Source: Bacillota bacterium
GTDB lineage: Bacteria; Bacillota; Sulfobacillia; JAJZYS01; JAJYTV01
NCBI GenBank assembly: GCA_021847575.1
Contig: JAJZQO010000014.1
Span: 1 to 46,173, forward strand
DNA: 46,173 nt
Direction of reading: 5' to 3'
Positions 1-46,173 of the stretch are shown here, piece by piece (within the stretch, counting starts at the first letter, position 1; every line of letters starts with the position of its first letter). The translations under genes and the position numbers were made by a program. The notes beneath the pieces were generated by a model. It was not told where the DNA came from and made no database searches. It saw nothing but the letters and a program-made list of their open reading frames with translations.

Positions 1-2084
1 CAGTCGCTGGCCGCCCCGTCGCCCAGGCGGATCTCCTCGCCGCCGCGGTACTGCAGGCGGTAGAGGTCCCAGTACAGGCCGCGGCGGGCCAGAAGTTCCT
101 CGTGGGTACCGCGTTCCACGATGCGTCCGCGGCTGAGGACGAAGATCTGGTCGCAGTGGCGGATGGTTGAGAGCCGGTGGGCCACGATCAGTGTCGTGCG
201 CCCTTCCGAGACGCGCTCGAGGGCCGACTGGATCAGGGTCTCGGTCTCGGTGTCGATGCTGGCGGTCGCTTCGTCGAGGACCAGCACCTCGGGGTCGTGG
301 GCGAGGACGCGCGCGAAGGCGATCAGCTGGCGCTGGCCTGCCGAGAAGGTCGAGCCGCGTTCGAGCACCTGTTCGTCGTAGCGGCCGGGCAGGCGGTCGA
401 TGAATGTGTCCGCGTGGACGTGCGCCGCCGCCTGTTCGATCAGTTCCGGTGGCAGATCGTCACCCAGACGGATGTTGTCGCGCACGTTGCCGGCGAACAG
501 GAACACGTCCTGGAGCACCATGCCGATGGCCCGCCTCAGCCTGCGCTGCGGCAAGTCCTTGACGTTCCTGCCGTCGATCAGCACCGCGCCGCGCTGCACG
601 TCGTAGTAGCGGCCGATCAGGTTGACGATGCTGGACTTGCCGGCGCCTGTCGCGCCGACGAACGCGACCGACTGGCCAGGCTGGACGGTGAAGTCGACGT
701 CGCGGAGCACCCACTCCTCGCCGTCATAGGCGAACCAGACGTGCTCGAAGCGTATCTCGCCCTTGAGCGGCTGCGGCAGTTCGGCCGGGGACTCGGCGTC
801 CACGACGCCGCGCGGCGTGTCGAGCACCTGGAAGATGCGCTCGGATGCCGCCATCGCCGCTTGCATGATCTGGTACTTGTCCGCCATGTCGTTGATCGGC
901 TGGTAGAACTGTTGGGCATAGCCGATGAACGCGTAGAGCACGCCGAACGCGACGATGTGCTCGAGCACGGTGCCGCCGCCCCACCAGATCAGTGCCGCGG
1001 CCGTAAGGTTGTAGAAGAAGTTCATCGTCGGGCGGAAGACGGCGAAGATCGTCAGTTCGCGGATGCCCGCCCGCAGATAGCCCGAGTTGTCTTGGTCGAA
1101 GCGGCGCTGCTGCCCCAGCTCCTGGCGCATCGCCTGCACGACGCGCATGCCGGCGAAGTTCTCCGCGAGGAAGGCGTTCAGCCGCGCGAGATAGATGCGC
1201 ACCGTGCGGTAGGCGTTGCGCGCGTAGCTCGTGTAGATCATGGTGCTGACGATCAGCAATGGGATGATCGAGTAGCCGACGAGGGCGAGGAAGTGGTTCA
1301 TCTGCCACATGATCACCATCGCGCCGACGAGCAGGAAGAGATCCTTGAAGATGTTGACGATGACCGACGTGTAGACCTCGTTCAGGGCTTCGGTATCGTT
1401 GGTCACCCGCGTCACCAGCCGACCGATCGGGTTGCGGTCGAAGTATTGCAGGTGCATGGACTCGATGTGGCTGAAGAGCTGCTTCCTGATGTCGAAGATG
1501 ATCATCTGGCCTGCCCACTGCAGGATGTACGTCTGGATGTAGTTCGCGGCGAACGCCACAAGAACCACGAGCCCGTAGATCAGGCCGAGCAGTTCCAGTC
1601 CGTGCACGTCCTGCTGACGGAAGCGGCCCAGCGCCGCCTGCGAGAGCGGGAGGGCGGACAGTTCCCTGCCGCCGAGGGTCGGGACGCCGTCCCGCCAGCG
1701 CAGGCTTTTGCCCTGGACGATGCCCTGGACGAGGTAGTAGCGGCCGTCGGGAGCCTTGGCGATCTCCGAGAGCGGCCCATGCCGGCGGCCCTTCAGGTTC
1801 CCCACGCGCACATAGGCCCGGCCGCCGTAGAGCACGGCTCCCTGCGGCGCGCCCTGCGGGCTGAACGATGCCATCGGCTGCGTCAGGCCGCCAATGTAGC
1901 TGTCGATCGCGATGGCGGACAGGTACGGCGGCGCGAGATCAGCCGAGGTGACGAAGCCGATCAGCAGCGCGGAAAGCAGGATCGCCGCCCAGTACGGCTT
2001 GGCGTAGCCCAGCAGCCGGCGGACGAGGCGCCCGTCGTAGGCCTTGCCGATCGCGTTCTCCTCTCGGAAGTCCTGGACGGACAA
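1..2084 (-). CDS. ABC exporter half-transporter with extracytoplasmic insert (3' end cut by window)
   Basis: Membrane domain fused to an ATPase, the consensus-site partner of the adjoining upstream half-transporter. It starts at TTG 2084, directly after the TAG of that gene, with GGAGGAGGG about 6 bases upstream, so the two are translated together. About 690 codons are visible before the edge. After TM1 there is an insert of roughly 90 residues (about residues 45-135) before TM2, which would lie outside the cell; BmrD of the BmrCD exporter is known to have such a domain. Walker A is GATGAGKSS (near residue 476). Walker B VLVLDEATAS keeps the catalytic Glu, while the signature reads FSAGQ instead of LSGGQ. 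This is the complement of the partner's degenerate Walker B, as in TM287/288 and BmrCD. Multidrug or lipid export is likely; the substrate is unknown. Confidence 0.93.
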   Translation of the reverse strand, partial: MSVQDFREENAIGKAYDGRLVRRLLGYAKPYWAAILLSALLIGFVTSADLAPPYLSAIAIDSYIGGLTQPMASFSPQGAPQGAVLYGGRAYVRVGNLKGRRHGPLSEIAKAPDGRYYLVQGIVQGKSLRWRDGVPTLGGRELSALPLSQAALGRFRQQDVHGLELLGLIYGLVVLVAFAANYIQTYILQWAGQMIIFDIRKQLFSHIESMHLQYFDRNPIGRLVTRVTNDTEALNEVYTSVIVNIFKDLFLLVGAMVIMWQMNHFLALVGYSIIPLLIVSTMIYTSYARNAYRTVRIYLARLNAFLAENFAGMRVVQAMRQELGQQRRFDQDNSGYLRAGIRELTIFAVFRPTMNFFYNLTAAALIWWGGGTVLEHIVAFGVLYAFIGYAQQFYQPINDMADKYQIMQAAMAASERIFQVLDTPRGVVDAESPAELPQPLKGEIRFEHVWFAYDGEEWVLRDVDFTVQPGQSVAFVGATGAGKSSIVNLIGRYYDVQRGAVLIDGRNVKDLPQRRLRRAIGMVLQDVFLFAGNVRDNIRLGDDLPPELIEQAAAHVHADTFIDRLPGRYDEQVLERGSTFSAGQRQLIAFARVLAHDPEVLVLDEATASIDTETETLIQSALERVSEGRTTLIVAHRLSTIRHCDQIFVLSRGRIVERGTHEELLARRGLYWDLYRLQYRGGEEIRLGDGAASD

Positions 2085-3869
2085 CTAGGCTCCCTCCTCC
2101 GCGCGGTGCAGGATGCGCTCCTCGAGGAGCTGCCGGTCGTAGAGATCCTTGTAGCGCCCGCCTAGGCGGAGCAGATCCTGGTGGCGGCCGCGTTCGACGA
2201 CCTGCCCATCCTCAAGGAAGAGGATGAGGTCCGCGTGGGAAATGGCCGAGATGCGGTGCGCGATGATGACGTTGGTACGGCCCTTGCGCTCCTTGCGCAG
2301 GGCGGCGAGGATCTGTGCCTCTGTCTGGGTGTCGACCGCCGACAGGCTGTCGTCGAGCAACAGGATGGCCGGATCCTGCACCAGGGCGCGGGCGATGGCG
2401 ACGCGCTGCTTCTGGCCGCCGGAGAGCGTGACGCCGCGCTCGCCGACAAGCGTGTCGTAGCCCTGCGGAAACTCGACGATGTTGTCGTGTACCGCGGCCT
2501 GGCGGGCGGCCCGCTCGACGTTGCCGCGGTCCGCGTCGGGGCGGGCGAAGGCGATGTTCTCTGCGATCGTCTCGGAGAAGAGGAAGGCGTCCTGGGGCGC
2601 GTAGCCACAGGCGGCGCGCACGTCCTCGACGCGCAGGCTCTCAAGCGGATGCCCATCCAGGAAGATCGTGCCTGGCGGGGCGTCGTAGGCCCGGATCAAA
2701 AGGTTCGCGAGCGTGGACTTGCCGCTGCCGATCGGCCCGATGACGCCAAGCGTCTGGCCCGGCTCCAGATCGAAGCTGACATCGCGCAGGGCCGGTGGCA
2801 GGCCGGGCTCGTACGCAAACGTCAGGCTTCGCACCGAGATCGCCCCCCGCGCCTGAGGCAGCGCGATCGCATCTTTCGGCTCGCGGATCTCGGACTGCAC
2901 CTCGAACAGGCGGTTCAGGCGCTCCATCGAGGCGGCGCCCCGCTGCAGGACGTTGATGACCCAGCCGGCGCCGGCCATCGGCCCCCGCAAGAGGCCGAGG
3001 TAGTAGAGAAACGCGACATACTCGCCGAGCTGCAGGTGGCCCATCAACACGAGATAGCCGCCGTAGGCGGTCGCGATGGCGAACGAGATGCCGCCGATCG
3101 CGTCGACGAGCGGGTCGAACAGGCCCCACACGCGTATGAGTTCCATGTTGCGCCCGACGTACGCCCGGCTGCGCGCGAGAAACTTCGCGAGCTCCGGATC
3201 TTCCTGGGCGAAGCCCTTGACGACGCGGATGCCCGAGAAGTTCTCCTGAACGTCATCCGTCATATCGGCGAAAGCGGCCTGCACCTTGACGAAGCGGCGG
3301 TGGATCATCCGGCCGAGGCTGCCAGCCACGATGGCGGAGAGCGGCAGGGGCAGCAGCGCGACGAGGGACAGGGAAGGCGAGATCGCGCTGAACATGATGA
3401 TGACGGTCGAGACGATCAGAAAGCTGGAGTCCACCGACGCGACGACCCCCATCGCGAACGACATCCGTACGGCCTGCACGTCGTTCGTCGCATGCGCCAT
3501 CAGGTCGCCCACCTTCTGGTGGTTGAAGAAGTTGGCCGAGAGGCCGGTCAGGTGGCCGAACAGCTTGCGGCGCAGCCGGTACTCGATGCGGCGTGAGGCC
3601 CCGAAGCAGTTCGTTCGCCAGAAGAACCGCAGGGCGAGGATAAGCACACCCGCCACGACCATGGCGAGCGCGTAGGGCAGCAGTTTGGGCATGCTTGCGC
3701 CGGGGCCTGTCACGGTATCGACGAACAGGCGCAGGATTTGCGGCGTGATCAGCTGCAACAGGTCGGCAAGCACCAGAGCCGTCAAGCCCAAGACGTAAAA
3801 ACGCAACTCCGGGCGCACGAGGTCCCGGATCTTGAGAAACTGCCGGATGGCCTGCAACCCCCCTGGCAC
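2085..3869 (-). CDS. ABC exporter half-transporter with degenerate catalytic site
   Basis: 594 residues: an N-terminal six-helix membrane domain (about 1-320) and a C-terminal ATPase (about 340-580). Walker A is GPIGSGKST near residue 376, the signature is canonical LSGGQ, the H-loop is IIAHR. Walker B reads ILLLDDS, with Asp where the catalytic Glu should be. A canonical signature with a missing Glu, paired with a partner showing the reverse, is the hallmark of heterodimeric exporters with one slow ATP site (TM287/288, BmrCD, LmrCD). It starts at GTG 3869; the ribosome site is a weak GGTGGGGGCG. It is the first gene of a two-gene operon. Broad-range drug or lipid export is the family role; the substrate cannot be told here. 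Confidence 0.93.
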   Translation of the reverse strand: MPGGLQAIRQFLKIRDLVRPELRFYVLGLTALVLADLLQLITPQILRLFVDTVTGPGASMPKLLPYALAMVVAGVLILALRFFWRTNCFGASRRIEYRLRRKLFGHLTGLSANFFNHQKVGDLMAHATNDVQAVRMSFAMGVVASVDSSFLIVSTVIIMFSAISPSLSLVALLPLPLSAIVAGSLGRMIHRRFVKVQAAFADMTDDVQENFSGIRVVKGFAQEDPELAKFLARSRAYVGRNMELIRVWGLFDPLVDAIGGISFAIATAYGGYLVLMGHLQLGEYVAFLYYLGLLRGPMAGAGWVINVLQRGAASMERLNRLFEVQSEIREPKDAIALPQARGAISVRSLTFAYEPGLPPALRDVSFDLEPGQTLGVIGPIGSGKSTLANLLIRAYDAPPGTIFLDGHPLESLRVEDVRAACGYAPQDAFLFSETIAENIAFARPDADRGNVERAARQAAVHDNIVEFPQGYDTLVGERGVTLSGGQKQRVAIARALVQDPAILLLDDSLSAVDTQTEAQILAALRKERKGRTNVIIAHRISAISHADLILFLEDGQVVERGRHQDLLRLGGRYKDLYDRQLLEERILHRAEEGA

Positions 3870-3990
3870 GGGAAATCGCCCCCACCGGCACTAGAACCGC
3901 TGCGGGCGGGGGAACACTTGCGATTGGACGCGCGGCGTCCTTTACCTCCTTCTCGATCGGCCGCGCGGACCCTGCAAGAAGGGATAGGAA

Positions 3991-4458
3991 ATGCTTTACT
4001 TGCCGCTCCTGCTTCGGCTCGTCCTCGCGGATCCCGCGCTGAGCCCCGGCAGCCAGGCTCCTCCGGTCGTGGTCCAGCGCCTCGGCGGTGAGATGCAGCG
4101 CGTCTCCCTCAAGGGTGAGAGGCACCTCATCGTCTTCTTCGCAAGCTGGTGTCGACACTGCCCTACCTATGTCACGTACCTTGCCAGGGATGGAGCTTTG
4201 CGCAGGACCGGGGTGCGGGTGGTGCCAATCGACCTCCTGCCATCGGAACTGCCGGGGGAGATCGAGACACTCTGGCAGCGCCTCGGACGTCCGGCTCCCC
4301 TGTACCTGGACCGCTACGGCGAGGTCGCCGATGCCTACCAGGTCACCGATCTGCCCACCGCGGTGCTTGTCGGCCCGGACGGGCGCGTCCAAGGGGTTCT
4401 GGTGGGCGTGCAGGACAAGAAGGCTGTCATGAGGCTCCTGCAGAGACCGCGCGCGTGA
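3991..4458 (+). CDS. Thioredoxin-fold redoxin (TlpA/ResA-like)
   Basis: 155 residues with a thioredoxin-fold core. The active site is FFASWCRHCPTY, a CxxC motif at about residues 54-57, with the cis-Pro region LPTAVLVGPDGRV near residue 125. The N-terminus (MLYLPLLLRLVLA) is a short hydrophobic stretch that could be a membrane anchor or weak signal, which fits an extracytoplasmic TlpA/ResA-like thiol reductase, for example in cytochrome c maturation or CuA assembly; both uses would suit the caa3 oxidase in this window, but no gene nearby proves it. ATG 3991 has AAGGGATAGGAA just upstream. It is transcribed away from the ABC pair and is followed by a terminator, so it is monocistronic. Confidence 0.82.
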   Translation: MLYLPLLLRLVLADPALSPGSQAPPVVVQRLGGEMQRVSLKGERHLIVFFASWCRHCPTYVTYLARDGALRRTGVRVVPIDLLPSELPGEIETLWQRLGRPAPLYLDRYGEVADAYQVTDLPTAVLVGPDGRVQGVLVGVQDKKAVMRLLQRPRA

Positions 4459-4469
4459 GAGGCGCCGAT

Positions 4470-4500
4470 GTCCCCCAGGGCGCGTGCCCGGGGGACTTTT
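4470..4500 (+). terminator. Rho-independent terminator after the redoxin gene
   Basis: GTCCCCC at 4470-4476 pairs with GGGGGAC at 4490-4496, and after a bulged A, GGGC pairs with GCCC. The stem is followed directly by TTTT at 4497-4500. It lies 11 bases after the redoxin stop codon. Confidence 0.8.
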
Positions 4501-4794
4501 CCTGTCCCGCGGCCAAAGGGATGCAGACCTTTTGGCGCGATGTGGCAGCGATTACGCGCCGGCACGCGGCCGCTTGCCGCATCGCGTCGCGCGCAATGGT
4601 CATGGTTTACAATGATATGGTCGAGTGCGGCCGCGCGACGCGCGGAGCCTTGCAACGGTCCTCACGGGCGTAGCGCTGGGAGATAGGGCCGCCAGCGGGC
4701 CTCTCTGCGCCAAAGGTGCGTCGAAGGTCCAAAGACCAGCGAATCGGCATCGGTCGGCAGATCATGCGAAAGGGCAGAGTTGGAGGAGGGATTC
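4501..4794 (+). promoter_or_regulatory. Long non-coding leader upstream of the MFS gene
   Basis: About 290 bases with no convincing gene. A possible -10 box TACAAT lies at 4608-4613 without a clear -35, which would give a leader of about 175 bases. The leader contains small hairpins such as GGTC-CAAA-GACC and GCGCC-AAA-GGTGC close to each other (about 4710-4740) and ends with the GGAGGAGGG ribosome site of the MFS gene. I could not match it to a riboswitch family I know. It could be a structured regulatory leader or simple spacer. Confidence 0.35.
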
Positions 4795-6126
4795 GTGCTG
4801 CGGCCGAATTTCCGCATTCTCACCGTCTACCTGCTGGGCGTCTTCATCGGGGCGCTTGACATGAGCATCCTCGGACCCGCCTTCCGGCTGATCGCCGGGA
4901 CCTTTCACATCAGCCTCGCCTGGATGGCATGGACGGTCACCACGTACAGCGTCGCCTACGTTGCGGCGACCGTGCTTGCCGGTGCGGCCGGCGACCGGCA
5001 CGGACGCAGGCGGATGTTTCTCCTCGGCATCGTAGCCTTCGGTGTCGCCTCGACGATCGCGGCGCTCTCGCACGTGTTCTGGGTCTTCCTGGTGGCGCGC
5101 GCGGTCCAGGGCCTGGGCGCGGGAGCCGTCTATCCGAACGCCCAGGCCGAGGGCATGCGGCTCTTCCCGCCGCAGCGCCGTGGCATGGCGCTCGGCATCT
5201 TCGGCGCCGCCTTCGGCGTGGCGAACATCATCGGACCCAACCTGGGCGGGGCCCTCGCGCAGTATGTCGGCTGGCCGGCGATCTTCCTGATCAACATTCC
5301 GATTGCCGTCGTCGTCCTGCTTCTGGCCGGGCGTCTGCCCGAGTCCGAACGCTCCATGCGCCCGGCGCCGGACCTTGTGGCCGGCGTCGCCTTCGCTGTG
5401 TTCCTGGCCCTTGCGCTGCTGACGCTCGACGCTTGGGGACCTTGGCGCCTGCTTGCGGCCGTCGGCGCTCTCGGCGCCCTGGCGACGTTCATCGCGCGGG
5501 AGCGCACGCCGGGCAGCACCCCCTTCCTCGATCCCCACGCGTTGCGCGGAGTGTCAGGCGCCGCCTTGGTGGCGGGCGCGGCGGTGGTCGGCGTCGACAT
5601 GTCGGCCGCCGTCTTCGTGCCGACCCTGGCGCAGGAGTCGCTCGGGCTGAGTGTCCTCGGCTCCGGCGTCTCGCTGATGCCTGCCGCTTTCTCTGCCGCG
5701 GTGCTCGCTCCGGTCGCGGGCGTGCTGTCGGACCGGTTGGGCGGCCGCGGCGTGCTGCAGGTGGGGCTCGCGTTCGCGGCCCTGGGCGGCATCCTGCTCG
5801 CCCTGCCGTCGTTGACGCTCTGGCGCTTCATCCTGGCGATGCTCGCGTTCGGGGTGGGCACGACCTTCACCATGGGCGCGCCGCTCAACCGGCTGGCGAT
5901 CGGCCTTTACCGGGAGGAGCAGACAGGTGAAGCCCTGGCCAACGTCGCGGTCTTCAGGTCGGTCGGTATCGCGGCGGGACCGGTCCTTCTGACGATCGCG
6001 ATGGCCTGGCACCGCTTCTCGGGCATGTTTGCGGCCGTGGCTCTGGTCTCGATCGTCGGCATCGTCATCTTTCTGCTGGTGCCCGATGTCCGCGCCGCGT
6101 CGCGCGCCGCGGGCGAGGACGCTTAA
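4795..6126 (+). CDS. MFS drug exporter (DHA family)
   Basis: 443 residues, about 12 membrane helices. The first cytoplasmic loop has motif A (GAAGDRHGRRRMF) and the fifth helix has the antiporter motif C (GAAFGVANIIGPNLGG), both typical of drug:H+ antiporters. WPAIFLINIPIAV after it is characteristic of EmrB/QacA-like members. A longer reading from TTG 4780 exists, but GTG 4795 sits 5 bases after GGAGGAGG, so it is the better start. The gene follows a long leader and precedes the TMK operon by 42 bases. The exported compound is unknown. Confidence 0.9.
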   Translation: MLRPNFRILTVYLLGVFIGALDMSILGPAFRLIAGTFHISLAWMAWTVTTYSVAYVAATVLAGAAGDRHGRRRMFLLGIVAFGVASTIAALSHVFWVFLVARAVQGLGAGAVYPNAQAEGMRLFPPQRRGMALGIFGAAFGVANIIGPNLGGALAQYVGWPAIFLINIPIAVVVLLLAGRLPESERSMRPAPDLVAGVAFAVFLALALLTLDAWGPWRLLAAVGALGALATFIARERTPGSTPFLDPHALRGVSGAALVAGAAVVGVDMSAAVFVPTLAQESLGLSVLGSGVSLMPAAFSAAVLAPVAGVLSDRLGGRGVLQVGLAFAALGGILLALPSLTLWRFILAMLAFGVGTTFTMGAPLNRLAIGLYREEQTGEALANVAVFRSVGIAAGPVLLTIAMAWHRFSGMFAAVALVSIVGIVIFLLVPDVRAASRAAGEDA

Positions 6127-6168
6127 GCGCGGAGTGCGGGTGCCAGCAGAATGCGGAGGTGGCAAGGG

Positions 6169-6837
6169 GTGGCAAAACGGCGCCGGTCCAGGGAGGGCGG
6201 CCTCCTGATCGCCGTAGAGGGACTCGACGGTTCGGGCAAGAGCACGCAGATTGAGCTGTTGCGCCGCCATCTGCAGCTGCAGGGCCTCGCGGTGCATCGC
6301 AGCAACTGGAACTCAAGTCCAGCGGTGCACCCGCTGATCCGCAGTCTCAAAGCGGAAAGGGCGCTTACGCCGCACAGCTTCGCCCTTGTGCACGCCGCGG
6401 ACTTCGCGGACCGCTACGAGCGGGAGATCGTGCCGCGGCTGCGCCTCGGCGTGCACGTGCTGTGCGATCGCTACGTCGGCACCGCATTGGCGCGCGACGG
6501 TGCGCGCGGCCTGTCGCGCGATTGGATCGGCAGACTCTACGACTTCGCCCGGCCTGCGGACATCACATTCTACTTCCGCGTCCCGCCGGAGGTTGCGGCC
6601 GCGCGCATCCTGCGGGGCAGGCCGGCATTCTCGCACTATGAGGCAGGTCTCGACCTCGACCTCGCGGTCGACCCCTACGAAAGCTTCCTCCGCTTTCAGA
6701 CCCGGGTGGCTGCCCATTACGCGGCGATCGCCGACAGCCAGGGCTGCGTCGTGATCGACGCCACGCTGCCGATGCGCGTTCAGCAGCGGCGGGTGCGGGC
6801 CGAGGTGCGGCGCCTCCTTGAAAGGGGGGCCAGATGA
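6169..6837 (+). CDS. Thymidylate-kinase-like protein 1
   Basis: 222 residues. Walker A is GLDGSGKST (about residues 18-26) after the strand LLIAVEG. The DRY motif (CDRYVGTALARDG) and the hydrophobic strand ITFYFRVPPEVAAARI match dTMP kinases, which phosphorylate dTMP to dTDP with ATP. The lid region RILRGRPAFSHYEAG is divergent. ATG 6151 is possible, but GTG 6169 has GGAGGTGG 7 bases before it and is preferred. The gene is first in a four-gene operon with 4-base overlaps (second TMK-like gene, HD hydrolase, Ppx/GppA). The company of a polyphosphate-type phosphatase hints at a role other than housekeeping dTTP synthesis. Confidence 0.8.
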   Translation: MAKRRRSREGGLLIAVEGLDGSGKSTQIELLRRHLQLQGLAVHRSNWNSSPAVHPLIRSLKAERALTPHSFALVHAADFADRYEREIVPRLRLGVHVLCDRYVGTALARDGARGLSRDWIGRLYDFARPADITFYFRVPPEVAAARILRGRPAFSHYEAGLDLDLAVDPYESFLRFQTRVAAHYAAIADSQGCVVIDATLPMRVQQRRVRAEVRRLLERGAR

Positions 6838-7496
6838 TGCCCGCGGGCAGGCTGATCGTCATCGAAGGTCCGGACGGCGTAGGGCGGACAAGCCTCATCC
6901 GCCACCTGCGGGGAGCGCTCGAGAGCGAGGGACGGACGGTGACGTCGGTACGCCTCAGGGGTTCGGCGGGCATGCGCGGACCGCTGCGGGACCTGCAGCG
7001 GCGCGGCGACATCGCGGAACGCGCTCTCTTCCTGCTTTATGTCGCAGACCTCGCGCTTCTCGCGCGCGAGGAGATCGCTCCGGCGCTGGCGGCCGGCCGC
7101 ATCGTGCTCGCCGACCGCTACACGCTCACACCGGTCGTGCGCGCCGAGGCGCGGGGCATCGACGGGGCATGGGCGGCAGACGTGCTCGCATTCCTGCCGG
7201 AGCCGGATCTCACACTCGTCCTGGAAGCCGACGCCCGCGTGCGCCTTGGGCGCATGCTGACGCGGCGACGTTTTCTGACGCCGCGCGAATCCGGGCTCGG
7301 CGCAACGTTCCGCCGCGACGCCCAGGCGATGCTGATGCGCTACCAGCGCAAGCTCGACCTGCTGTTCCACGCTCGGGTGGACGACCTGCGCGTCAAGTCT
7401 GTGGACGCGGGGAAGGCGGGCCCGGAGGTGCTGGAGGCTGCGCTCGAGGCGGTGCGGGGTGCGGTGGCGAAGCCATGGGGAGGAGGCGCGGCGTGA
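6834..7496 (+). CDS. Thymidylate-kinase-like protein 2 with Walker A Lys-to-Arg change
   Basis: 220 residues, a paralogue of the preceding gene, overlapping it by 4 bases (ATGA). The strand LIVIEG is followed by GPDGVGRTS: the invariant Walker A Lys is Arg. ADRYTLTPVVRAEARG matches the DRY motif, and ITLVLEAD-type strand LTLVLEADARVRLGRM follows. Some TMK homologues are known with GRT or GRS loops, so activity is not excluded, but altered phosphate binding is expected. ATG 6834 and ATG 6837 are adjacent; AAAGGGGGG lies just upstream. It may form a heterodimer with protein 1, since dTMP kinases are dimers; that is inference. Confidence 0.75.
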   Translation: MMPAGRLIVIEGPDGVGRTSLIRHLRGALESEGRTVTSVRLRGSAGMRGPLRDLQRRGDIAERALFLLYVADLALLAREEIAPALAAGRIVLADRYTLTPVVRAEARGIDGAWAADVLAFLPEPDLTLVLEADARVRLGRMLTRRRFLTPRESGLGATFRRDAQAMLMRYQRKLDLLFHARVDDLRVKSVDAGKAGPEVLEAALEAVRGAVAKPWGGGAA

Positions 7497-8083
7497 AGCG
7501 TGATGTGGGCACCATGGCGTGGGACGCGGCGGTCGCGGCGACCTGCGCCAAGTACGGCAGCGACGACAGGCACGGCAGCCACGTGGCCAACCTCGCGCTT
7601 CAGATGTTCGAGGCGTTCTCGCCTCTGCACATGCTCGGCGGCGATTACGAGCGCATCCTGGGACATGCCGCGCACCTGCACGACGTCGGCTATTTCGTCG
7701 CGGCCAAGGGTCACCACCGGCACGGCGCCTACATCGTCGAACACGATGAGCAGATGCGCGAGTATCCGCTCGAGGACCGGCGGCTGCTCGCGGGCATCGT
7801 GCGCAACCACCGCAAGCGGGCCCGTCCCGCGCCAAGGGAGTGGCCGCGCGAGCGCAGGCAGGCGCTGCTCTGGCTCTCCGCCCTGCTCCGCGTAGCCGAC
7901 GCGCTCGACTACGATCACACCCAGGCAGCCGATATCACCGGGGTTCTGCCGCACGGCAGCGGCTTCGAGATCGTCGTGCAAGGCATGGATCCCAGGGCCT
8001 CGGTTGTGCGGCTGGCCGGCAAGGCCGGCCTTTTGCAGGAGCTGTCGGGCGGTCCGATCCGTTTTGCGGAGGCGAAGCGGTGA
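7493..8083 (+). CDS. Stand-alone HD-domain phosphohydrolase of the Ppx C-terminal type
   Basis: 196 residues. The start is GTG 7493, overlapping the previous stop by 4 bases, with GGAGGAGG 6 bases upstream. Metal-binding residues of an HD domain are visible: HGSHV (His near 27), HAAHLHDVGY (His-Asp near 62), then HHRHGAYIVEH and RNHRK. The pattern LHDVGYF..KGHHRHGAYIV closely resembles the HD part of long exopolyphosphatases (E. coli Ppx domain III). It lies directly upstream of a Ppx/GppA protein whose own HD region has lost these residues. Probably a phosphohydrolase acting on a nucleotide or polyphosphate-related substrate; the substrate is not shown. Confidence 0.85.
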   Translation: MKRDVGTMAWDAAVAATCAKYGSDDRHGSHVANLALQMFEAFSPLHMLGGDYERILGHAAHLHDVGYFVAAKGHHRHGAYIVEHDEQMREYPLEDRRLLAGIVRNHRKRARPAPREWPRERRQALLWLSALLRVADALDYDHTQAADITGVLPHGSGFEIVVQGMDPRASVVRLAGKAGLLQELSGGPIRFAEAKR

Positions 8084-9585
8084 GGAGCGGACGTCACGCC
8101 TTTCTCGACATCGGCTCGCACTCGGCGCGGCTGCTCGTGGTCGAGGTGGGCCCGCACCAGTGCTGGCGGGTCGTCGACGAGGAGCGGGCCATCTTGCGGC
8201 TGGGTGACGCCCTGGCGCGCGAGGGACGGCTGATCGGCGAGATCGAGCGGGCGCAGACCGTCTACCGCTCGCTATGCCAGCGGGCTCGGCACCTCGGGGT
8301 GCGCGAGAGCGAGGCGGTCGGCACAGCGGCGCTCCGCGCGTCCCGCGACGGCGCCGCCTTCGCCGCCCAGCTCGCGCGGACGGCTGGCGTGCCGCTCACC
8401 ATCCTGGGCGGCGAGGAGGAGGCAGGGCTCGGCTTTGTCGGTGCGGTCGGGACGCTGCCCGTGTCGAGCGGCAACCTTTGCGACCTTGGCGGCGCCAGCA
8501 CGGAGGTGAGCCAGTTCCATGGCCGCGCCTTGCAGGTGGCCACCAGCGCACCGGTCGGGGCGGTCACCCTGCACCAGCAGTTTCTGCGGGACGATTCGCC
8601 GACTGCCGCCCAGGCTGCCGTGGCCCTGTCCTACGTGCGGCAAGTCTTGCAGGCGACCGTTCCTCGGCCCGAGCCCGGGCTGCCGCTGGTCGCACTCGGC
8701 GGGAGCTTCCGCAGCATCGCCAAGCTGCACCAGACGGCGGAGCGCTACCCCTTCGCGTCGCTGCACAACTACCGCATGCCGCCGGACGCGATCGAACTGC
8801 TTTGGCGGCGGCTGGGTCTCCTCACACTGCGCGAGAGGCTTAAGGTGCCGGGCCTCGCGGCGCACCGCGCGGAACTGGTGCCCAGCGCCCTCGTGATCGC
8901 GAGCGCCATCGTCGACCACCTCAGGCCCAGCGAGATCGTGATCAGCGGCGCGGGACTGCGCGAGGGCCTGCTCTACCGCCAACTCTATGGACACGATCTG
9001 CCGAGGGTCGACGACCTCCTCGAGCAAAGCTGCCGCAATCTCCTTTTTCAGCTCGCCGAGGTCGTGGACGAGGATCAGTCGGCCTTGACCGGCGACCTTC
9101 TCCTGGCGCTCTCGCCGCTGCTCGGCCAGGCAGACGCATTGCGGATCGGGCGCGCGGCGGCGAGCCTGCGCGGCATCGGCAGGCGAATCAACTTCTACGA
9201 CCGCCACCGCCATACGTTCTCGATCATCCTCGGGGCGCGCCTTTTCGGCCTCAGCCACCGCGAGCAGGTGCTGCTGGCGGCGGCCGCGGCCTACGAGGGG
9301 CCGCGGCTCATGCGCGAAGCACTCGTGCCCTACCTCGACATCCTGCTGCGCGGAGACATCGTTCTTGCCCAGCGCCTTGGCCTGGCCGTCGCCTATGCCG
9401 AGGGGCTCGCACGCAGCGCTCCCGGCCAGCGGGCCGCGATCGCCGCCGACATCACCCCTGCCCTCATCACCCTGGGCATCGCAGGCATCGCGCCACCGGC
9501 GCAGCTGCCTTTCGGCGAACTGGACCGGCTGGCGGGGCAGTTCGCCAAGGTCTTCGGGCGCAAACTCGTCACGCGGTACAACTGA
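8080..9585 (+). CDS. ppx: Ppx/GppA family phosphatase with decayed HD domain
   Basis: 501 residues. An actin-like ASKHA domain comes first: LDIGSHSARLLV (phosphate loop 1), AVGTAALRASRDG, ILGGEEEAGLG with the catalytic-type Glu region, and DLGGASTEV near residue 135, where the usual GGGSTE is GGASTE. The C-terminal part (about 330-480) aligns with the HD domain of long Ppx proteins, but the His-Asp pair is replaced: SLRGIGRRINFYDRHRHTFSII instead of LHDIG. The family hydrolyses polyphosphate or pppGpp. GTG 8080 overlaps the HD gene by 4 bases. An intact HD protein encoded just upstream may supply the missing half. PPK2, the opposite direction of polyphosphate metabolism, lies 1.7 kb downstream. 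Confidence 0.85.
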   Translation: MRSGRHAFLDIGSHSARLLVVEVGPHQCWRVVDEERAILRLGDALAREGRLIGEIERAQTVYRSLCQRARHLGVRESEAVGTAALRASRDGAAFAAQLARTAGVPLTILGGEEEAGLGFVGAVGTLPVSSGNLCDLGGASTEVSQFHGRALQVATSAPVGAVTLHQQFLRDDSPTAAQAAVALSYVRQVLQATVPRPEPGLPLVALGGSFRSIAKLHQTAERYPFASLHNYRMPPDAIELLWRRLGLLTLRERLKVPGLAAHRAELVPSALVIASAIVDHLRPSEIVISGAGLREGLLYRQLYGHDLPRVDDLLEQSCRNLLFQLAEVVDEDQSALTGDLLLALSPLLGQADALRIGRAAASLRGIGRRINFYDRHRHTFSIILGARLFGLSHREQVLLAAAAAYEGPRLMREALVPYLDILLRGDIVLAQRLGLAVAYAEGLARSAPGQRAAIAADITPALITLGIAGIAPPAQLPFGELDRLAGQFAKVFGRKLVTRYN

Positions 9586-9657
9586 TCGGGTCAAGCCTGG
9601 GCGGCCCAAGCCGCGAAGCTTCCAGGCCGCCGCGACACAGGATCGCCGTACCATGGT

Positions 9658-9680
9658 CCCCCGAACGTGCGTTCGAGGGG
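9658..9680 (+). terminator. Hairpin after the ppx operon
   Basis: CCCC at 9658-9661 and CGAACG at 9662-9667 pair with CGTTCG at 9670-9675 and GGGG at 9677-9680, with one bulged A and a two-base loop. No T-run follows, so it is a weak terminator candidate at best. Confidence 0.35.
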
Positions 9681-9741
9681 CTACTGTGGCGCGGCTGGCG
9701 GGTGGTGCGCCCTGCGGGCAGTTCTTGCGGCTGTGGCGGGT

Positions 9742-9790
9742 ATGACATTGCCGTTGGCGCCAACTAGACTGAATCCGACAACCGGTTGTC
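9742..9790 (+). promoter_or_regulatory. Promoter with two perfect palindromes before the first 3D gene
   Basis: A -35 box ATGACA (9742-9747), a 17-base spacer and a -10 box TAGACT (9765-9770) predict a start near 9777. The perfect 12-base palindrome GTTGGCGCCAAC (9753-9764) fills the spacer next to the -10. A second perfect palindrome of 14 bases, GACAACCGGTTGTC (9777-9790), covers the predicted start. Their centres are 25 bases apart. Both positions are classic repressor sites. GGAGGTAGCGG follows as ribosome site. Confidence 0.6.
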
Positions 9791-9813
9791 CAAACCAAGG
9801 TTGGAGGTAGCGG

Positions 9814-10443
9814 ATGCGCAAGAGATTTGCGGCTCTCCTCGGCGTGCTGACCCTCGGCGCCCTTTTCCCGGGGATGGCGTTTGCCCAGGGCCACATCTAT
9901 CAGGGCAGCGGGCACTGGGCGCACTACCGGCGATTCCACCGTGACTGGGACCACCGCTACTTCCACCACCGCCTGCCGGCGACGCACAGCGCGACGCCAC
10001 CCTCGCAGGCGACGTCGGTCGGGGCCGCCAGCGGCATGTCGGGATCGGCATCCCAGGCCACAGGAGTGGTGCAGCCAGCGAGTGGAACGATCGACGGGTA
10101 CCAGGTCGTCCGCACCGTCCAGCTGACCGCGACCGCCTACGGCCCGAGCGCACAGGACAATTATCCCTACGGCGCTGCAGACTACTTCGGTAACGCGCTC
10201 GTTGCGGGCGACGTGGCCGTCGACTCGAGCGTGATCCCGCTCGGCACGTGGCTCTGGGTGCAGGGCTACTCGTTCACGCCTTACCTGCCGCCGCAGGGTT
10301 TCCTGGCCCACGCGGTGGACGAGGGAGACGCGATCAAGGGAGACCGCATCGACCTCTACGTCAACAAGCCTGACTCGATCGTCAGCAACTTTGGCATCCA
10401 GCAGGTTACGGCGTACATCCTCAACAAGCCGGCGGTCAAGTAG
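9814..10443 (+). CDS. Secreted 3D-domain protein 1 (cell-wall type)
   Basis: 209 residues. A signal peptide (MRKRFAALLGVLTLGALFPGMAFA, cleavage near residue 24) is followed by a His/Arg-rich stretch (HWAHYRRFHRDWDHRYFHHR) and a Ser/Ala-rich linker. The C-terminal 3D domain (about 105-205) shows LTATAY, GDVAVDSSVIPLGT and AVDEGDAIKGDRIDLY, with the conserved Asp residues of the double-psi-barrel fold related to MltA. Such domains are found in secreted wall hydrolases and spore proteins of Bacillota; here there is no LysM or NlpC domain. The His-rich segment may bind metal or the wall. ATG 9814 has GGAGGTAGCGG upstream. It is a paralogue of the next gene. Confidence 0.85.
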   Translation: MRKRFAALLGVLTLGALFPGMAFAQGHIYQGSGHWAHYRRFHRDWDHRYFHHRLPATHSATPPSQATSVGAASGMSGSASQATGVVQPASGTIDGYQVVRTVQLTATAYGPSAQDNYPYGAADYFGNALVAGDVAVDSSVIPLGTWLWVQGYSFTPYLPPQGFLAHAVDEGDAIKGDRIDLYVNKPDSIVSNFGIQQVTAYILNKPAVK

Positions 10444-10460
10444 TCAACCGGAACGACAGG

Positions 10461-10495
10461 GTGGCGGGCGCTCTGGTGAGGAGTGTTCCCGCCAC
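10461..10495 (+). terminator. Inverted repeat after the first 3D gene
   Basis: GTGGCGGG (10461-10468) pairs perfectly with CCCGCCAC (10488-10495) across a 19-base loop. It lies 17 bases after the stop codon, but no T-run follows, so terminator function is only a guess. Confidence 0.35.
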
Positions 10496-10608
10496 GTTGG
10501 CGTTCATTGACGCATCTCTACCTTTATAACTGCGCAAGCGCTTCAGAACAATAAGGAAGGCCGTATAAATAAGTCCATCTACCGGCATATCAAAGAAATT
10601 CAATGCTT

Positions 10609-10694
10609 GGATTCGCGCCACGACAACCGCGAATCCTCAAAAGGGCTCATCAAATCATTTGCAGCCTGACAAAAGAGGACCAGGCAAGTACACT
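10609..10694 (+). promoter_or_regulatory. Hairpin and promoter in an AT-rich spacer before the second 3D gene
   Basis: A perfect 9-base stem (GGATTCGCG 10609-10617, CGCGAATCC 10628-10636, ten-base loop) precedes a promoter: -35 CTGACA (10666-10671), 17-base spacer, -10 TACACT (10689-10694). The same scheme (xTGACA-17-TAxACT) is seen at the first 3D gene. The stretch from about 10500 to 10740 is clearly richer in A+T than the rest of the window. Confidence 0.55.
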
Positions 10695-10740
10695 ATGACA
10701 AACAACCGAACCGCAAAAACAAAGTTGGAGGTAAGATACG

Positions 10741-11211
10741 ATGGTCAGCATACTGACAAATGGCGGAGCTGCTCTTCTTTCGCTCATGCTGCCTGGCATG
10801 GCCATGGCAGGTACGCCCCCGCAGTCCGCTCCGCCGACCGCGATCACCGCAGCTGCGCAGACGCCGAAAACGATCGACGGCCACCAGGTGTTGGGCACGA
10901 TCGACCTGACCGCGACGGCCTACGGCCCCAGCCTGCAGGACAACTATCCCTACGGCGCCACCGACTACTTCGGTAGGCCGCTCATCCCGGGCGACGTCGC
11001 CGTGGACCCGAATGTCATCCCGCTCGGCACGCGGCTCTTCGTCGCGGGCTACACCTCGCCGGTCCTGCCCAAGGGCGGGTTCGTTGCCAGGGCGGTCGAC
11101 GAGGGCGACGCGATCCAGGGCAGGCGCATCGACCTCTTCATCAACGCTCCGGAGAGCACGGTGTCGAACTTCGGCGTCCAGCGCGTCACGGCCTACATCC
11201 TGAAAAACTAG
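10741..11211 (+). CDS. Secreted 3D-domain protein 2 (cell-wall type)
   Basis: 156 residues, a shorter paralogue of 3D protein 1. A hydrophobic N-terminus (MVSILTNGGAALLSLMLPGMAMAG) looks like a signal peptide without a strong basic start. The 3D domain shares TAYGPS.QDNYPYGA.DYFG, VIPLGT, AVDEGDAIQG and RIDLF with its neighbour. It lacks the His-rich segment. The ribosome site GTTGGAGGTA is shared with protein 1, which points to a duplication including the leader. It probably acts in the cell wall; the exact activity is unknown. Confidence 0.85.
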   Translation: MVSILTNGGAALLSLMLPGMAMAGTPPQSAPPTAITAAAQTPKTIDGHQVLGTIDLTATAYGPSLQDNYPYGATDYFGRPLIPGDVAVDPNVIPLGTRLFVAGYTSPVLPKGGFVARAVDEGDAIQGRRIDLFINAPESTVSNFGVQRVTAYILKN

Positions 11212-11218
11212 GCCGCGA

Positions 11219-11274
11219 GCATGACCGATAAGACGAAGGCAGGCGGGAGCCTGCCTTCGTCTTATCGGTCATGC
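11219..11274. terminator. Perfect 26-bp inverted repeat between convergent genes
   Basis: Positions 11219-11244 are the exact reverse complement of 11249-11274, with a GGGA loop. It lies 7 bases after the 3D gene stop and 6 bases from the PPK2 stop. The core GAAGGCAGGC-GGGA-GCCTGCCTTC followed by GTCTTAT on the plus strand, and the mirror image on the minus strand, fits a bidirectional terminator, though T-runs are short. Confidence 0.75.
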
Positions 11275-11280
11275 GCCAGC

Positions 11281-12108
11281 TCAGGACTGCTCGAGTTCCT
11301 TCTCCACCGCCTTGAGCGGCGGCACCTCAGGCTGCGGCCACTGCAGCCTGAGGTCCTCGAGCGTCTCGACGAGGATGCGCGCGACGGCCAGGTTGCGGTA
11401 CCACTTGTGGTCGGAGGGGATCACGTACCACGGGCTGTGGCTGGTGCTCGTACGCCGTATGGCGTCCTCGTAAGCGGCCTGGTAGTCGTCCCAGAGTTTG
11501 CGCTCCGCGAGATCCGACGCGCTGTACTTCCAGCGCTTGCGTGGATCCTGGAGGCGCTCCTCGATGCGCTTGGCCTGCTCCTCCTCGGAGATGTGCAGGA
11601 AGAACTTGCGGACGACGACGCCCTCCGTCGACAGGTGTCGCTCGAACTGGCGGATCGCGCGCATGCGCTCGTGCGCCCTGCCGCTGCCGATCTGGCCGTG
11701 TACGCGCGTCACCAGCACGTCCTCGTAGTGCGAGCGGTTGAAGATGCCGATTGTGCCGAGCGCGGGCACCTTCTTGTGGATGCGCCAGAGGAAGTCGTGC
11801 TGGAGCTCCTCGGACGTGGGCTGCTTGAAGGCGTGTACGGAAGTGCCCAGGGGCGAGAGCCCCTGCAGTACGTGGCGCACCGTGCCGTCCTTGCCGCTCG
11901 TGTCCATGCCCTGCAGCACGATGAGGAGGGCGTGGCTGCGTGCGGCGTAGAGGAGGTCGTGCAACTCGCCGAGCCGTTCGACGTCCTTTCTCAGGAGTTC
12001 CTTCGCGGTCTCCTCCTCGAGTTGTTGCGTGTCGGAAGGCGAGACCTTCCTGAGCGACAGCTCGTCATCGGCAGGAGCGATCGCGCCCTTCGAGCCTTTT
12101 GCCAACAT
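11281..12108 (-). CDS. Polyphosphate kinase 2 family protein (TIGR03709-like)
   Basis: 275 residues. Walker A is GMDTSGKDG (about residues 65-73), Walker B is FNRSHYEDVLVTRV (near 122) and the lid is RWKYSASDLAER, the standard PPK2 motifs. The N-terminal pattern LLYAARSHALLIVLQGMDTSGKDGT is that of the polyphosphate:nucleotide phosphotransferase group (class III-like), whose characterised members convert AMP and ADP to ADP and ATP at the expense of polyphosphate. ATG 12108 follows AAGGAGGTGTC, which settles the start against longer readings. It is last in a minus-strand group after the histidine phosphatase and SprT-like genes. A Ppx operon lies just beyond the 3D genes. Confidence 0.92.
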   Translation of the reverse strand: MLAKGSKGAIAPADDELSLRKVSPSDTQQLEEETAKELLRKDVERLGELHDLLYAARSHALLIVLQGMDTSGKDGTVRHVLQGLSPLGTSVHAFKQPTSEELQHDFLWRIHKKVPALGTIGIFNRSHYEDVLVTRVHGQIGSGRAHERMRAIRQFERHLSTEGVVVRKFFLHISEEEQAKRIEERLQDPRKRWKYSASDLAERKLWDDYQAAYEDAIRRTSTSHSPWYVIPSDHKWYRNLAVARILVETLEDLRLQWPQPEVPPLKAVEKELEQS

Positions 12109-12128
12109 GACACCTCCTTGATCCCTAC

Positions 12129-12683
12129 CTAGCTTCTGCTTCGGTGGGACGGCTCCTGCACCGCCGCCCGCCGCACGCCGGTGTCGCGCAGCAGGTAGCT
12201 GCGGTCGAAACGGCGACTGCAGATGCCGCAGGAGATTTCCTGGCTCTTCGGCCTGCGGCGCAACCAGTGCTCGTGGCCAACCGGGCAGACGAAGAGAAGC
12301 CGCACCGAGGTGTCCGGCCTGCGTAGCGCCTGCATGATGTCCGCATTCGGGTAGCGGCTGAAGCCCCATTGCCGCATGAGGGCGCGGAAGGGCGGCCCGT
12401 GGCCCGCCCGGCGCAAGCCGAGGCGCCAGAGATGGTAGTGTGCGAGCTCGTGCAAGAGGAGGTCTCGCCGCTCCTGTGCGCTGCACGAATCAAGATACCG
12501 ACGGCTGAGGGCGATGCAGGGGGGCGCGCCTGGCCTGAACAGCCCAGCTGTTCGGCCAGCCATGCGGGTCGAGGCGAAGAGCTGCGCCTCGAGCGTCAGG
12601 CCCGTCATCTCGGCGTAGAGGCGCATGGCTTCGTCCTCGAGCCGGCCGTCCGGCTGCCAGCCATGCGGGGCGGTGGACATCAT
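12129..12683 (-). CDS. SprT-like zinc metalloprotein
   Basis: 184 residues. LLLHELAHYHLWRLG carries the HExxH zinc motif (about residues 77-81), followed by HGPPFRALM, where the third ligand may lie. The C-terminal part has FVCPVGHEHW and ISCGICSRRF, a Cys/His zinc ribbon as in SprT-like proteins. The family includes DNA-protein-crosslink proteases (SPRTN) and bacterial SprT proteins of uncertain role. ATG 12683 overlaps the stop of the histidine phosphatase by 4 bases; a second ATG follows at 12680; GGAGG lies just upstream. The last 15 residues are basic and look unstructured. Confidence 0.82.
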   Translation of the reverse strand: MMSTAPHGWQPDGRLEDEAMRLYAEMTGLTLEAQLFASTRMAGRTAGLFRPGAPPCIALSRRYLDSCSAQERRDLLLHELAHYHLWRLGLRRAGHGPPFRALMRQWGFSRYPNADIMQALRRPDTSVRLLFVCPVGHEHWLRRRPKSQEISCGICSRRFDRSYLLRDTGVRRAAVQEPSHRSRS

Positions 12684-13312
12684 CCGGCCTCCGCCTGGCC
12701 CTTGCGGGACAGCGCGTAGACACTGCGGTCGAGCCCGAGACAGGCGAGACCGCTTCTGTCCAGGCGCAGGTGGACGATGGCGCAGTTCGGCACGGCTTCC
12801 AGCCCGCCGGTCTCGTCCCGCAGGCCGCCCGTCAGGCTCAAGGCGGCTCGCAGCCCGTGCTGGTGCGTGAAGAGCGCCGCGGAGGAGTCCGGCGCCAGTC
12901 GCCGAAGCGTGTCGAGCAGGATCCTCAGCCGCACCGCGACGTCCGACAGGCGCTCGCCGCCAGGCGGCGCGATCTCGGGATCGTCGCGCCAGGCGAGATA
13001 CCGGGGGTCCTCCCGCATGTCGCGCGACGAGCACCCATCCCAAACGCCGACAGACGTCTCGCGCAGGAGGTCGCTGAGCAGCAGGCCGCAGCGCAGCCGG
13101 CGAAGGAGCGGCCGCGCCGTCTGGCGCGTGCGCAGGAACGGGCTCGACAGCAGAATTGCCGGCTCGATGCCGCGCGATGCGAACCAGTCGGCGACAAGGG
13201 CGGCCTGGAGCGTTCCGCGCGCACTGAGGGGGGCGCCTGGTGCGGTGCAGTCGAAGCGCCGGTCGACGTTCGCCAGGCTTTCGCCGTGGCGCACGAGATA
13301 GAAGTCGGCCAC
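12680..13312 (-). CDS. Histidine phosphatase (phosphoglycerate-mutase-like)
   Basis: 210 residues. FYLVRHGES gives the RHG motif at residues 8-10 with the phospho-accepting His, and FTHQHGLRAAL near residue 155 supplies the second His. LLSSPFLRTRQTA and PGGERLSDV are typical of the branch 1 family (CobC/GpmB/SixA-like). Substrates in this family range from sugar phosphates to nucleotide pathway intermediates and cannot be chosen here. Start GTG 13312 follows AAGGGGGTGCCCA; longer readings lack a ribosome site. It heads the minus-strand group with SprT-like and PPK2, and faces the B3/4 gene across a 52-base divergent region. Confidence 0.85.
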   Translation of the reverse strand: MADFYLVRHGESLANVDRRFDCTAPGAPLSARGTLQAALVADWFASRGIEPAILLSSPFLRTRQTARPLLRRLRCGLLLSDLLRETSVGVWDGCSSRDMREDPRYLAWRDDPEIAPPGGERLSDVAVRLRILLDTLRRLAPDSSAALFTHQHGLRAALSLTGGLRDETGGLEAVPNCAIVHLRLDRSGLACLGLDRSVYALSRKGQAEAG

Positions 13313-13364
13313 TGGGCACCCCCTTAGGGTAGAGCCTGGGTAAGGTGGATGAGGAGGTCTCACA

Positions 13365-14060
13365 GTGCAGTTCTCGGTCGATCAAGACGTCTTTCGCGAC
13401 ATTCCCGGTCTACGCCTCGCGACCGGCTGGATCCTGCTGCCCAGGCAGCCGACGTCAGCGGAGGCGGGTGACCTGATTGGGCCCGCATGGGCCCAGGCGG
13501 GCGACACCGGGGCGGATCCCGTGCAGAGCCATCCGCAGCTCGCACCCTGGCGCGAGATCTTCCGCGGGCTGGGCCTGCCGGCGCGCGACTACCTGCCTTC
13601 GGTCGAAGCCTTGGTCCGCCGGGCCCGACGCGGTGGGCCACCCCTCAGGGTCCAGCCGCTCGTCGACGCGTACAACGCGATTTCTCTCAGGCGGCTCGTT
13701 CCCGTCGGCGCGTTCGACCTGGATGGACCGCAGGGGGACATCCGCCTGGGCCGCACACGTGGTGGCGAGCCGTTTTTGCCGATGGGCGGCGGAGCCGAGG
13801 AGACGGCCCTGCCCGGTGAGCTCTGCTACCTTGACGCGGGGCGCGTGCTGACGCGGCACTTCGTGTGGCGCCAGAGCGTCTGGGGCATGATCCGCGAAAC
13901 GACCAGGCGGATCTTCCTCGTCGCCGAGATCCTGCCCGCCGCAGCGGCGCAGGCCGAGCCCGTGCTGCGGGACTTCGCGGACCTCGCCCTGAGCGTGGGC
14001 GGCGAGGCGTGTGTCCGGTTGCTCACGCCCGGCGACAGCCGGTTCGCATCCCCGTTCTGA
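13365..14060 (+). CDS. B3/B4 domain protein (phenylalanyl-tRNA-synthetase-beta editing-domain-like)
   Basis: 231 residues. The core LVDAYNAISLRRLVPVGAFDLD, GDIRLGRTRGGEPFLPMGG, LPGELCYLDAGRVLTRHFVWRQS and RIFLVAEI matches free-standing B3/4 proteins, which share the fold of the editing domain of PheRS beta. The AYNAISLRRLVPVG segment is the most diagnostic. Some may clear mischarged tRNA or bind tRNA or amino acids, but the role is unproven. GTG 13365 has GAGGAGGTC upstream. Its stop codon TGA directly abuts the stop codon of the lipoprotein gene on the other strand (TGATCA), with no room for a separate terminator. Confidence 0.82.
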   Translation: MQFSVDQDVFRDIPGLRLATGWILLPRQPTSAEAGDLIGPAWAQAGDTGADPVQSHPQLAPWREIFRGLGLPARDYLPSVEALVRRARRGGPPLRVQPLVDAYNAISLRRLVPVGAFDLDGPQGDIRLGRTRGGEPFLPMGGGAEETALPGELCYLDAGRVLTRHFVWRQSVWGMIRETTRRIFLVAEILPAAAAQAEPVLRDFADLALSVGGEACVRLLTPGDSRFASPF

Positions 14061-14819
14061 TCAGCTGCGACCGACGAGCGTGAGCGTGGTCTGGCCGCTC
14101 ACGAATTGCACGAGCGTATGGCTCTTCGTGTCGATGAACGCCTTCTGGTTCGGGCCGGAGCCGGAGAGTGTGACAGGCACGCAGTTGAAGGTGCCGGCAG
14201 GCGTCGTCACCCTGGTCCGGTCGTTTGCGGTGAAGCCGATCGGCACCTCGGTGCCGGTCTTGATGATGGCATCCTGCACAAGCTGCAACTGGCCGGGCTT
14301 CACGTCGACGGCCGCGAGGGTGGGCAGAAGGGCGATGTTGGCTATCGTGTTCGGGCCGAACGGCATTTTCACGGTTGCCGTCTTGCCGTCCACGTTGCCC
14401 GAGTCGACGATGTTCTTGCCCGCCACGCGCGCCGAGAACGTGACGCGGTGGCCAGGCGAGGTGATGACCTCCTCGGCCGAGATGAAGCGCAGCCCCGGGC
14501 GGGTGAGCACGACGCGGTCGTCCTCGACCTTGGTGCCGATCACCTGGTGCATGACGAGGAGGGTCCGATCCGGCCCCTGCTGCGTGATCCGCCAGGTAAC
14601 GGTGCCGGACAGGGCGCCGCTCAGCTGATAGTTCAGGCTCTGGGCCGGCAGGCTCGTGTGGGCGAAGGAGAAGCCGTTCGTCAGGTTGTTCGACGTGTTC
14701 TGGGACGCGCTCTTCGACTTGTCTTGGCCGCGGTGCGGCGAGGGACCGCCGCACCCTGCGACGGCCACCGCCAACAGTGCTGGCAGGGCTGCTGCTGCGA
14801 AGCGGGTCCAGTGGGACAT
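14061..14819 (-). CDS. Putative lipoprotein
   Basis: 252 residues. A lipoprotein signal ends in AVAGC (Cys 23), followed by a Ser/Asn/Gln linker to about residue 50 and a beta-rich domain. Segments such as VTTPAGTFNCVPVTLSG and DTKSHTLVQFVSG resemble the DUF3108-like pattern in which a fitted polymer of beta strands ends in a conversion-type motif, but I do not recognise the family with certainty. ATG 14819 has GGAGGTG 6 bases upstream, which rules out the longer reading. It lies downstream of ctaA by 139 bases and could be co-transcribed with the cta genes or have its own promoter. Confidence 0.75.
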   Translation of the reverse strand: MSHWTRFAAAALPALLAVAVAGCGGPSPHRGQDKSKSASQNTSNNLTNGFSFAHTSLPAQSLNYQLSGALSGTVTWRITQQGPDRTLLVMHQVIGTKVEDDRVVLTRPGLRFISAEEVITSPGHRVTFSARVAGKNIVDSGNVDGKTATVKMPFGPNTIANIALLPTLAAVDVKPGQLQLVQDAIIKTGTEVPIGFTANDRTRVTTPAGTFNCVPVTLSGSGPNQKAFIDTKSHTLVQFVSGQTTLTLVGRS

Positions 14820-14958
14820 GGTTGCACCTCCGGGTTGCTCGACAGTTCGATCCCCCAACTCCCAAATCACTATGCGATGTCGGTCGCAAGGCCGCAAGAT
14901 GAAAGGCTGCACGGGGGCACGGCCGCCGTCCGGATTGCCCGGGGCGGCGCCAGGTCCC

Positions 14959-15867
14959 TCAGGCGGCATCTGGCGCCGCCCGAGGCCCAGGCAGGATCTC
15001 GAGGACCAGATAGGTGATCGCCGCGAAGAGCAGCGTCATCAGTGTGACGTGGAGCATGATGGCGCCGAGCGCGAGCGAGCTCGCGACGAGGTACCAGCCG
15101 GAAAAGGCCTGCAGGAGGATCAGCCCGAGAACCCACGCAGAGCCCCGGCGCAGGTCCCACCGCGCGGTGCGCGACCTGAACGCGAGATGCAGCCACAAGG
15201 CCCACAGCACCGCGATGGCGGCGGCGACGCGGTGGAGGTAGGGAATCCAGACCTGTCCGGCGAGGTGCGGCCAGAGCTGGCCGGAGCAGAGCGGCCAGCT
15301 CTGGCCGCACAGCATGCCTGTGCCGGTGTGCGAGACGTAGGCGCCGAGGTAGACGAGCAGGAAGACATAGGCGGCGAACGCGTAGACCAGCCGGCGCATG
15401 AGCGCCGGCACCGGGGCGCGGGCTGTGGCGCCACCTTGAGGGTTGGCCCCGGTCGCCTGGTGCAGGCGCAGATCGAGGCCGAACGTGCCGGCGAAGGCCA
15501 CAAGCGAGATGCCGAAGTGCGATGCCAGCACTGCCGGCGCGGTCGGGAAGAGGACCGCGGCCGCGCCGAGACCGGCCTGGATGAACGTGAACAGGAACAT
15601 CAGCACGGCGAGCACGCGCACCTCGACACGCCTGCCCCACCTGAGCCAGGCCCAGACGGCCAGCCAGACGACCAGGATGCCGACCAGCCCCGAGACGAAG
15701 CGGTGGCCGTACTCCACCACGCCGTGCAGGTCGAATGGCGGTGTGAACTGCCCTTCGCAAAGCGGCCAGTGGCGACCGCAGCCCTGGGCGGAACCTGTTT
15801 CGGTCACGAGAAAGCCGACGATGACGACGACGAACATCAGGATGTTCGTGACGCGCGCGAGCAGCAC
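14959..15867 (-). CDS. ctaA: Heme A synthase
   Basis: 302 residues from GTG 15867, eight membrane helices in two repeats. It oxidises heme O to heme A in the membrane. TGSAQGCGRHWPLCEG has Cys30 and Cys37, and VVEYGHR has Glu52 and His55; the spacing equals that of B. subtilis CtaA (C35, C42, E57, H60). A second Cys pair is in MLCGQSWPLCSG. GTG 15867 has no ribosome site, while GGAGGT lies 8 bases before an in-frame ACG at 15900, just after an in-frame TGA; translation from ACG would add 11 residues (HSPTPPPRSL region). It is the last gene of the caa3 operon. Confidence 0.95.
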   Translation of the reverse strand: MLLARVTNILMFVVVIVGFLVTETGSAQGCGRHWPLCEGQFTPPFDLHGVVEYGHRFVSGLVGILVVWLAVWAWLRWGRRVEVRVLAVLMFLFTFIQAGLGAAAVLFPTAPAVLASHFGISLVAFAGTFGLDLRLHQATGANPQGGATARAPVPALMRRLVYAFAAYVFLLVYLGAYVSHTGTGMLCGQSWPLCSGQLWPHLAGQVWIPYLHRVAAAIAVLWALWLHLAFRSRTARWDLRRGSAWVLGLILLQAFSGWYLVASSLALGAIMLHVTLMTLLFAAITYLVLEILPGPRAAPDAA

Positions 15868-15921
15868 GAGGCTTCGCGGTGGCGGCGTGGGACTGTGCGT
15901 GGCTCAGGACCTCCAGTGGCC

Positions 15922-16374
15922 CTAGTGGCCGATGATCGCGCGGAACATGTTGGTGGTGGCGCCGGACGGGAACAGGATATACAGCATGAGAAAGACGCCC
16001 AGGCCCATGGCGGCCGCGATGAACCACGAGGCGGCGGTCCAGGGCGCGATGCGCCGGTGCTGGGGGAAACGGCCCCTGAGAGCGTAGCGCAGCGTCACGA
16101 TGCCGAGCGCGGCCGCAAGCGTGGCGAGAACGGTGTGGATCTGCAGGAACACGAGGTAGGGCAAGGCCCACGCCTGCGGACCGCCGTAGTTCGTGTCCCC
16201 GACGAGCAGCGACTTCAGCATGTAGCTGACAAAGAAGGCCACGGCGAGTGCGCTCGCCGTGAGCATGTAACGCCTGTGCACGTCAGGCCTGCCGCGGCGG
16301 ATGGCCCGCCAGCCGAGGGCGACCGAGAGGGCCGAGAGCAGCATGAACGACTCGTTGAGATAGGCGAGAACCAC
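15922..16374 (-). CDS. ctaM: DUF420 membrane protein (CtaM/YozB-like)
   Basis: 150 residues with four or five membrane helices. NESFMLLSALSVALGW, RPDVHRRYMLTASALAVAFF and FLQIHTVLATLAAALGIVTLRYALRGRFPQHRRIAPWT hold the His residues conserved in DUF420. In Staphylococcus and Bacillus the member CtaM (YozB) is needed for maturation of heme-A oxidases, which fits its place between ctaB and ctaA. GTG 16374 is preceded by GGAGGCAAGACC. The naming rests on family pattern and context. Confidence 0.85.
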   Translation of the reverse strand: MVLAYLNESFMLLSALSVALGWRAIRRGRPDVHRRYMLTASALAVAFFVSYMLKSLLVGDTNYGGPQAWALPYLVFLQIHTVLATLAAALGIVTLRYALRGRFPQHRRIAPWTAASWFIAAAMGLGVFLMLYILFPSGATTNMFRAIIGH

Positions 16375-16414
16375 GGTCTTGCCTCCGATTGCGCCGTATC
16401 GCCTTGAGACTGCC

Positions 16415-17332
16415 TCAGATGGCGTGGACGTTCAAGACCATCGCCGCGAAGAGCAGCGTCAGGTAGACGAGCGAATAGCCGAAGGTGGCCTTCGCCCAGC
16501 GCACCTGCGGTAACCGCTCGCGCAACAGGCCGATGCACATGGCGACGAAGCCGAGACCGAGCAGCGAGGCCGCGATGAGGTAGAGGCTGCCGACGACACC
16601 GGTCAGGTAGAGGTCGAGCGTCGCGAAGAGGAGCATCAGGGTGTACATCAGCGACTGCACCTTCGTCACGCGTTCTCCCCGCGCCACCGGCATCATCGGG
16701 ACCTGCGCCCGGCGGTAGTCCTCCTGGCGGAAAAGCGCCAGGGACCAGAAGTGGGCAGGTGTCCACAGGAAGATGATCAGGAACATCCAGACGGCCGCGA
16801 GCGACAGGTGTCCGGTGACGGCGGCCCAGCCGATCAGCGGCGGGAACGCGCCGGCGCCGCCGCCGATCACGATGTTCTGCGGCGTGCTGCGCTTGAGCCA
16901 CATCGTGTAGATGCCGACGTAGTAGACGAATCCCGCCAGGGACAGAAGAGCGGTCAGGAGGTTCAGGTTCAGCAACAGGCCGAACGAGACCGCCTCGAGT
17001 GCTACGCCGAGCGCCAAGGAGCGCAGCGCGGGAATCCGGCCGGACGGCACGGGCCTGTCGGCGGTGCGGGCCATCAAACCGTCGATGTCGCGGTCGTACC
17101 ACATGTTGACGGCGTGGGCGCCGCCCGCCGAGAGGGCGAGCCCGATCGTGCCGACGAACGATGGCCAGAACGCTGGCAGCCCGTGCGAGGCCACGACCAT
17201 GGCGCAGTACGACGTGATGATGAGCAGCAGGACGATGCGTGGCTTGAGCAGTTGGATGTAGTCGCCGAACGTGGCGACGCCTGCGCTGCTGCGTGCCGCT
17301 TCGATGCCGAGAGGATTCGCCAAGGAGGCCAT
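16415..17332 (-). CDS. ctaB: Protoheme IX farnesyltransferase (heme O synthase)
   Basis: 305 residues, UbiA superfamily with about nine helices. It transfers farnesyl from farnesyl diphosphate to heme B. The Asp-rich motif NMWYDRDIDGLMART lies near residues 76-90, and RPVPSGRI follows as in all CtaB proteins. Other typical segments are LKPRIVLLLIITS and NIVIGGGAGAFPPLIGWAAVTG. ATG 17332 lacks a proper ribosome site (GGGAG touches it); TTG 17323 has GGGAG 9 bases upstream and may be the true start. It lies in the cta operon after ctaF. Confidence 0.95.
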   Translation of the reverse strand: MASLANPLGIEAARSSAGVATFGDYIQLLKPRIVLLLIITSYCAMVVASHGLPAFWPSFVGTIGLALSAGGAHAVNMWYDRDIDGLMARTADRPVPSGRIPALRSLALGVALEAVSFGLLLNLNLLTALLSLAGFVYYVGIYTMWLKRSTPQNIVIGGGAGAFPPLIGWAAVTGHLSLAAVWMFLIIFLWTPAHFWSLALFRQEDYRRAQVPMMPVARGERVTKVQSLMYTLMLLFATLDLYLTGVVGSLYLIAASLLGLGFVAMCIGLLRERLPQVRWAKATFGYSLVYLTLLFAAMVLNVHAI

Positions 17333-17364
17333 CTCCCGAGGAACCGATTGGAGCGCGCGGGGTT

Positions 17365-17673
17365 CTATGCCCAGCTTTGGATCAGGATCATGAGGCAGGT
17401 CCCGATCAGGGCGGCGAACATCAGGCCGCCCGCGAAGAAGTAGCTGTACAGGTGGCGGCTGCCGCGCAGGTGCATGAACAGGAACGCCTGCATCAGCACC
17501 TGCACGATGGCGAGGACGATCAGAACGGGCATGACCACGGCGGGCGCGAGGCCGATCTCGACCAGGAACACGGCGGCCAGCGTCAGGACGAGGCTCAGGA
17601 CGCCGATCGTGATGTAGAGAGCCTTCTGCGAGCGGTCAGCCTTGGTCGGCAGCAGGGACGACTCCTGGCTCAA
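17365..17673 (-). CDS. ctaF: Cytochrome c oxidase subunit IV
   Basis: 102 residues with three membrane helices: ALYITIGVLSLVLTLAAVFLV, VVMPVLIVLAIVQVLMQAFLFMHL and YFFAGGLMFAALIGTCLMILI. QAFLFMHLRG is the usual signature of the prokaryotic COX4 family. A much longer reading exists, but it runs through ctaE; TTG 17673, two bases after the ctaE stop, has AGGTGGG upstream and gives a normal length. This small subunit supports assembly of the caa3 complex. Confidence 0.88.
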   Translation of the reverse strand: MSQESSLLPTKADRSQKALYITIGVLSLVLTLAAVFLVEIGLAPAVVMPVLIVLAIVQVLMQAFLFMHLRGSRHLYSYFFAGGLMFAALIGTCLMILIQSWA

Positions 17674-17675
17674 CG

Positions 17676-18299
17676 CTAGCCCACCTTTCCTGCGAGATAG
17701 ACGAGAGTGAAGATGACAACCCAGACGACATCGACAAAGTGCCAGTAGAGGCTCATGACGAAGACCTTCGTCGTCCGGTCTTCGTTGATGCCGTGCTTCA
17801 TCGACTGGAAGAGGAGCAGCAGGATCCAGAACACGCCGAACGCTACGTGCAGGCCGTGAAACCCTGTCAGGGTGAAGAACGCGGAGCCGAAGGCGCTCGT
17901 CTGCAGCGTCAGGCCGCCGTGGTAGAACGTGTAGAACTCGTAGCCCTGGAACTCGAGGAAGAACAGGCCGAGGAGCGCCGTCAACCATAGCCAGAGCTGC
18001 ATGCCGCGCACGTCGCGCCGCTGCATCGCCGCGACGCCCAGGACCACCGTGAGGCTGCTCGTGAGCAGGATCAGCGTGGCCACCGTGGTGAGCGGCAGGT
18101 CGAAGATCTGGGCCCCTGTCGGCCCGTGCGCGACACCCAGGTGCAGACCGAGATAACTGCCGATCAAGGAGGCGAAGAAGGCGCACTCGCCAGCGAGGAA
18201 GATCCAGATGCCGAGGATGCGATGGTCCTTGGGCAGCCCGAGTTCCTGGGACGTCTCGTGGGCGATCGCGATGCGCGTGGTCTCGCTGTGGGCGCTCAC
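17676..18299 (-). CDS. ctaE: Cytochrome c oxidase subunit III
   Basis: 207 residues with five membrane helices, the usual bacterial caa3 form. Typical elements are LGIWIFLAGECAFFASLIGSYL at the start, FGSAFFTLTGFHGLHVAFGV and SLYWHFVDVVWVVIF near the end, the last being the signature of subunit III. GTG 18299 overlaps the ctaD stop by 4 bases (GTGA). It acts in the membrane next to subunit I and stabilises oxygen reduction. Confidence 0.95.
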   Translation of the reverse strand: MSAHSETTRIAIAHETSQELGLPKDHRILGIWIFLAGECAFFASLIGSYLGLHLGVAHGPTGAQIFDLPLTTVATLILLTSSLTVVLGVAAMQRRDVRGMQLWLWLTALLGLFFLEFQGYEFYTFYHGGLTLQTSAFGSAFFTLTGFHGLHVAFGVFWILLLLFQSMKHGINEDRTTKVFVMSLYWHFVDVVWVVIFTLVYLAGKVG

Positions 18300-20158
18300 T
18301 CGGCCGCACCTCCCGCCGGGACATCGGGGTGCACGTGGTAGCCGTGATCCTCATGCACGAGCTGCAGCCCGATCTGCCAGAAGGCGGCCAGCAGCGCGAT
18401 CAGCGCGAGCCAGTCGACATGCAGCAGGGCTCCGTAGCCGGCGATGACGATGGTCAGGGCGAGGAAGAACGGCGAGAGCGACGGCGACGGCATGTGGATC
18501 GGTCCGAGGGGCTCCGCCTTCGGCAGTTCCTTGCCCTGTCGCTTGGCGACCCAGTAGGCGTCGCGGTCCTCGATCAGGGGCACCTGCGCGAAGTTGTACT
18601 CCGGCGTCGGCGACGGTATGGACCACTCGAGCGATCGGCCGTCCCACGGATCCTGCTCGAGATCCGGCTTGCGCAGGAACGTCGAGATGAGGTTGTAGAG
18701 CAGGACGAGCATGCCTGCCAGCAGGATGAACGCCCCGATCGTGGCGATCTGGTTCGGCGTCGTCCAGCCGTAACCTGGCGCGTACGTCGAGATGCGGCGC
18801 GGCATGCCCTCGAGCCCGAGGATGTGCATCGGGAAGAACGTCACGTTGAAGCCGACGAAGACAAGCCAGAAGTTCCAGCGGCCGAGCCGCTCGCTCAGGA
18901 GCCGTCCCCAGATCCGCGGGAACCAGAAGTACAGTCCGGCCAGGGCCGCCATCAGGGTGCCGCCGAACAGCACATAGTGGAAGTGCGCCACGACGAAGTA
19001 GCTGTCGTTGTACTGCAGGTCGGCGGGAGCCATTGCGAGCATCACGCCGCTGATGCCGCCGATCACGAAGAGCGGGATGAACGACAGGGCGTAGAGGTTC
19101 GCGGTGGTGAAGCGGATCTGGCCGCCCCAGAGCGTCGCGAGCCAGTTGAAGATCTTTATGCCCGTAGGCACGGCGATCAGCATGGAGGTGATGGCGAAGA
19201 TCGTGTTGACGATGGGGCCGAGTCCGTCCGCGAACATGTGGTGCGTCCAGACCATGAACGACAGGAACGCGATCACCGAGAGCGCCAGGGCCATCGACTC
19301 GTAGCCGAAGAGCGGCTTGCGGCTGAACGTCGGGATGATCTCGGAGATGATGCCGAACGCCGGCAGGATCACGATGTACACCTCGGGGTGGCCGAAGATC
19401 CAGAAGAGGTTCTGCCAGAGGAGCGCGTTTCCGCCGAGCGGGATGTTGAAGAAGTTTGCGTGGAACAGCCGGTCCATCATCTGCAGGATGAGGTTGACGG
19501 TGATCGGCGGGAACGCGAACAGGATCAGCAGCATCGTGATCAGCGCGGACCAGGTGAACATCGGCATGCGCAGAAGGCGCATGCCTGGGGCCCGCATGTT
19601 GAGGATGGTCACGAGGAAGTTGATCGCGGTCATGAGCGTGCCGATGCCGGTGATCTGCAGACCGATGTCGTAGAAGTCGACGCCGGCGCCAGGGCTGAAG
19701 TGGCCGCCGGAGAGCGGCACGTAGTTGAACCAGCCGGCGTCAGGGGCGCCGCCCATGAACCAGCTCGTGTACATGAACAGCCCGCCCAGGACGAAGAGCC
19801 AGAGGGAGAGCGAGTTCATGCGTGGGAACGCGACGTCGCGCGCGCCGATCTGCAGCGGCACGATCGCGTTGATATAACCGATGAGGATCGGCATCGCCAC
19901 AAGGAAGATCATCGTCACGCCATGCATCGTGAAGAGCTGGTTGAACGTTTCGGCGGAGACCACATGGTTGTTCGGCTGCCAGAGCTGGATGCGCACGAGG
20001 AGCGCCTCCGCGCCGCCGAAGGCCATGAAGAACAGCGCCGCGTAGATGTACATGATACCGATCTTCTTGTGGTCGACACTCGCGATCCACGCCCAGATGC
20101 CGCGGTAGCTGGGCGCCTGTCGATGCGCGAGAGTCACGCGCTCGGTGATCGCCGCCAT
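18296..20158 (-). CDS. ctaD: Cytochrome c oxidase subunit I (caa3 type)
   Basis: 620 residues, the catalytic subunit that reduces O2 at the heme a3-CuB centre and pumps protons. Ligand residues are visible: MHGVTMIF (heme a), FGHPEVYIV with the CuB His and its cross-linked Tyr, WTHHMF (CuB) and VAHFHYVLFGG (heme a3 and heme a). The Glu in GHPEVY marks an A1-type oxidase with a D-channel, unlike the YSHPxV form of A2. GIKIFNW carries the K-channel Lys. ATG 20158 follows GGAGGTACGGACC. A C-terminal extension with two further helices is present, as usual for caa3 enzymes. Confidence 0.97.
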   Translation of the reverse strand: MAAITERVTLAHRQAPSYRGIWAWIASVDHKKIGIMYIYAALFFMAFGGAEALLVRIQLWQPNNHVVSAETFNQLFTMHGVTMIFLVAMPILIGYINAIVPLQIGARDVAFPRMNSLSLWLFVLGGLFMYTSWFMGGAPDAGWFNYVPLSGGHFSPGAGVDFYDIGLQITGIGTLMTAINFLVTILNMRAPGMRLLRMPMFTWSALITMLLILFAFPPITVNLILQMMDRLFHANFFNIPLGGNALLWQNLFWIFGHPEVYIVILPAFGIISEIIPTFSRKPLFGYESMALALSVIAFLSFMVWTHHMFADGLGPIVNTIFAITSMLIAVPTGIKIFNWLATLWGGQIRFTTANLYALSFIPLFVIGGISGVMLAMAPADLQYNDSYFVVAHFHYVLFGGTLMAALAGLYFWFPRIWGRLLSERLGRWNFWLVFVGFNVTFFPMHILGLEGMPRRISTYAPGYGWTTPNQIATIGAFILLAGMLVLLYNLISTFLRKPDLEQDPWDGRSLEWSIPSPTPEYNFAQVPLIEDRDAYWVAKRQGKELPKAEPLGPIHMPSPSLSPFFLALTIVIAGYGALLHVDWLALIALLAAFWQIGLQLVHEDHGYHVHPDVPAGGAAE

Positions 20159-20182
20159 GGTCCGTACCTCCTGTTGCGCGGT

Positions 20183-21202
20183 CTACTTCAGGGCCTGCAG
20201 GAAGGCGACGAGGGATTGGATCTGGCCCTGCGAAAGGCCGAGGTCCGGCATCCTGGCGCCCGGCTTGACGGCCGGCGGGTTGCGCAGCCAGGCTGCTAGG
20301 CCCTCCGCCGTGTTCGGCAGCGTGCCGGCGGCGATGGTCGGGCGTTCGGCAAGCGCCGTGAGGTTCGGTCCCACCGTGCCATGGAACGGTGTGCCCTGGA
20401 TGGTGTGGCAGGTGGCGCAGTTTTGCTTGAACAGGGCGAGTCCGGCCTTCTCCGCGGGGGTCGTCGCCGAGACGGTGTCATGCCGCATGTGCCTCAGCCA
20501 CTTCTGGAAGTCGGCCGGCGACTGGGCGAGCACCGTGAACTTCATGTAGGCGTGACCCGCGCCGCAGAGCTGTGCGCACTGGCCGTAGTAGAGACCAGGC
20601 CTGGAGGCCTCGAGCCAGAGGTTGTTTGTCCGGCCGGGGATCAGGTCGGTCTTGCCGCCGAGTTCCGGGACCCAGAAGGAATGGATGACGTCGGCCGACT
20701 GCAGGCTGAAGTTGACCTTCTCACCAACGGGGATGTGCAGCTGGTTGGCCGTCACGACGCCCGTGCCGGGGTAGCGGAATTCCCACCAGTACTGGTGGCC
20801 GATGACCTGTACCTGGACGGTGCCCTTGCCGGTCTGCGGCGTGCCGAGCGCGAACGCGTAGTGCACGGTCGTGATCGAGAGCACGACGATGATGATGATC
20901 GGCACGATCGTCCACGCGATCTCAAGGGCCGTGCTGCCGTGCACCTGCTTGGGCAGGGCCTGGTCCGTCTTGCGGGCGCGGAAGCGGATCAGCGAGTATA
21001 CAAAGACACCGAGAACCACGAGGAAGATGACGGTCATGATCGCGAGACTCTCGTAAAGCATGCTCAGCTGCGCTTGCGCGACGGGGCCGGCTGGCGAGAG
21101 CGTCGACTGCTTGCCGAGCCCGCATCCGCCGAGCAGGATCGCCGCTAGGGTCACGACCAGAGGCAGCGACACCTTGAAGTCGGGCCTGCGATGCCATCTC
21201 AA
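20183..21202 (-). CDS. ctaC: Cytochrome c oxidase subunit II with fused cytochrome c
   Basis: 339 residues. A lipoprotein-type signal ends in LLGGC (Cys 27), two helices follow, then the CuA domain with the ligands in YYGQCAQLCGAGHAYM and VIHSFWVPELGGK. The C-terminal domain has a heme c site CATCH (near residue 262) with a likely axial Met in GARMPDLG, so the subunit takes electrons from a cytochrome c and passes them to subunit I. TTG 21202 has GGAG four bases upstream (GGAGATCTTTG); the longer reading adds residues without homology. It is the first gene of the operon. Confidence 0.95.
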   Translation of the reverse strand: MRWHRRPDFKVSLPLVVTLAAILLGGCGLGKQSTLSPAGPVAQAQLSMLYESLAIMTVIFLVVLGVFVYSLIRFRARKTDQALPKQVHGSTALEIAWTIVPIIIIVVLSITTVHYAFALGTPQTGKGTVQVQVIGHQYWWEFRYPGTGVVTANQLHIPVGEKVNFSLQSADVIHSFWVPELGGKTDLIPGRTNNLWLEASRPGLYYGQCAQLCGAGHAYMKFTVLAQSPADFQKWLRHMRHDTVSATTPAEKAGLALFKQNCATCHTIQGTPFHGTVGPNLTALAERPTIAAGTLPNTAEGLAAWLRNPPAVKPGARMPDLGLSQGQIQSLVAFLQALK

Positions 21203-21311
21203 AGATCTCCGCCCTCCGATCTTGCCGGCCAGGGCCTCTGGCCCCTGTCTCTGGGCTGACAAGGGGTCTGCCAACGAGCGCAGGGCCAGGTGGCCCAATC
21301 ACGTTTCCGAC

Positions 21312-21340
21312 AGGATACCGAATAAGTGTCCAAATGCCAA
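21312..21340 (-). promoter_or_regulatory. Promoter of the cta operon
   Basis: Read on the minus strand: -35 TTGGCA (21340-21335), 17-base spacer, -10 TATCCT (21317-21312). The predicted start near 21305 leaves a leader of about 100 bases before ctaC. One copy of the GGCATTTGGACAC motif overlaps the -35 and spacer. Confidence 0.6.
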
Positions 21341-21393
21341 GTGAAAACGTCACCAGGACAGGCCATATGGACACACGCGTCGGCCATGTGGAC
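21326..21393. repeat. Three copies of a GGCCATATGGACAC-like motif
   Basis: Two direct copies on the plus strand, GGCCATATGGAC (21361-21372) and GGCCATGTGGAC (21382-21393), are spaced exactly 21 bases apart, two helical turns. A third copy lies inverted at 21338-21326 (GGCATTTGGACAC on the minus strand), inside the cta promoter. The GTGTCCA and TGGACAC ends of the inverted copy and the first direct copy form an inverted repeat. They look like binding sites of one regulator. Confidence 0.55.
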
Positions 21394-21468
21394 CTAACGC
21401 GAAAATGTCGTTGCAGGATGCGGCGAGCCAAGGCGGAAACTGTCCTGCAGAGCCGTTGGGAGGCGATC

Positions 21469-22284
21469 TTGATCGAACTTGGCTGGCCGCGGCATCCGCT
21501 GCTTCTCGCGCCGCCCGACGAACTGGGCCTCGTGCGGGATCGGGAGGTCGAATTGCCTGAGCCTGACAGCCCGTGGCACGGACCGTTTCTCGAGCAGTGC
21601 AAACAATTGTTTGAAGATTTGCGGGTTCGTCCGTTGCGCGACGCAACAAGCCTCGCCCGCAGGCTGCGCGAGAGCGTGGGCGGCCTGGACGGCGCCAAGG
21701 TGCTCGGTGTCTACGGGGGCGCCGGCAGCGGGCGGAGCACGGTCGTCCTTGCCCTCGCGCTGGCGCTCCAGGGCTTGGGACGATCCGTGGCCATTCTCGA
21801 CGCGGATCTGGCTGCGCCGACTCTCAAGCCTACGCTCGGCCTGTCCGCCCCGCCGCTCCTGGTTGGGAGCCTTGTGCTCACGCTGCCGTGGCAGGGCATC
21901 AGGTTCCAGTCGCTCGCCACCTTCTGGCCCGCGGAGGGACCGCTGCCCTGGCAGGGGCAGGGGCTCGACACGGTGCTGAGACGCTTTCGCGACGACGTGG
22001 TCTGGGGACGGCCCGACGTCCTGCTCCTGGATCTGCCTCCGCTTGGTGACCCGCGTCTCGAGCAGGTTATGGCCGCATTCGCAGCCGTGCCGATCGCTGT
22101 GCGGGGCCCGCTCGGCAGTGCAGCGCAAGCGCCTGTGCCCTTGGCCGTGATCGGTCAGGCGGGCGGGGCTGGCGACGTTCAGCTGCCGTACGCGCCGCCC
22201 GGCGAGCGGCTTGTGGTCTTCGCCAACCTCTTGAGGCCCTTTGCCGAGGCCTCCCTCTGGAACGGGTCCGGCAGGAGCCACTGA
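21469..22284 (+). CDS. MinD/Mrp-like P-loop protein with altered Walker A
   Basis: 271 residues from TTG 21469, which has GGGAGG 5 bases upstream; longer readings from 21334 have no ribosome site. The core follows the MinD/Mrp layout: GVYGGAGSGRSTV (P-loop), LDADLAAPTLKPTLGL (switch region) and LLLDLPPLGDPRL (Walker B, like the DLPPGTGD of Mrp). Both Lys of the deviant Walker A (KGGxGK) are missing: the first is Tyr, the second Arg. ATP hydrolysis is thus doubtful. It is divergent from the cta operon, and its last 106 bases overlap iadA on the other strand. The role is unknown; metal-cluster delivery or membrane placement would be the family's usual jobs. Confidence 0.75.
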   Translation: MIELGWPRHPLLLAPPDELGLVRDREVELPEPDSPWHGPFLEQCKQLFEDLRVRPLRDATSLARRLRESVGGLDGAKVLGVYGGAGSGRSTVVLALALALQGLGRSVAILDADLAAPTLKPTLGLSAPPLLVGSLVLTLPWQGIRFQSLATFWPAEGPLPWQGQGLDTVLRRFRDDVVWGRPDVLLLDLPPLGDPRLEQVMAAFAAVPIAVRGPLGSAAQAPVPLAVIGQAGGAGDVQLPYAPPGERLVVFANLLRPFAEASLWNGSGRSH

Positions 22285-23423
22285 CCATCCCGGGCACATA
22301 GGCGTCCTCGCGCAAAGACCTCGTGCACCTCGAGCCGGTCGTCGAGCACGACAAGGTCGGCGGCATTGCCGACGGCGATGCGACCGCGCCTCGGCAGGCC
22401 GAGGGCCGCTGCCGGATGCGACGTGACCGCCGCGAGCGCGGCCTGGAGGGGCGCGCCGAATTTCAGCACGGCCTGGCGCAGAGCCCAGTGCAGCCGTGCG
22501 GCTTGGCCGATGCCCAGTCCGACCAGCCTGCCCTGGTCGTCGAAGACGGGGGAGGAGCCCTGGCCGTCCGAACTCATGGTGACGCGCTCGGGGTGGCCGC
22601 GGTGCAGGAGTTCGGCCAGGGCCTCGCCGGGGTCGACGGGCTTTCGGTCGCCAGGGGCGGGGAAGATGCCGGCGGTGACGTCGGCGTACGCGCCGAGCCG
22701 CGTCAGGTCCGCAGCCTCCGCGAACAGGTCCGGGTTGCGGTTCAGATGGGTCGCCGAGAAGAGGTCCTCAGGCAAGGCGCTGCGATGCAAAGCGCGGCGC
22801 ACGGCTTCGAGGCGCCTTTGGCCGTCGCCCACGTGGATGTGCAGAATGCCCTTCTTGCCGGCGAGGAGCGCTCCGACGCGCACCTCGGCACCGATGGCGA
22901 TCAGATCGTGGCCGGAGGGGTGACTGCCGCGGTCGTCGGCGATGGCGATCTCGCCTGCCCCCAGCACATCGGGCAGGTAGACGAGATCGGAGCGGACGCT
23001 GCCCGTAAGCGTGCGCGTCGGCAACTGGTAGGCTCCTGTCAGGATCTCGGCCGTCAGTCCGAGCGCCGTGAGGCGGCGCGCCTCGGCGAGCAGTTCCGCG
23101 ACCGAGCGTGTGACGCCGTCCGTACCGAGCAGGCCGACCACACCCGTCGTGCCGTGCGGGCCTAGAGCGTGCGCCTCGATGGGCGGGGTGCGGTGCTGGT
23201 AGCCGCCCTCCCCGCCGCCGCCGGCGATGTGCACGTGCATGTCGATGAAGCCGGGCACCAGCATACGCCCATGCAGGTCGTGCACCCTGAGATCGGGCAG
23301 GATGCCCTGCTCCGGTTCGATGGACGGCGCAAGGCGCGCGATGACGCCCCCGGCGATCAGCACGTCCTGCCTGCCGAGCGGCTCGGGCCCGAAGCACTCG
23401 GCGCCGCGCAGCAGCGCGAACAT
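22179..23423 (-). CDS. iadA: Isoaspartyl dipeptidase (beta-aspartyl-peptidase)
   Basis: 414 residues, amidohydrolase fold. It hydrolyses isoaspartyl dipeptides left from damaged proteins. DMHVHIAGGGGEGGY holds the first two metal His, then GTTGVVGLLGTDG, ILHIHVGDG, ATHLNRNPDL and TMSSDGQGS with the catalytic Asp region. At the place of the carboxylated Lys162 of E. coli IadA (GVKCAISDHR) this protein has Glu (AGEIAIADDR), as I recall for many Gram-positive members. ATG 23423 has GGGAG 8 bases upstream and is preferred over GTG 23432. The C-terminus runs about 25 residues past the E. coli end, into the MinD-like gene on the opposite strand. Confidence 0.92.
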   Translation of the reverse strand: MFALLRGAECFGPEPLGRQDVLIAGGVIARLAPSIEPEQGILPDLRVHDLHGRMLVPGFIDMHVHIAGGGGEGGYQHRTPPIEAHALGPHGTTGVVGLLGTDGVTRSVAELLAEARRLTALGLTAEILTGAYQLPTRTLTGSVRSDLVYLPDVLGAGEIAIADDRGSHPSGHDLIAIGAEVRVGALLAGKKGILHIHVGDGQRRLEAVRRALHRSALPEDLFSATHLNRNPDLFAEAADLTRLGAYADVTAGIFPAPGDRKPVDPGEALAELLHRGHPERVTMSSDGQGSSPVFDDQGRLVGLGIGQAARLHWALRQAVLKFGAPLQAALAAVTSHPAAALGLPRRGRIAVGNAADLVVLDDRLEVHEVFARGRLCARDGQWLLPDPFQREASAKGLKRLAKTTSRSPGGAYGS

Positions 23424-23490
23424 GGCCACCACTCCCGTACTCGAGTTTGCCCGTGCGGGGATAGGACGAGCCCTTCGCCGGCCGGCAAGG

Positions 23491-23499
23491 TGCTATATT
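23491..23499 (+). promoter_or_regulatory. Extended -10 promoter of pspA
   Basis: TGCTATATT has a good -10 box (TATATT, 23494-23499) preceded by the TGn extension. No clear -35 is present. It lies 45 bases before the pspA start in the divergent region with iadA. Confidence 0.5.
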
Positions 23500-23543
23500 G
23501 GAACCGGACCACAGCTGGCCGGTGAGAGAGGAAGGGAGCAGAC

Positions 23544-24260
23544 ATGGGTCTCATGTCGCGCATGTCCACGATCTTCAAGTCCAAGGTTTCCTCGGCACTC
23601 GATGCGGCGGAGGACCCGCGCCAGACACTCGACTACTCCTACGAGCGGCAGATGGAGATGCTTCAGCAGGTGAAGCGCAGCCTTGCCGACGCAGTCACAG
23701 CCCGCAAGCAGATCGAACTTCAGAAGATTCGCCTGCAGGGCGACATGGACAAGTACCAGAGCGAGGCTGAGGCCGCGCTCAAGGCTGGCCGCGAGGATCT
23801 CGCGAGGCAGGCCCTGGAGCGCAAGGCCGCCCTCGGGACCCAGGCCCAGGGACTCGACGGGCAGATCGCCGAGCTCAAGGCGCAAGAGGACAAGATGGAG
23901 GAGAACGCCCGCCGGCTCGAGACCAAGATCGCCTCCTTCCGTGCCCAGAAGGAGGTCATCAAGGCGCAGTACACCACGGCGCAGGCGCAGGTGAAGATGG
24001 GCGAGGCGTCGACGGGGCTGTCGGAGGAACTGGCAGATGTCGGCCTTTCCGTGCAGCGCGCCCAGGACAAGACGGAGCGCATGCGGGCCCGCGCCCAGGC
24101 GATCGACGAGCTCACGGACAAGGGCGTGCTCGAAGACGCCCTGGCAACGCCCGGGGAGGACCCGGTCGAGCGCGAACTGCGCCGCACGCAGCAGACCTCG
24201 CAGGTCGAGGACGACCTGCAGGCGCTCAAGGCGAAGATCGCGACGGGAGGACAGCAGTGA
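23544..24260 (+). CDS. pspA: PspA/IM30 (phage shock protein A)
   Basis: 238 residues, almost wholly helical and coiled coil, an ESCRT-III-like membrane-remodelling protein that coats damaged membrane from the cytoplasmic side. The N-terminus MGLMSRMSTIFKSKVSSALDAAEDPRQTLDYSYERQ is the amphipathic helix and start of the first hairpin, typical of the family. Length is normal. ATG 23544 has AAGGGAGCAGAC upstream. It is translated together with pspAA (4-base overlap). PspB, PspC and PspF genes are not present here. Confidence 0.95.
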   Translation: MGLMSRMSTIFKSKVSSALDAAEDPRQTLDYSYERQMEMLQQVKRSLADAVTARKQIELQKIRLQGDMDKYQSEAEAALKAGREDLARQALERKAALGTQAQGLDGQIAELKAQEDKMEENARRLETKIASFRAQKEVIKAQYTTAQAQVKMGEASTGLSEELADVGLSVQRAQDKTERMRARAQAIDELTDKGVLEDALATPGEDPVERELRRTQQTSQVEDDLQALKAKIATGGQQ

Positions 24261-24523
24261 TCGCGCGCATCCTGCACGAGGGGCAGTACGAGCTGCCGGC
24301 CTCGGCGCTGGGTAACCTGAGAAAACTCGACGACGAGCTGATGGAGCGGCTCACGGCAGGCGACGCGCATGGCTTCGAGAATCGCCGCGACGCGCTTCTC
24401 GCGCTCGTGCGCGGCGAGGGGCGCATGCTCCCTGTGGAGACGCTGCGCGAGTCCGATCTCGTGCTCCCGCCTGCGGACATGACCCTCGAGGAGGCTCGCG
24501 CGCTCTTCACGCAGCACGCGTGA
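24257..24523 (+). CDS. pspAA: PspA-associated protein PspAA
   Basis: 88 residues. MIARILHEGQYELPASAL.NLRKLDDELMERL, ENRRDALLALVRGEGRMLP and ESDLVLPPADMTLEEARALF follow the PspAA pattern closely. Such small proteins occur with PspA outside proteobacteria and are thought to tune it; the mechanism is unknown. GTG 24257 overlaps the pspA stop by 4 bases (GTGA). A second Psp partner, PspAB, is encoded 14 kb away with htpX. Confidence 0.88.
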   Translation: MIARILHEGQYELPASALGNLRKLDDELMERLTAGDAHGFENRRDALLALVRGEGRMLPVETLRESDLVLPPADMTLEEARALFTQHA

Positions 24524-24683
24524 AGTGCCCGGCCCGCTCAGTGGGCGAAGGGGCGACAGGCGGATTCGCGGCGCTTGGGCCCGGCCAGGCTGTTGACGGA
24601 CCGGGAGATGGATGTGGCGCCAAACCGGCTTGCCATGTTGACCGGGGGGTGACGCCACGCAGCGCAGCCTGCTGACGACGGAC

Positions 24684-25781
24684 GTGATCGGTCGCCGCAC
24701 CGCCCTCGAGATCCGGGCTCCGAACGGCTCGGGTCTGCTCGTGGCCGCCGGGGCCCGGCTTGGCCTGCATGAGGTGCAGGTTCTCACGTCGCGCGGCGTG
24801 CGGCAGGTCTTTTTGCAGGACGAACTGTTTCCCGAGTTCGCCGAAAACCACACCTTGCCGGTGACGGTGCACCTGCAGGCTCAGACCGCCCTGCGCCGCC
24901 TCACCGCGGCGCTCCAAGCGCCGGGCGATGCCCTTCCCATGCAGGAGATGCAGGAGCTGATGCGCGCCGTCCGCCGCCTGGTCGATGAGATCCTGGCTGC
25001 CGATGACCGCGTGGGCGACTTCGCGCCATGGCAGGGCAGCCCACCCGACCGGGTGGAGCACGTCGTGGACGTCGCGGCGATCAGCGTTCAGGTCGGACAC
25101 TTCATGGGGCTGCCCCGCGACCAGCTGCAACGGCTCTGCGTCGGCGCCCTGCTGATGGATCTCGGTCTCACCCACGTATCCGAAGAGGCCCTGCGGCGGC
25201 CTGGACCACTCGACGCGCCGGCGGTTGCGGCCATCCTCGGGCATCCGCGCGAGGGCTGGCAGATGGTGCACCGCTCGTTGCCCTCGGTACTGCCCACCTC
25301 CGCGAGCGTGGTTCTGCAGCACCATGAGCGCGTGGACGGCTCAGGCTATCCCGAGGGGCGGCAGGGATCCGACATCTACATCTTTGCCCGCATCGTCGCG
25401 GCGGCGGACGTCTTCGCCGCCATCCGCAGCGACCGGCCGCATCGCCGCCGCTTCCGGCCCGTGGAGATCCTGCGCCAGTTGCGGGAGGAGGCCGGAACGG
25501 GCCTCGACGATCGGGTCTGCGGGATCCTGCTCGAACACGTGGCCATTGTGCAGAGCGGCGCGATCGTCCGCCTCAGCGACGGCTCGCTCGCGAAGGTGGT
25601 CGCGCACAGCATTGGCGCACCGTTGCAGCCGCTTTGCGTCGTGGTGGGCGGCGCCGTCGACCAGCCGGTGCGTCGGCGACAGGTGAGCCTCCGCGGTACG
25701 AACATTTTTGTCGATGAGGTCCTGCAGGCGTGGCCGCACGCGGTTGTCGGCGCTGTGCGCGGCGACCCGGGCCCCATCTGA
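24684..25781 (+). CDS. Degenerate HD-GYP domain protein
   Basis: 365 residues from GTG 24684, a paralogue of the protein at 30026-31150. An N-terminal domain of about 90 residues precedes the HD-GYP domain. The GYP part is kept (LQHHERVDGSGYPEG), but the metal-binding HD is lost: LLMDLGLTHV replaces LHDVGK, so His and the following Lys are gone, and HVVDV replaces HSVQV. Cyclic-di-GMP hydrolysis is therefore unlikely; a binding or regulatory role is possible. GTG 24684 has no ribosome site, and comparison with the paralogue suggests about 9 more residues; an in-frame ACG at 24657 lies behind GGGGGGTGA. The only in-frame stop before it is at 24639. Confidence 0.82.
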   Translation: MIGRRTALEIRAPNGSGLLVAAGARLGLHEVQVLTSRGVRQVFLQDELFPEFAENHTLPVTVHLQAQTALRRLTAALQAPGDALPMQEMQELMRAVRRLVDEILAADDRVGDFAPWQGSPPDRVEHVVDVAAISVQVGHFMGLPRDQLQRLCVGALLMDLGLTHVSEEALRRPGPLDAPAVAAILGHPREGWQMVHRSLPSVLPTSASVVLQHHERVDGSGYPEGRQGSDIYIFARIVAAADVFAAIRSDRPHRRRFRPVEILRQLREEAGTGLDDRVCGILLEHVAIVQSGAIVRLSDGSLAKVVAHSIGAPLQPLCVVVGGAVDQPVRRRQVSLRGTNIFVDEVLQAWPHAVVGAVRGDPGPI

Positions 25782-25799
25782 GGTCGGGCGGGAGGCGCC

Positions 25800-26056
25800 T
25801 GCGCCGCTGTGCTGGGCGCGAAGGCTTGCACGAAGGAACAGGGCAAAGCGGGCTGGCCTGCCCCGATCAGCCGCCGGCGGGACTGATCATGCCCCGCTAT
25901 GGGCCGCCCCTGCAGGTTCGAGACCACGCCCGCGACAAGCCCCAGCACCGCGAGCGCCCGGAGAGTGCGGGTCACGGCCAGGCCGCTGAGCGTCAGCACA
26001 TGCAGGAGAGTCCCGCAGATCAGCGAGCGCTTGCGGCCGATGGGCCGGAAGATCAT
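25800..26056 (-). pseudogene. Remnant of an MFS transporter
   Basis: Read on the minus strand from 26056, RPIGRKRSLICGTLLHVLTL and AVLGLVAGVVSNLQG follow the MFS motif A loop and the next helix. The continuation then jumps frame: GMISP in one frame and VPPADRGR and RFALFLRAS in another recall the AMIADLVPPADRxRAFAL stretch that comes next in intact transporters. The first helix and everything after helix 5 are missing. This is a broken fragment, not a working gene. It explains an otherwise empty spacer of about 340 bases. Confidence 0.6.
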
Positions 26057-26098
26057 TGCCTGCCGATCAACCTAGGTGTATTAGTGTAATAGTACACC
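26056..26098 (+). promoter_or_regulatory. Promoter and GntR (YtrA-type) operator of the ABC operon
   Basis: -35 TTGCCT (26056-26061), 17-base spacer, -10 TATTAG (26079-26084). An imperfect inverted repeat with ends GGTGTA (26075-26080) and TACACC (26093-26098) covers the -10. Operators of the YtrA branch of GntR regulators have such GTGTA-n-TACAC ends, and a YtrA-like gene is the fourth gene of this operon, so autoregulation is likely. Confidence 0.6.
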
Positions 26099-26125
26099 AT
26101 AACTCGTAGGTCGGAGGTGACGGCC

Positions 26126-27013
26126 ATGACCGCGGCGATCGAGGCGCACAGCCTCGCCAAGGTCTACCGGAACGGCCGCGGCGTGCTCGGTATCGATCTC
26201 GAGATCGCGGCGGGAGAGATCTTCGGCTTCCTCGGGCCGAACGGCGCGGGCAAGACGACGACCATCCGCACCCTGCTCGGCCTCGCGCGCGCGACGGGCG
26301 GCAGAGCGAGCATCGCCGGGCGCGACGTCAGCCAGGACAGCCTCGCGGTGCGGCGGCTGACAGGCTACCTGCCCGGCGACCCCGCCCTCTACGACGGCAT
26401 GACGGGCCAGCAGCACCTGGACGTTGCGCTCTCCCTGCGCGGCATCCGGGACCAGGGCCGCGCGCATGCGATTGCGGAGCGCCTGGGCGTCGAGATGAAC
26501 CGCAAAGTGCGACAGCTCTCCCGCGGCAACCGGCAGAAGGTCGCGATCCTCCTGGCGCTGGCCCACGATCCGCAGGTGCTGTTGCTCGACGAGCCGACAA
26601 GCGGACTCGACCCGCTGGCACAGGACGCTTTCCTTGACATCCTGCGGGAGGAGAAGCGGAAGGGCCGGACCATCTTCTTCAGCAGCCATGTCCTGCCTGA
26701 GGTGCAGGCCCTGAGCGACAGGGTGGGCATCATCCGCGACGGCAGGCTCGTCGCCGTGGACACGGTGGAGGCGTTGCGCCGCAGCCGCCTCAAGGAGGTG
26801 CGCCTACACTACGTGGGCGATGCGCCGGACTTCGCGGGCGTCGCAGGGGTTCGGGGACTCGAGGTGCACGGCGATGGGATCGTCTTCCACATCGCGGGAG
26901 ACACAGCGCCGCTCTTCCGGGTCCTGGCCGAGCGTCCGCCAGCCGACATCACCATCGCCGAGCCGAGTCTCGAGGAGGTCTTCCGCGCCTACTACGAGGG
27001 GCGGCCCTCATGA
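26126..27013 (+). CDS. ABC transporter ATPase 1
   Basis: 295 residues. Walker A GPNGAGKTTT (near residue 40), Q-loop region GYLPGDPALYDGMTG, signature LSRGNRQK, Walker B VLLLDEPTSGLD and H-loop FFSSHVLPE are all intact. The C-terminal 80 residues are the variable domain of ABC-2-type ATPases. ATG 26126 has GGAGGT 7 bases upstream and is better than GTG 26117, which overlaps the ribosome site. It drives the two permeases that follow with 4- and 2-base gaps or overlaps. The substrate is unknown; drug, peptide-antibiotic or lipid export is usual for YtrA-controlled systems. Confidence 0.93.
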   Translation: MTAAIEAHSLAKVYRNGRGVLGIDLEIAAGEIFGFLGPNGAGKTTTIRTLLGLARATGGRASIAGRDVSQDSLAVRRLTGYLPGDPALYDGMTGQQHLDVALSLRGIRDQGRAHAIAERLGVEMNRKVRQLSRGNRQKVAILLALAHDPQVLLLDEPTSGLDPLAQDAFLDILREEKRKGRTIFFSSHVLPEVQALSDRVGIIRDGRLVAVDTVEALRRSRLKEVRLHYVGDAPDFAGVAGVRGLEVHGDGIVFHIAGDTAPLFRVLAERPPADITIAEPSLEEVFRAYYEGRPS

Positions 27014-27798
27014 CGCTCTACCGCATGGCCTTGCGCCAGCAGCTGGTCTCCTGGCTCGTCTGGACGATCATCGTTGTCCTCGGCATCGGCACCGTCGCGT
27101 CGGCGGCGCCGGCGGTCGCAAGCTCCAAGGCGCTTGTAGCGCTGATGGGCAGCCTGCCTCCATCCTTCCGCTCGGTCATGGGCGGCGCCCTCATGGTGCG
27201 ACGGCCGCTCGACGGCTACCTCTACATCAAGCTCGTGATGTACCTGCCGCTCCTCATCGGGATCTTCACCGGTTTCCAGGCGTCCTCGCTCCTGGCGCGC
27301 GAGATGGAGCACCGGCGCTTCGACTTCCTGCTCGGCCTGCCCATTTCGCGTCGGCGCCTCCTCGTGACGCGATTCGCGGGCCTCGTTACGGCGCAGGCTG
27401 CGATGTGGCTCGTGACCGTGGGCGCCCTGCTCGCCTTCCTCGCGCAGGAGGGACTGCATCCGGATGTCGCGGGATACACCCTCGTCGGCTACAGCGGCTT
27501 CCTCGCCACCCTGGCGACAGGCGCCGCGGCACTCTGGGCAAGCGCTGCCGCCCGTGACTACCGCAGCGCCATGCGCTGGGGTCTCGGCATCGCCGCGGTG
27601 CCCTTCGCCTACGACTTCGCCGTGCGCATCGCGACGCCTGGCCAGGGCTGGCTATACGTCGTGCCGTACGGCTACTACGACCCGCCGCACCTCCTCCTGA
27701 CGCACGCCTTCCCCTGGCTCGCGACGCTGGTGCTCGGGGCGGCGTCGGTGCTGCTGACGCTCGGTGCGGTACGGTCGTTCGAGCGGAGGGAGGTCTGA
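27010..27798 (+). CDS. ABC-2 type permease 1
   Basis: 262 residues with six membrane helices. REMEHRRFDFLLGLPISRRRLLVTRF is the cytoplasmic coupling region that typifies ABC-2 permeases (EMEHxTxDFLLxxPxSR). ATG 27010 overlaps the ATPase stop by 4 bases. It is related to the next gene, with which it probably forms a heterodimeric pore. Confidence 0.88.
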   Translation: MTLYRMALRQQLVSWLVWTIIVVLGIGTVASAAPAVASSKALVALMGSLPPSFRSVMGGALMVRRPLDGYLYIKLVMYLPLLIGIFTGFQASSLLAREMEHRRFDFLLGLPISRRRLLVTRFAGLVTAQAAMWLVTVGALLAFLAQEGLHPDVAGYTLVGYSGFLATLATGAAALWASAAARDYRSAMRWGLGIAAVPFAYDFAVRIATPGQGWLYVVPYGYYDPPHLLLTHAFPWLATLVLGAASVLLTLGAVRSFERREV

Positions 27799-27800
27799 TC

Positions 27801-28598
27801 ATGGCCATCCTGAGACAACACCTGCGCCGCGAGTCCGGGGCTCTCGCGGGCTGGTCCCTGGCCCTCGCCGCGCTCGTCGTGCTGCAGACGAGCCTCTACC
27901 GCGCATTGGCGGCCGGGACGATCGCAGGCCAGCTGCGAACGGCCTTGCACGGCCTGCCACCGCAACTCGTGCAGTTCGTCGGCGGCGGCCTGGACCTCTT
28001 CAGCGTGAACGGCTGGCTGGCTGCGATCGACCTCTCCGGCTGGATCACGCTGAGCGCGGGCATCTGGCTGGCCCTCGCCGCGGTCAGCGTCGTCGCCGCC
28101 GATGTCGACCACGGCACGCTCGAGTTCATGCTTGCGCTGCCGGTGCAGCGGGGCAGGCTGCTCATGGAGCGATCGCTTTCGCTGCTCCTGCAGCTTGTGC
28201 TGCTCTACTCCGTCATCTACCTCGCGGCGCTCGCTGGTCTCGCGCTCGTCGGCGAGCACTGGAACGCCATGCGCTTCGCCGAAGCGATGGGATTCGTGCT
28301 GCTCGACCAGGTGGCGCTCGCCGGCACGCTCGTGCTCGTGTCCCTCTTCTTCCGCGACCAGACCTATGCGCTGCTGGCGACGGTTGCGGCCGCTGCGGTG
28401 TTCATCTTCATCCCGGTGTTCGTCGAGCCGAACTCGAGCCTCGGCTTCATCCGCCACCTGACTCCGTTCGACTACGCGGCCGCAGGCGGACTGATGCTGC
28501 ACGGGACATATCCCGCGGGCCAGATCGTCCTCAGCGCGGTCTGGGCTGTACTCGCCTTCCTTTGCGCATGGGCGGTTTTCGCACGGCAAGAGGTGTAG
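27801..28598 (+). CDS. ABC-2 type permease 2
   Basis: 265 residues with six membrane helices. DVDHGTLEFMLALPVQRGRLLMERS corresponds to the coupling region of permease 1. ATG 27801 follows GGGAGGTCTGATC and lies 2 bases after the previous stop. With ATPase 1 it completes one transporter; a second ATPase is encoded two genes later. Confidence 0.88.
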   Translation: MAILRQHLRRESGALAGWSLALAALVVLQTSLYRALAAGTIAGQLRTALHGLPPQLVQFVGGGLDLFSVNGWLAAIDLSGWITLSAGIWLALAAVSVVAADVDHGTLEFMLALPVQRGRLLMERSLSLLLQLVLLYSVIYLAALAGLALVGEHWNAMRFAEAMGFVLLDQVALAGTLVLVSLFFRDQTYALLATVAAAAVFIFIPVFVEPNSSLGFIRHLTPFDYAAAGGLMLHGTYPAGQIVLSAVWAVLAFLCAWAVFARQEV

Positions 28599-28601
28599 AC
28601 G

Positions 28602-29018
28602 ATGTGGATCCGGATCGACAGCAACAGCGGCGTGCCCATCTACCGCCAGATCGCGGCCCAGATCGAGCAGGCGGTCCTGGCTGGGGTGCTCCAGGGCGGC
28701 GACAAGCTACCCGGGGTGCGTGAGCTGGCCCTGGAACTGGCTGTCAATCCGGCGACCGTCGCCAAGGCATACGAGGGGCTGCAGCTCGGGGGCGTGATCG
28801 AGCAGCCGCGCGGCCGCGGCACCTTCGTGCTGGGGCGGCCAGTGCTCGAGGAGGCACAGCGGCGCAGACGCCTGCTCGCTGCGGCGGAGTCGCTACTGCT
28901 CGAGGCCGAGCGTCTCGGCTTCAGCGCGGACGAAGCGCTCGCAGCGCTGCGCGCCGTGACGTTGGCCGAGCGCGAGGCGGACGCTGGCGGGGAGGGGGAT
29001 GAGCATGCCGGCAGTTGA
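28602..29018 (+). CDS. GntR family regulator, YtrA branch
   Basis: 138 residues. A winged helix-turn-helix (GVPIYRQIAAQIEQAV, GDKLPGVRELALELAVNPATVAKAYEGLQLGGVIEQPRGRGTFV) is followed by a short helical tail of about 55 residues, the YtrA layout without a large effector domain. In B. subtilis YtrA represses its own ABC operon and responds to cell-envelope antibiotics. ATG 28602 has AAGAGGTG upstream. The inverted repeat at the operon promoter is the likely target. Confidence 0.9.
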   Translation: MWIRIDSNSGVPIYRQIAAQIEQAVLAGVLQGGDKLPGVRELALELAVNPATVAKAYEGLQLGGVIEQPRGRGTFVLGRPVLEEAQRRRRLLAAAESLLLEAERLGFSADEALAALRAVTLAEREADAGGEGDEHAGS

Positions 29019-29877
29019 GATCGCACACCTGACGAAGCGTTTCGGGACGCTGAGCGTCCTCGACGGCATCGATCTCGCCGTGCCGGCGGGCAGCATCTTC
29101 GGCCTGCTCGGCCTGAACGGGGCCGGCAAGACGACTCTTTTGCGCATCCTGCTTGGTTTCGTGCGGCCGAGCGGCGGCGACGCCAGCATCCTTGGCTGGC
29201 CGCTCGGCAGGCTCTCCCAGGCGGAGAGGGCCCGCATCGCCTATGTGCCCGAGACGATGGCGCTCTACGAGAGCATGCGCGTCGCCGAGCTGGCGCGCTT
29301 CATTGCGGACCTCCATCCGCACTGGGATCAGGCGGCGGCCCACCGCTACATGGACGCCTTCGACCTGCCGCCTGCGCGCCGCGTGGGGGCGCTCAGCCGC
29401 GGCATGCGCACGCAGCTCCAGCTCGCGCTGGCCCTGGCGACCCAGCCGGAGCTCCTGATCATCGACGAGCCTGCAGCCGGCCTCGACCCCGTCCACCGCA
29501 GGCGCTACCTGCAGGTGCTGCTCGAGGCGTGCGCCGTGCCGGAGCGCACCGTACTCATCACTTCGCAGGACCTCGGCCTCGTCGAGCGCACCTGCGATCA
29601 CTTCGCGCTCCTGCACGAGCGACGGATCCAGGTGGCGGGGCCGATCAGCGAAATCCTCGACAGCGAGCGCCGGCTCATCGTGACGGCGCCGGCCGGGGCC
29701 GGGGCGGCGCTCAGCGCTCTCGCGGGCGTCAGGCAGGTGCGGGCGGAGGCCCACGGCTTCCTCGTCACGGGAAGCATCGGCCCAGAGGAGGTGCGGACAG
29801 TGGCCGGCGTCGTGCAGGTGCAATCGATCGGCCTCTCGCTGGAGGAGCTGTTCTGGAGCTACGTCGAGGGCGGTTAG
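29005..29877 (+). CDS. ABC transporter ATPase 2
   Basis: 290 residues. Walker A GLNGAGKTTL, signature LSRGMRTQ, Walker B LLIIDEPAAGLD; the H-loop position reads TSQDLGL, without the usual His (TSH). The last 75 residues are a separate C-terminal domain. Two ATGs are possible: 28999 is only 3 bases from GGAGG, 29005 is 9 bases away and preferred. Either overlaps the GntR gene by 14-20 bases. No third permease follows, so this ATPase either shares the two permeases with ATPase 1 or regulates; YtrA operons often carry two ATPases. Confidence 0.88.
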   Translation: MPAVEIAHLTKRFGTLSVLDGIDLAVPAGSIFGLLGLNGAGKTTLLRILLGFVRPSGGDASILGWPLGRLSQAERARIAYVPETMALYESMRVAELARFIADLHPHWDQAAAHRYMDAFDLPPARRVGALSRGMRTQLQLALALATQPELLIIDEPAAGLDPVHRRRYLQVLLEACAVPERTVLITSQDLGLVERTCDHFALLHERRIQVAGPISEILDSERRLIVTAPAGAGAALSALAGVRQVRAEAHGFLVTGSIGPEEVRTVAGVVQVQSIGLSLEELFWSYVEGG

Positions 29878-30025
29878 AGCGAGACGGACGCGCAGGAGGC
29901 GCATTCGGGACCGATTTCGGCTCGGTGGTGCCGCCAGGCACGGGGCGGACGGCCATTTCAGAGGAATTCTGGCGGATTGCGCCGAATAGCGTCGACTTGT
30001 GCACGAGCAAACGGGGGTTTTCCAC

Positions 30026-31150
30026 TTGCGGAGGGTACAGGTCGGCGAGCATATCGTCGGCAAGTTTGCCGCCAAGACGATCTACGGCGCGAAAGGACAA
30101 GCGCCGCTCGTGCGGCGCGGCGCCCGGATCCGGGCCACCATGGTCGGAGCCTTGCTCCGCCGCGGTGTCGAGGGCATCTGGATTACGGACGAGCTCTTCC
30201 CGGAGCTCGAGGTCCAGGAGGCGGTCCGCCAGGAGGCTGTCGACGTCACGAGGCGATGCCTCGGCGACATCTTCAAGGCGGCCCGCGGGAGCACCGAGCC
30301 GACGCAGGCGCAGGCCCTGCGGCTCGCCACCGCCATACGCAACCTGGTGGACGAGATCGTGCAGAACGACGACGTCGTCGCGAACGTCAGCCACCTGCGC
30401 GCCTGGGACAACTACACGTTCGAGCACTCGGTGCAGGTGGCCATCCTCTCCGTGCTGGTGGGCAAGCACCTGATGATGACCGAGGACCAGCTGGTGCGGC
30501 TCGGCACGGGCGCGGTGCTGCACGACGTCGGCAAGGTGATGGTGCCCCAGGACATCTTGCAGAAGCCCTCGCGGCTCACGGCCGAAGAGTTCGAGATCGT
30601 CAAGCAGCACCCCAGACTCGGTTGGGACCTGGTACACGAGGGATTTCAGAACATCATGCCGACATCGTCCATCGTCGTCCTGCAGCACCATGAGCGCCTC
30701 GACGGCTCGGGCTACCCGTCGCAGTTGCGCGGGGACGAGATCTATGTCTTCTCGCGCGTCGTCGCCGCGGCCGACGTCTTCGACGCGGTGCGGGCCGAAC
30801 GCAACTACCGCCCGCTCTACACGCCTCGCCGCGTCCTGCAGATCATGCAGGAGGAGGCGGGGGCGAAGCTGGACGCCTCGGCGGTCCAGGCCCTGCTGCA
30901 ACATGTGGCGATCATCCCGGTCGGGGAGATCGTGCGACTCACCAACGGGCTCCTGGGGGCGGTCACAGATCTCAACAGCGGCGATCCGTTGCAGCCTGTC
31001 GTCACGGTTGTCGCCGACGACCGCGACATGCCGATCGAGCGCGAACGGATCGACCTGCGCGGCACCCCCCTGCAGGTGGACCAGGTTCTGAACGAGTGGC
31101 CCCCGGGGTTCGAGCAGCGCGCGCGGGAGTTCCTGCACAGCGGCACGTGA
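30026..31150 (+). CDS. HD-GYP domain phosphodiesterase
   Basis: 374 residues. All HD-GYP landmarks are present: FEHSVQVAILS, AVLHDVGKVMVPQ, KQHPRLGWDLV, LQHHERLDGSGYP and RVVAAADVFDAVRAERNYRPLY. Such enzymes open cyclic-di-GMP to pGpG or GMP with a two- or three-metal centre. The N-terminal 110 residues are shared with the degenerate paralogue at 24684 and are not a receiver or PAS domain I recognise. TTG 30026 has GGGGG 8 bases before it and is preferred to GTG 29999. It is flanked by its own hairpin terminator. No c-di-GMP synthase is in the window. Confidence 0.9.
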   Translation: MRRVQVGEHIVGKFAAKTIYGAKGQAPLVRRGARIRATMVGALLRRGVEGIWITDELFPELEVQEAVRQEAVDVTRRCLGDIFKAARGSTEPTQAQALRLATAIRNLVDEIVQNDDVVANVSHLRAWDNYTFEHSVQVAILSVLVGKHLMMTEDQLVRLGTGAVLHDVGKVMVPQDILQKPSRLTAEEFEIVKQHPRLGWDLVHEGFQNIMPTSSIVVLQHHERLDGSGYPSQLRGDEIYVFSRVVAAADVFDAVRAERNYRPLYTPRRVLQIMQEEAGAKLDASAVQALLQHVAIIPVGEIVRLTNGLLGAVTDLNSGDPLQPVVTVVADDRDMPIERERIDLRGTPLQVDQVLNEWPPGFEQRAREFLHSGT

Positions 31151-31153
31151 CAC

Positions 31154-31186
31154 GCGAGGGACCGTCCACGGCGGACGGTCCCTCGC
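31154..31186. terminator. Terminator hairpin between convergent genes
   Basis: A perfect 14-base stem (31154-31167 with 31173-31186, loop ACGGC) sits between the HD-GYP stop and the stop of the minus-strand membrane protein. No long T-run, but position and strength fit a bidirectional terminator. Confidence 0.75.
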
Positions 31187-33052
31187 TCATTGCGGTTGCG
31201 TCAATACGGGCATCTTGGGCACGCGCCAGACCAGGCTTCCCGTCGGTGATGCGGCGATCGGCGGACCGAGGGCGGCGTTGATCTGGCGCAGCGCCTCCTC
31301 TGGAATCGTCCTGATACCGTACTCCTGACGCGGCAGGAAGTACAGCCGCGTCACGTGCAGGCGCATGAGGTCGCTGAGCAGGATCGTCTGGTAGATCTCC
31401 GGGGAGAAGTCCGGGTTCAACAGCGCCTGCACGCCCTGGAGCTGCTGCTGGCGGGCCAACGTGTTGTCGTTGTGCCCGTAGACGTTGGCGACCGGAAAGG
31501 TGTAGCCGGAGAGCTGCAGCATCTGCATCGTCTCGGGGAAGGCCGCGGTGAGGACGTAGGTCGGCTGGCCGCGCAGCGCCTGCGCCACGGGCGATGTCTG
31601 GGCCATGTCGACGCTGGCGCGCGGTATCGCCGTGTTCGGGAAGGGGATGATGGGCAGCCAGGTGGCGATCATCAGGCCGAAAAGCCAGTATGGCCGCCGC
31701 GGAGCCGAGGAGCCGCCGCGTCGCAGGAGGTCCTCCATCGCGATCATCGTCAGGCCCACCACGGCGAGGTCCACGTAGAACATCAGGCGTGCCGGCAGCA
31801 GGTCCTTGACGAACGGCAGGAGGCCGAACGCGGCCCAGGGCAGCGGCACGGGCGACGTGTAGCCGAGGAGATGCAGGCTGTGGCCGAGGGCCAGCAGCGT
31901 GACAGCACCTGCGGTGATGGCCAGGACGCGCGCAAGCGGCCGGTGCCACAGGCGGGGCAGCGCCCAGTAGAGCAGCATCAGGGCCGGGATGCCGAGGTAG
32001 CCGTTGTCCTCGGCGTAGTTGCCGGTGTACCAGATGGCGGGATCGGGTCCCGGCAGGTGGACCAGGAAGGCGTGGGTCGGCAGGACAAGGCTGACGAGGT
32101 CGACGACGTACACATTCGGCGGCTGAACCGAGTGCAAGACGCGGTAGGGTCCGAAGAACATCTCATAGAGACCCGGCAGGGCGATCACCGCGGCCGTCAC
32201 GGCGGCCGCGAGCAGGAACGAAAGCGGCACCCGGCGGATGAGCCGCAGGAGTTCCGGGCGCGCCGCGAACCAGGCCACGACCAGAGTCAGTGCCATGGTG
32301 AGGACGAAGCTCACCAGCACCTCGAGCAGGGTGTAGAACTGCGCGGCAAGCAGGACGCCGCCGAGGACGCCCCAGAGCCAGGGGCGGCGGGGCGTGTCCT
32401 GTACGAGTTTCAGTGCCAGCAGCACGAAAGCGAGGACCAGGGGCGTCGTGATCAGGCTGATGTGGGAGAGGGCCTGCGTCGTGACGTAGGGCAGGATCGC
32501 CGTCATCAGGCCGCCCAGGATGGCAAGCCACTGGCGGGCGCCGAGCCGGGACCAGATCGCCTGGCCGAGGATGCCCGCGAGCACGAAATTGAGGAAGAAC
32601 CAGAGGTCGTAGGTTGCGGCGGTGCCCAGCACCGCGGTGACCGGCCCGAGGAGCAGGGACTCCGCTACGATCGATGTGTTCCACATCAGATTCATGCCGT
32701 GCGGGTAGTTGAGCAGGGACGTGATGAACGGGTTCTGGCCGGTGGACACGGCGTGCCAGAACCAGCCGAGGTACCACATGTACTGTTCGGCATCGCCGCC
32801 GTAGCCCGGGAAGGTGACGCCGGGCTGCACGAGGGAGCGGCCCAGGAGAGCGAAGGTCAGTAGCGTGTAGAGGAGCGCACCGGCAAAAAAGCCGTAGGCC
32901 GTGGTGCCCACGGCCGCGAGCTCCTGCCTGCGCAGGGGAGGGACCAGACGCTCGACGAGGCGCCCAGCGGGATGAAGCGCGTGCCTCAAACGCTTTCGCA
33001 GTGGTAGCACCAGTTCGTACGCCTTCGCCACGTGATCTACCCGCGCAGCCAT
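31187..33052 (-). CDS. Polytopic membrane protein, GT-C-like glycosyltransferase candidate
   Basis: 621 residues with about 11-12 membrane helices in the first 480 and a soluble C-terminal part of about 130 residues. Between helices 1 and 2 the loop GGDAEQYMWYLGWFWHAVSTGQNPF has an acidic motif where GT-C enzymes (PMT, ArnT, AglB-like) place the catalytic Asp. I do not recognise the exact family. ATG 33052 overlaps the upstream GT2 gene by 16 bases without a good ribosome site; GTG 33031 is an alternative. Its place in a run of glycan genes supports a role in sugar transfer from a lipid carrier at the outer membrane face. Confidence 0.75.
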   Translation of the reverse strand: MAARVDHVAKAYELVLPLRKRLRHALHPAGRLVERLVPPLRRQELAAVGTTAYGFFAGALLYTLLTFALLGRSLVQPGVTFPGYGGDAEQYMWYLGWFWHAVSTGQNPFITSLLNYPHGMNLMWNTSIVAESLLLGPVTAVLGTAATYDLWFFLNFVLAGILGQAIWSRLGARQWLAILGGLMTAILPYVTTQALSHISLITTPLVLAFVLLALKLVQDTPRRPWLWGVLGGVLLAAQFYTLLEVLVSFVLTMALTLVVAWFAARPELLRLIRRVPLSFLLAAAVTAAVIALPGLYEMFFGPYRVLHSVQPPNVYVVDLVSLVLPTHAFLVHLPGPDPAIWYTGNYAEDNGYLGIPALMLLYWALPRLWHRPLARVLAITAGAVTLLALGHSLHLLGYTSPVPLPWAAFGLLPFVKDLLPARLMFYVDLAVVGLTMIAMEDLLRRGGSSAPRRPYWLFGLMIATWLPIIPFPNTAIPRASVDMAQTSPVAQALRGQPTYVLTAAFPETMQMLQLSGYTFPVANVYGHNDNTLARQQQLQGVQALLNPDFSPEIYQTILLSDLMRLHVTRLYFLPRQEYGIRTIPEEALRQINAALGPPIAASPTGSLVWRVPKMPVLTQPQ

Positions 33053-34074
33053 CGGGTGAGCATCGTCCGCGCGAAACGGTAGCCGTAGACGAAGTCGTTG
33101 CCCTTCTTGCTCTGACCCGCGATCCGGCGCTGCACCGTGATCGGCCGCTCGGCGATGCGCAGGCCGAGCCGGCGCACCAGCATGATCGTCTCCGCCGTGT
33201 GGTACTGGCTTTCCGACGTCTCGAGGTGCGTCAGCTTGTGGGCATCGAAGGCCCGGAAGCCGGACGAGCAGTCGGTAAGATGGGTCTGCAGCAACAGGTT
33301 GAGGAAAAAGTTGAAAAACGTCAGCCCCGCGCTGCGCAAGGCGCTCACCTGCTCGAAGCTGCCGAGGCGCCGCGAGCCGATCACGAAATCCGCGTCGCCC
33401 TGCAGGATCGGCGCGACGAGGGACGCGATGTCCGAGGCGAGGTGCTGGCCGTCCGCGTCCATCGTCACGATCACACGCGCGCCGCTCTGCGCGGCGAAGT
33501 TGTAGCCGATGCGGATGGCGGCGCCGCCACCCATGTTGATGGGCAGGTCCAGCACCTGAGCCCCTGCACTGCGCGCCATGGCGGCGGTCTGGTCGCTGCA
33601 GCCGTCGGCGACGACGACCGGATGGACCCGCTGGCCGAGAATCTCAGGCGGCAGGCCGTGCACGACCTTGCCCACCGCCTCCTCCTCGTTGAAGGCCGGC
33701 ATCACGATGGCGACGCCGTCCAGGTCGGAGTTGGTGCCCTGGGAGGCGATGCGGGCCACGAGCGCCTCGAGCTGCCCGTCCGAGCGCTCGTGGCCGCGGC
33801 GATGCTGCCCCGCCGACCAGAAGAGGTAGAGCCAGAGGATGAGGTTGGAAAGGATGATCAGTGCCAGGAGGCGGCCATGCGGCGCGCGGCCGAGCAGCAG
33901 CAGATCCGTCGGGACGGTGCCGAGCTCAGGGAAGAGCGACACCGCGAGCAGGATCAGAGCGGCAAGGAAGCCCAGTCCGTCGGCGGAGGTCGGGGCGCGG
34001 CGCGAGAGGCCGCGCAGGACCATGAAGCCGAGGATCAGGGCGACCAGCAGACCGCCGATGCGTAGTGCGCTCAT
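33037..34074 (-). CDS. DUF2304-GT2 fusion glycosyltransferase
   Basis: 345 residues. Three N-terminal helices (about 1-90; LLVALILGFMVLRGL, LGFLAALILLAVSLFPELG, LALIILSNLILWLYLFW) resemble DUF2304, a small membrane protein often encoded beside such enzymes. The GT2 domain follows from about 118: VAIVMPAFNEEEAVGKVV, VVVADGCSDQT, MDADGQH (DXD-like) and DFVIGSRRLG, as in dolichyl-phosphate sugar synthases. It likely loads a sugar from a nucleotide donor onto polyprenyl phosphate. ATG 34074 has GGAGGAAG upstream. It lies between the flippase-like gene and the GT-C candidate. Confidence 0.87.
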   Translation of the reverse strand: MSALRIGGLLVALILGFMVLRGLSRRAPTSADGLGFLAALILLAVSLFPELGTVPTDLLLLGRAPHGRLLALIILSNLILWLYLFWSAGQHRRGHERSDGQLEALVARIASQGTNSDLDGVAIVMPAFNEEEAVGKVVHGLPPEILGQRVHPVVVADGCSDQTAAMARSAGAQVLDLPINMGGGAAIRIGYNFAAQSGARVIVTMDADGQHLASDIASLVAPILQGDADFVIGSRRLGSFEQVSALRSAGLTFFNFFLNLLLQTHLTDCSSGFRAFDAHKLTHLETSESQYHTAETIMLVRRLGLRIAERPITVQRRIAGQSKKGNDFVYGYRFARTMLTRWLRG

Positions 34075-34090
34075 GGCGTTCTTCCTCCGT

Positions 34091-35017
34091 TCAGGTCGTC
34101 GACAGCAGGCGCGGGGCCGTCTTGAAGGACAGCCCGCCGACCGCCACCGAAAGTATGAGAAGCGTCATATGAACACCGATCGCCGCGACGGCTGCGACCG
34201 ACCAGGGCGTACCGAACAGGCGCAGGATCATGATCCACCAGACCTCCACGGTGCCGAGGCCAGCCACGCCCTGCACCGGCAGCACCAGGAGCAGCGCCGC
34301 GAGCGCCCCCCCGACCGACGCCTCCGCGAACGTCACGGGCGCGCCGAACGCGCGCAGCGTCAGGTAGTACGAGAGGATGCTCAGGATGCGCAAGGCGAAC
34401 GTGACCAGCCAACTGGGGATATTGTAGACCATGCCCCCGAGGCGGGCGTCGATCTGGCCGAGAAAGACATGCAGGCGCGGCCAGGGGATGATGTTCGCGG
34501 CGCGAAACACGGCGCGCCGCACAGGCGGCAGGAAGACGAGAAGAGTGCCGAGGGCCGTGACGGCCAGCGAGACGCCGAGGAGGGCCATCGACCCCTTGGG
34601 CAGGGACGAGACGGCGAAGCCGGCGATCACCAGGATGACGAGCCACGAAAGCAGGTCCTGGACGCGCGCGACGGCCATCGCGGCGGTGGCGTGCGCGGCG
34701 CCGCCCGGCGCGCCGCGGTAGATGAGCGGCAGCGAGACCTCGCCAATGCCCCCGGGCAGAACGCTGCAGGCGGCGGAATAGAGCCAGCCGAGGCCAACCG
34801 TCTCCTGCCAGCTCGAGCGGTCCCGCAGGAGCTGGCGGAATCTCAGCCCGCGCCCGGCGGCGAACACCGGGTAGACGACCAGAACGGCCAGCAGGTCGGG
34901 CCAATAGGGATGGACCCTGCCGAGCATGGACAACGAGCCGAGGCTCTTGACCACGGCGTAGATTCCGGCGATCGAGAAGACCGCCGGAATGCCCCACGTC
35001 CAAAGTCTACGGCGCAC
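34091..35017 (-). CDS. LPG-synthase transmembrane-domain protein (flippase-like)
   Basis: 308 residues with about eight helices, the UPF0104/lysylphosphatidylglycerol-synthase TM family. VYPVFAAGRGLRFRQLL, SVLPGGIGEVSLPLIYRG, ARVQDLLSWLVILVIAGF and LPVQGVAGLGTVEVWW are characteristic (the GxGxxE segments). Many members act in lipid or lipid-linked sugar handling; MprF uses this domain as a flippase. GTG 35017 has a G-rich stretch upstream. Context between a GT2 and a sulfoquinovose synthase suggests moving a glycolipid across the membrane. Confidence 0.85.
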   Translation of the reverse strand: MRRRLWTWGIPAVFSIAGIYAVVKSLGSLSMLGRVHPYWPDLLAVLVVYPVFAAGRGLRFRQLLRDRSSWQETVGLGWLYSAACSVLPGGIGEVSLPLIYRGAPGGAAHATAAMAVARVQDLLSWLVILVIAGFAVSSLPKGSMALLGVSLAVTALGTLLVFLPPVRRAVFRAANIIPWPRLHVFLGQIDARLGGMVYNIPSWLVTFALRILSILSYYLTLRAFGAPVTFAEASVGGALAALLLVLPVQGVAGLGTVEVWWIMILRLFGTPWSVAAVAAIGVHMTLLILSVAVGGLSFKTAPRLLSTT

Positions 35018-35051
35018 TGCCCCACCCCCCCTCGGATCCGCTCGCGGCGGT

Positions 35052-36227
35052 TTAGACGCCGCGGACGCCCTCCGGCTGGCGCCGCCACTGCACCGTGGGC
35101 AGGATGACGTCCCGGTTGATGCGCTCCGAGTGCTGCGCAGCCCATGACACCATACCGGCGAGCACGTCGACGGTCAGGCGGTGGGGCTGCAGGCCGAGCG
35201 CCAGCAGAGCGCTGTTGCGCGCGTTGTAGTGGTGGCTTTCCATTTCAAGGCGGGGGTTCGGGATCGACTTCCTCTCGGCGGTGATGCCGCGCTTGGCGGC
35301 GGCGGCGATGACGCGTTCCGCGAGCTCGTCGATCGTGAACTGCTCGGTGAACTGGTTGAAGACGCGGAACTCGCCCGGCTGGGCGGGGTTCAACGCCGCG
35401 ATCTCGACGCACTGCAGCGTGTCCCTGATGTTCAGGTAGCCGCGCTTCTGTCCGCCCTTCCCATAGACGGTGAGCGGCATGCCCACGACGGCCTGCGCCA
35501 CGAAGCGGTTGATCACGGTACCAAAGTATTCGTCGTAGTGGAAGCTCGTTGCGAGGCGGGGGTCGATCGCGGTCTCGTCGGTGTCGGTTCCGTACACGAC
35601 GCCCTGGTTGAGATCGGTGACGCGCAAGTTCCAGATCCGCGCGGCGAACATCAGGTTGTGCGAGTCGTGCACCTTCGAAAGGTGGTAGAAGGATCCCGGG
35701 CTCTTCGGGAAGGGCAGGCGGTCGCGGCGACCGTTGTGCTCGATCTCGATGTAGCCCTCCTCGATGTCGATGTTGGGCGTGCCGTACTCGCCCATCGTGC
35801 CAAGCTTGATCAGGTGTGCGTCAGGCACGATGTCGTGCATCGCGAACGCGAGCTGCAGCGTGCCGAGCACGTTGTTGGACTGGGAGAGGATCGCGTGCTC
35901 GACATCGATCATCGAGAACGGCGCGGACGGCTGCTCGCCGTAGTGCACGATGGCCTCCGGGCGGAACCGCTCGAGCACGCTGCGGATGACCGACTTGTCG
36001 GCGACGTCGCCGACGAACACCTCGACCTCGCGGTCGGTGGTCTCGCGCAGGGCCTGCGCGCGTTCGGTCAAAGAGGCGATCGGCCAGAGCGGCGCCACGC
36101 CGAGTTCCGCTTCCCAGCGGCGCTTTATCATGTTGTCAAGCACCGCGACCTCGTGTCCGCGCTGCGCGAAGTGCATAGCTGTCGGCCAGCCGAGGTATCC
36201 GTCACCGCCGATGATCAGTATGCGCAA
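35052..36227 (-). CDS. sqdB: UDP-sulfoquinovose synthase
   Basis: 391 residues, short-chain dehydrogenase/epimerase fold. It makes UDP-sulfoquinovose from UDP-glucose and sulfite. The NAD loop is ILIIGGDGYLGWPTA, followed by VHYGEQPSAPFSM, KLGTMGEYGTPNIDIEEG, SFYHLSKVHDSHN (Tyr-x3-Lys) and TDLNQGVVYG, all hallmarks of SQD1/SqdB/Agl3; the TMGEYGTPNIDIEEG stretch is nearly as in the plant enzyme. Start TTG 36227 is set by AAGGAGGATCTTC; longer readings lack this. The product feeds sulfolipid (SQDG) in some bacteria and S-layer glycan in Sulfolobus (Agl3). No SqdX/SqdD-like transferase is in view, but several glycosyltransferases follow in the same operon. Confidence 0.93.
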   Translation of the reverse strand: MRILIIGGDGYLGWPTAMHFAQRGHEVAVLDNMIKRRWEAELGVAPLWPIASLTERAQALRETTDREVEVFVGDVADKSVIRSVLERFRPEAIVHYGEQPSAPFSMIDVEHAILSQSNNVLGTLQLAFAMHDIVPDAHLIKLGTMGEYGTPNIDIEEGYIEIEHNGRRDRLPFPKSPGSFYHLSKVHDSHNLMFAARIWNLRVTDLNQGVVYGTDTDETAIDPRLATSFHYDEYFGTVINRFVAQAVVGMPLTVYGKGGQKRGYLNIRDTLQCVEIAALNPAQPGEFRVFNQFTEQFTIDELAERVIAAAAKRGITAERKSIPNPRLEMESHHYNARNSALLALGLQPHRLTVDVLAGMVSWAAQHSERINRDVILPTVQWRRQPEGVRGV

Positions 36228-36399
36228 GAAGATCCTCCTTCGACGTATCGGCGCGCTATGGGCCGATCTGCGTTCCGCTCGCATGGTCCAGGCGGCACTA
36301 CAACCGGTACTTACGGTACCACAGATGTGGGCGATGCGGCGCTTTCTGCGAGGCTAGCCGATGAACCTTAGACAGCACCAAGAGTTTGCAGGGGGCGGC

Positions 36400-37533
36400 T
36401 CACCCGGAAAACCACCAGTGGGCGTACGTAAACCAGAACCAGAGCTGCAGGAAGGCCATCACCCCCATCGCGACGCGCCACGTGCGCTCCGAAAGCCGTT
36501 CCGCGACTACGCGGTAAACGGGAAAATACGGCATTACGAGCCGCGTCGCACTCATCAGCACGAAGCCGTTCGGAATCGACGGGTCGACGAGGATCGACAG
36601 GACGCCGAAGAAGACGTAGAGCTTGTCGCCGAGCGACATGCGGCCTCTGTCCAAGGCGATGACCCCGAGGAACACCAGTGGGGCGATGAAATCGGTGATG
36701 GCCAGCGGCAGGCCTTGGCCGGAGAAGATGTGCATCAGCGCGAAGGCGAGCGCGAAGGAGCCGCCCGTGAAGTGGCGGTGCCAGGTGGCCTGCTGCGCGA
36801 GGAACTGCAGCGGATTGCCGCTGTAGATCCAGCTGTAGCCGAGGTACAGCCCCAGGCCCGCGACGCCGATCAAAGACAGCGCGGCGCGTCGCCAGAATGG
36901 CCGGTCGAACCGGCGACCCGAATCCTCCCAGGCGTAGCCGAGGTAGGGCAGGATCAGCAGGATGCCGTTCGCGCGGGAGAGCGCCGCCGCTGCCATGGCG
37001 AACGCAGCCCAGCCGTAGCGGCCCCGGCGCAGCAGCAGGTAGGTGACGACCGACAGCAGCAGGTAGAGCGATTCGGGGTACATCGCGACGAGGAAGAAGG
37101 CGGCGGGATAGGCCAGCATCAGGCCGAGCGCGCGCCTTGTGACGAGGTCGCCCGCCTCCTCGCGCCAGAGCTTGACGAGAAGAGAGAGCGCGAGGAAGTC
37201 AGCCCCCCACGCGATCAGTTCGCCGGCCAGAACATACGGAACGCCGCTCAGGTCGTGCAGTCCACGCATCAGGAGCGGGTAGAGCGGCGAGAACGCGTAG
37301 GCCGCTGTCCGAAAATAGCCGTGGGCGGCGATGCGGTAGTACCATGCGGAGTCCCAGCGGGCGAACGGGGCGAGCCAGTGCGCGATGTGCGGCGTCCAGT
37401 GGCTCGGGCCCGCGGGAACGAGCCACAGGCCGACGACTCCGATCACCCAGAGTGGGATCAGTGTGAAGATAAAGCCCTTCAGCGCGAGCGGCATGCGATC
37501 GCGCGGCCGGGACGGGTTTCCCGCTGTCACCAT
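36400..37533 (-). CDS. PIG-V-like mannosyltransferase (GT-C)
   Basis: 377 residues with about 10 helices. APFARWDSAWYYRIAAHGY carries the WD motif in the first outer loop, and AFSPLYPLLMR, LAYPAAFFLVAMYPESLYLLLS and SRANGILLILPYL are typical of the PIG-V family, which uses polyprenyl-phosphate-mannose as donor. ATG 37533 starts 3 bases after the stop of the polyprenyl-phosphate sugar synthase, an attractive pairing of donor maker and donor user. No strong ribosome site is seen, so translation is probably coupled. The acceptor (lipid, glycan or protein) is unknown. Confidence 0.87.
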   Translation of the reverse strand: MVTAGNPSRPRDRMPLALKGFIFTLIPLWVIGVVGLWLVPAGPSHWTPHIAHWLAPFARWDSAWYYRIAAHGYFRTAAYAFSPLYPLLMRGLHDLSGVPYVLAGELIAWGADFLALSLLVKLWREEAGDLVTRRALGLMLAYPAAFFLVAMYPESLYLLLSVVTYLLLRRGRYGWAAFAMAAAALSRANGILLILPYLGYAWEDSGRRFDRPFWRRAALSLIGVAGLGLYLGYSWIYSGNPLQFLAQQATWHRHFTGGSFALAFALMHIFSGQGLPLAITDFIAPLVFLGVIALDRGRMSLGDKLYVFFGVLSILVDPSIPNGFVLMSATRLVMPYFPVYRVVAERLSERTWRVAMGVMAFLQLWFWFTYAHWWFSG

Positions 37534-37536
37534 GCG

Positions 37537-38664
37537 CTAGCGCCGGGACGCGCTGCGCTCGGGCTCCAGGACGGTCTCGCCGACCGGCAGGTAGGTCCAG
37601 CGGTCGTTGAGGCGGTAGGTGGCCAGCACGGCCACCGCGATGCCGACCAGCTGGTCCAGCAGGTCGAACTGCAGCCCCATTGCGCGCAGGACGAGGAGCA
37701 CGAGCCACGTGATCAGGGTGCCGGTCTCGGAAACGAGCAGGTAGCGGAGCGCATGCCGCCAAAGGTTCGCCGAACGGTAGCGGTCCCGCCAAGTGATCGT
37801 GGTGTTCCAAAGGAAGTTCCATGCAATGGCAGCGTTTGAGGCGATCGGCGATGCAAGAAGGGCGGCGTGCTGCACGCCCTGGAGCAGGTCGCTCGTCAGA
37901 AGGGCGAACAGGGCCGCGTTCACCGCGACGCCGGTTCCGCCGACCAGCGCGAACAGGAAAAAGCGGGTGTTCTCGGGATGCACCGTGATGAGATCGAGCA
38001 GCTGGCGCAGGTAGTCGACCTGCGTCTTCCAGCCCAGCTTGGACTGGTTGGCCGAACGTTCGGCAAAGCTGTACGGCACCTCGACCGTGCGTTGCACCCG
38101 ACCGCGCACCAGCAGTTCCAGCAGGATCTTGAAGCCCTTTGGCTTCGACCCGAGCAATGGCAGGACCGCCTCGCGGGTCGCCAGGAAGTAGCCCGACATC
38201 GGGTCGCTGGTGGCGCGGCTCTCGCGCAGCATCAAGTGGGCGAGGGCCCTGCCGCCGAGCGACAGGCTGCGGCGGATGGGGCCGTCGAGGCCGCCCGGGC
38301 TGCCGCCGGCGATGTAGCGCGACGGCACGACGACGTCGGCCCGGCGCTGCCGCTGCGCCTGGAGCATTTGCGGCAGGATCTCGGGCGGGTGCTGCAGGTC
38401 TGCGTCCATCACGGCCACAAGGTCGCCCTGGGCGGCGCCGAACCCTGCGATCACCGCGGTCGAAAGGCCGCGTTCGCGGCGGTGCAAGAGGCGCACGCGA
38501 GGGTCCTCCGCCGCGATGCGGGCGATTTCGCGTGTCGTTTCATCCACGCTGTCGTCGACAAAGATGATCTCGTATTCCTCGGCGGATAACGCGCGGCTCA
38601 CCCGCTCGTAGAGCGGATGGATATTGTCTCGTTCGTTGAAGGTCGGAATGATCAACGAGAGCAC
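37537..38664 (-). CDS. Polyprenyl-phosphate mannose synthase with GtrA domain
   Basis: 375 residues. The GT2 domain (1-230) has LIIPTFNERDNI, IIFVDDSVDET, VMDADLQHPPEI (DXD) and SDPMSGYFLATR, close to DPM1-type synthases that load mannose or glucose on polyprenyl phosphate. The C-terminal part (about 240-360) has four helices of the GtrA type (FALVGGTGVAVNAALFAL, FLWNTTITWRDR). Such fusions occur in Actinobacteria and Archaea. GTG 38664 is preceded by GAGGAGGG. It is the first gene of the minus-strand glycan group. Confidence 0.9.
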   Translation of the reverse strand: MLSLIIPTFNERDNIHPLYERVSRALSAEEYEIIFVDDSVDETTREIARIAAEDPRVRLLHRRERGLSTAVIAGFGAAQGDLVAVMDADLQHPPEILPQMLQAQRQRRADVVVPSRYIAGGSPGGLDGPIRRSLSLGGRALAHLMLRESRATSDPMSGYFLATREAVLPLLGSKPKGFKILLELLVRGRVQRTVEVPYSFAERSANQSKLGWKTQVDYLRQLLDLITVHPENTRFFLFALVGGTGVAVNAALFALLTSDLLQGVQHAALLASPIASNAAIAWNFLWNTTITWRDRYRSANLWRHALRYLLVSETGTLITWLVLLVLRAMGLQFDLLDQLVGIAVAVLATYRLNDRWTYLPVGETVLEPERSASRR

Positions 38665-38693
38665 ATAAGCCCTCCTCGCTGCGGTCCGGGGTC

Positions 38694-38702
38694 ATTCTAG
38701 CA
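38694..38702 (-). promoter_or_regulatory. Extended -10 promoter before the glycan genes
   Basis: On the minus strand TGCTAGAAT (38702-38694) gives the -10 box TAGAAT with a TGn extension, 29 bases before the start of the polyprenyl-phosphate mannose synthase gene. No clear -35 is present. Confidence 0.4.
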
Positions 38703-38783
38703 TCGGGCGCCGCGAGATAGCCTGAGAACCGCCTAAAAGTGCCATCGGTCATCTAGCCTGCCCGCCCGCGCTGGCTGGCATGC

Positions 38784-38811
38784 CGACGGCCCGCCGATCG
38801 GCGGGCCGTCG
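38784..38811 (-). terminator. 28-base perfect palindrome after pspAB
   Basis: A 12-base stem (CGACGGCCCGCC with GGCGGGCCGTCG) closes on GATC, which is itself a palindrome, so all 28 bases are symmetrical. It lies 23 bases after the pspAB stop and reads as a terminator for the htpX-pspAB operon, although the T-run is missing. Confidence 0.55.
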
Positions 38812-38834
38812 CACGACAGGATCGCGTCGGGGTC

Positions 38835-39401
38835 TCATGGGCCGAGCGGGTTGTCCCAGAGGGGATACCAGCGCTCGAGTTCGGGCTCGATCGGCACCAG
38901 CGCCGTGAGTAGTGTTTGCAGCTGAAGCTCCCTCGCCTCGTCGCGGTCCTTGCCCGACGTCGGGTGAAACGGGTAGAAGCGTCCCCGCTTGTAATTGTAG
39001 ACGAGAAACGTCGTGCCGCCGCGATCCTGGAAGGGGAAGAGGGCGGCGAGCAGGGCGCCGCCGTAGCCCTGGTCGGAAAGCGTGTCGCCAAGGGCGTGCA
39101 GGCCGGTCAGCACGTCGTCCGCCCCACCGCGCAGCAGGATCCAGTGGAAGTTCTCCCTGTCGTCCGAAAGCTCGAGTGCGAGATGGTGCTCGTCGGCGTA
39201 GAGGTGCGTCACGTCCTCAGCCTGCTTCAGGGCGTCGGTGAACGCCTGCTCCTCGCTCGGGCGGCAACAGACCGCGCCAGCGCCGGCGAAGACGAGTCCC
39301 TTCGCCTCGAAGTCCGGCAGGCTGGCGCCAAGCCGGAAGAACGGGTCGAACTGCGGCTTTTTGAGGCGTGTGCGCCCGAACAGGGCGTCGAAGAAGCTCA
39401 A
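38835..39401 (-). CDS. pspAB: PspA-associated protein PspAB
   Basis: 188 residues. SFFDALFGRTRLKKPQFD, GAVCCRPSEEQAF, DDRENFHWILLRG, DVLTGLHALGDTLSDQGYGGALLAALFPF and YNYKRGRFYPFHPTSGKDRD..RELQLQTLL..L.IEPELERWYPLW follow the PspAB pattern over its whole length. PspAB is a soluble protein that in Actinobacteria and relatives is encoded beside htpX and is linked to the Psp response; its function is not established. TTG 39401 overlaps the htpX stop by 4 bases (TTGA) with AGGAG upstream. Confidence 0.88.
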   Translation of the reverse strand: MSFFDALFGRTRLKKPQFDPFFRLGASLPDFEAKGLVFAGAGAVCCRPSEEQAFTDALKQAEDVTHLYADEHHLALELSDDRENFHWILLRGGADDVLTGLHALGDTLSDQGYGGALLAALFPFQDRGGTTFLVYNYKRGRFYPFHPTSGKDRDEARELQLQTLLTALVPIEPELERWYPLWDNPLGP

Positions 39402-40285
39402 CGGTTGATCTCCTGTTCGAGGCGCCGCAGGTGGTCCAGGCGGTGCTCGAGGGTCGGGTGGGTCTGGAACAGCTCGTAGATCGCGCTCTGTGTCGCCACC
39501 GGCACGATGAAGAGCGCCTGCAGAGTCTCGGCGTGGCGCAGGTCCTTGCGCGGAATGCGGCTGTGCTGTTGCAACTTGACGAGCGCGGACATGAGCTGCG
39601 ACGGCTGTCCTGTCAGGATGGCCGAGCCGCGATCCGCCGCATACTCGCGGTAGCGCGAGAAGGCGCGGATGAGGAAGAACGACACGATCCAGACGATGAA
39701 CGATGCGAGGTAGACGAGCGCCGCGTTGCCGCTGTCCCTGCGGTTGCCCCCGAAGCCGCCCATGGGCATGAACCAGAACGCCATCTGTACGATGTAGGAT
39801 GCGACGGTGGCGAAGAAGCTCGCCATGGTGATCAGCGCCATATCGCGGTTGTGCACGTGTGTGATCTCGTGCGCGAGGACGGCTTCCACCTCGCCGGGCG
39901 TCAGCCGCTGCATGAGTCCTGTCGTCACCGCGACGACGGCGTGGCGCGGCGAGCGCCCCGTGGCGAAGGCGTTCGGCATGTCGGTGCGCATGACGGCGAT
40001 CCTGGGGTTGGGGATGTCCGCCAGCTGGGCGAGCCTCGCCACCATCTGTTCGAGCTCGGGGTCCTCCCCGGGTCGCAGCATCTGGGCGCCCATCGTCGCG
40101 AGGATCAGCTGGTCGGAGAAGTAGTACTGCACCAGCAGCAGACCGCCGGCGAAGACGACCACGCCGAAGAAGCCGACCCCCGCCCGCAGCAGAACCCATA
40201 CGAAAAGGGTGTAGAGCGCAGCCAGCAGCAAAAGCGAGAAGAGCATTCTGACATTCAGACCGACGTCTGGACGAAGCCGCCGCAC
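39398..40285 (-). CDS. htpX: M48 membrane metalloprotease HtpX
   Basis: 295 residues. Two N-terminal helices, the zinc motif VLAHEITHVHNRD (HExxH), two inner helices and REYAADRGSAILTG with the third zinc ligand Glu. HtpX degrades misfolded membrane proteins and works with FtsH. The downstream PspAB makes this a membrane-stress pair. GTG 40285 has GGGAGGGAACGCC upstream. An inverted repeat CACAA-n4-TTGTG (40320-40333) lies just upstream and could overlap its promoter. Confidence 0.95.
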   Translation of the reverse strand: MRRLRPDVGLNVRMLFSLLLLAALYTLFVWVLLRAGVGFFGVVVFAGGLLLVQYYFSDQLILATMGAQMLRPGEDPELEQMVARLAQLADIPNPRIAVMRTDMPNAFATGRSPRHAVVAVTTGLMQRLTPGEVEAVLAHEITHVHNRDMALITMASFFATVASYIVQMAFWFMPMGGFGGNRRDSGNAALVYLASFIVWIVSFFLIRAFSRYREYAADRGSAILTGQPSQLMSALVKLQQHSRIPRKDLRHAETLQALFIVPVATQSAIYELFQTHPTLEHRLDHLRRLEQEINR

Positions 40286-40352
40286 GGCGTTCCCTCCCGC
40301 CCGGGTTCAGTTCTCACGACACAAAGTATTGTGCGCCTTGCGCCTGCCTGCC

Positions 40353-40814
40353 TCAAGACGTGTGTAGACGCCGGCCCTTCGGGTTGTGTCCGAGTGCCAT
40401 GCGCGTGAATTCGTAGAGCGAACGCACCGTCTCCTTAAGGTGGAAAAACTCCTGGTCCGTGACGCCGTCAAGGTAGACGTGCACCGTGGCCTCGGGTCCC
40501 TCGAGCAACGTCGCGGTGAAGCCGTTGCGGCGCAGTGAACCGAGAAAGTGCTCGAGTTCCCTTGAAGCGGGCTCGAACGTGAACACGAGCCTCTGGTCGG
40601 TGCGCACAGCCGGCGTCGCGAGCGGCAGGTCCACCTCGAGCAGCGCCTGGCACTTGATGAGCAACTCCACAACCTTGTCGTCGGCGGCGGCGATCAGGTC
40701 GTCGAGCCGTTCCGGGTGCTCGAAGGGCAGAGGCTGACCGTCTGGCATGAGTCGCACGAGTTCCTGCCACTCCTCGTCGCTCAGGGCCGGTCGCAACCGC
40801 TTGTGCAGGTCCAT
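40353..40814 (-). CDS. Hypothetical protein
   Basis: 153 residues, no family recognised. It is soluble, acidic and mixed helix/strand; RLVFTFEPASRELEHFLGSL, ATVHVYLDGVTDQEFFHLKETVRSLYEF suggest a small alpha/beta domain. ATG 40814 has GAGGTGA 5 bases before it; GTG 40823 is an alternative that would overlap the SWIM gene. It ends 67 bases before htpX and lies just after the SWIM gene, so it may belong to either transcript. Confidence 0.72.
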   Translation of the reverse strand: MDLHKRLRPALSDEEWQELVRLMPDGQPLPFEHPERLDDLIAAADDKVVELLIKCQALLEVDLPLATPAVRTDQRLVFTFEPASRELEHFLGSLRRNGFTATLLEGPEATVHVYLDGVTDQEFFHLKETVRSLYEFTRMALGHNPKGRRLHTS

Positions 40815-40819
40815 CGGCG

Positions 40820-42211
40820 TCACCTCTGTCGCCTCGCATTTCTTCCTCCATTGTGGCCGAACCTGCCCTGCCGGCCTTCAGTCGTGCCCGTGAGCTGCTC
40901 GGCGATCGCCTGTGCCCGGAGTTCGTGCACGCGCGCCCGCCCGGGATCGACGCGGCGCAGTGCCTCGGCCACGAGGCGTTCCGGCAGAGGCGAGCTGCGG
41001 CAGCGGCCGGCGACTTGCAGGGCCTCCTCGAGGTTGTCTTCGGCGAGCAGAAGCTGTGTTTCGAGGAGCGGTCCGTCGGGACGCTGCCTGATGCGCCTGA
41101 GGGTGGCCGCCCGCGATTCCGGCCAGAGGCCCTGGGCCACGGCCGCGCGCCGCGCGGCCAGGAGCTGGGGCGCGCCGCCGGATCGCGCGGCTGCGCGCAG
41201 GCGGAGTCGCACCTGGAGGGTTTTCGGCAGATCGCCCGACGTGGCGATGGCGGACTCGATCGCCTCCGCCTCCTCCGGGGCCATTTGGTCGGCCTCCGTC
41301 AGCAGGCGGACCACCGCCCGGCTCAGGCGCCCCGCGGCGCGCGCAGCGTCCAGATAGGCCGGCAGGGCTCCTCGAAGCGTCGGCAACAGGTCCTCGAGCG
41401 CATGGTACGCCGCGGTAGGCGCCAGGGAGACCGCGTGCGGCGCAAGCCTCGCGAGCGAGGTCAGATCGTTGTCTGCCGTCGCCTGCCACAGGGCACTGAG
41501 CACGAGATGGCGTGAGATGTCAGGCGGCCGAAGCTCCGCGAGCAGTCCGGCGAGCGGCTCGGGCGCCGCGCGCAGCAAGGAGGCCCATTCCGCAGGGGTG
41601 GGCCGATGCTCCGTGAGAGCGGCGGCCAGAAGCGCCTGCATGGCCGCATCGCTCGAGGCCTCCCGCATGGCCCGCAGCAGCAGCGGCAGCCGGTCTGTCG
41701 CAAAGCGCAGGGCGGCGTCCAGCGCGAGAAGGCGCCGGTCGTCCGGCAACGCCCAGATGTCGGCGACGTCCTCCGGTGGCAGGTCCATGGCGCTGACGAA
41801 ATCTACTCCCATGGCGGCGGCGGACAGGGGCGCCCGCGACGGATGCGCGAGGAACCTTTCCACGAGGCGGGCGACGTCGACGACCGGCAGCCTCCGGGCA
41901 TGATACGCCTGGATGACCGCTGCGGCGTGCCGGCAGCGCGGCCGGCCGCAGTCGCAGGCGGACACGGCCGGCAGGTCGAGACCGACCCGCACCCAGTAGT
42001 CGTCGTGCGCGCCCCGCACCCGGCCTGCCAGGGCGCCGCGGTCGCGGCGCAGGTCGAGCACGTGGTCGCCGAGAAGGTAGTCTTCTCCTGCTGCCCAGGC
42101 CCCCGGTGGAAAGGCGGCCTCCCATGCGGAAAGGCCTGGACCGGATAAGTGTTCGATGATGCTGCATCCCCTTCTGCAGGAGTTTGCCGAGATATGTCGG
42201 AAATGCCTCAT
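40820..42211 (-). CDS. SWIM zinc-finger protein
   Basis: 463 residues. The SWIM motif VSACDCGRPRCRHAAAVIQAY (CxC-x4-CxH) lies near residue 85, after a beta-rich stretch (YLLGDHVLDLRRDRGALAGRVRGAHDDYWVRVGLD). The rest is helical and Ala/Leu/Arg-rich, with repeat-like helices. SWIM fingers bind DNA or proteins; bacterial SWIM proteins often sit with SNF2 helicases or nitrilase-like genes, but no helicase is visible here. ATG 42211 has no ribosome site and its first 17 residues look unlike the domain; AAGGGG lies 7 bases before an in-frame ATC (42160), which might be the real start. It is divergent from the nitrilase pair. Confidence 0.8.
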   Translation of the reverse strand: MRHFRHISANSCRRGCSIIEHLSGPGLSAWEAAFPPGAWAAGEDYLLGDHVLDLRRDRGALAGRVRGAHDDYWVRVGLDLPAVSACDCGRPRCRHAAAVIQAYHARRLPVVDVARLVERFLAHPSRAPLSAAAMGVDFVSAMDLPPEDVADIWALPDDRRLLALDAALRFATDRLPLLLRAMREASSDAAMQALLAAALTEHRPTPAEWASLLRAAPEPLAGLLAELRPPDISRHLVLSALWQATADNDLTSLARLAPHAVSLAPTAAYHALEDLLPTLRGALPAYLDAARAAGRLSRAVVRLLTEADQMAPEEAEAIESAIATSGDLPKTLQVRLRLRAAARSGGAPQLLAARRAAVAQGLWPESRAATLRRIRQRPDGPLLETQLLLAEDNLEEALQVAGRCRSSPLPERLVAEALRRVDPGRARVHELRAQAIAEQLTGTTEGRQGRFGHNGGRNARRQR

Positions 42212-42226
42212 GCGGGCTGAAGATTC

Positions 42227-43114
42227 GTGCAAGGAGGGGCAACGCTGGAGCGCGACTTTATCGTAGCGACATTTCGCCTCCCACCGTTCGCCGCGCCCGA
42301 CGCCGCATCCTTTGGCCGCGCGCTGGTGCAGGCGGCGGAGTCTACTGCCCAGCGCACCCCGGCCGACCTCTACCTGTTCCCAGGCCTGCTCGCGCTCGGC
42401 CTCGTCCCGCAGCTCGATCTCGCAGACCCCAAGGCAGTGGCACTCGCGGACGGTTCGCTCAAGGACGCCTACCTTGCCGCGGGCAGCTATGCGGCGCGCA
42501 CGCTCGGAGCTGTCGTCGTGCCGGGCACGATCTACCTTGTGACGCCACAGGACCGCGTCCAGCAATACGCGGCGGTGTTCGATCGCCAAGGCAACCTGGT
42601 CGGTGAGCAACTCCAGACGCACAAGGACGGCACGGTGCAGGCGACGGCGGACGAGATCTCACCGATCGCGGTCGACGCGGGCGTCAAGGTTGGGCTGCTG
42701 CTCGGCCGCGACGCATGGTACCCGGAAGTCAGTCGCATCCTGTCGCTTCAGGGCGCCGACATCCTGTTGGCGCCACTCGCGCCCGGTACACCATATTCGT
42801 CCGAAGAGGCGCTCTGGGGTCTCTGGCAGGAGGTTCAGCAGAACCAGGTCTTCGGCGTCGAGTCGGGGCTGTTCGGCGTGATGGGCGAGCGGGTGTACGC
42901 CGGCCGTGCCGCGATCCTGGCCCCTTGCGAGATGACGGAGGACGAAGCCGGTTTCCTGCCGCGTCCCGGCTACTTTGTCGGAACGGGCGCGCAGGTGGCG
43001 ACGCTGCGCGTCGACGACCTGCAGAAGGTGCGTCGCGACTACCCGCTTCTCCGGCACCTCAACCCCGGGCTCTACCGCAAGTATCTGCCGCTGATATACA
43101 GGAGACAGCCATGA
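42227..43114 (+). CDS. Nitrilase-fold protein lacking catalytic residues
   Basis: 295 residues from GTG 42227. It is a clear paralogue of the next gene (NQVFGVESGLFG vs SQVFGVQGALVG; LNPGLYRKYLPLIY vs LNPALYERYFPRVY). In the carbon-nitrogen hydrolase triad Glu-Lys-Cys, the first Glu is Gly (LFPGL instead of FPE) and the nucleophile Cys is Gly (GLLLGRDAWYPE instead of GxxxCxD); only a Lys (QTHKDG) may remain. It should be inactive. AAGGAGG lies 7 bases before an in-frame CTG at 42245, a better ribosome site than any for GTG 42227. The gene overlaps the active paralogue by 4 bases, suggesting a mixed complex. Confidence 0.85.
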   Translation: MQGGATLERDFIVATFRLPPFAAPDAASFGRALVQAAESTAQRTPADLYLFPGLLALGLVPQLDLADPKAVALADGSLKDAYLAAGSYAARTLGAVVVPGTIYLVTPQDRVQQYAAVFDRQGNLVGEQLQTHKDGTVQATADEISPIAVDAGVKVGLLLGRDAWYPEVSRILSLQGADILLAPLAPGTPYSSEEALWGLWQEVQQNQVFGVESGLFGVMGERVYAGRAAILAPCEMTEDEAGFLPRPGYFVGTGAQVATLRVDDLQKVRRDYPLLRHLNPGLYRKYLPLIYRRQP

Positions 43115-44169
43115 ATCTGCGCGACATCACCCTCCAATTCATGTTGCGCATGCGCTCGCGCCCGGCGCGCGTCGTGCGCCGCCTGCAGCGCCGCGGCTTC
43201 CGCCACAGAGTGCGCACCCCCGAAGTGGGGGTCGTGCGGGCGGCCGCCGTCCAGCTCGAATGGCGCCTCTGCGAGACGGCCGAGGAGTTTGCCGACCTCG
43301 TCTATGACAACGTCCGCGAGGCGGTGGCCCAGGGGGCGGAACTGGTCGCGTTCCCGGAGGACACCGCGACGCTGCTCGTCGGGGTCATGCCGGGCCTCGG
43401 CCCCATGCTGCGCAACCTGACGGTCGACGAGGCCGTGCGCCAGATCGGCGAGGACGTTCAGGTCGCGGAACTCTTCCGCCTGATGGGTGGGGCGACGCGG
43501 CGCATCTACGAGACAACCTTTGCGACGCTGGCGCGGGGCTACGGCGTCCACATCGCCGCGGGCTCCGCCCTGCTGCCGTTGCCGGACCAGCGCGTGCTCA
43601 ACGTCGGCCACCTGTTCACTCCGGAGGGCCGCATACTGCGCCAGGCCAAGTGCCACCTCATCCCGCTCGAGGAGGAGTGGGGCCTGACGGCCGGAGAGGA
43701 TCTCGAGGTCTTCGACACGGGCATCGGCCGCATCGGCCTGCCCGTGTGCATGGACGCCACATTCTTCGAAACCTTCCGCATCCTGCGCCAGCTCGGCGCG
43801 GAGATCGTCGTCCTGCCTATGGCGGACCCCGAGTACCCCTACAGCCCGTGGAAGGCCCTGCGCGGCATCTGGCCACGCGTTCAGGAGTCGCAGGTCTTCG
43901 GCGTGCAGGGAGCGCTCGTCGGCGAGGCGCTCGGCATGCGGCTCACCGGCCATGCCGGCATCTACGCCCCGCTTGCCCTCACCGAGCGCGGGGACGGCAG
44001 GCTTGCGGTTTCGGAACGCCCCGAGGGTGAGGCGCTGGTTGTCGCCGACCTGGATGTGGCCGCCCTGCGCCGATTGCGCGAGGAGCAGCCGCTGCAGCTG
44101 AATCCCGCGCTTTACGAGCGATACTTCCCGCGCGTCTACTCCGGCTTCTGGCGGGGTGGCTCGCATTGA
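43111..44169 (+). CDS. Carbon-nitrogen hydrolase (nitrilase superfamily)
   Basis: 352 residues. The catalytic triad is intact: Glu in VAFPEDTA, Lys in QAKCHLIPLEEEWGL and Cys in IGLPVCMDATFFET. An N-terminal extension of about 40 Arg-rich residues (LRMRSRPARVVRRLQRRGFRHR) precedes the domain. The superfamily cleaves amide or nitrile bonds or transfers amides; the substrate cannot be named. ATG 43111 has GGAGACAGCC upstream and overlaps the pseudo-nitrilase stop by 4 bases (ATGA); the hotdog gene in turn overlaps its stop. Confidence 0.9.
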   Translation: MNLRDITLQFMLRMRSRPARVVRRLQRRGFRHRVRTPEVGVVRAAAVQLEWRLCETAEEFADLVYDNVREAVAQGAELVAFPEDTATLLVGVMPGLGPMLRNLTVDEAVRQIGEDVQVAELFRLMGGATRRIYETTFATLARGYGVHIAAGSALLPLPDQRVLNVGHLFTPEGRILRQAKCHLIPLEEEWGLTAGEDLEVFDTGIGRIGLPVCMDATFFETFRILRQLGAEIVVLPMADPEYPYSPWKALRGIWPRVQESQVFGVQGALVGEALGMRLTGHAGIYAPLALTERGDGRLAVSERPEGEALVVADLDVAALRRLREEQPLQLNPALYERYFPRVYSGFWRGGSH

Positions 44170-44594
44170 GCGGGCAGACCACGTGGCGCGACGACGGACG
44201 CTGCCTGGTCTGCGGCCCCGAGAACGAGCACGGGCTGCACCTGAGCTTCGTGCCGGCACCGCAGGGCGCCAGTGCCGAGGGCGTCGTGCCCGACCACCTG
44301 CAGGGCTTCGCGCGGCGCAGCCATGGCGGCATCGTCTGCGCCATCCTCGACGAGGCGATGTACTATGCCGTGGCGATGCAGGGGATGCCAGGCGTGGCGA
44401 CGGGCGAGATCTCGGTGCGCTACCGCCGTCCCCTGCCGACAGGCGAGCCGTTCCGCGTGGACGCGCAGTGCACGCGCCTGACCGGGCGCTTCGCCAAGAC
44501 CGAAGCCACGCTCCGCTGCGGCGGCGAGATCGTCGCGCAGGCGTCAGGGACCTTCCTTCGCGTTCCGTCGGACATGGAGATCAAGGGGGATTAG
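44166..44594 (+). CDS. Hotdog-fold thioesterase (PaaI-like)
   Basis: 142 residues. RCLVCGPENEHGLHL at the start and HGGIVCAILDEAMYYA (central helix with the catalytic Asp or Glu) followed by TGEISVRYRRPLPTGEPF are typical of the 4HBT/PaaI type. Such enzymes hydrolyse acyl-CoA or related thioesters. TTG 44166 overlaps the nitrilase stop by 4 bases and has GGGGTGG upstream. The CxVCG start motif is shared by a subfamily often annotated as thioesterase of unknown substrate. Confidence 0.85.
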   Translation: MSGQTTWRDDGRCLVCGPENEHGLHLSFVPAPQGASAEGVVPDHLQGFARRSHGGIVCAILDEAMYYAVAMQGMPGVATGEISVRYRRPLPTGEPFRVDAQCTRLTGRFAKTEATLRCGGEIVAQASGTFLRVPSDMEIKGD

Positions 44595-44600
44595 CCCGAA

Positions 44601-45155
44601 TTGGAGAAGACGCGCGCCGAGGCCTTCGCGCTGCTCGGCGAGTACACGAAATCGCCACAACTGATCAAGCACGCGCTTGCCGTTGAGGCGTCGATGCGCC
44701 ACTACGCCGGTCTCAGGGGCGGGGATGCGGAGTACTGGGGCATCACAGGGCTCTTGCACGACATGGACTACGAGATCTACCAGAGCCTTGACGACCACCC
44801 GTACAAGGGCGTCGAGATCCTGCGCCGCGAGGGGTACCCGGAGGACATGCTGCAAGCCATCCTTGGCCACGGCAACCACACGGGCGTCGCCCGCACGACC
44901 GACATGGCGAAGACCCTCTTTGCGGTGGACGAGCTGTCTGGTCTCGTTGTGGCGGTTGCGCTCGTCAGGCCAGACCGGCTCGACGGGCTCGAGGCGAAGT
45001 CTGTGCGCAAGAAGATGAAGGACAAGGCGTTTGCGCGCGGCGTGAACCGGGAGGATATCGTGCAGGGGGCGGAGGAGCTCGGTGTGCCGCTCGACGAGCA
45101 CATCCAGAACGTCATCACCGCCCTGCAGAAGGCGAAGGACGACCTCGACCTCTGA
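44601..45155 (+). CDS. HD-domain hydrolase (COG2316-like)
   Basis: 184 residues. LIKHALAVEASMRHYA and GITGLLHDMDYEIY provide the metal-binding H...HD pair, and ILGHGNHTG adds a His cluster. KSVRKKMKDKAFARGVNREDIVQGAEELGVPLDEHI at the end is typical of the 'predicted HD superfamily hydrolase' group found widely in Bacillota. TTG 44601 follows AAGGGGGA at 10 bases. It comes 6 bases after the hotdog gene. Substrate unknown. Confidence 0.85.
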   Translation: MEKTRAEAFALLGEYTKSPQLIKHALAVEASMRHYAGLRGGDAEYWGITGLLHDMDYEIYQSLDDHPYKGVEILRREGYPEDMLQAILGHGNHTGVARTTDMAKTLFAVDELSGLVVAVALVRPDRLDGLEAKSVRKKMKDKAFARGVNREDIVQGAEELGVPLDEHIQNVITALQKAKDDLDL

Positions 45156-45209
45156 GACCATCCCGAGAAAACCGTTTTGGACAACACCGTATCGTACACC
45201 ATCTGGTAG

Positions 45210-46052
45210 TTGACAAACGGAGTCCCGGGAGGCGAAGACCTGTCCCGCCGCGAGGCGAGGATAGAGAAATTCTACGACCGGTACGGCCCTGCGCGCGAGT
45301 GGGGACGTTTCGAGACGCCGATCGGCCAGGTGCGGCTTGCGGTCATCACCGAGTTCCTGCGGCGCTGGGGACTGCCGGCGGGAAGGGTGCTCGACGTCGG
45401 GAGCGGGCCCGGCCGGTTCGCGCTCTGGCTCGCGCGCCAGGGCGCCCGCGTGACGCTTCTCGACATCTCCGCGGCGATGCTCGGCGCCGCCAGGGAGCGG
45501 TTCGCCCTGCACGAACTCACGGCGGACGGCTACCTGCATCAGAGCCTCTTCGATCTTGCCGGCAACGGTCTTGCCCCGTTCGATCTGGTGCTGGTGCTCG
45601 GCGGCGCGCTGAACTACTACCCGGACGAGATGGAGGCGGCACTCAGGCTGTTGCGGGGTCTGCTGAAACCTGGCGGCCGCATCGTCGGCAGCGTCATGAG
45701 CACCGTCGGCGCTCTCGCGCAGTCGCTCGGCGTCGGCTGGCTGCCGGAGCCGGAGATTACGGGCGAGGAGCTGCTCGCCGTGTACCGCAGCGGCATGCTG
45801 ACGGACCGCTTCTCGGAACATCGCGCAAAGATGCTGCACGCCGAGGAGCTTAGGGCCGTGCTCAAGCGAAGCGGTCTGCAGGCGCTGGACCTCTCCGCGA
45901 CCAACTGCCTGCTCTCGCTGCCGAAGCCGCAACTCGAGGCGCTCGCCGCCCGACCGGAGGTCTACAGCGCCTTGCTCAAGGCCGAGTTCGACGCCTGCAG
46001 GCGCAATCCCGACGCGGGAGGGCATATTCTCTTCGCGGCTACCGGGACCTGA
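45210..46052 (+). CDS. SAM-dependent methyltransferase
   Basis: 280 residues from TTG 45210. Class I fold: VLDVGSGPGRFALWLARQGARVTLLDIS is motif I and the acidic loop, FDLVLVLGGALNYYPD is motif II, LLKPGGRIVGSV is motif III. The N-terminal YDRYGPAREWGRFETPIGQVRL is typical of small-molecule methyltransferases. TTG 45210 has no ribosome site; GGGAGG lies 7 bases before an in-frame CTG at 45240 and may mark the real start, which would remove 10 residues. It is the last gene before the terminator; a 54-base spacer separates it from the HD gene. Confidence 0.87.
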   Translation: MTNGVPGGEDLSRREARIEKFYDRYGPAREWGRFETPIGQVRLAVITEFLRRWGLPAGRVLDVGSGPGRFALWLARQGARVTLLDISAAMLGAARERFALHELTADGYLHQSLFDLAGNGLAPFDLVLVLGGALNYYPDEMEAALRLLRGLLKPGGRIVGSVMSTVGALAQSLGVGWLPEPEITGEELLAVYRSGMLTDRFSEHRAKMLHAEELRAVLKRSGLQALDLSATNCLLSLPKPQLEALAARPEVYSALLKAEFDACRRNPDAGGHILFAATGT

Positions 46053-46084
46053 GTGAGCGGAGGGGCATCCCGGCAATAAGACAG

Positions 46085-46119
46085 GACGGCGGACCACCTT
46101 GCGGTGGTCCGCCGTCTTT
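46085..46119 (+). terminator. Rho-independent terminator after the methyltransferase gene
   Basis: A perfect 14-base stem (46085-46098 with 46103-46116, loop TTGC) followed by TTT and preceded by A-rich sequence on the other side. It can also serve the minus strand. Confidence 0.85.
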
Positions 46120-46131
46120 GCCAGAAGGTCT

Positions 46132-46173
46132 TTAGCTCGCGTTTGCGTTCGGGTCTCCGGACTCCTGCGGCAA
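46132..46173 (-). CDS. Possible C-terminal end of a minus-strand gene
   Basis: An open frame from the window edge to TAA (46134-46132) encodes LPQESGDPNANAS, a plausible disordered tail. Its place just after a bidirectional-looking terminator fits a convergent gene, but 13 residues do not allow identification. Confidence 0.3.
   Translation of the reverse strand: MPQESGDPNANAS

Follow-up and report, generated by a model that had tools for sequence, protein, structure and literature searches.

Why would a bacterium keep, directly upstream of an intact carbon-nitrogen hydrolase gene, a related gene whose product has lost its catalytic residues? The question is raised by two overlapping genes, here called A and B, in the stretch of DNA analysed (the window: 46,173 nucleotides, contig JAJZQO010000014.1 of the Bacillota assembly GCA_021847575.1). 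As the pair is conserved in many distantly related bacteria and is sometimes fused, the dead copy A very probably functions as one half of the enzyme. We consider it highly likely that A and B form a heterodimer built like the common nitrilase dimer, with B as the sole catalytic subunit and A forming or regulating the pocket of B.

One intact and one dead copy in the window

Both genes matched PF00795 (CN_hydrolase) above the Pfam cut-off of 23.2 bits (A, 50.9 bits, E 1.8e-13; B, 67.8 bits, E 1.3e-18), and A and B share 35% identity over 225 residues (E 2e-26). The two overlapping, related genes described in the initial annotation are both present as open reading frames, joined by an ATGA stop/start overlap (Table 1). 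The start implied there for gene A, at position 42227, is probably not the one used. The frame does open at this GTG, which would give a protein of 295 residues. However, a GGAGGGG-N5-CTG arrangement is kept at the start of gene A in all nine genomes of the window's family, ATG, GTG and TTG starts are not conserved across these nine, and the frame upstream of the CTG is not kept, with an in-frame TGA just upstream in two of them. The conserved ribosome-binding site and CTG, together with the upstream stop codons in relatives, speak against the GTG and favour CTG 42245–42247 as the probable start. Just upstream of the pair, on the minus strand (40820–42160), the window encodes a divergent protein with a weak, sub-cut-off match to a SWIM zinc finger.

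Table 1. Positions in the window of the gene pair, its catalytic or replaced residues and the adjoining thioesterase gene.
Feature	Position	Strand	Remark
Ribosome-binding site of gene A, GGAGGGG	42233..42239	+	lies 5 nt before the CTG in 9/9 genomes of the family
Gene A, catalytically dead CN_hydrolase paralogue, 289 aa	42245..43114	+	PF00795 match
A Gly53 (GGC), replacing catalytic Glu	42383..42385	+	motif FPGL
A Gln130 (CAG), replacing catalytic Lys	42614..42616	+	within family-A motif QxQTH (QLQTH)
A Gly160 (GGC), replacing catalytic Cys	42704..42706	+	motif LLGRD
GLWQEVQQNQ, densest conserved family-A stretch	42818..42847	+	helix in model, after former nucleophile region
ATGA stop/start overlap of A and B	43111..43114	+	
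Gene B, intact CN_hydrolase, 352 aa	43111..44169	+	PF00795 match; N-terminal extension of ~40 aa
B Glu83 (GAG), catalytic	43357..43359	+	motif FPED
B Lys180 (AAG), catalytic	43648..43650	+	motif AKCH
B Glu187 (GAG), second Glu	43669..43671	+	motif LE
B Cys213 (TGC), nucleophile	43747..43749	+	motif VCMD
4HBT (PaaI-like) thioesterase, TTG start overlapping the B stop by 4 bases	44166..44594	+	PF03061

The nitrilase triad plus the second glutamate is complete in B (Glu83-Lys180-Glu187-Cys213), and the Glu, Lys and Cys that the initial annotation had assigned to B were confirmed by alignment at positions 83, 180 and 213. For A, the same annotation had listed glycine in place of both Glu and Cys. 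These two replacements stand, but the list was short, as the catalytic lysine has also been lost, to Gln130. The alignment revealed no Glu or Cys elsewhere in A that could replace the lost residues. The two segments that had been described as conserved, NQVFGV and LNPxLYxxYxP, are present in both proteins or nearly so (A, LNPGLYRKYLPLIY; B, LNPALYERYFPRVY). Judged from its residues, A is a non-catalytic homologue within the superfamily, not a nitrilase, and is unable to catalyse by the known nitrilase mechanism. All 21 family-A members that were scanned matched PF00795, and no domain besides CN_hydrolase was found in A. Neither protein reached the cut-off of 410.25 bits for N-carbamoylputrescine amidase (TIGR03381; A, 32.5 bits; B, 39.7 bits), nor did B, at 62 bits, reach that of 500 for the archaeal-type nitrilase NF040852.

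This division between the two copies extends across the families. None of 92 A sequences has an intact triad: Glu is kept in one, Lys in one and Cys in three, and the usual replacements are Ala or Gly for Glu, Gln for Lys, and Gly or Ser for Cys. Among 89 B sequences, 88 of them readable, Lys and Cys occur in 88/88 and Glu in 87. Outside this B set, two loci of the window's order (L018, 2366–3484; L019, 425–1492) carry B copies in which Cys has been replaced by Thr or Ser, so that both partners look dead there. The A halves of three fusions (L149, L150 and L152) keep Cys (AICEDAWYPE or similar) though not Glu or Lys, and are perhaps an intermediate or a reversion. Selenocysteine was considered for B of several relatives and rejected, because the TGA within the match is the normal stop at the domain end.

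Conservation, fusion and selection across genomes

Scanning named genome contigs with the family-A profile, which finds only A-containing loci, yielded 56 loci. In 52 of these, A is followed directly by B as a separate gene on the same strand, A always being first, and in 31 of the 52 the stop of A and the start of B overlap by four bases. A single-frame A-B fusion accounts for one further locus (L047), two loci end at the contig edge (L071 and L075), and one contains A without B (L090). The pair proposed in the initial annotation is thus conserved in relatives, with A directly upstream of or fused to B in 53 of the 54 testable loci. Most loci belong to uncultured Bacillota; Atribacterota, Spirochaetales and Hakubella are also represented, as is the complete chromosome of Petroclostridium sp. 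X23. The labels Desulfovibrio and Nitrosymbiomonas on metagenome-assembled genomes look doubtful, as these entries fall inside Bacillota groups in the tree. A minus-strand "neighbour" recurring in 42 loci was discarded, since we took it to be antisense frames of the pair itself.

Whole-genome searches likewise recovered A in relatives, again adjacent to B. When 398 genomes were drawn evenly from the phylum, 89 had A-profile matches at E 1e-30; in most of these 89 two matches lie side by side, and among the weakest matches are ordinary CN hydrolases. Strong B matches inspected within the class, 12 of them from families f10 and f43, had an A-like ORF immediately upstream. In these two families A is shortened and mostly lacks QTH, yet it still adjoins B. 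In genomes of f10 (L114–L118, L121, L123, L132 and L133), a very degenerate short A-like ORF with an A1 score of 31–54 bits sits just upstream of an intact B. A search of plasmids with A returned only one weak relative.

When eight other CN hydrolases were included in the tree as outgroup, A formed one clade (support 100) and B another (84). The two are paralogues and probably arose by an ancient duplication; as the root position is weak, A and B may or may not be exact sister clades. Pairwise divergence of A correlates with that of B (r 0.93, 49 pairs), which shared species ancestry alone would also give, and A evolves ~1.45 times faster than B. Within two genera dN/dS was 0.05–0.17 for A and 0.05–0.27 for B; both ranges denote purifying selection. 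Fused genes, in which A always precedes B, are present in groups f30, f48, f96 and f105. These groups are separated in the tree, so fusion probably happened independently at least three times.

The proposed heterodimer and its alternatives

The invariant residues of family A are Gln128, Asp162, Trp200, Val203-Gln-Gln-Asn206, Pro233, Gly242 and Tyr283. Its densest conserved stretch, GLWQEVQQNQ, is modelled as a helix that we take to lie on the "A surface", where superfamily monomers pair.

AlphaFold2 predicted the natural fusion of L047 (675 aa) with a pTM of 0.89 and a mean pLDDT of 87, the segment under pLDDT 50 being the linker. For a pair of a different lineage whose genes are not fused (L067), with the separating stop read as a residue, the pTM was 0.85. 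For two domains of similar size, these values mean that the relative placement is confidently predicted, with the proviso that both models, made from relatives of the window's pair, consist of covalently joined domains and that AlphaFold2 may dock any joined nitrilase domains in a homodimer-like way. The input alignment was anchored on a natural fusion and on read-through pairs. Both halves of the L047 model match solved nitrilase-superfamily proteins (Z about 29), the A half reaching Z 29 to the Nesterenkonia amidase; the B half of this relative thus has the expected alpha-beta-beta-alpha fold.

Members of the superfamily pair across the A surface (PMC4700190), and in N-carbamoylputrescine amidohydrolase neighbouring subunits line the entrance to the pocket and exchange their C-terminal arms (PMC4812014). 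A dead paralogue in the partner position would thus have a direct way to shape or control the pocket of B. We infer that A and B are two subunits of one amidase-type enzyme, an obligate heterodimer in which B, with its retained Glu-Lys-Cys machinery, would do the chemistry and A would be needed for B to be active. A, its machinery lost, would stand in for the second protomer of the standard alpha-beta-beta-alpha dimer. There it would most likely wall the pocket entrance and swap its C-terminal arm, like the neighbours in homo-oligomeric relatives, and would thereby fix the fold, pocket shape or activity of B. The hetero-oligomer with a dead partner that the initial annotation had suggested is supported by linkage, fusions, purifying selection, congruent divergence and the docking predicted in two models.

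Other accounts of A have to be weighed against the same data. A could be a separate enzyme that carries out a new reaction in the same pathway, through Gln128, Gln130, Asp162, Glu212 and Glu235, and forms no complex with B. It does have invariant polar residues of its own, some near the former active site, and the linkage of the genes would equally fit two enzymes of one pathway. We nevertheless think this very improbable, because the nucleophile, the base and the lysine have all given way to neutral or small residues that differ among lineages, because A stays next to B in f10 and f43 even where it is shortened and mostly without QTH, and because fusions and docking fit one unit better. The neutralised catalytic charges and the still conserved pocket region would also suit a ligand-binding sensor that acts alone or contacts something else, leaving B as an ordinary homodimeric amidase. 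Against this stand the fixed order, the overlapping genes and the repeated fusion to B, the peak of conservation in the helix that should lie at the dimer surface, and the lack of any other domain in A, which together make such a sensor very improbable. Barely credible is the view of A as a decaying duplicate without function. The lost catalytic residues and the faster rate of A are in keeping with it, but the low dN/dS indicates that A is not a decaying pseudogene, its frames are intact, and its motifs and position are conserved across phyla; as far as sequence can do so, the selection and conservation data refute it.

Within the preferred reading, that of a heterodimer with B as its only catalytic subunit, the former active-site pocket of A may have a purely structural role or may accommodate a ligand. 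In a more specific version, which we offer tentatively and regard as rather unlikely, the vacated pocket (Gly, Gln, Gly) of an obligate heterodimeric amidase binds a substrate-like ligand and thereby switches B on or off, in the course of glycoside breakdown by uncultured anaerobes. If true, this would be an allosteric site derived from a former active site, and the first such heteromer in the nitrilase superfamily.

Genomic context and relation to known systems

The neighbourhood of the pair points to a possible role. Within flanks of up to 6 kb, 22 of the 56 loci have a GH125-like glycosidase (PF06824), 21 encode a GPH-type sugar symporter and six another MFS transporter; 34 loci contain at least one of these. 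In Atribacterota the order on one strand is glycosidase, A, B, symporter. The GH125-like family (L051, 3674–5662; L083, 4118–5911; and 20 more loci) has a long N-terminal part and is well conserved, at a mean column identity of 40%. Its profile matches solved GH125 structures, and its match to PF06824 (E 2.9e-19) spans only part of the domain; two members scanned against NCBIfam gave no match. The known enzymes to which these neighbours are related are the GH125 exo-alpha-1,6-mannosidases, with the reservation that the PF06824 match is partial. Among 154 genomes of the class, 30 have both glycosidase and pair, 18 only the pair, two only the glycosidase and 104 neither, the lists being compiled manually from the search results and the co-occurrence test taking no account of ancestry.

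As the GH125-like glycosidase and the GPH symporter lie nearby, the enzyme probably serves the breakdown of an imported glycoside with an amide or nitrile in many lineages. The window's order has the pair and lacks the glycosidase; at E 1e-20 the window's own genome gave no match to it. Here the pair is adjoined instead by a 4HBT thioesterase, which recurs in 11 loci, so that the substrate may differ in this order. The thioesterase gene is followed by that of an HD-domain protein (44166–45155 together), and both recur beside the pair in the window's relatives.

Described nitrilase homo-oligomers, such as N-carbamoylputrescine amidohydrolase, PaNit/PH0642 and the Nesterenkonia amidase, have the same fold and Pfam family as the pair, share Glu-Lys-Glu-Cys with B and would have the same dimer unit. 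However, they consist of like subunits, whereas here the second protomer would be a separate, dead paralogue. A superfamily paralogue with a changed catalytic Cys (C387S) is also known in mycobacteria, the Lnt homologue BCG_2279c, for which a "contributive role" has been suggested (PMC3850990). Unlike A, this protein belongs to the membrane acyltransferase branch and has only the Cys changed, and it is not known to form a complex with the active Lnt. Similar in the way they work are the trypanosomatid AdoMetDC-prozyme (PMC5201418) and deoxyhypusine synthase (DHS; PMC3663545), in which a dead paralogue hetero-oligomerises with the live enzyme and activates it. As with A and B, the dead paralogue is conserved together with its active partner, but the folds are unrelated, the organisms are eukaryotic, and activation was measured there and is only inferred for A and B. 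The initial annotation had known of no described pair of this kind in the superfamily, and we likewise found no publication on a conserved dead/active pair in the open-licence literature.

Functional members of the nitrilase superfamily have been described as dimers of like subunits. A conserved dead partner, present in several phyla and repeatedly fused to the active copy, would add a pseudoenzyme-based heteromer to this superfamily and would make it possible to ask experimentally why each dimer lost one of its active sites. Automatic annotation names both genes carbon-nitrogen hydrolases, though A cannot catalyse by the known mechanism. The pair and its neighbours further point to a pathway, so far uncharacterised, of subsurface bacteria and others that are little cultured, comprising a GH125-like glycosidase, a GPH symporter and what is probably a heteromeric amidase.
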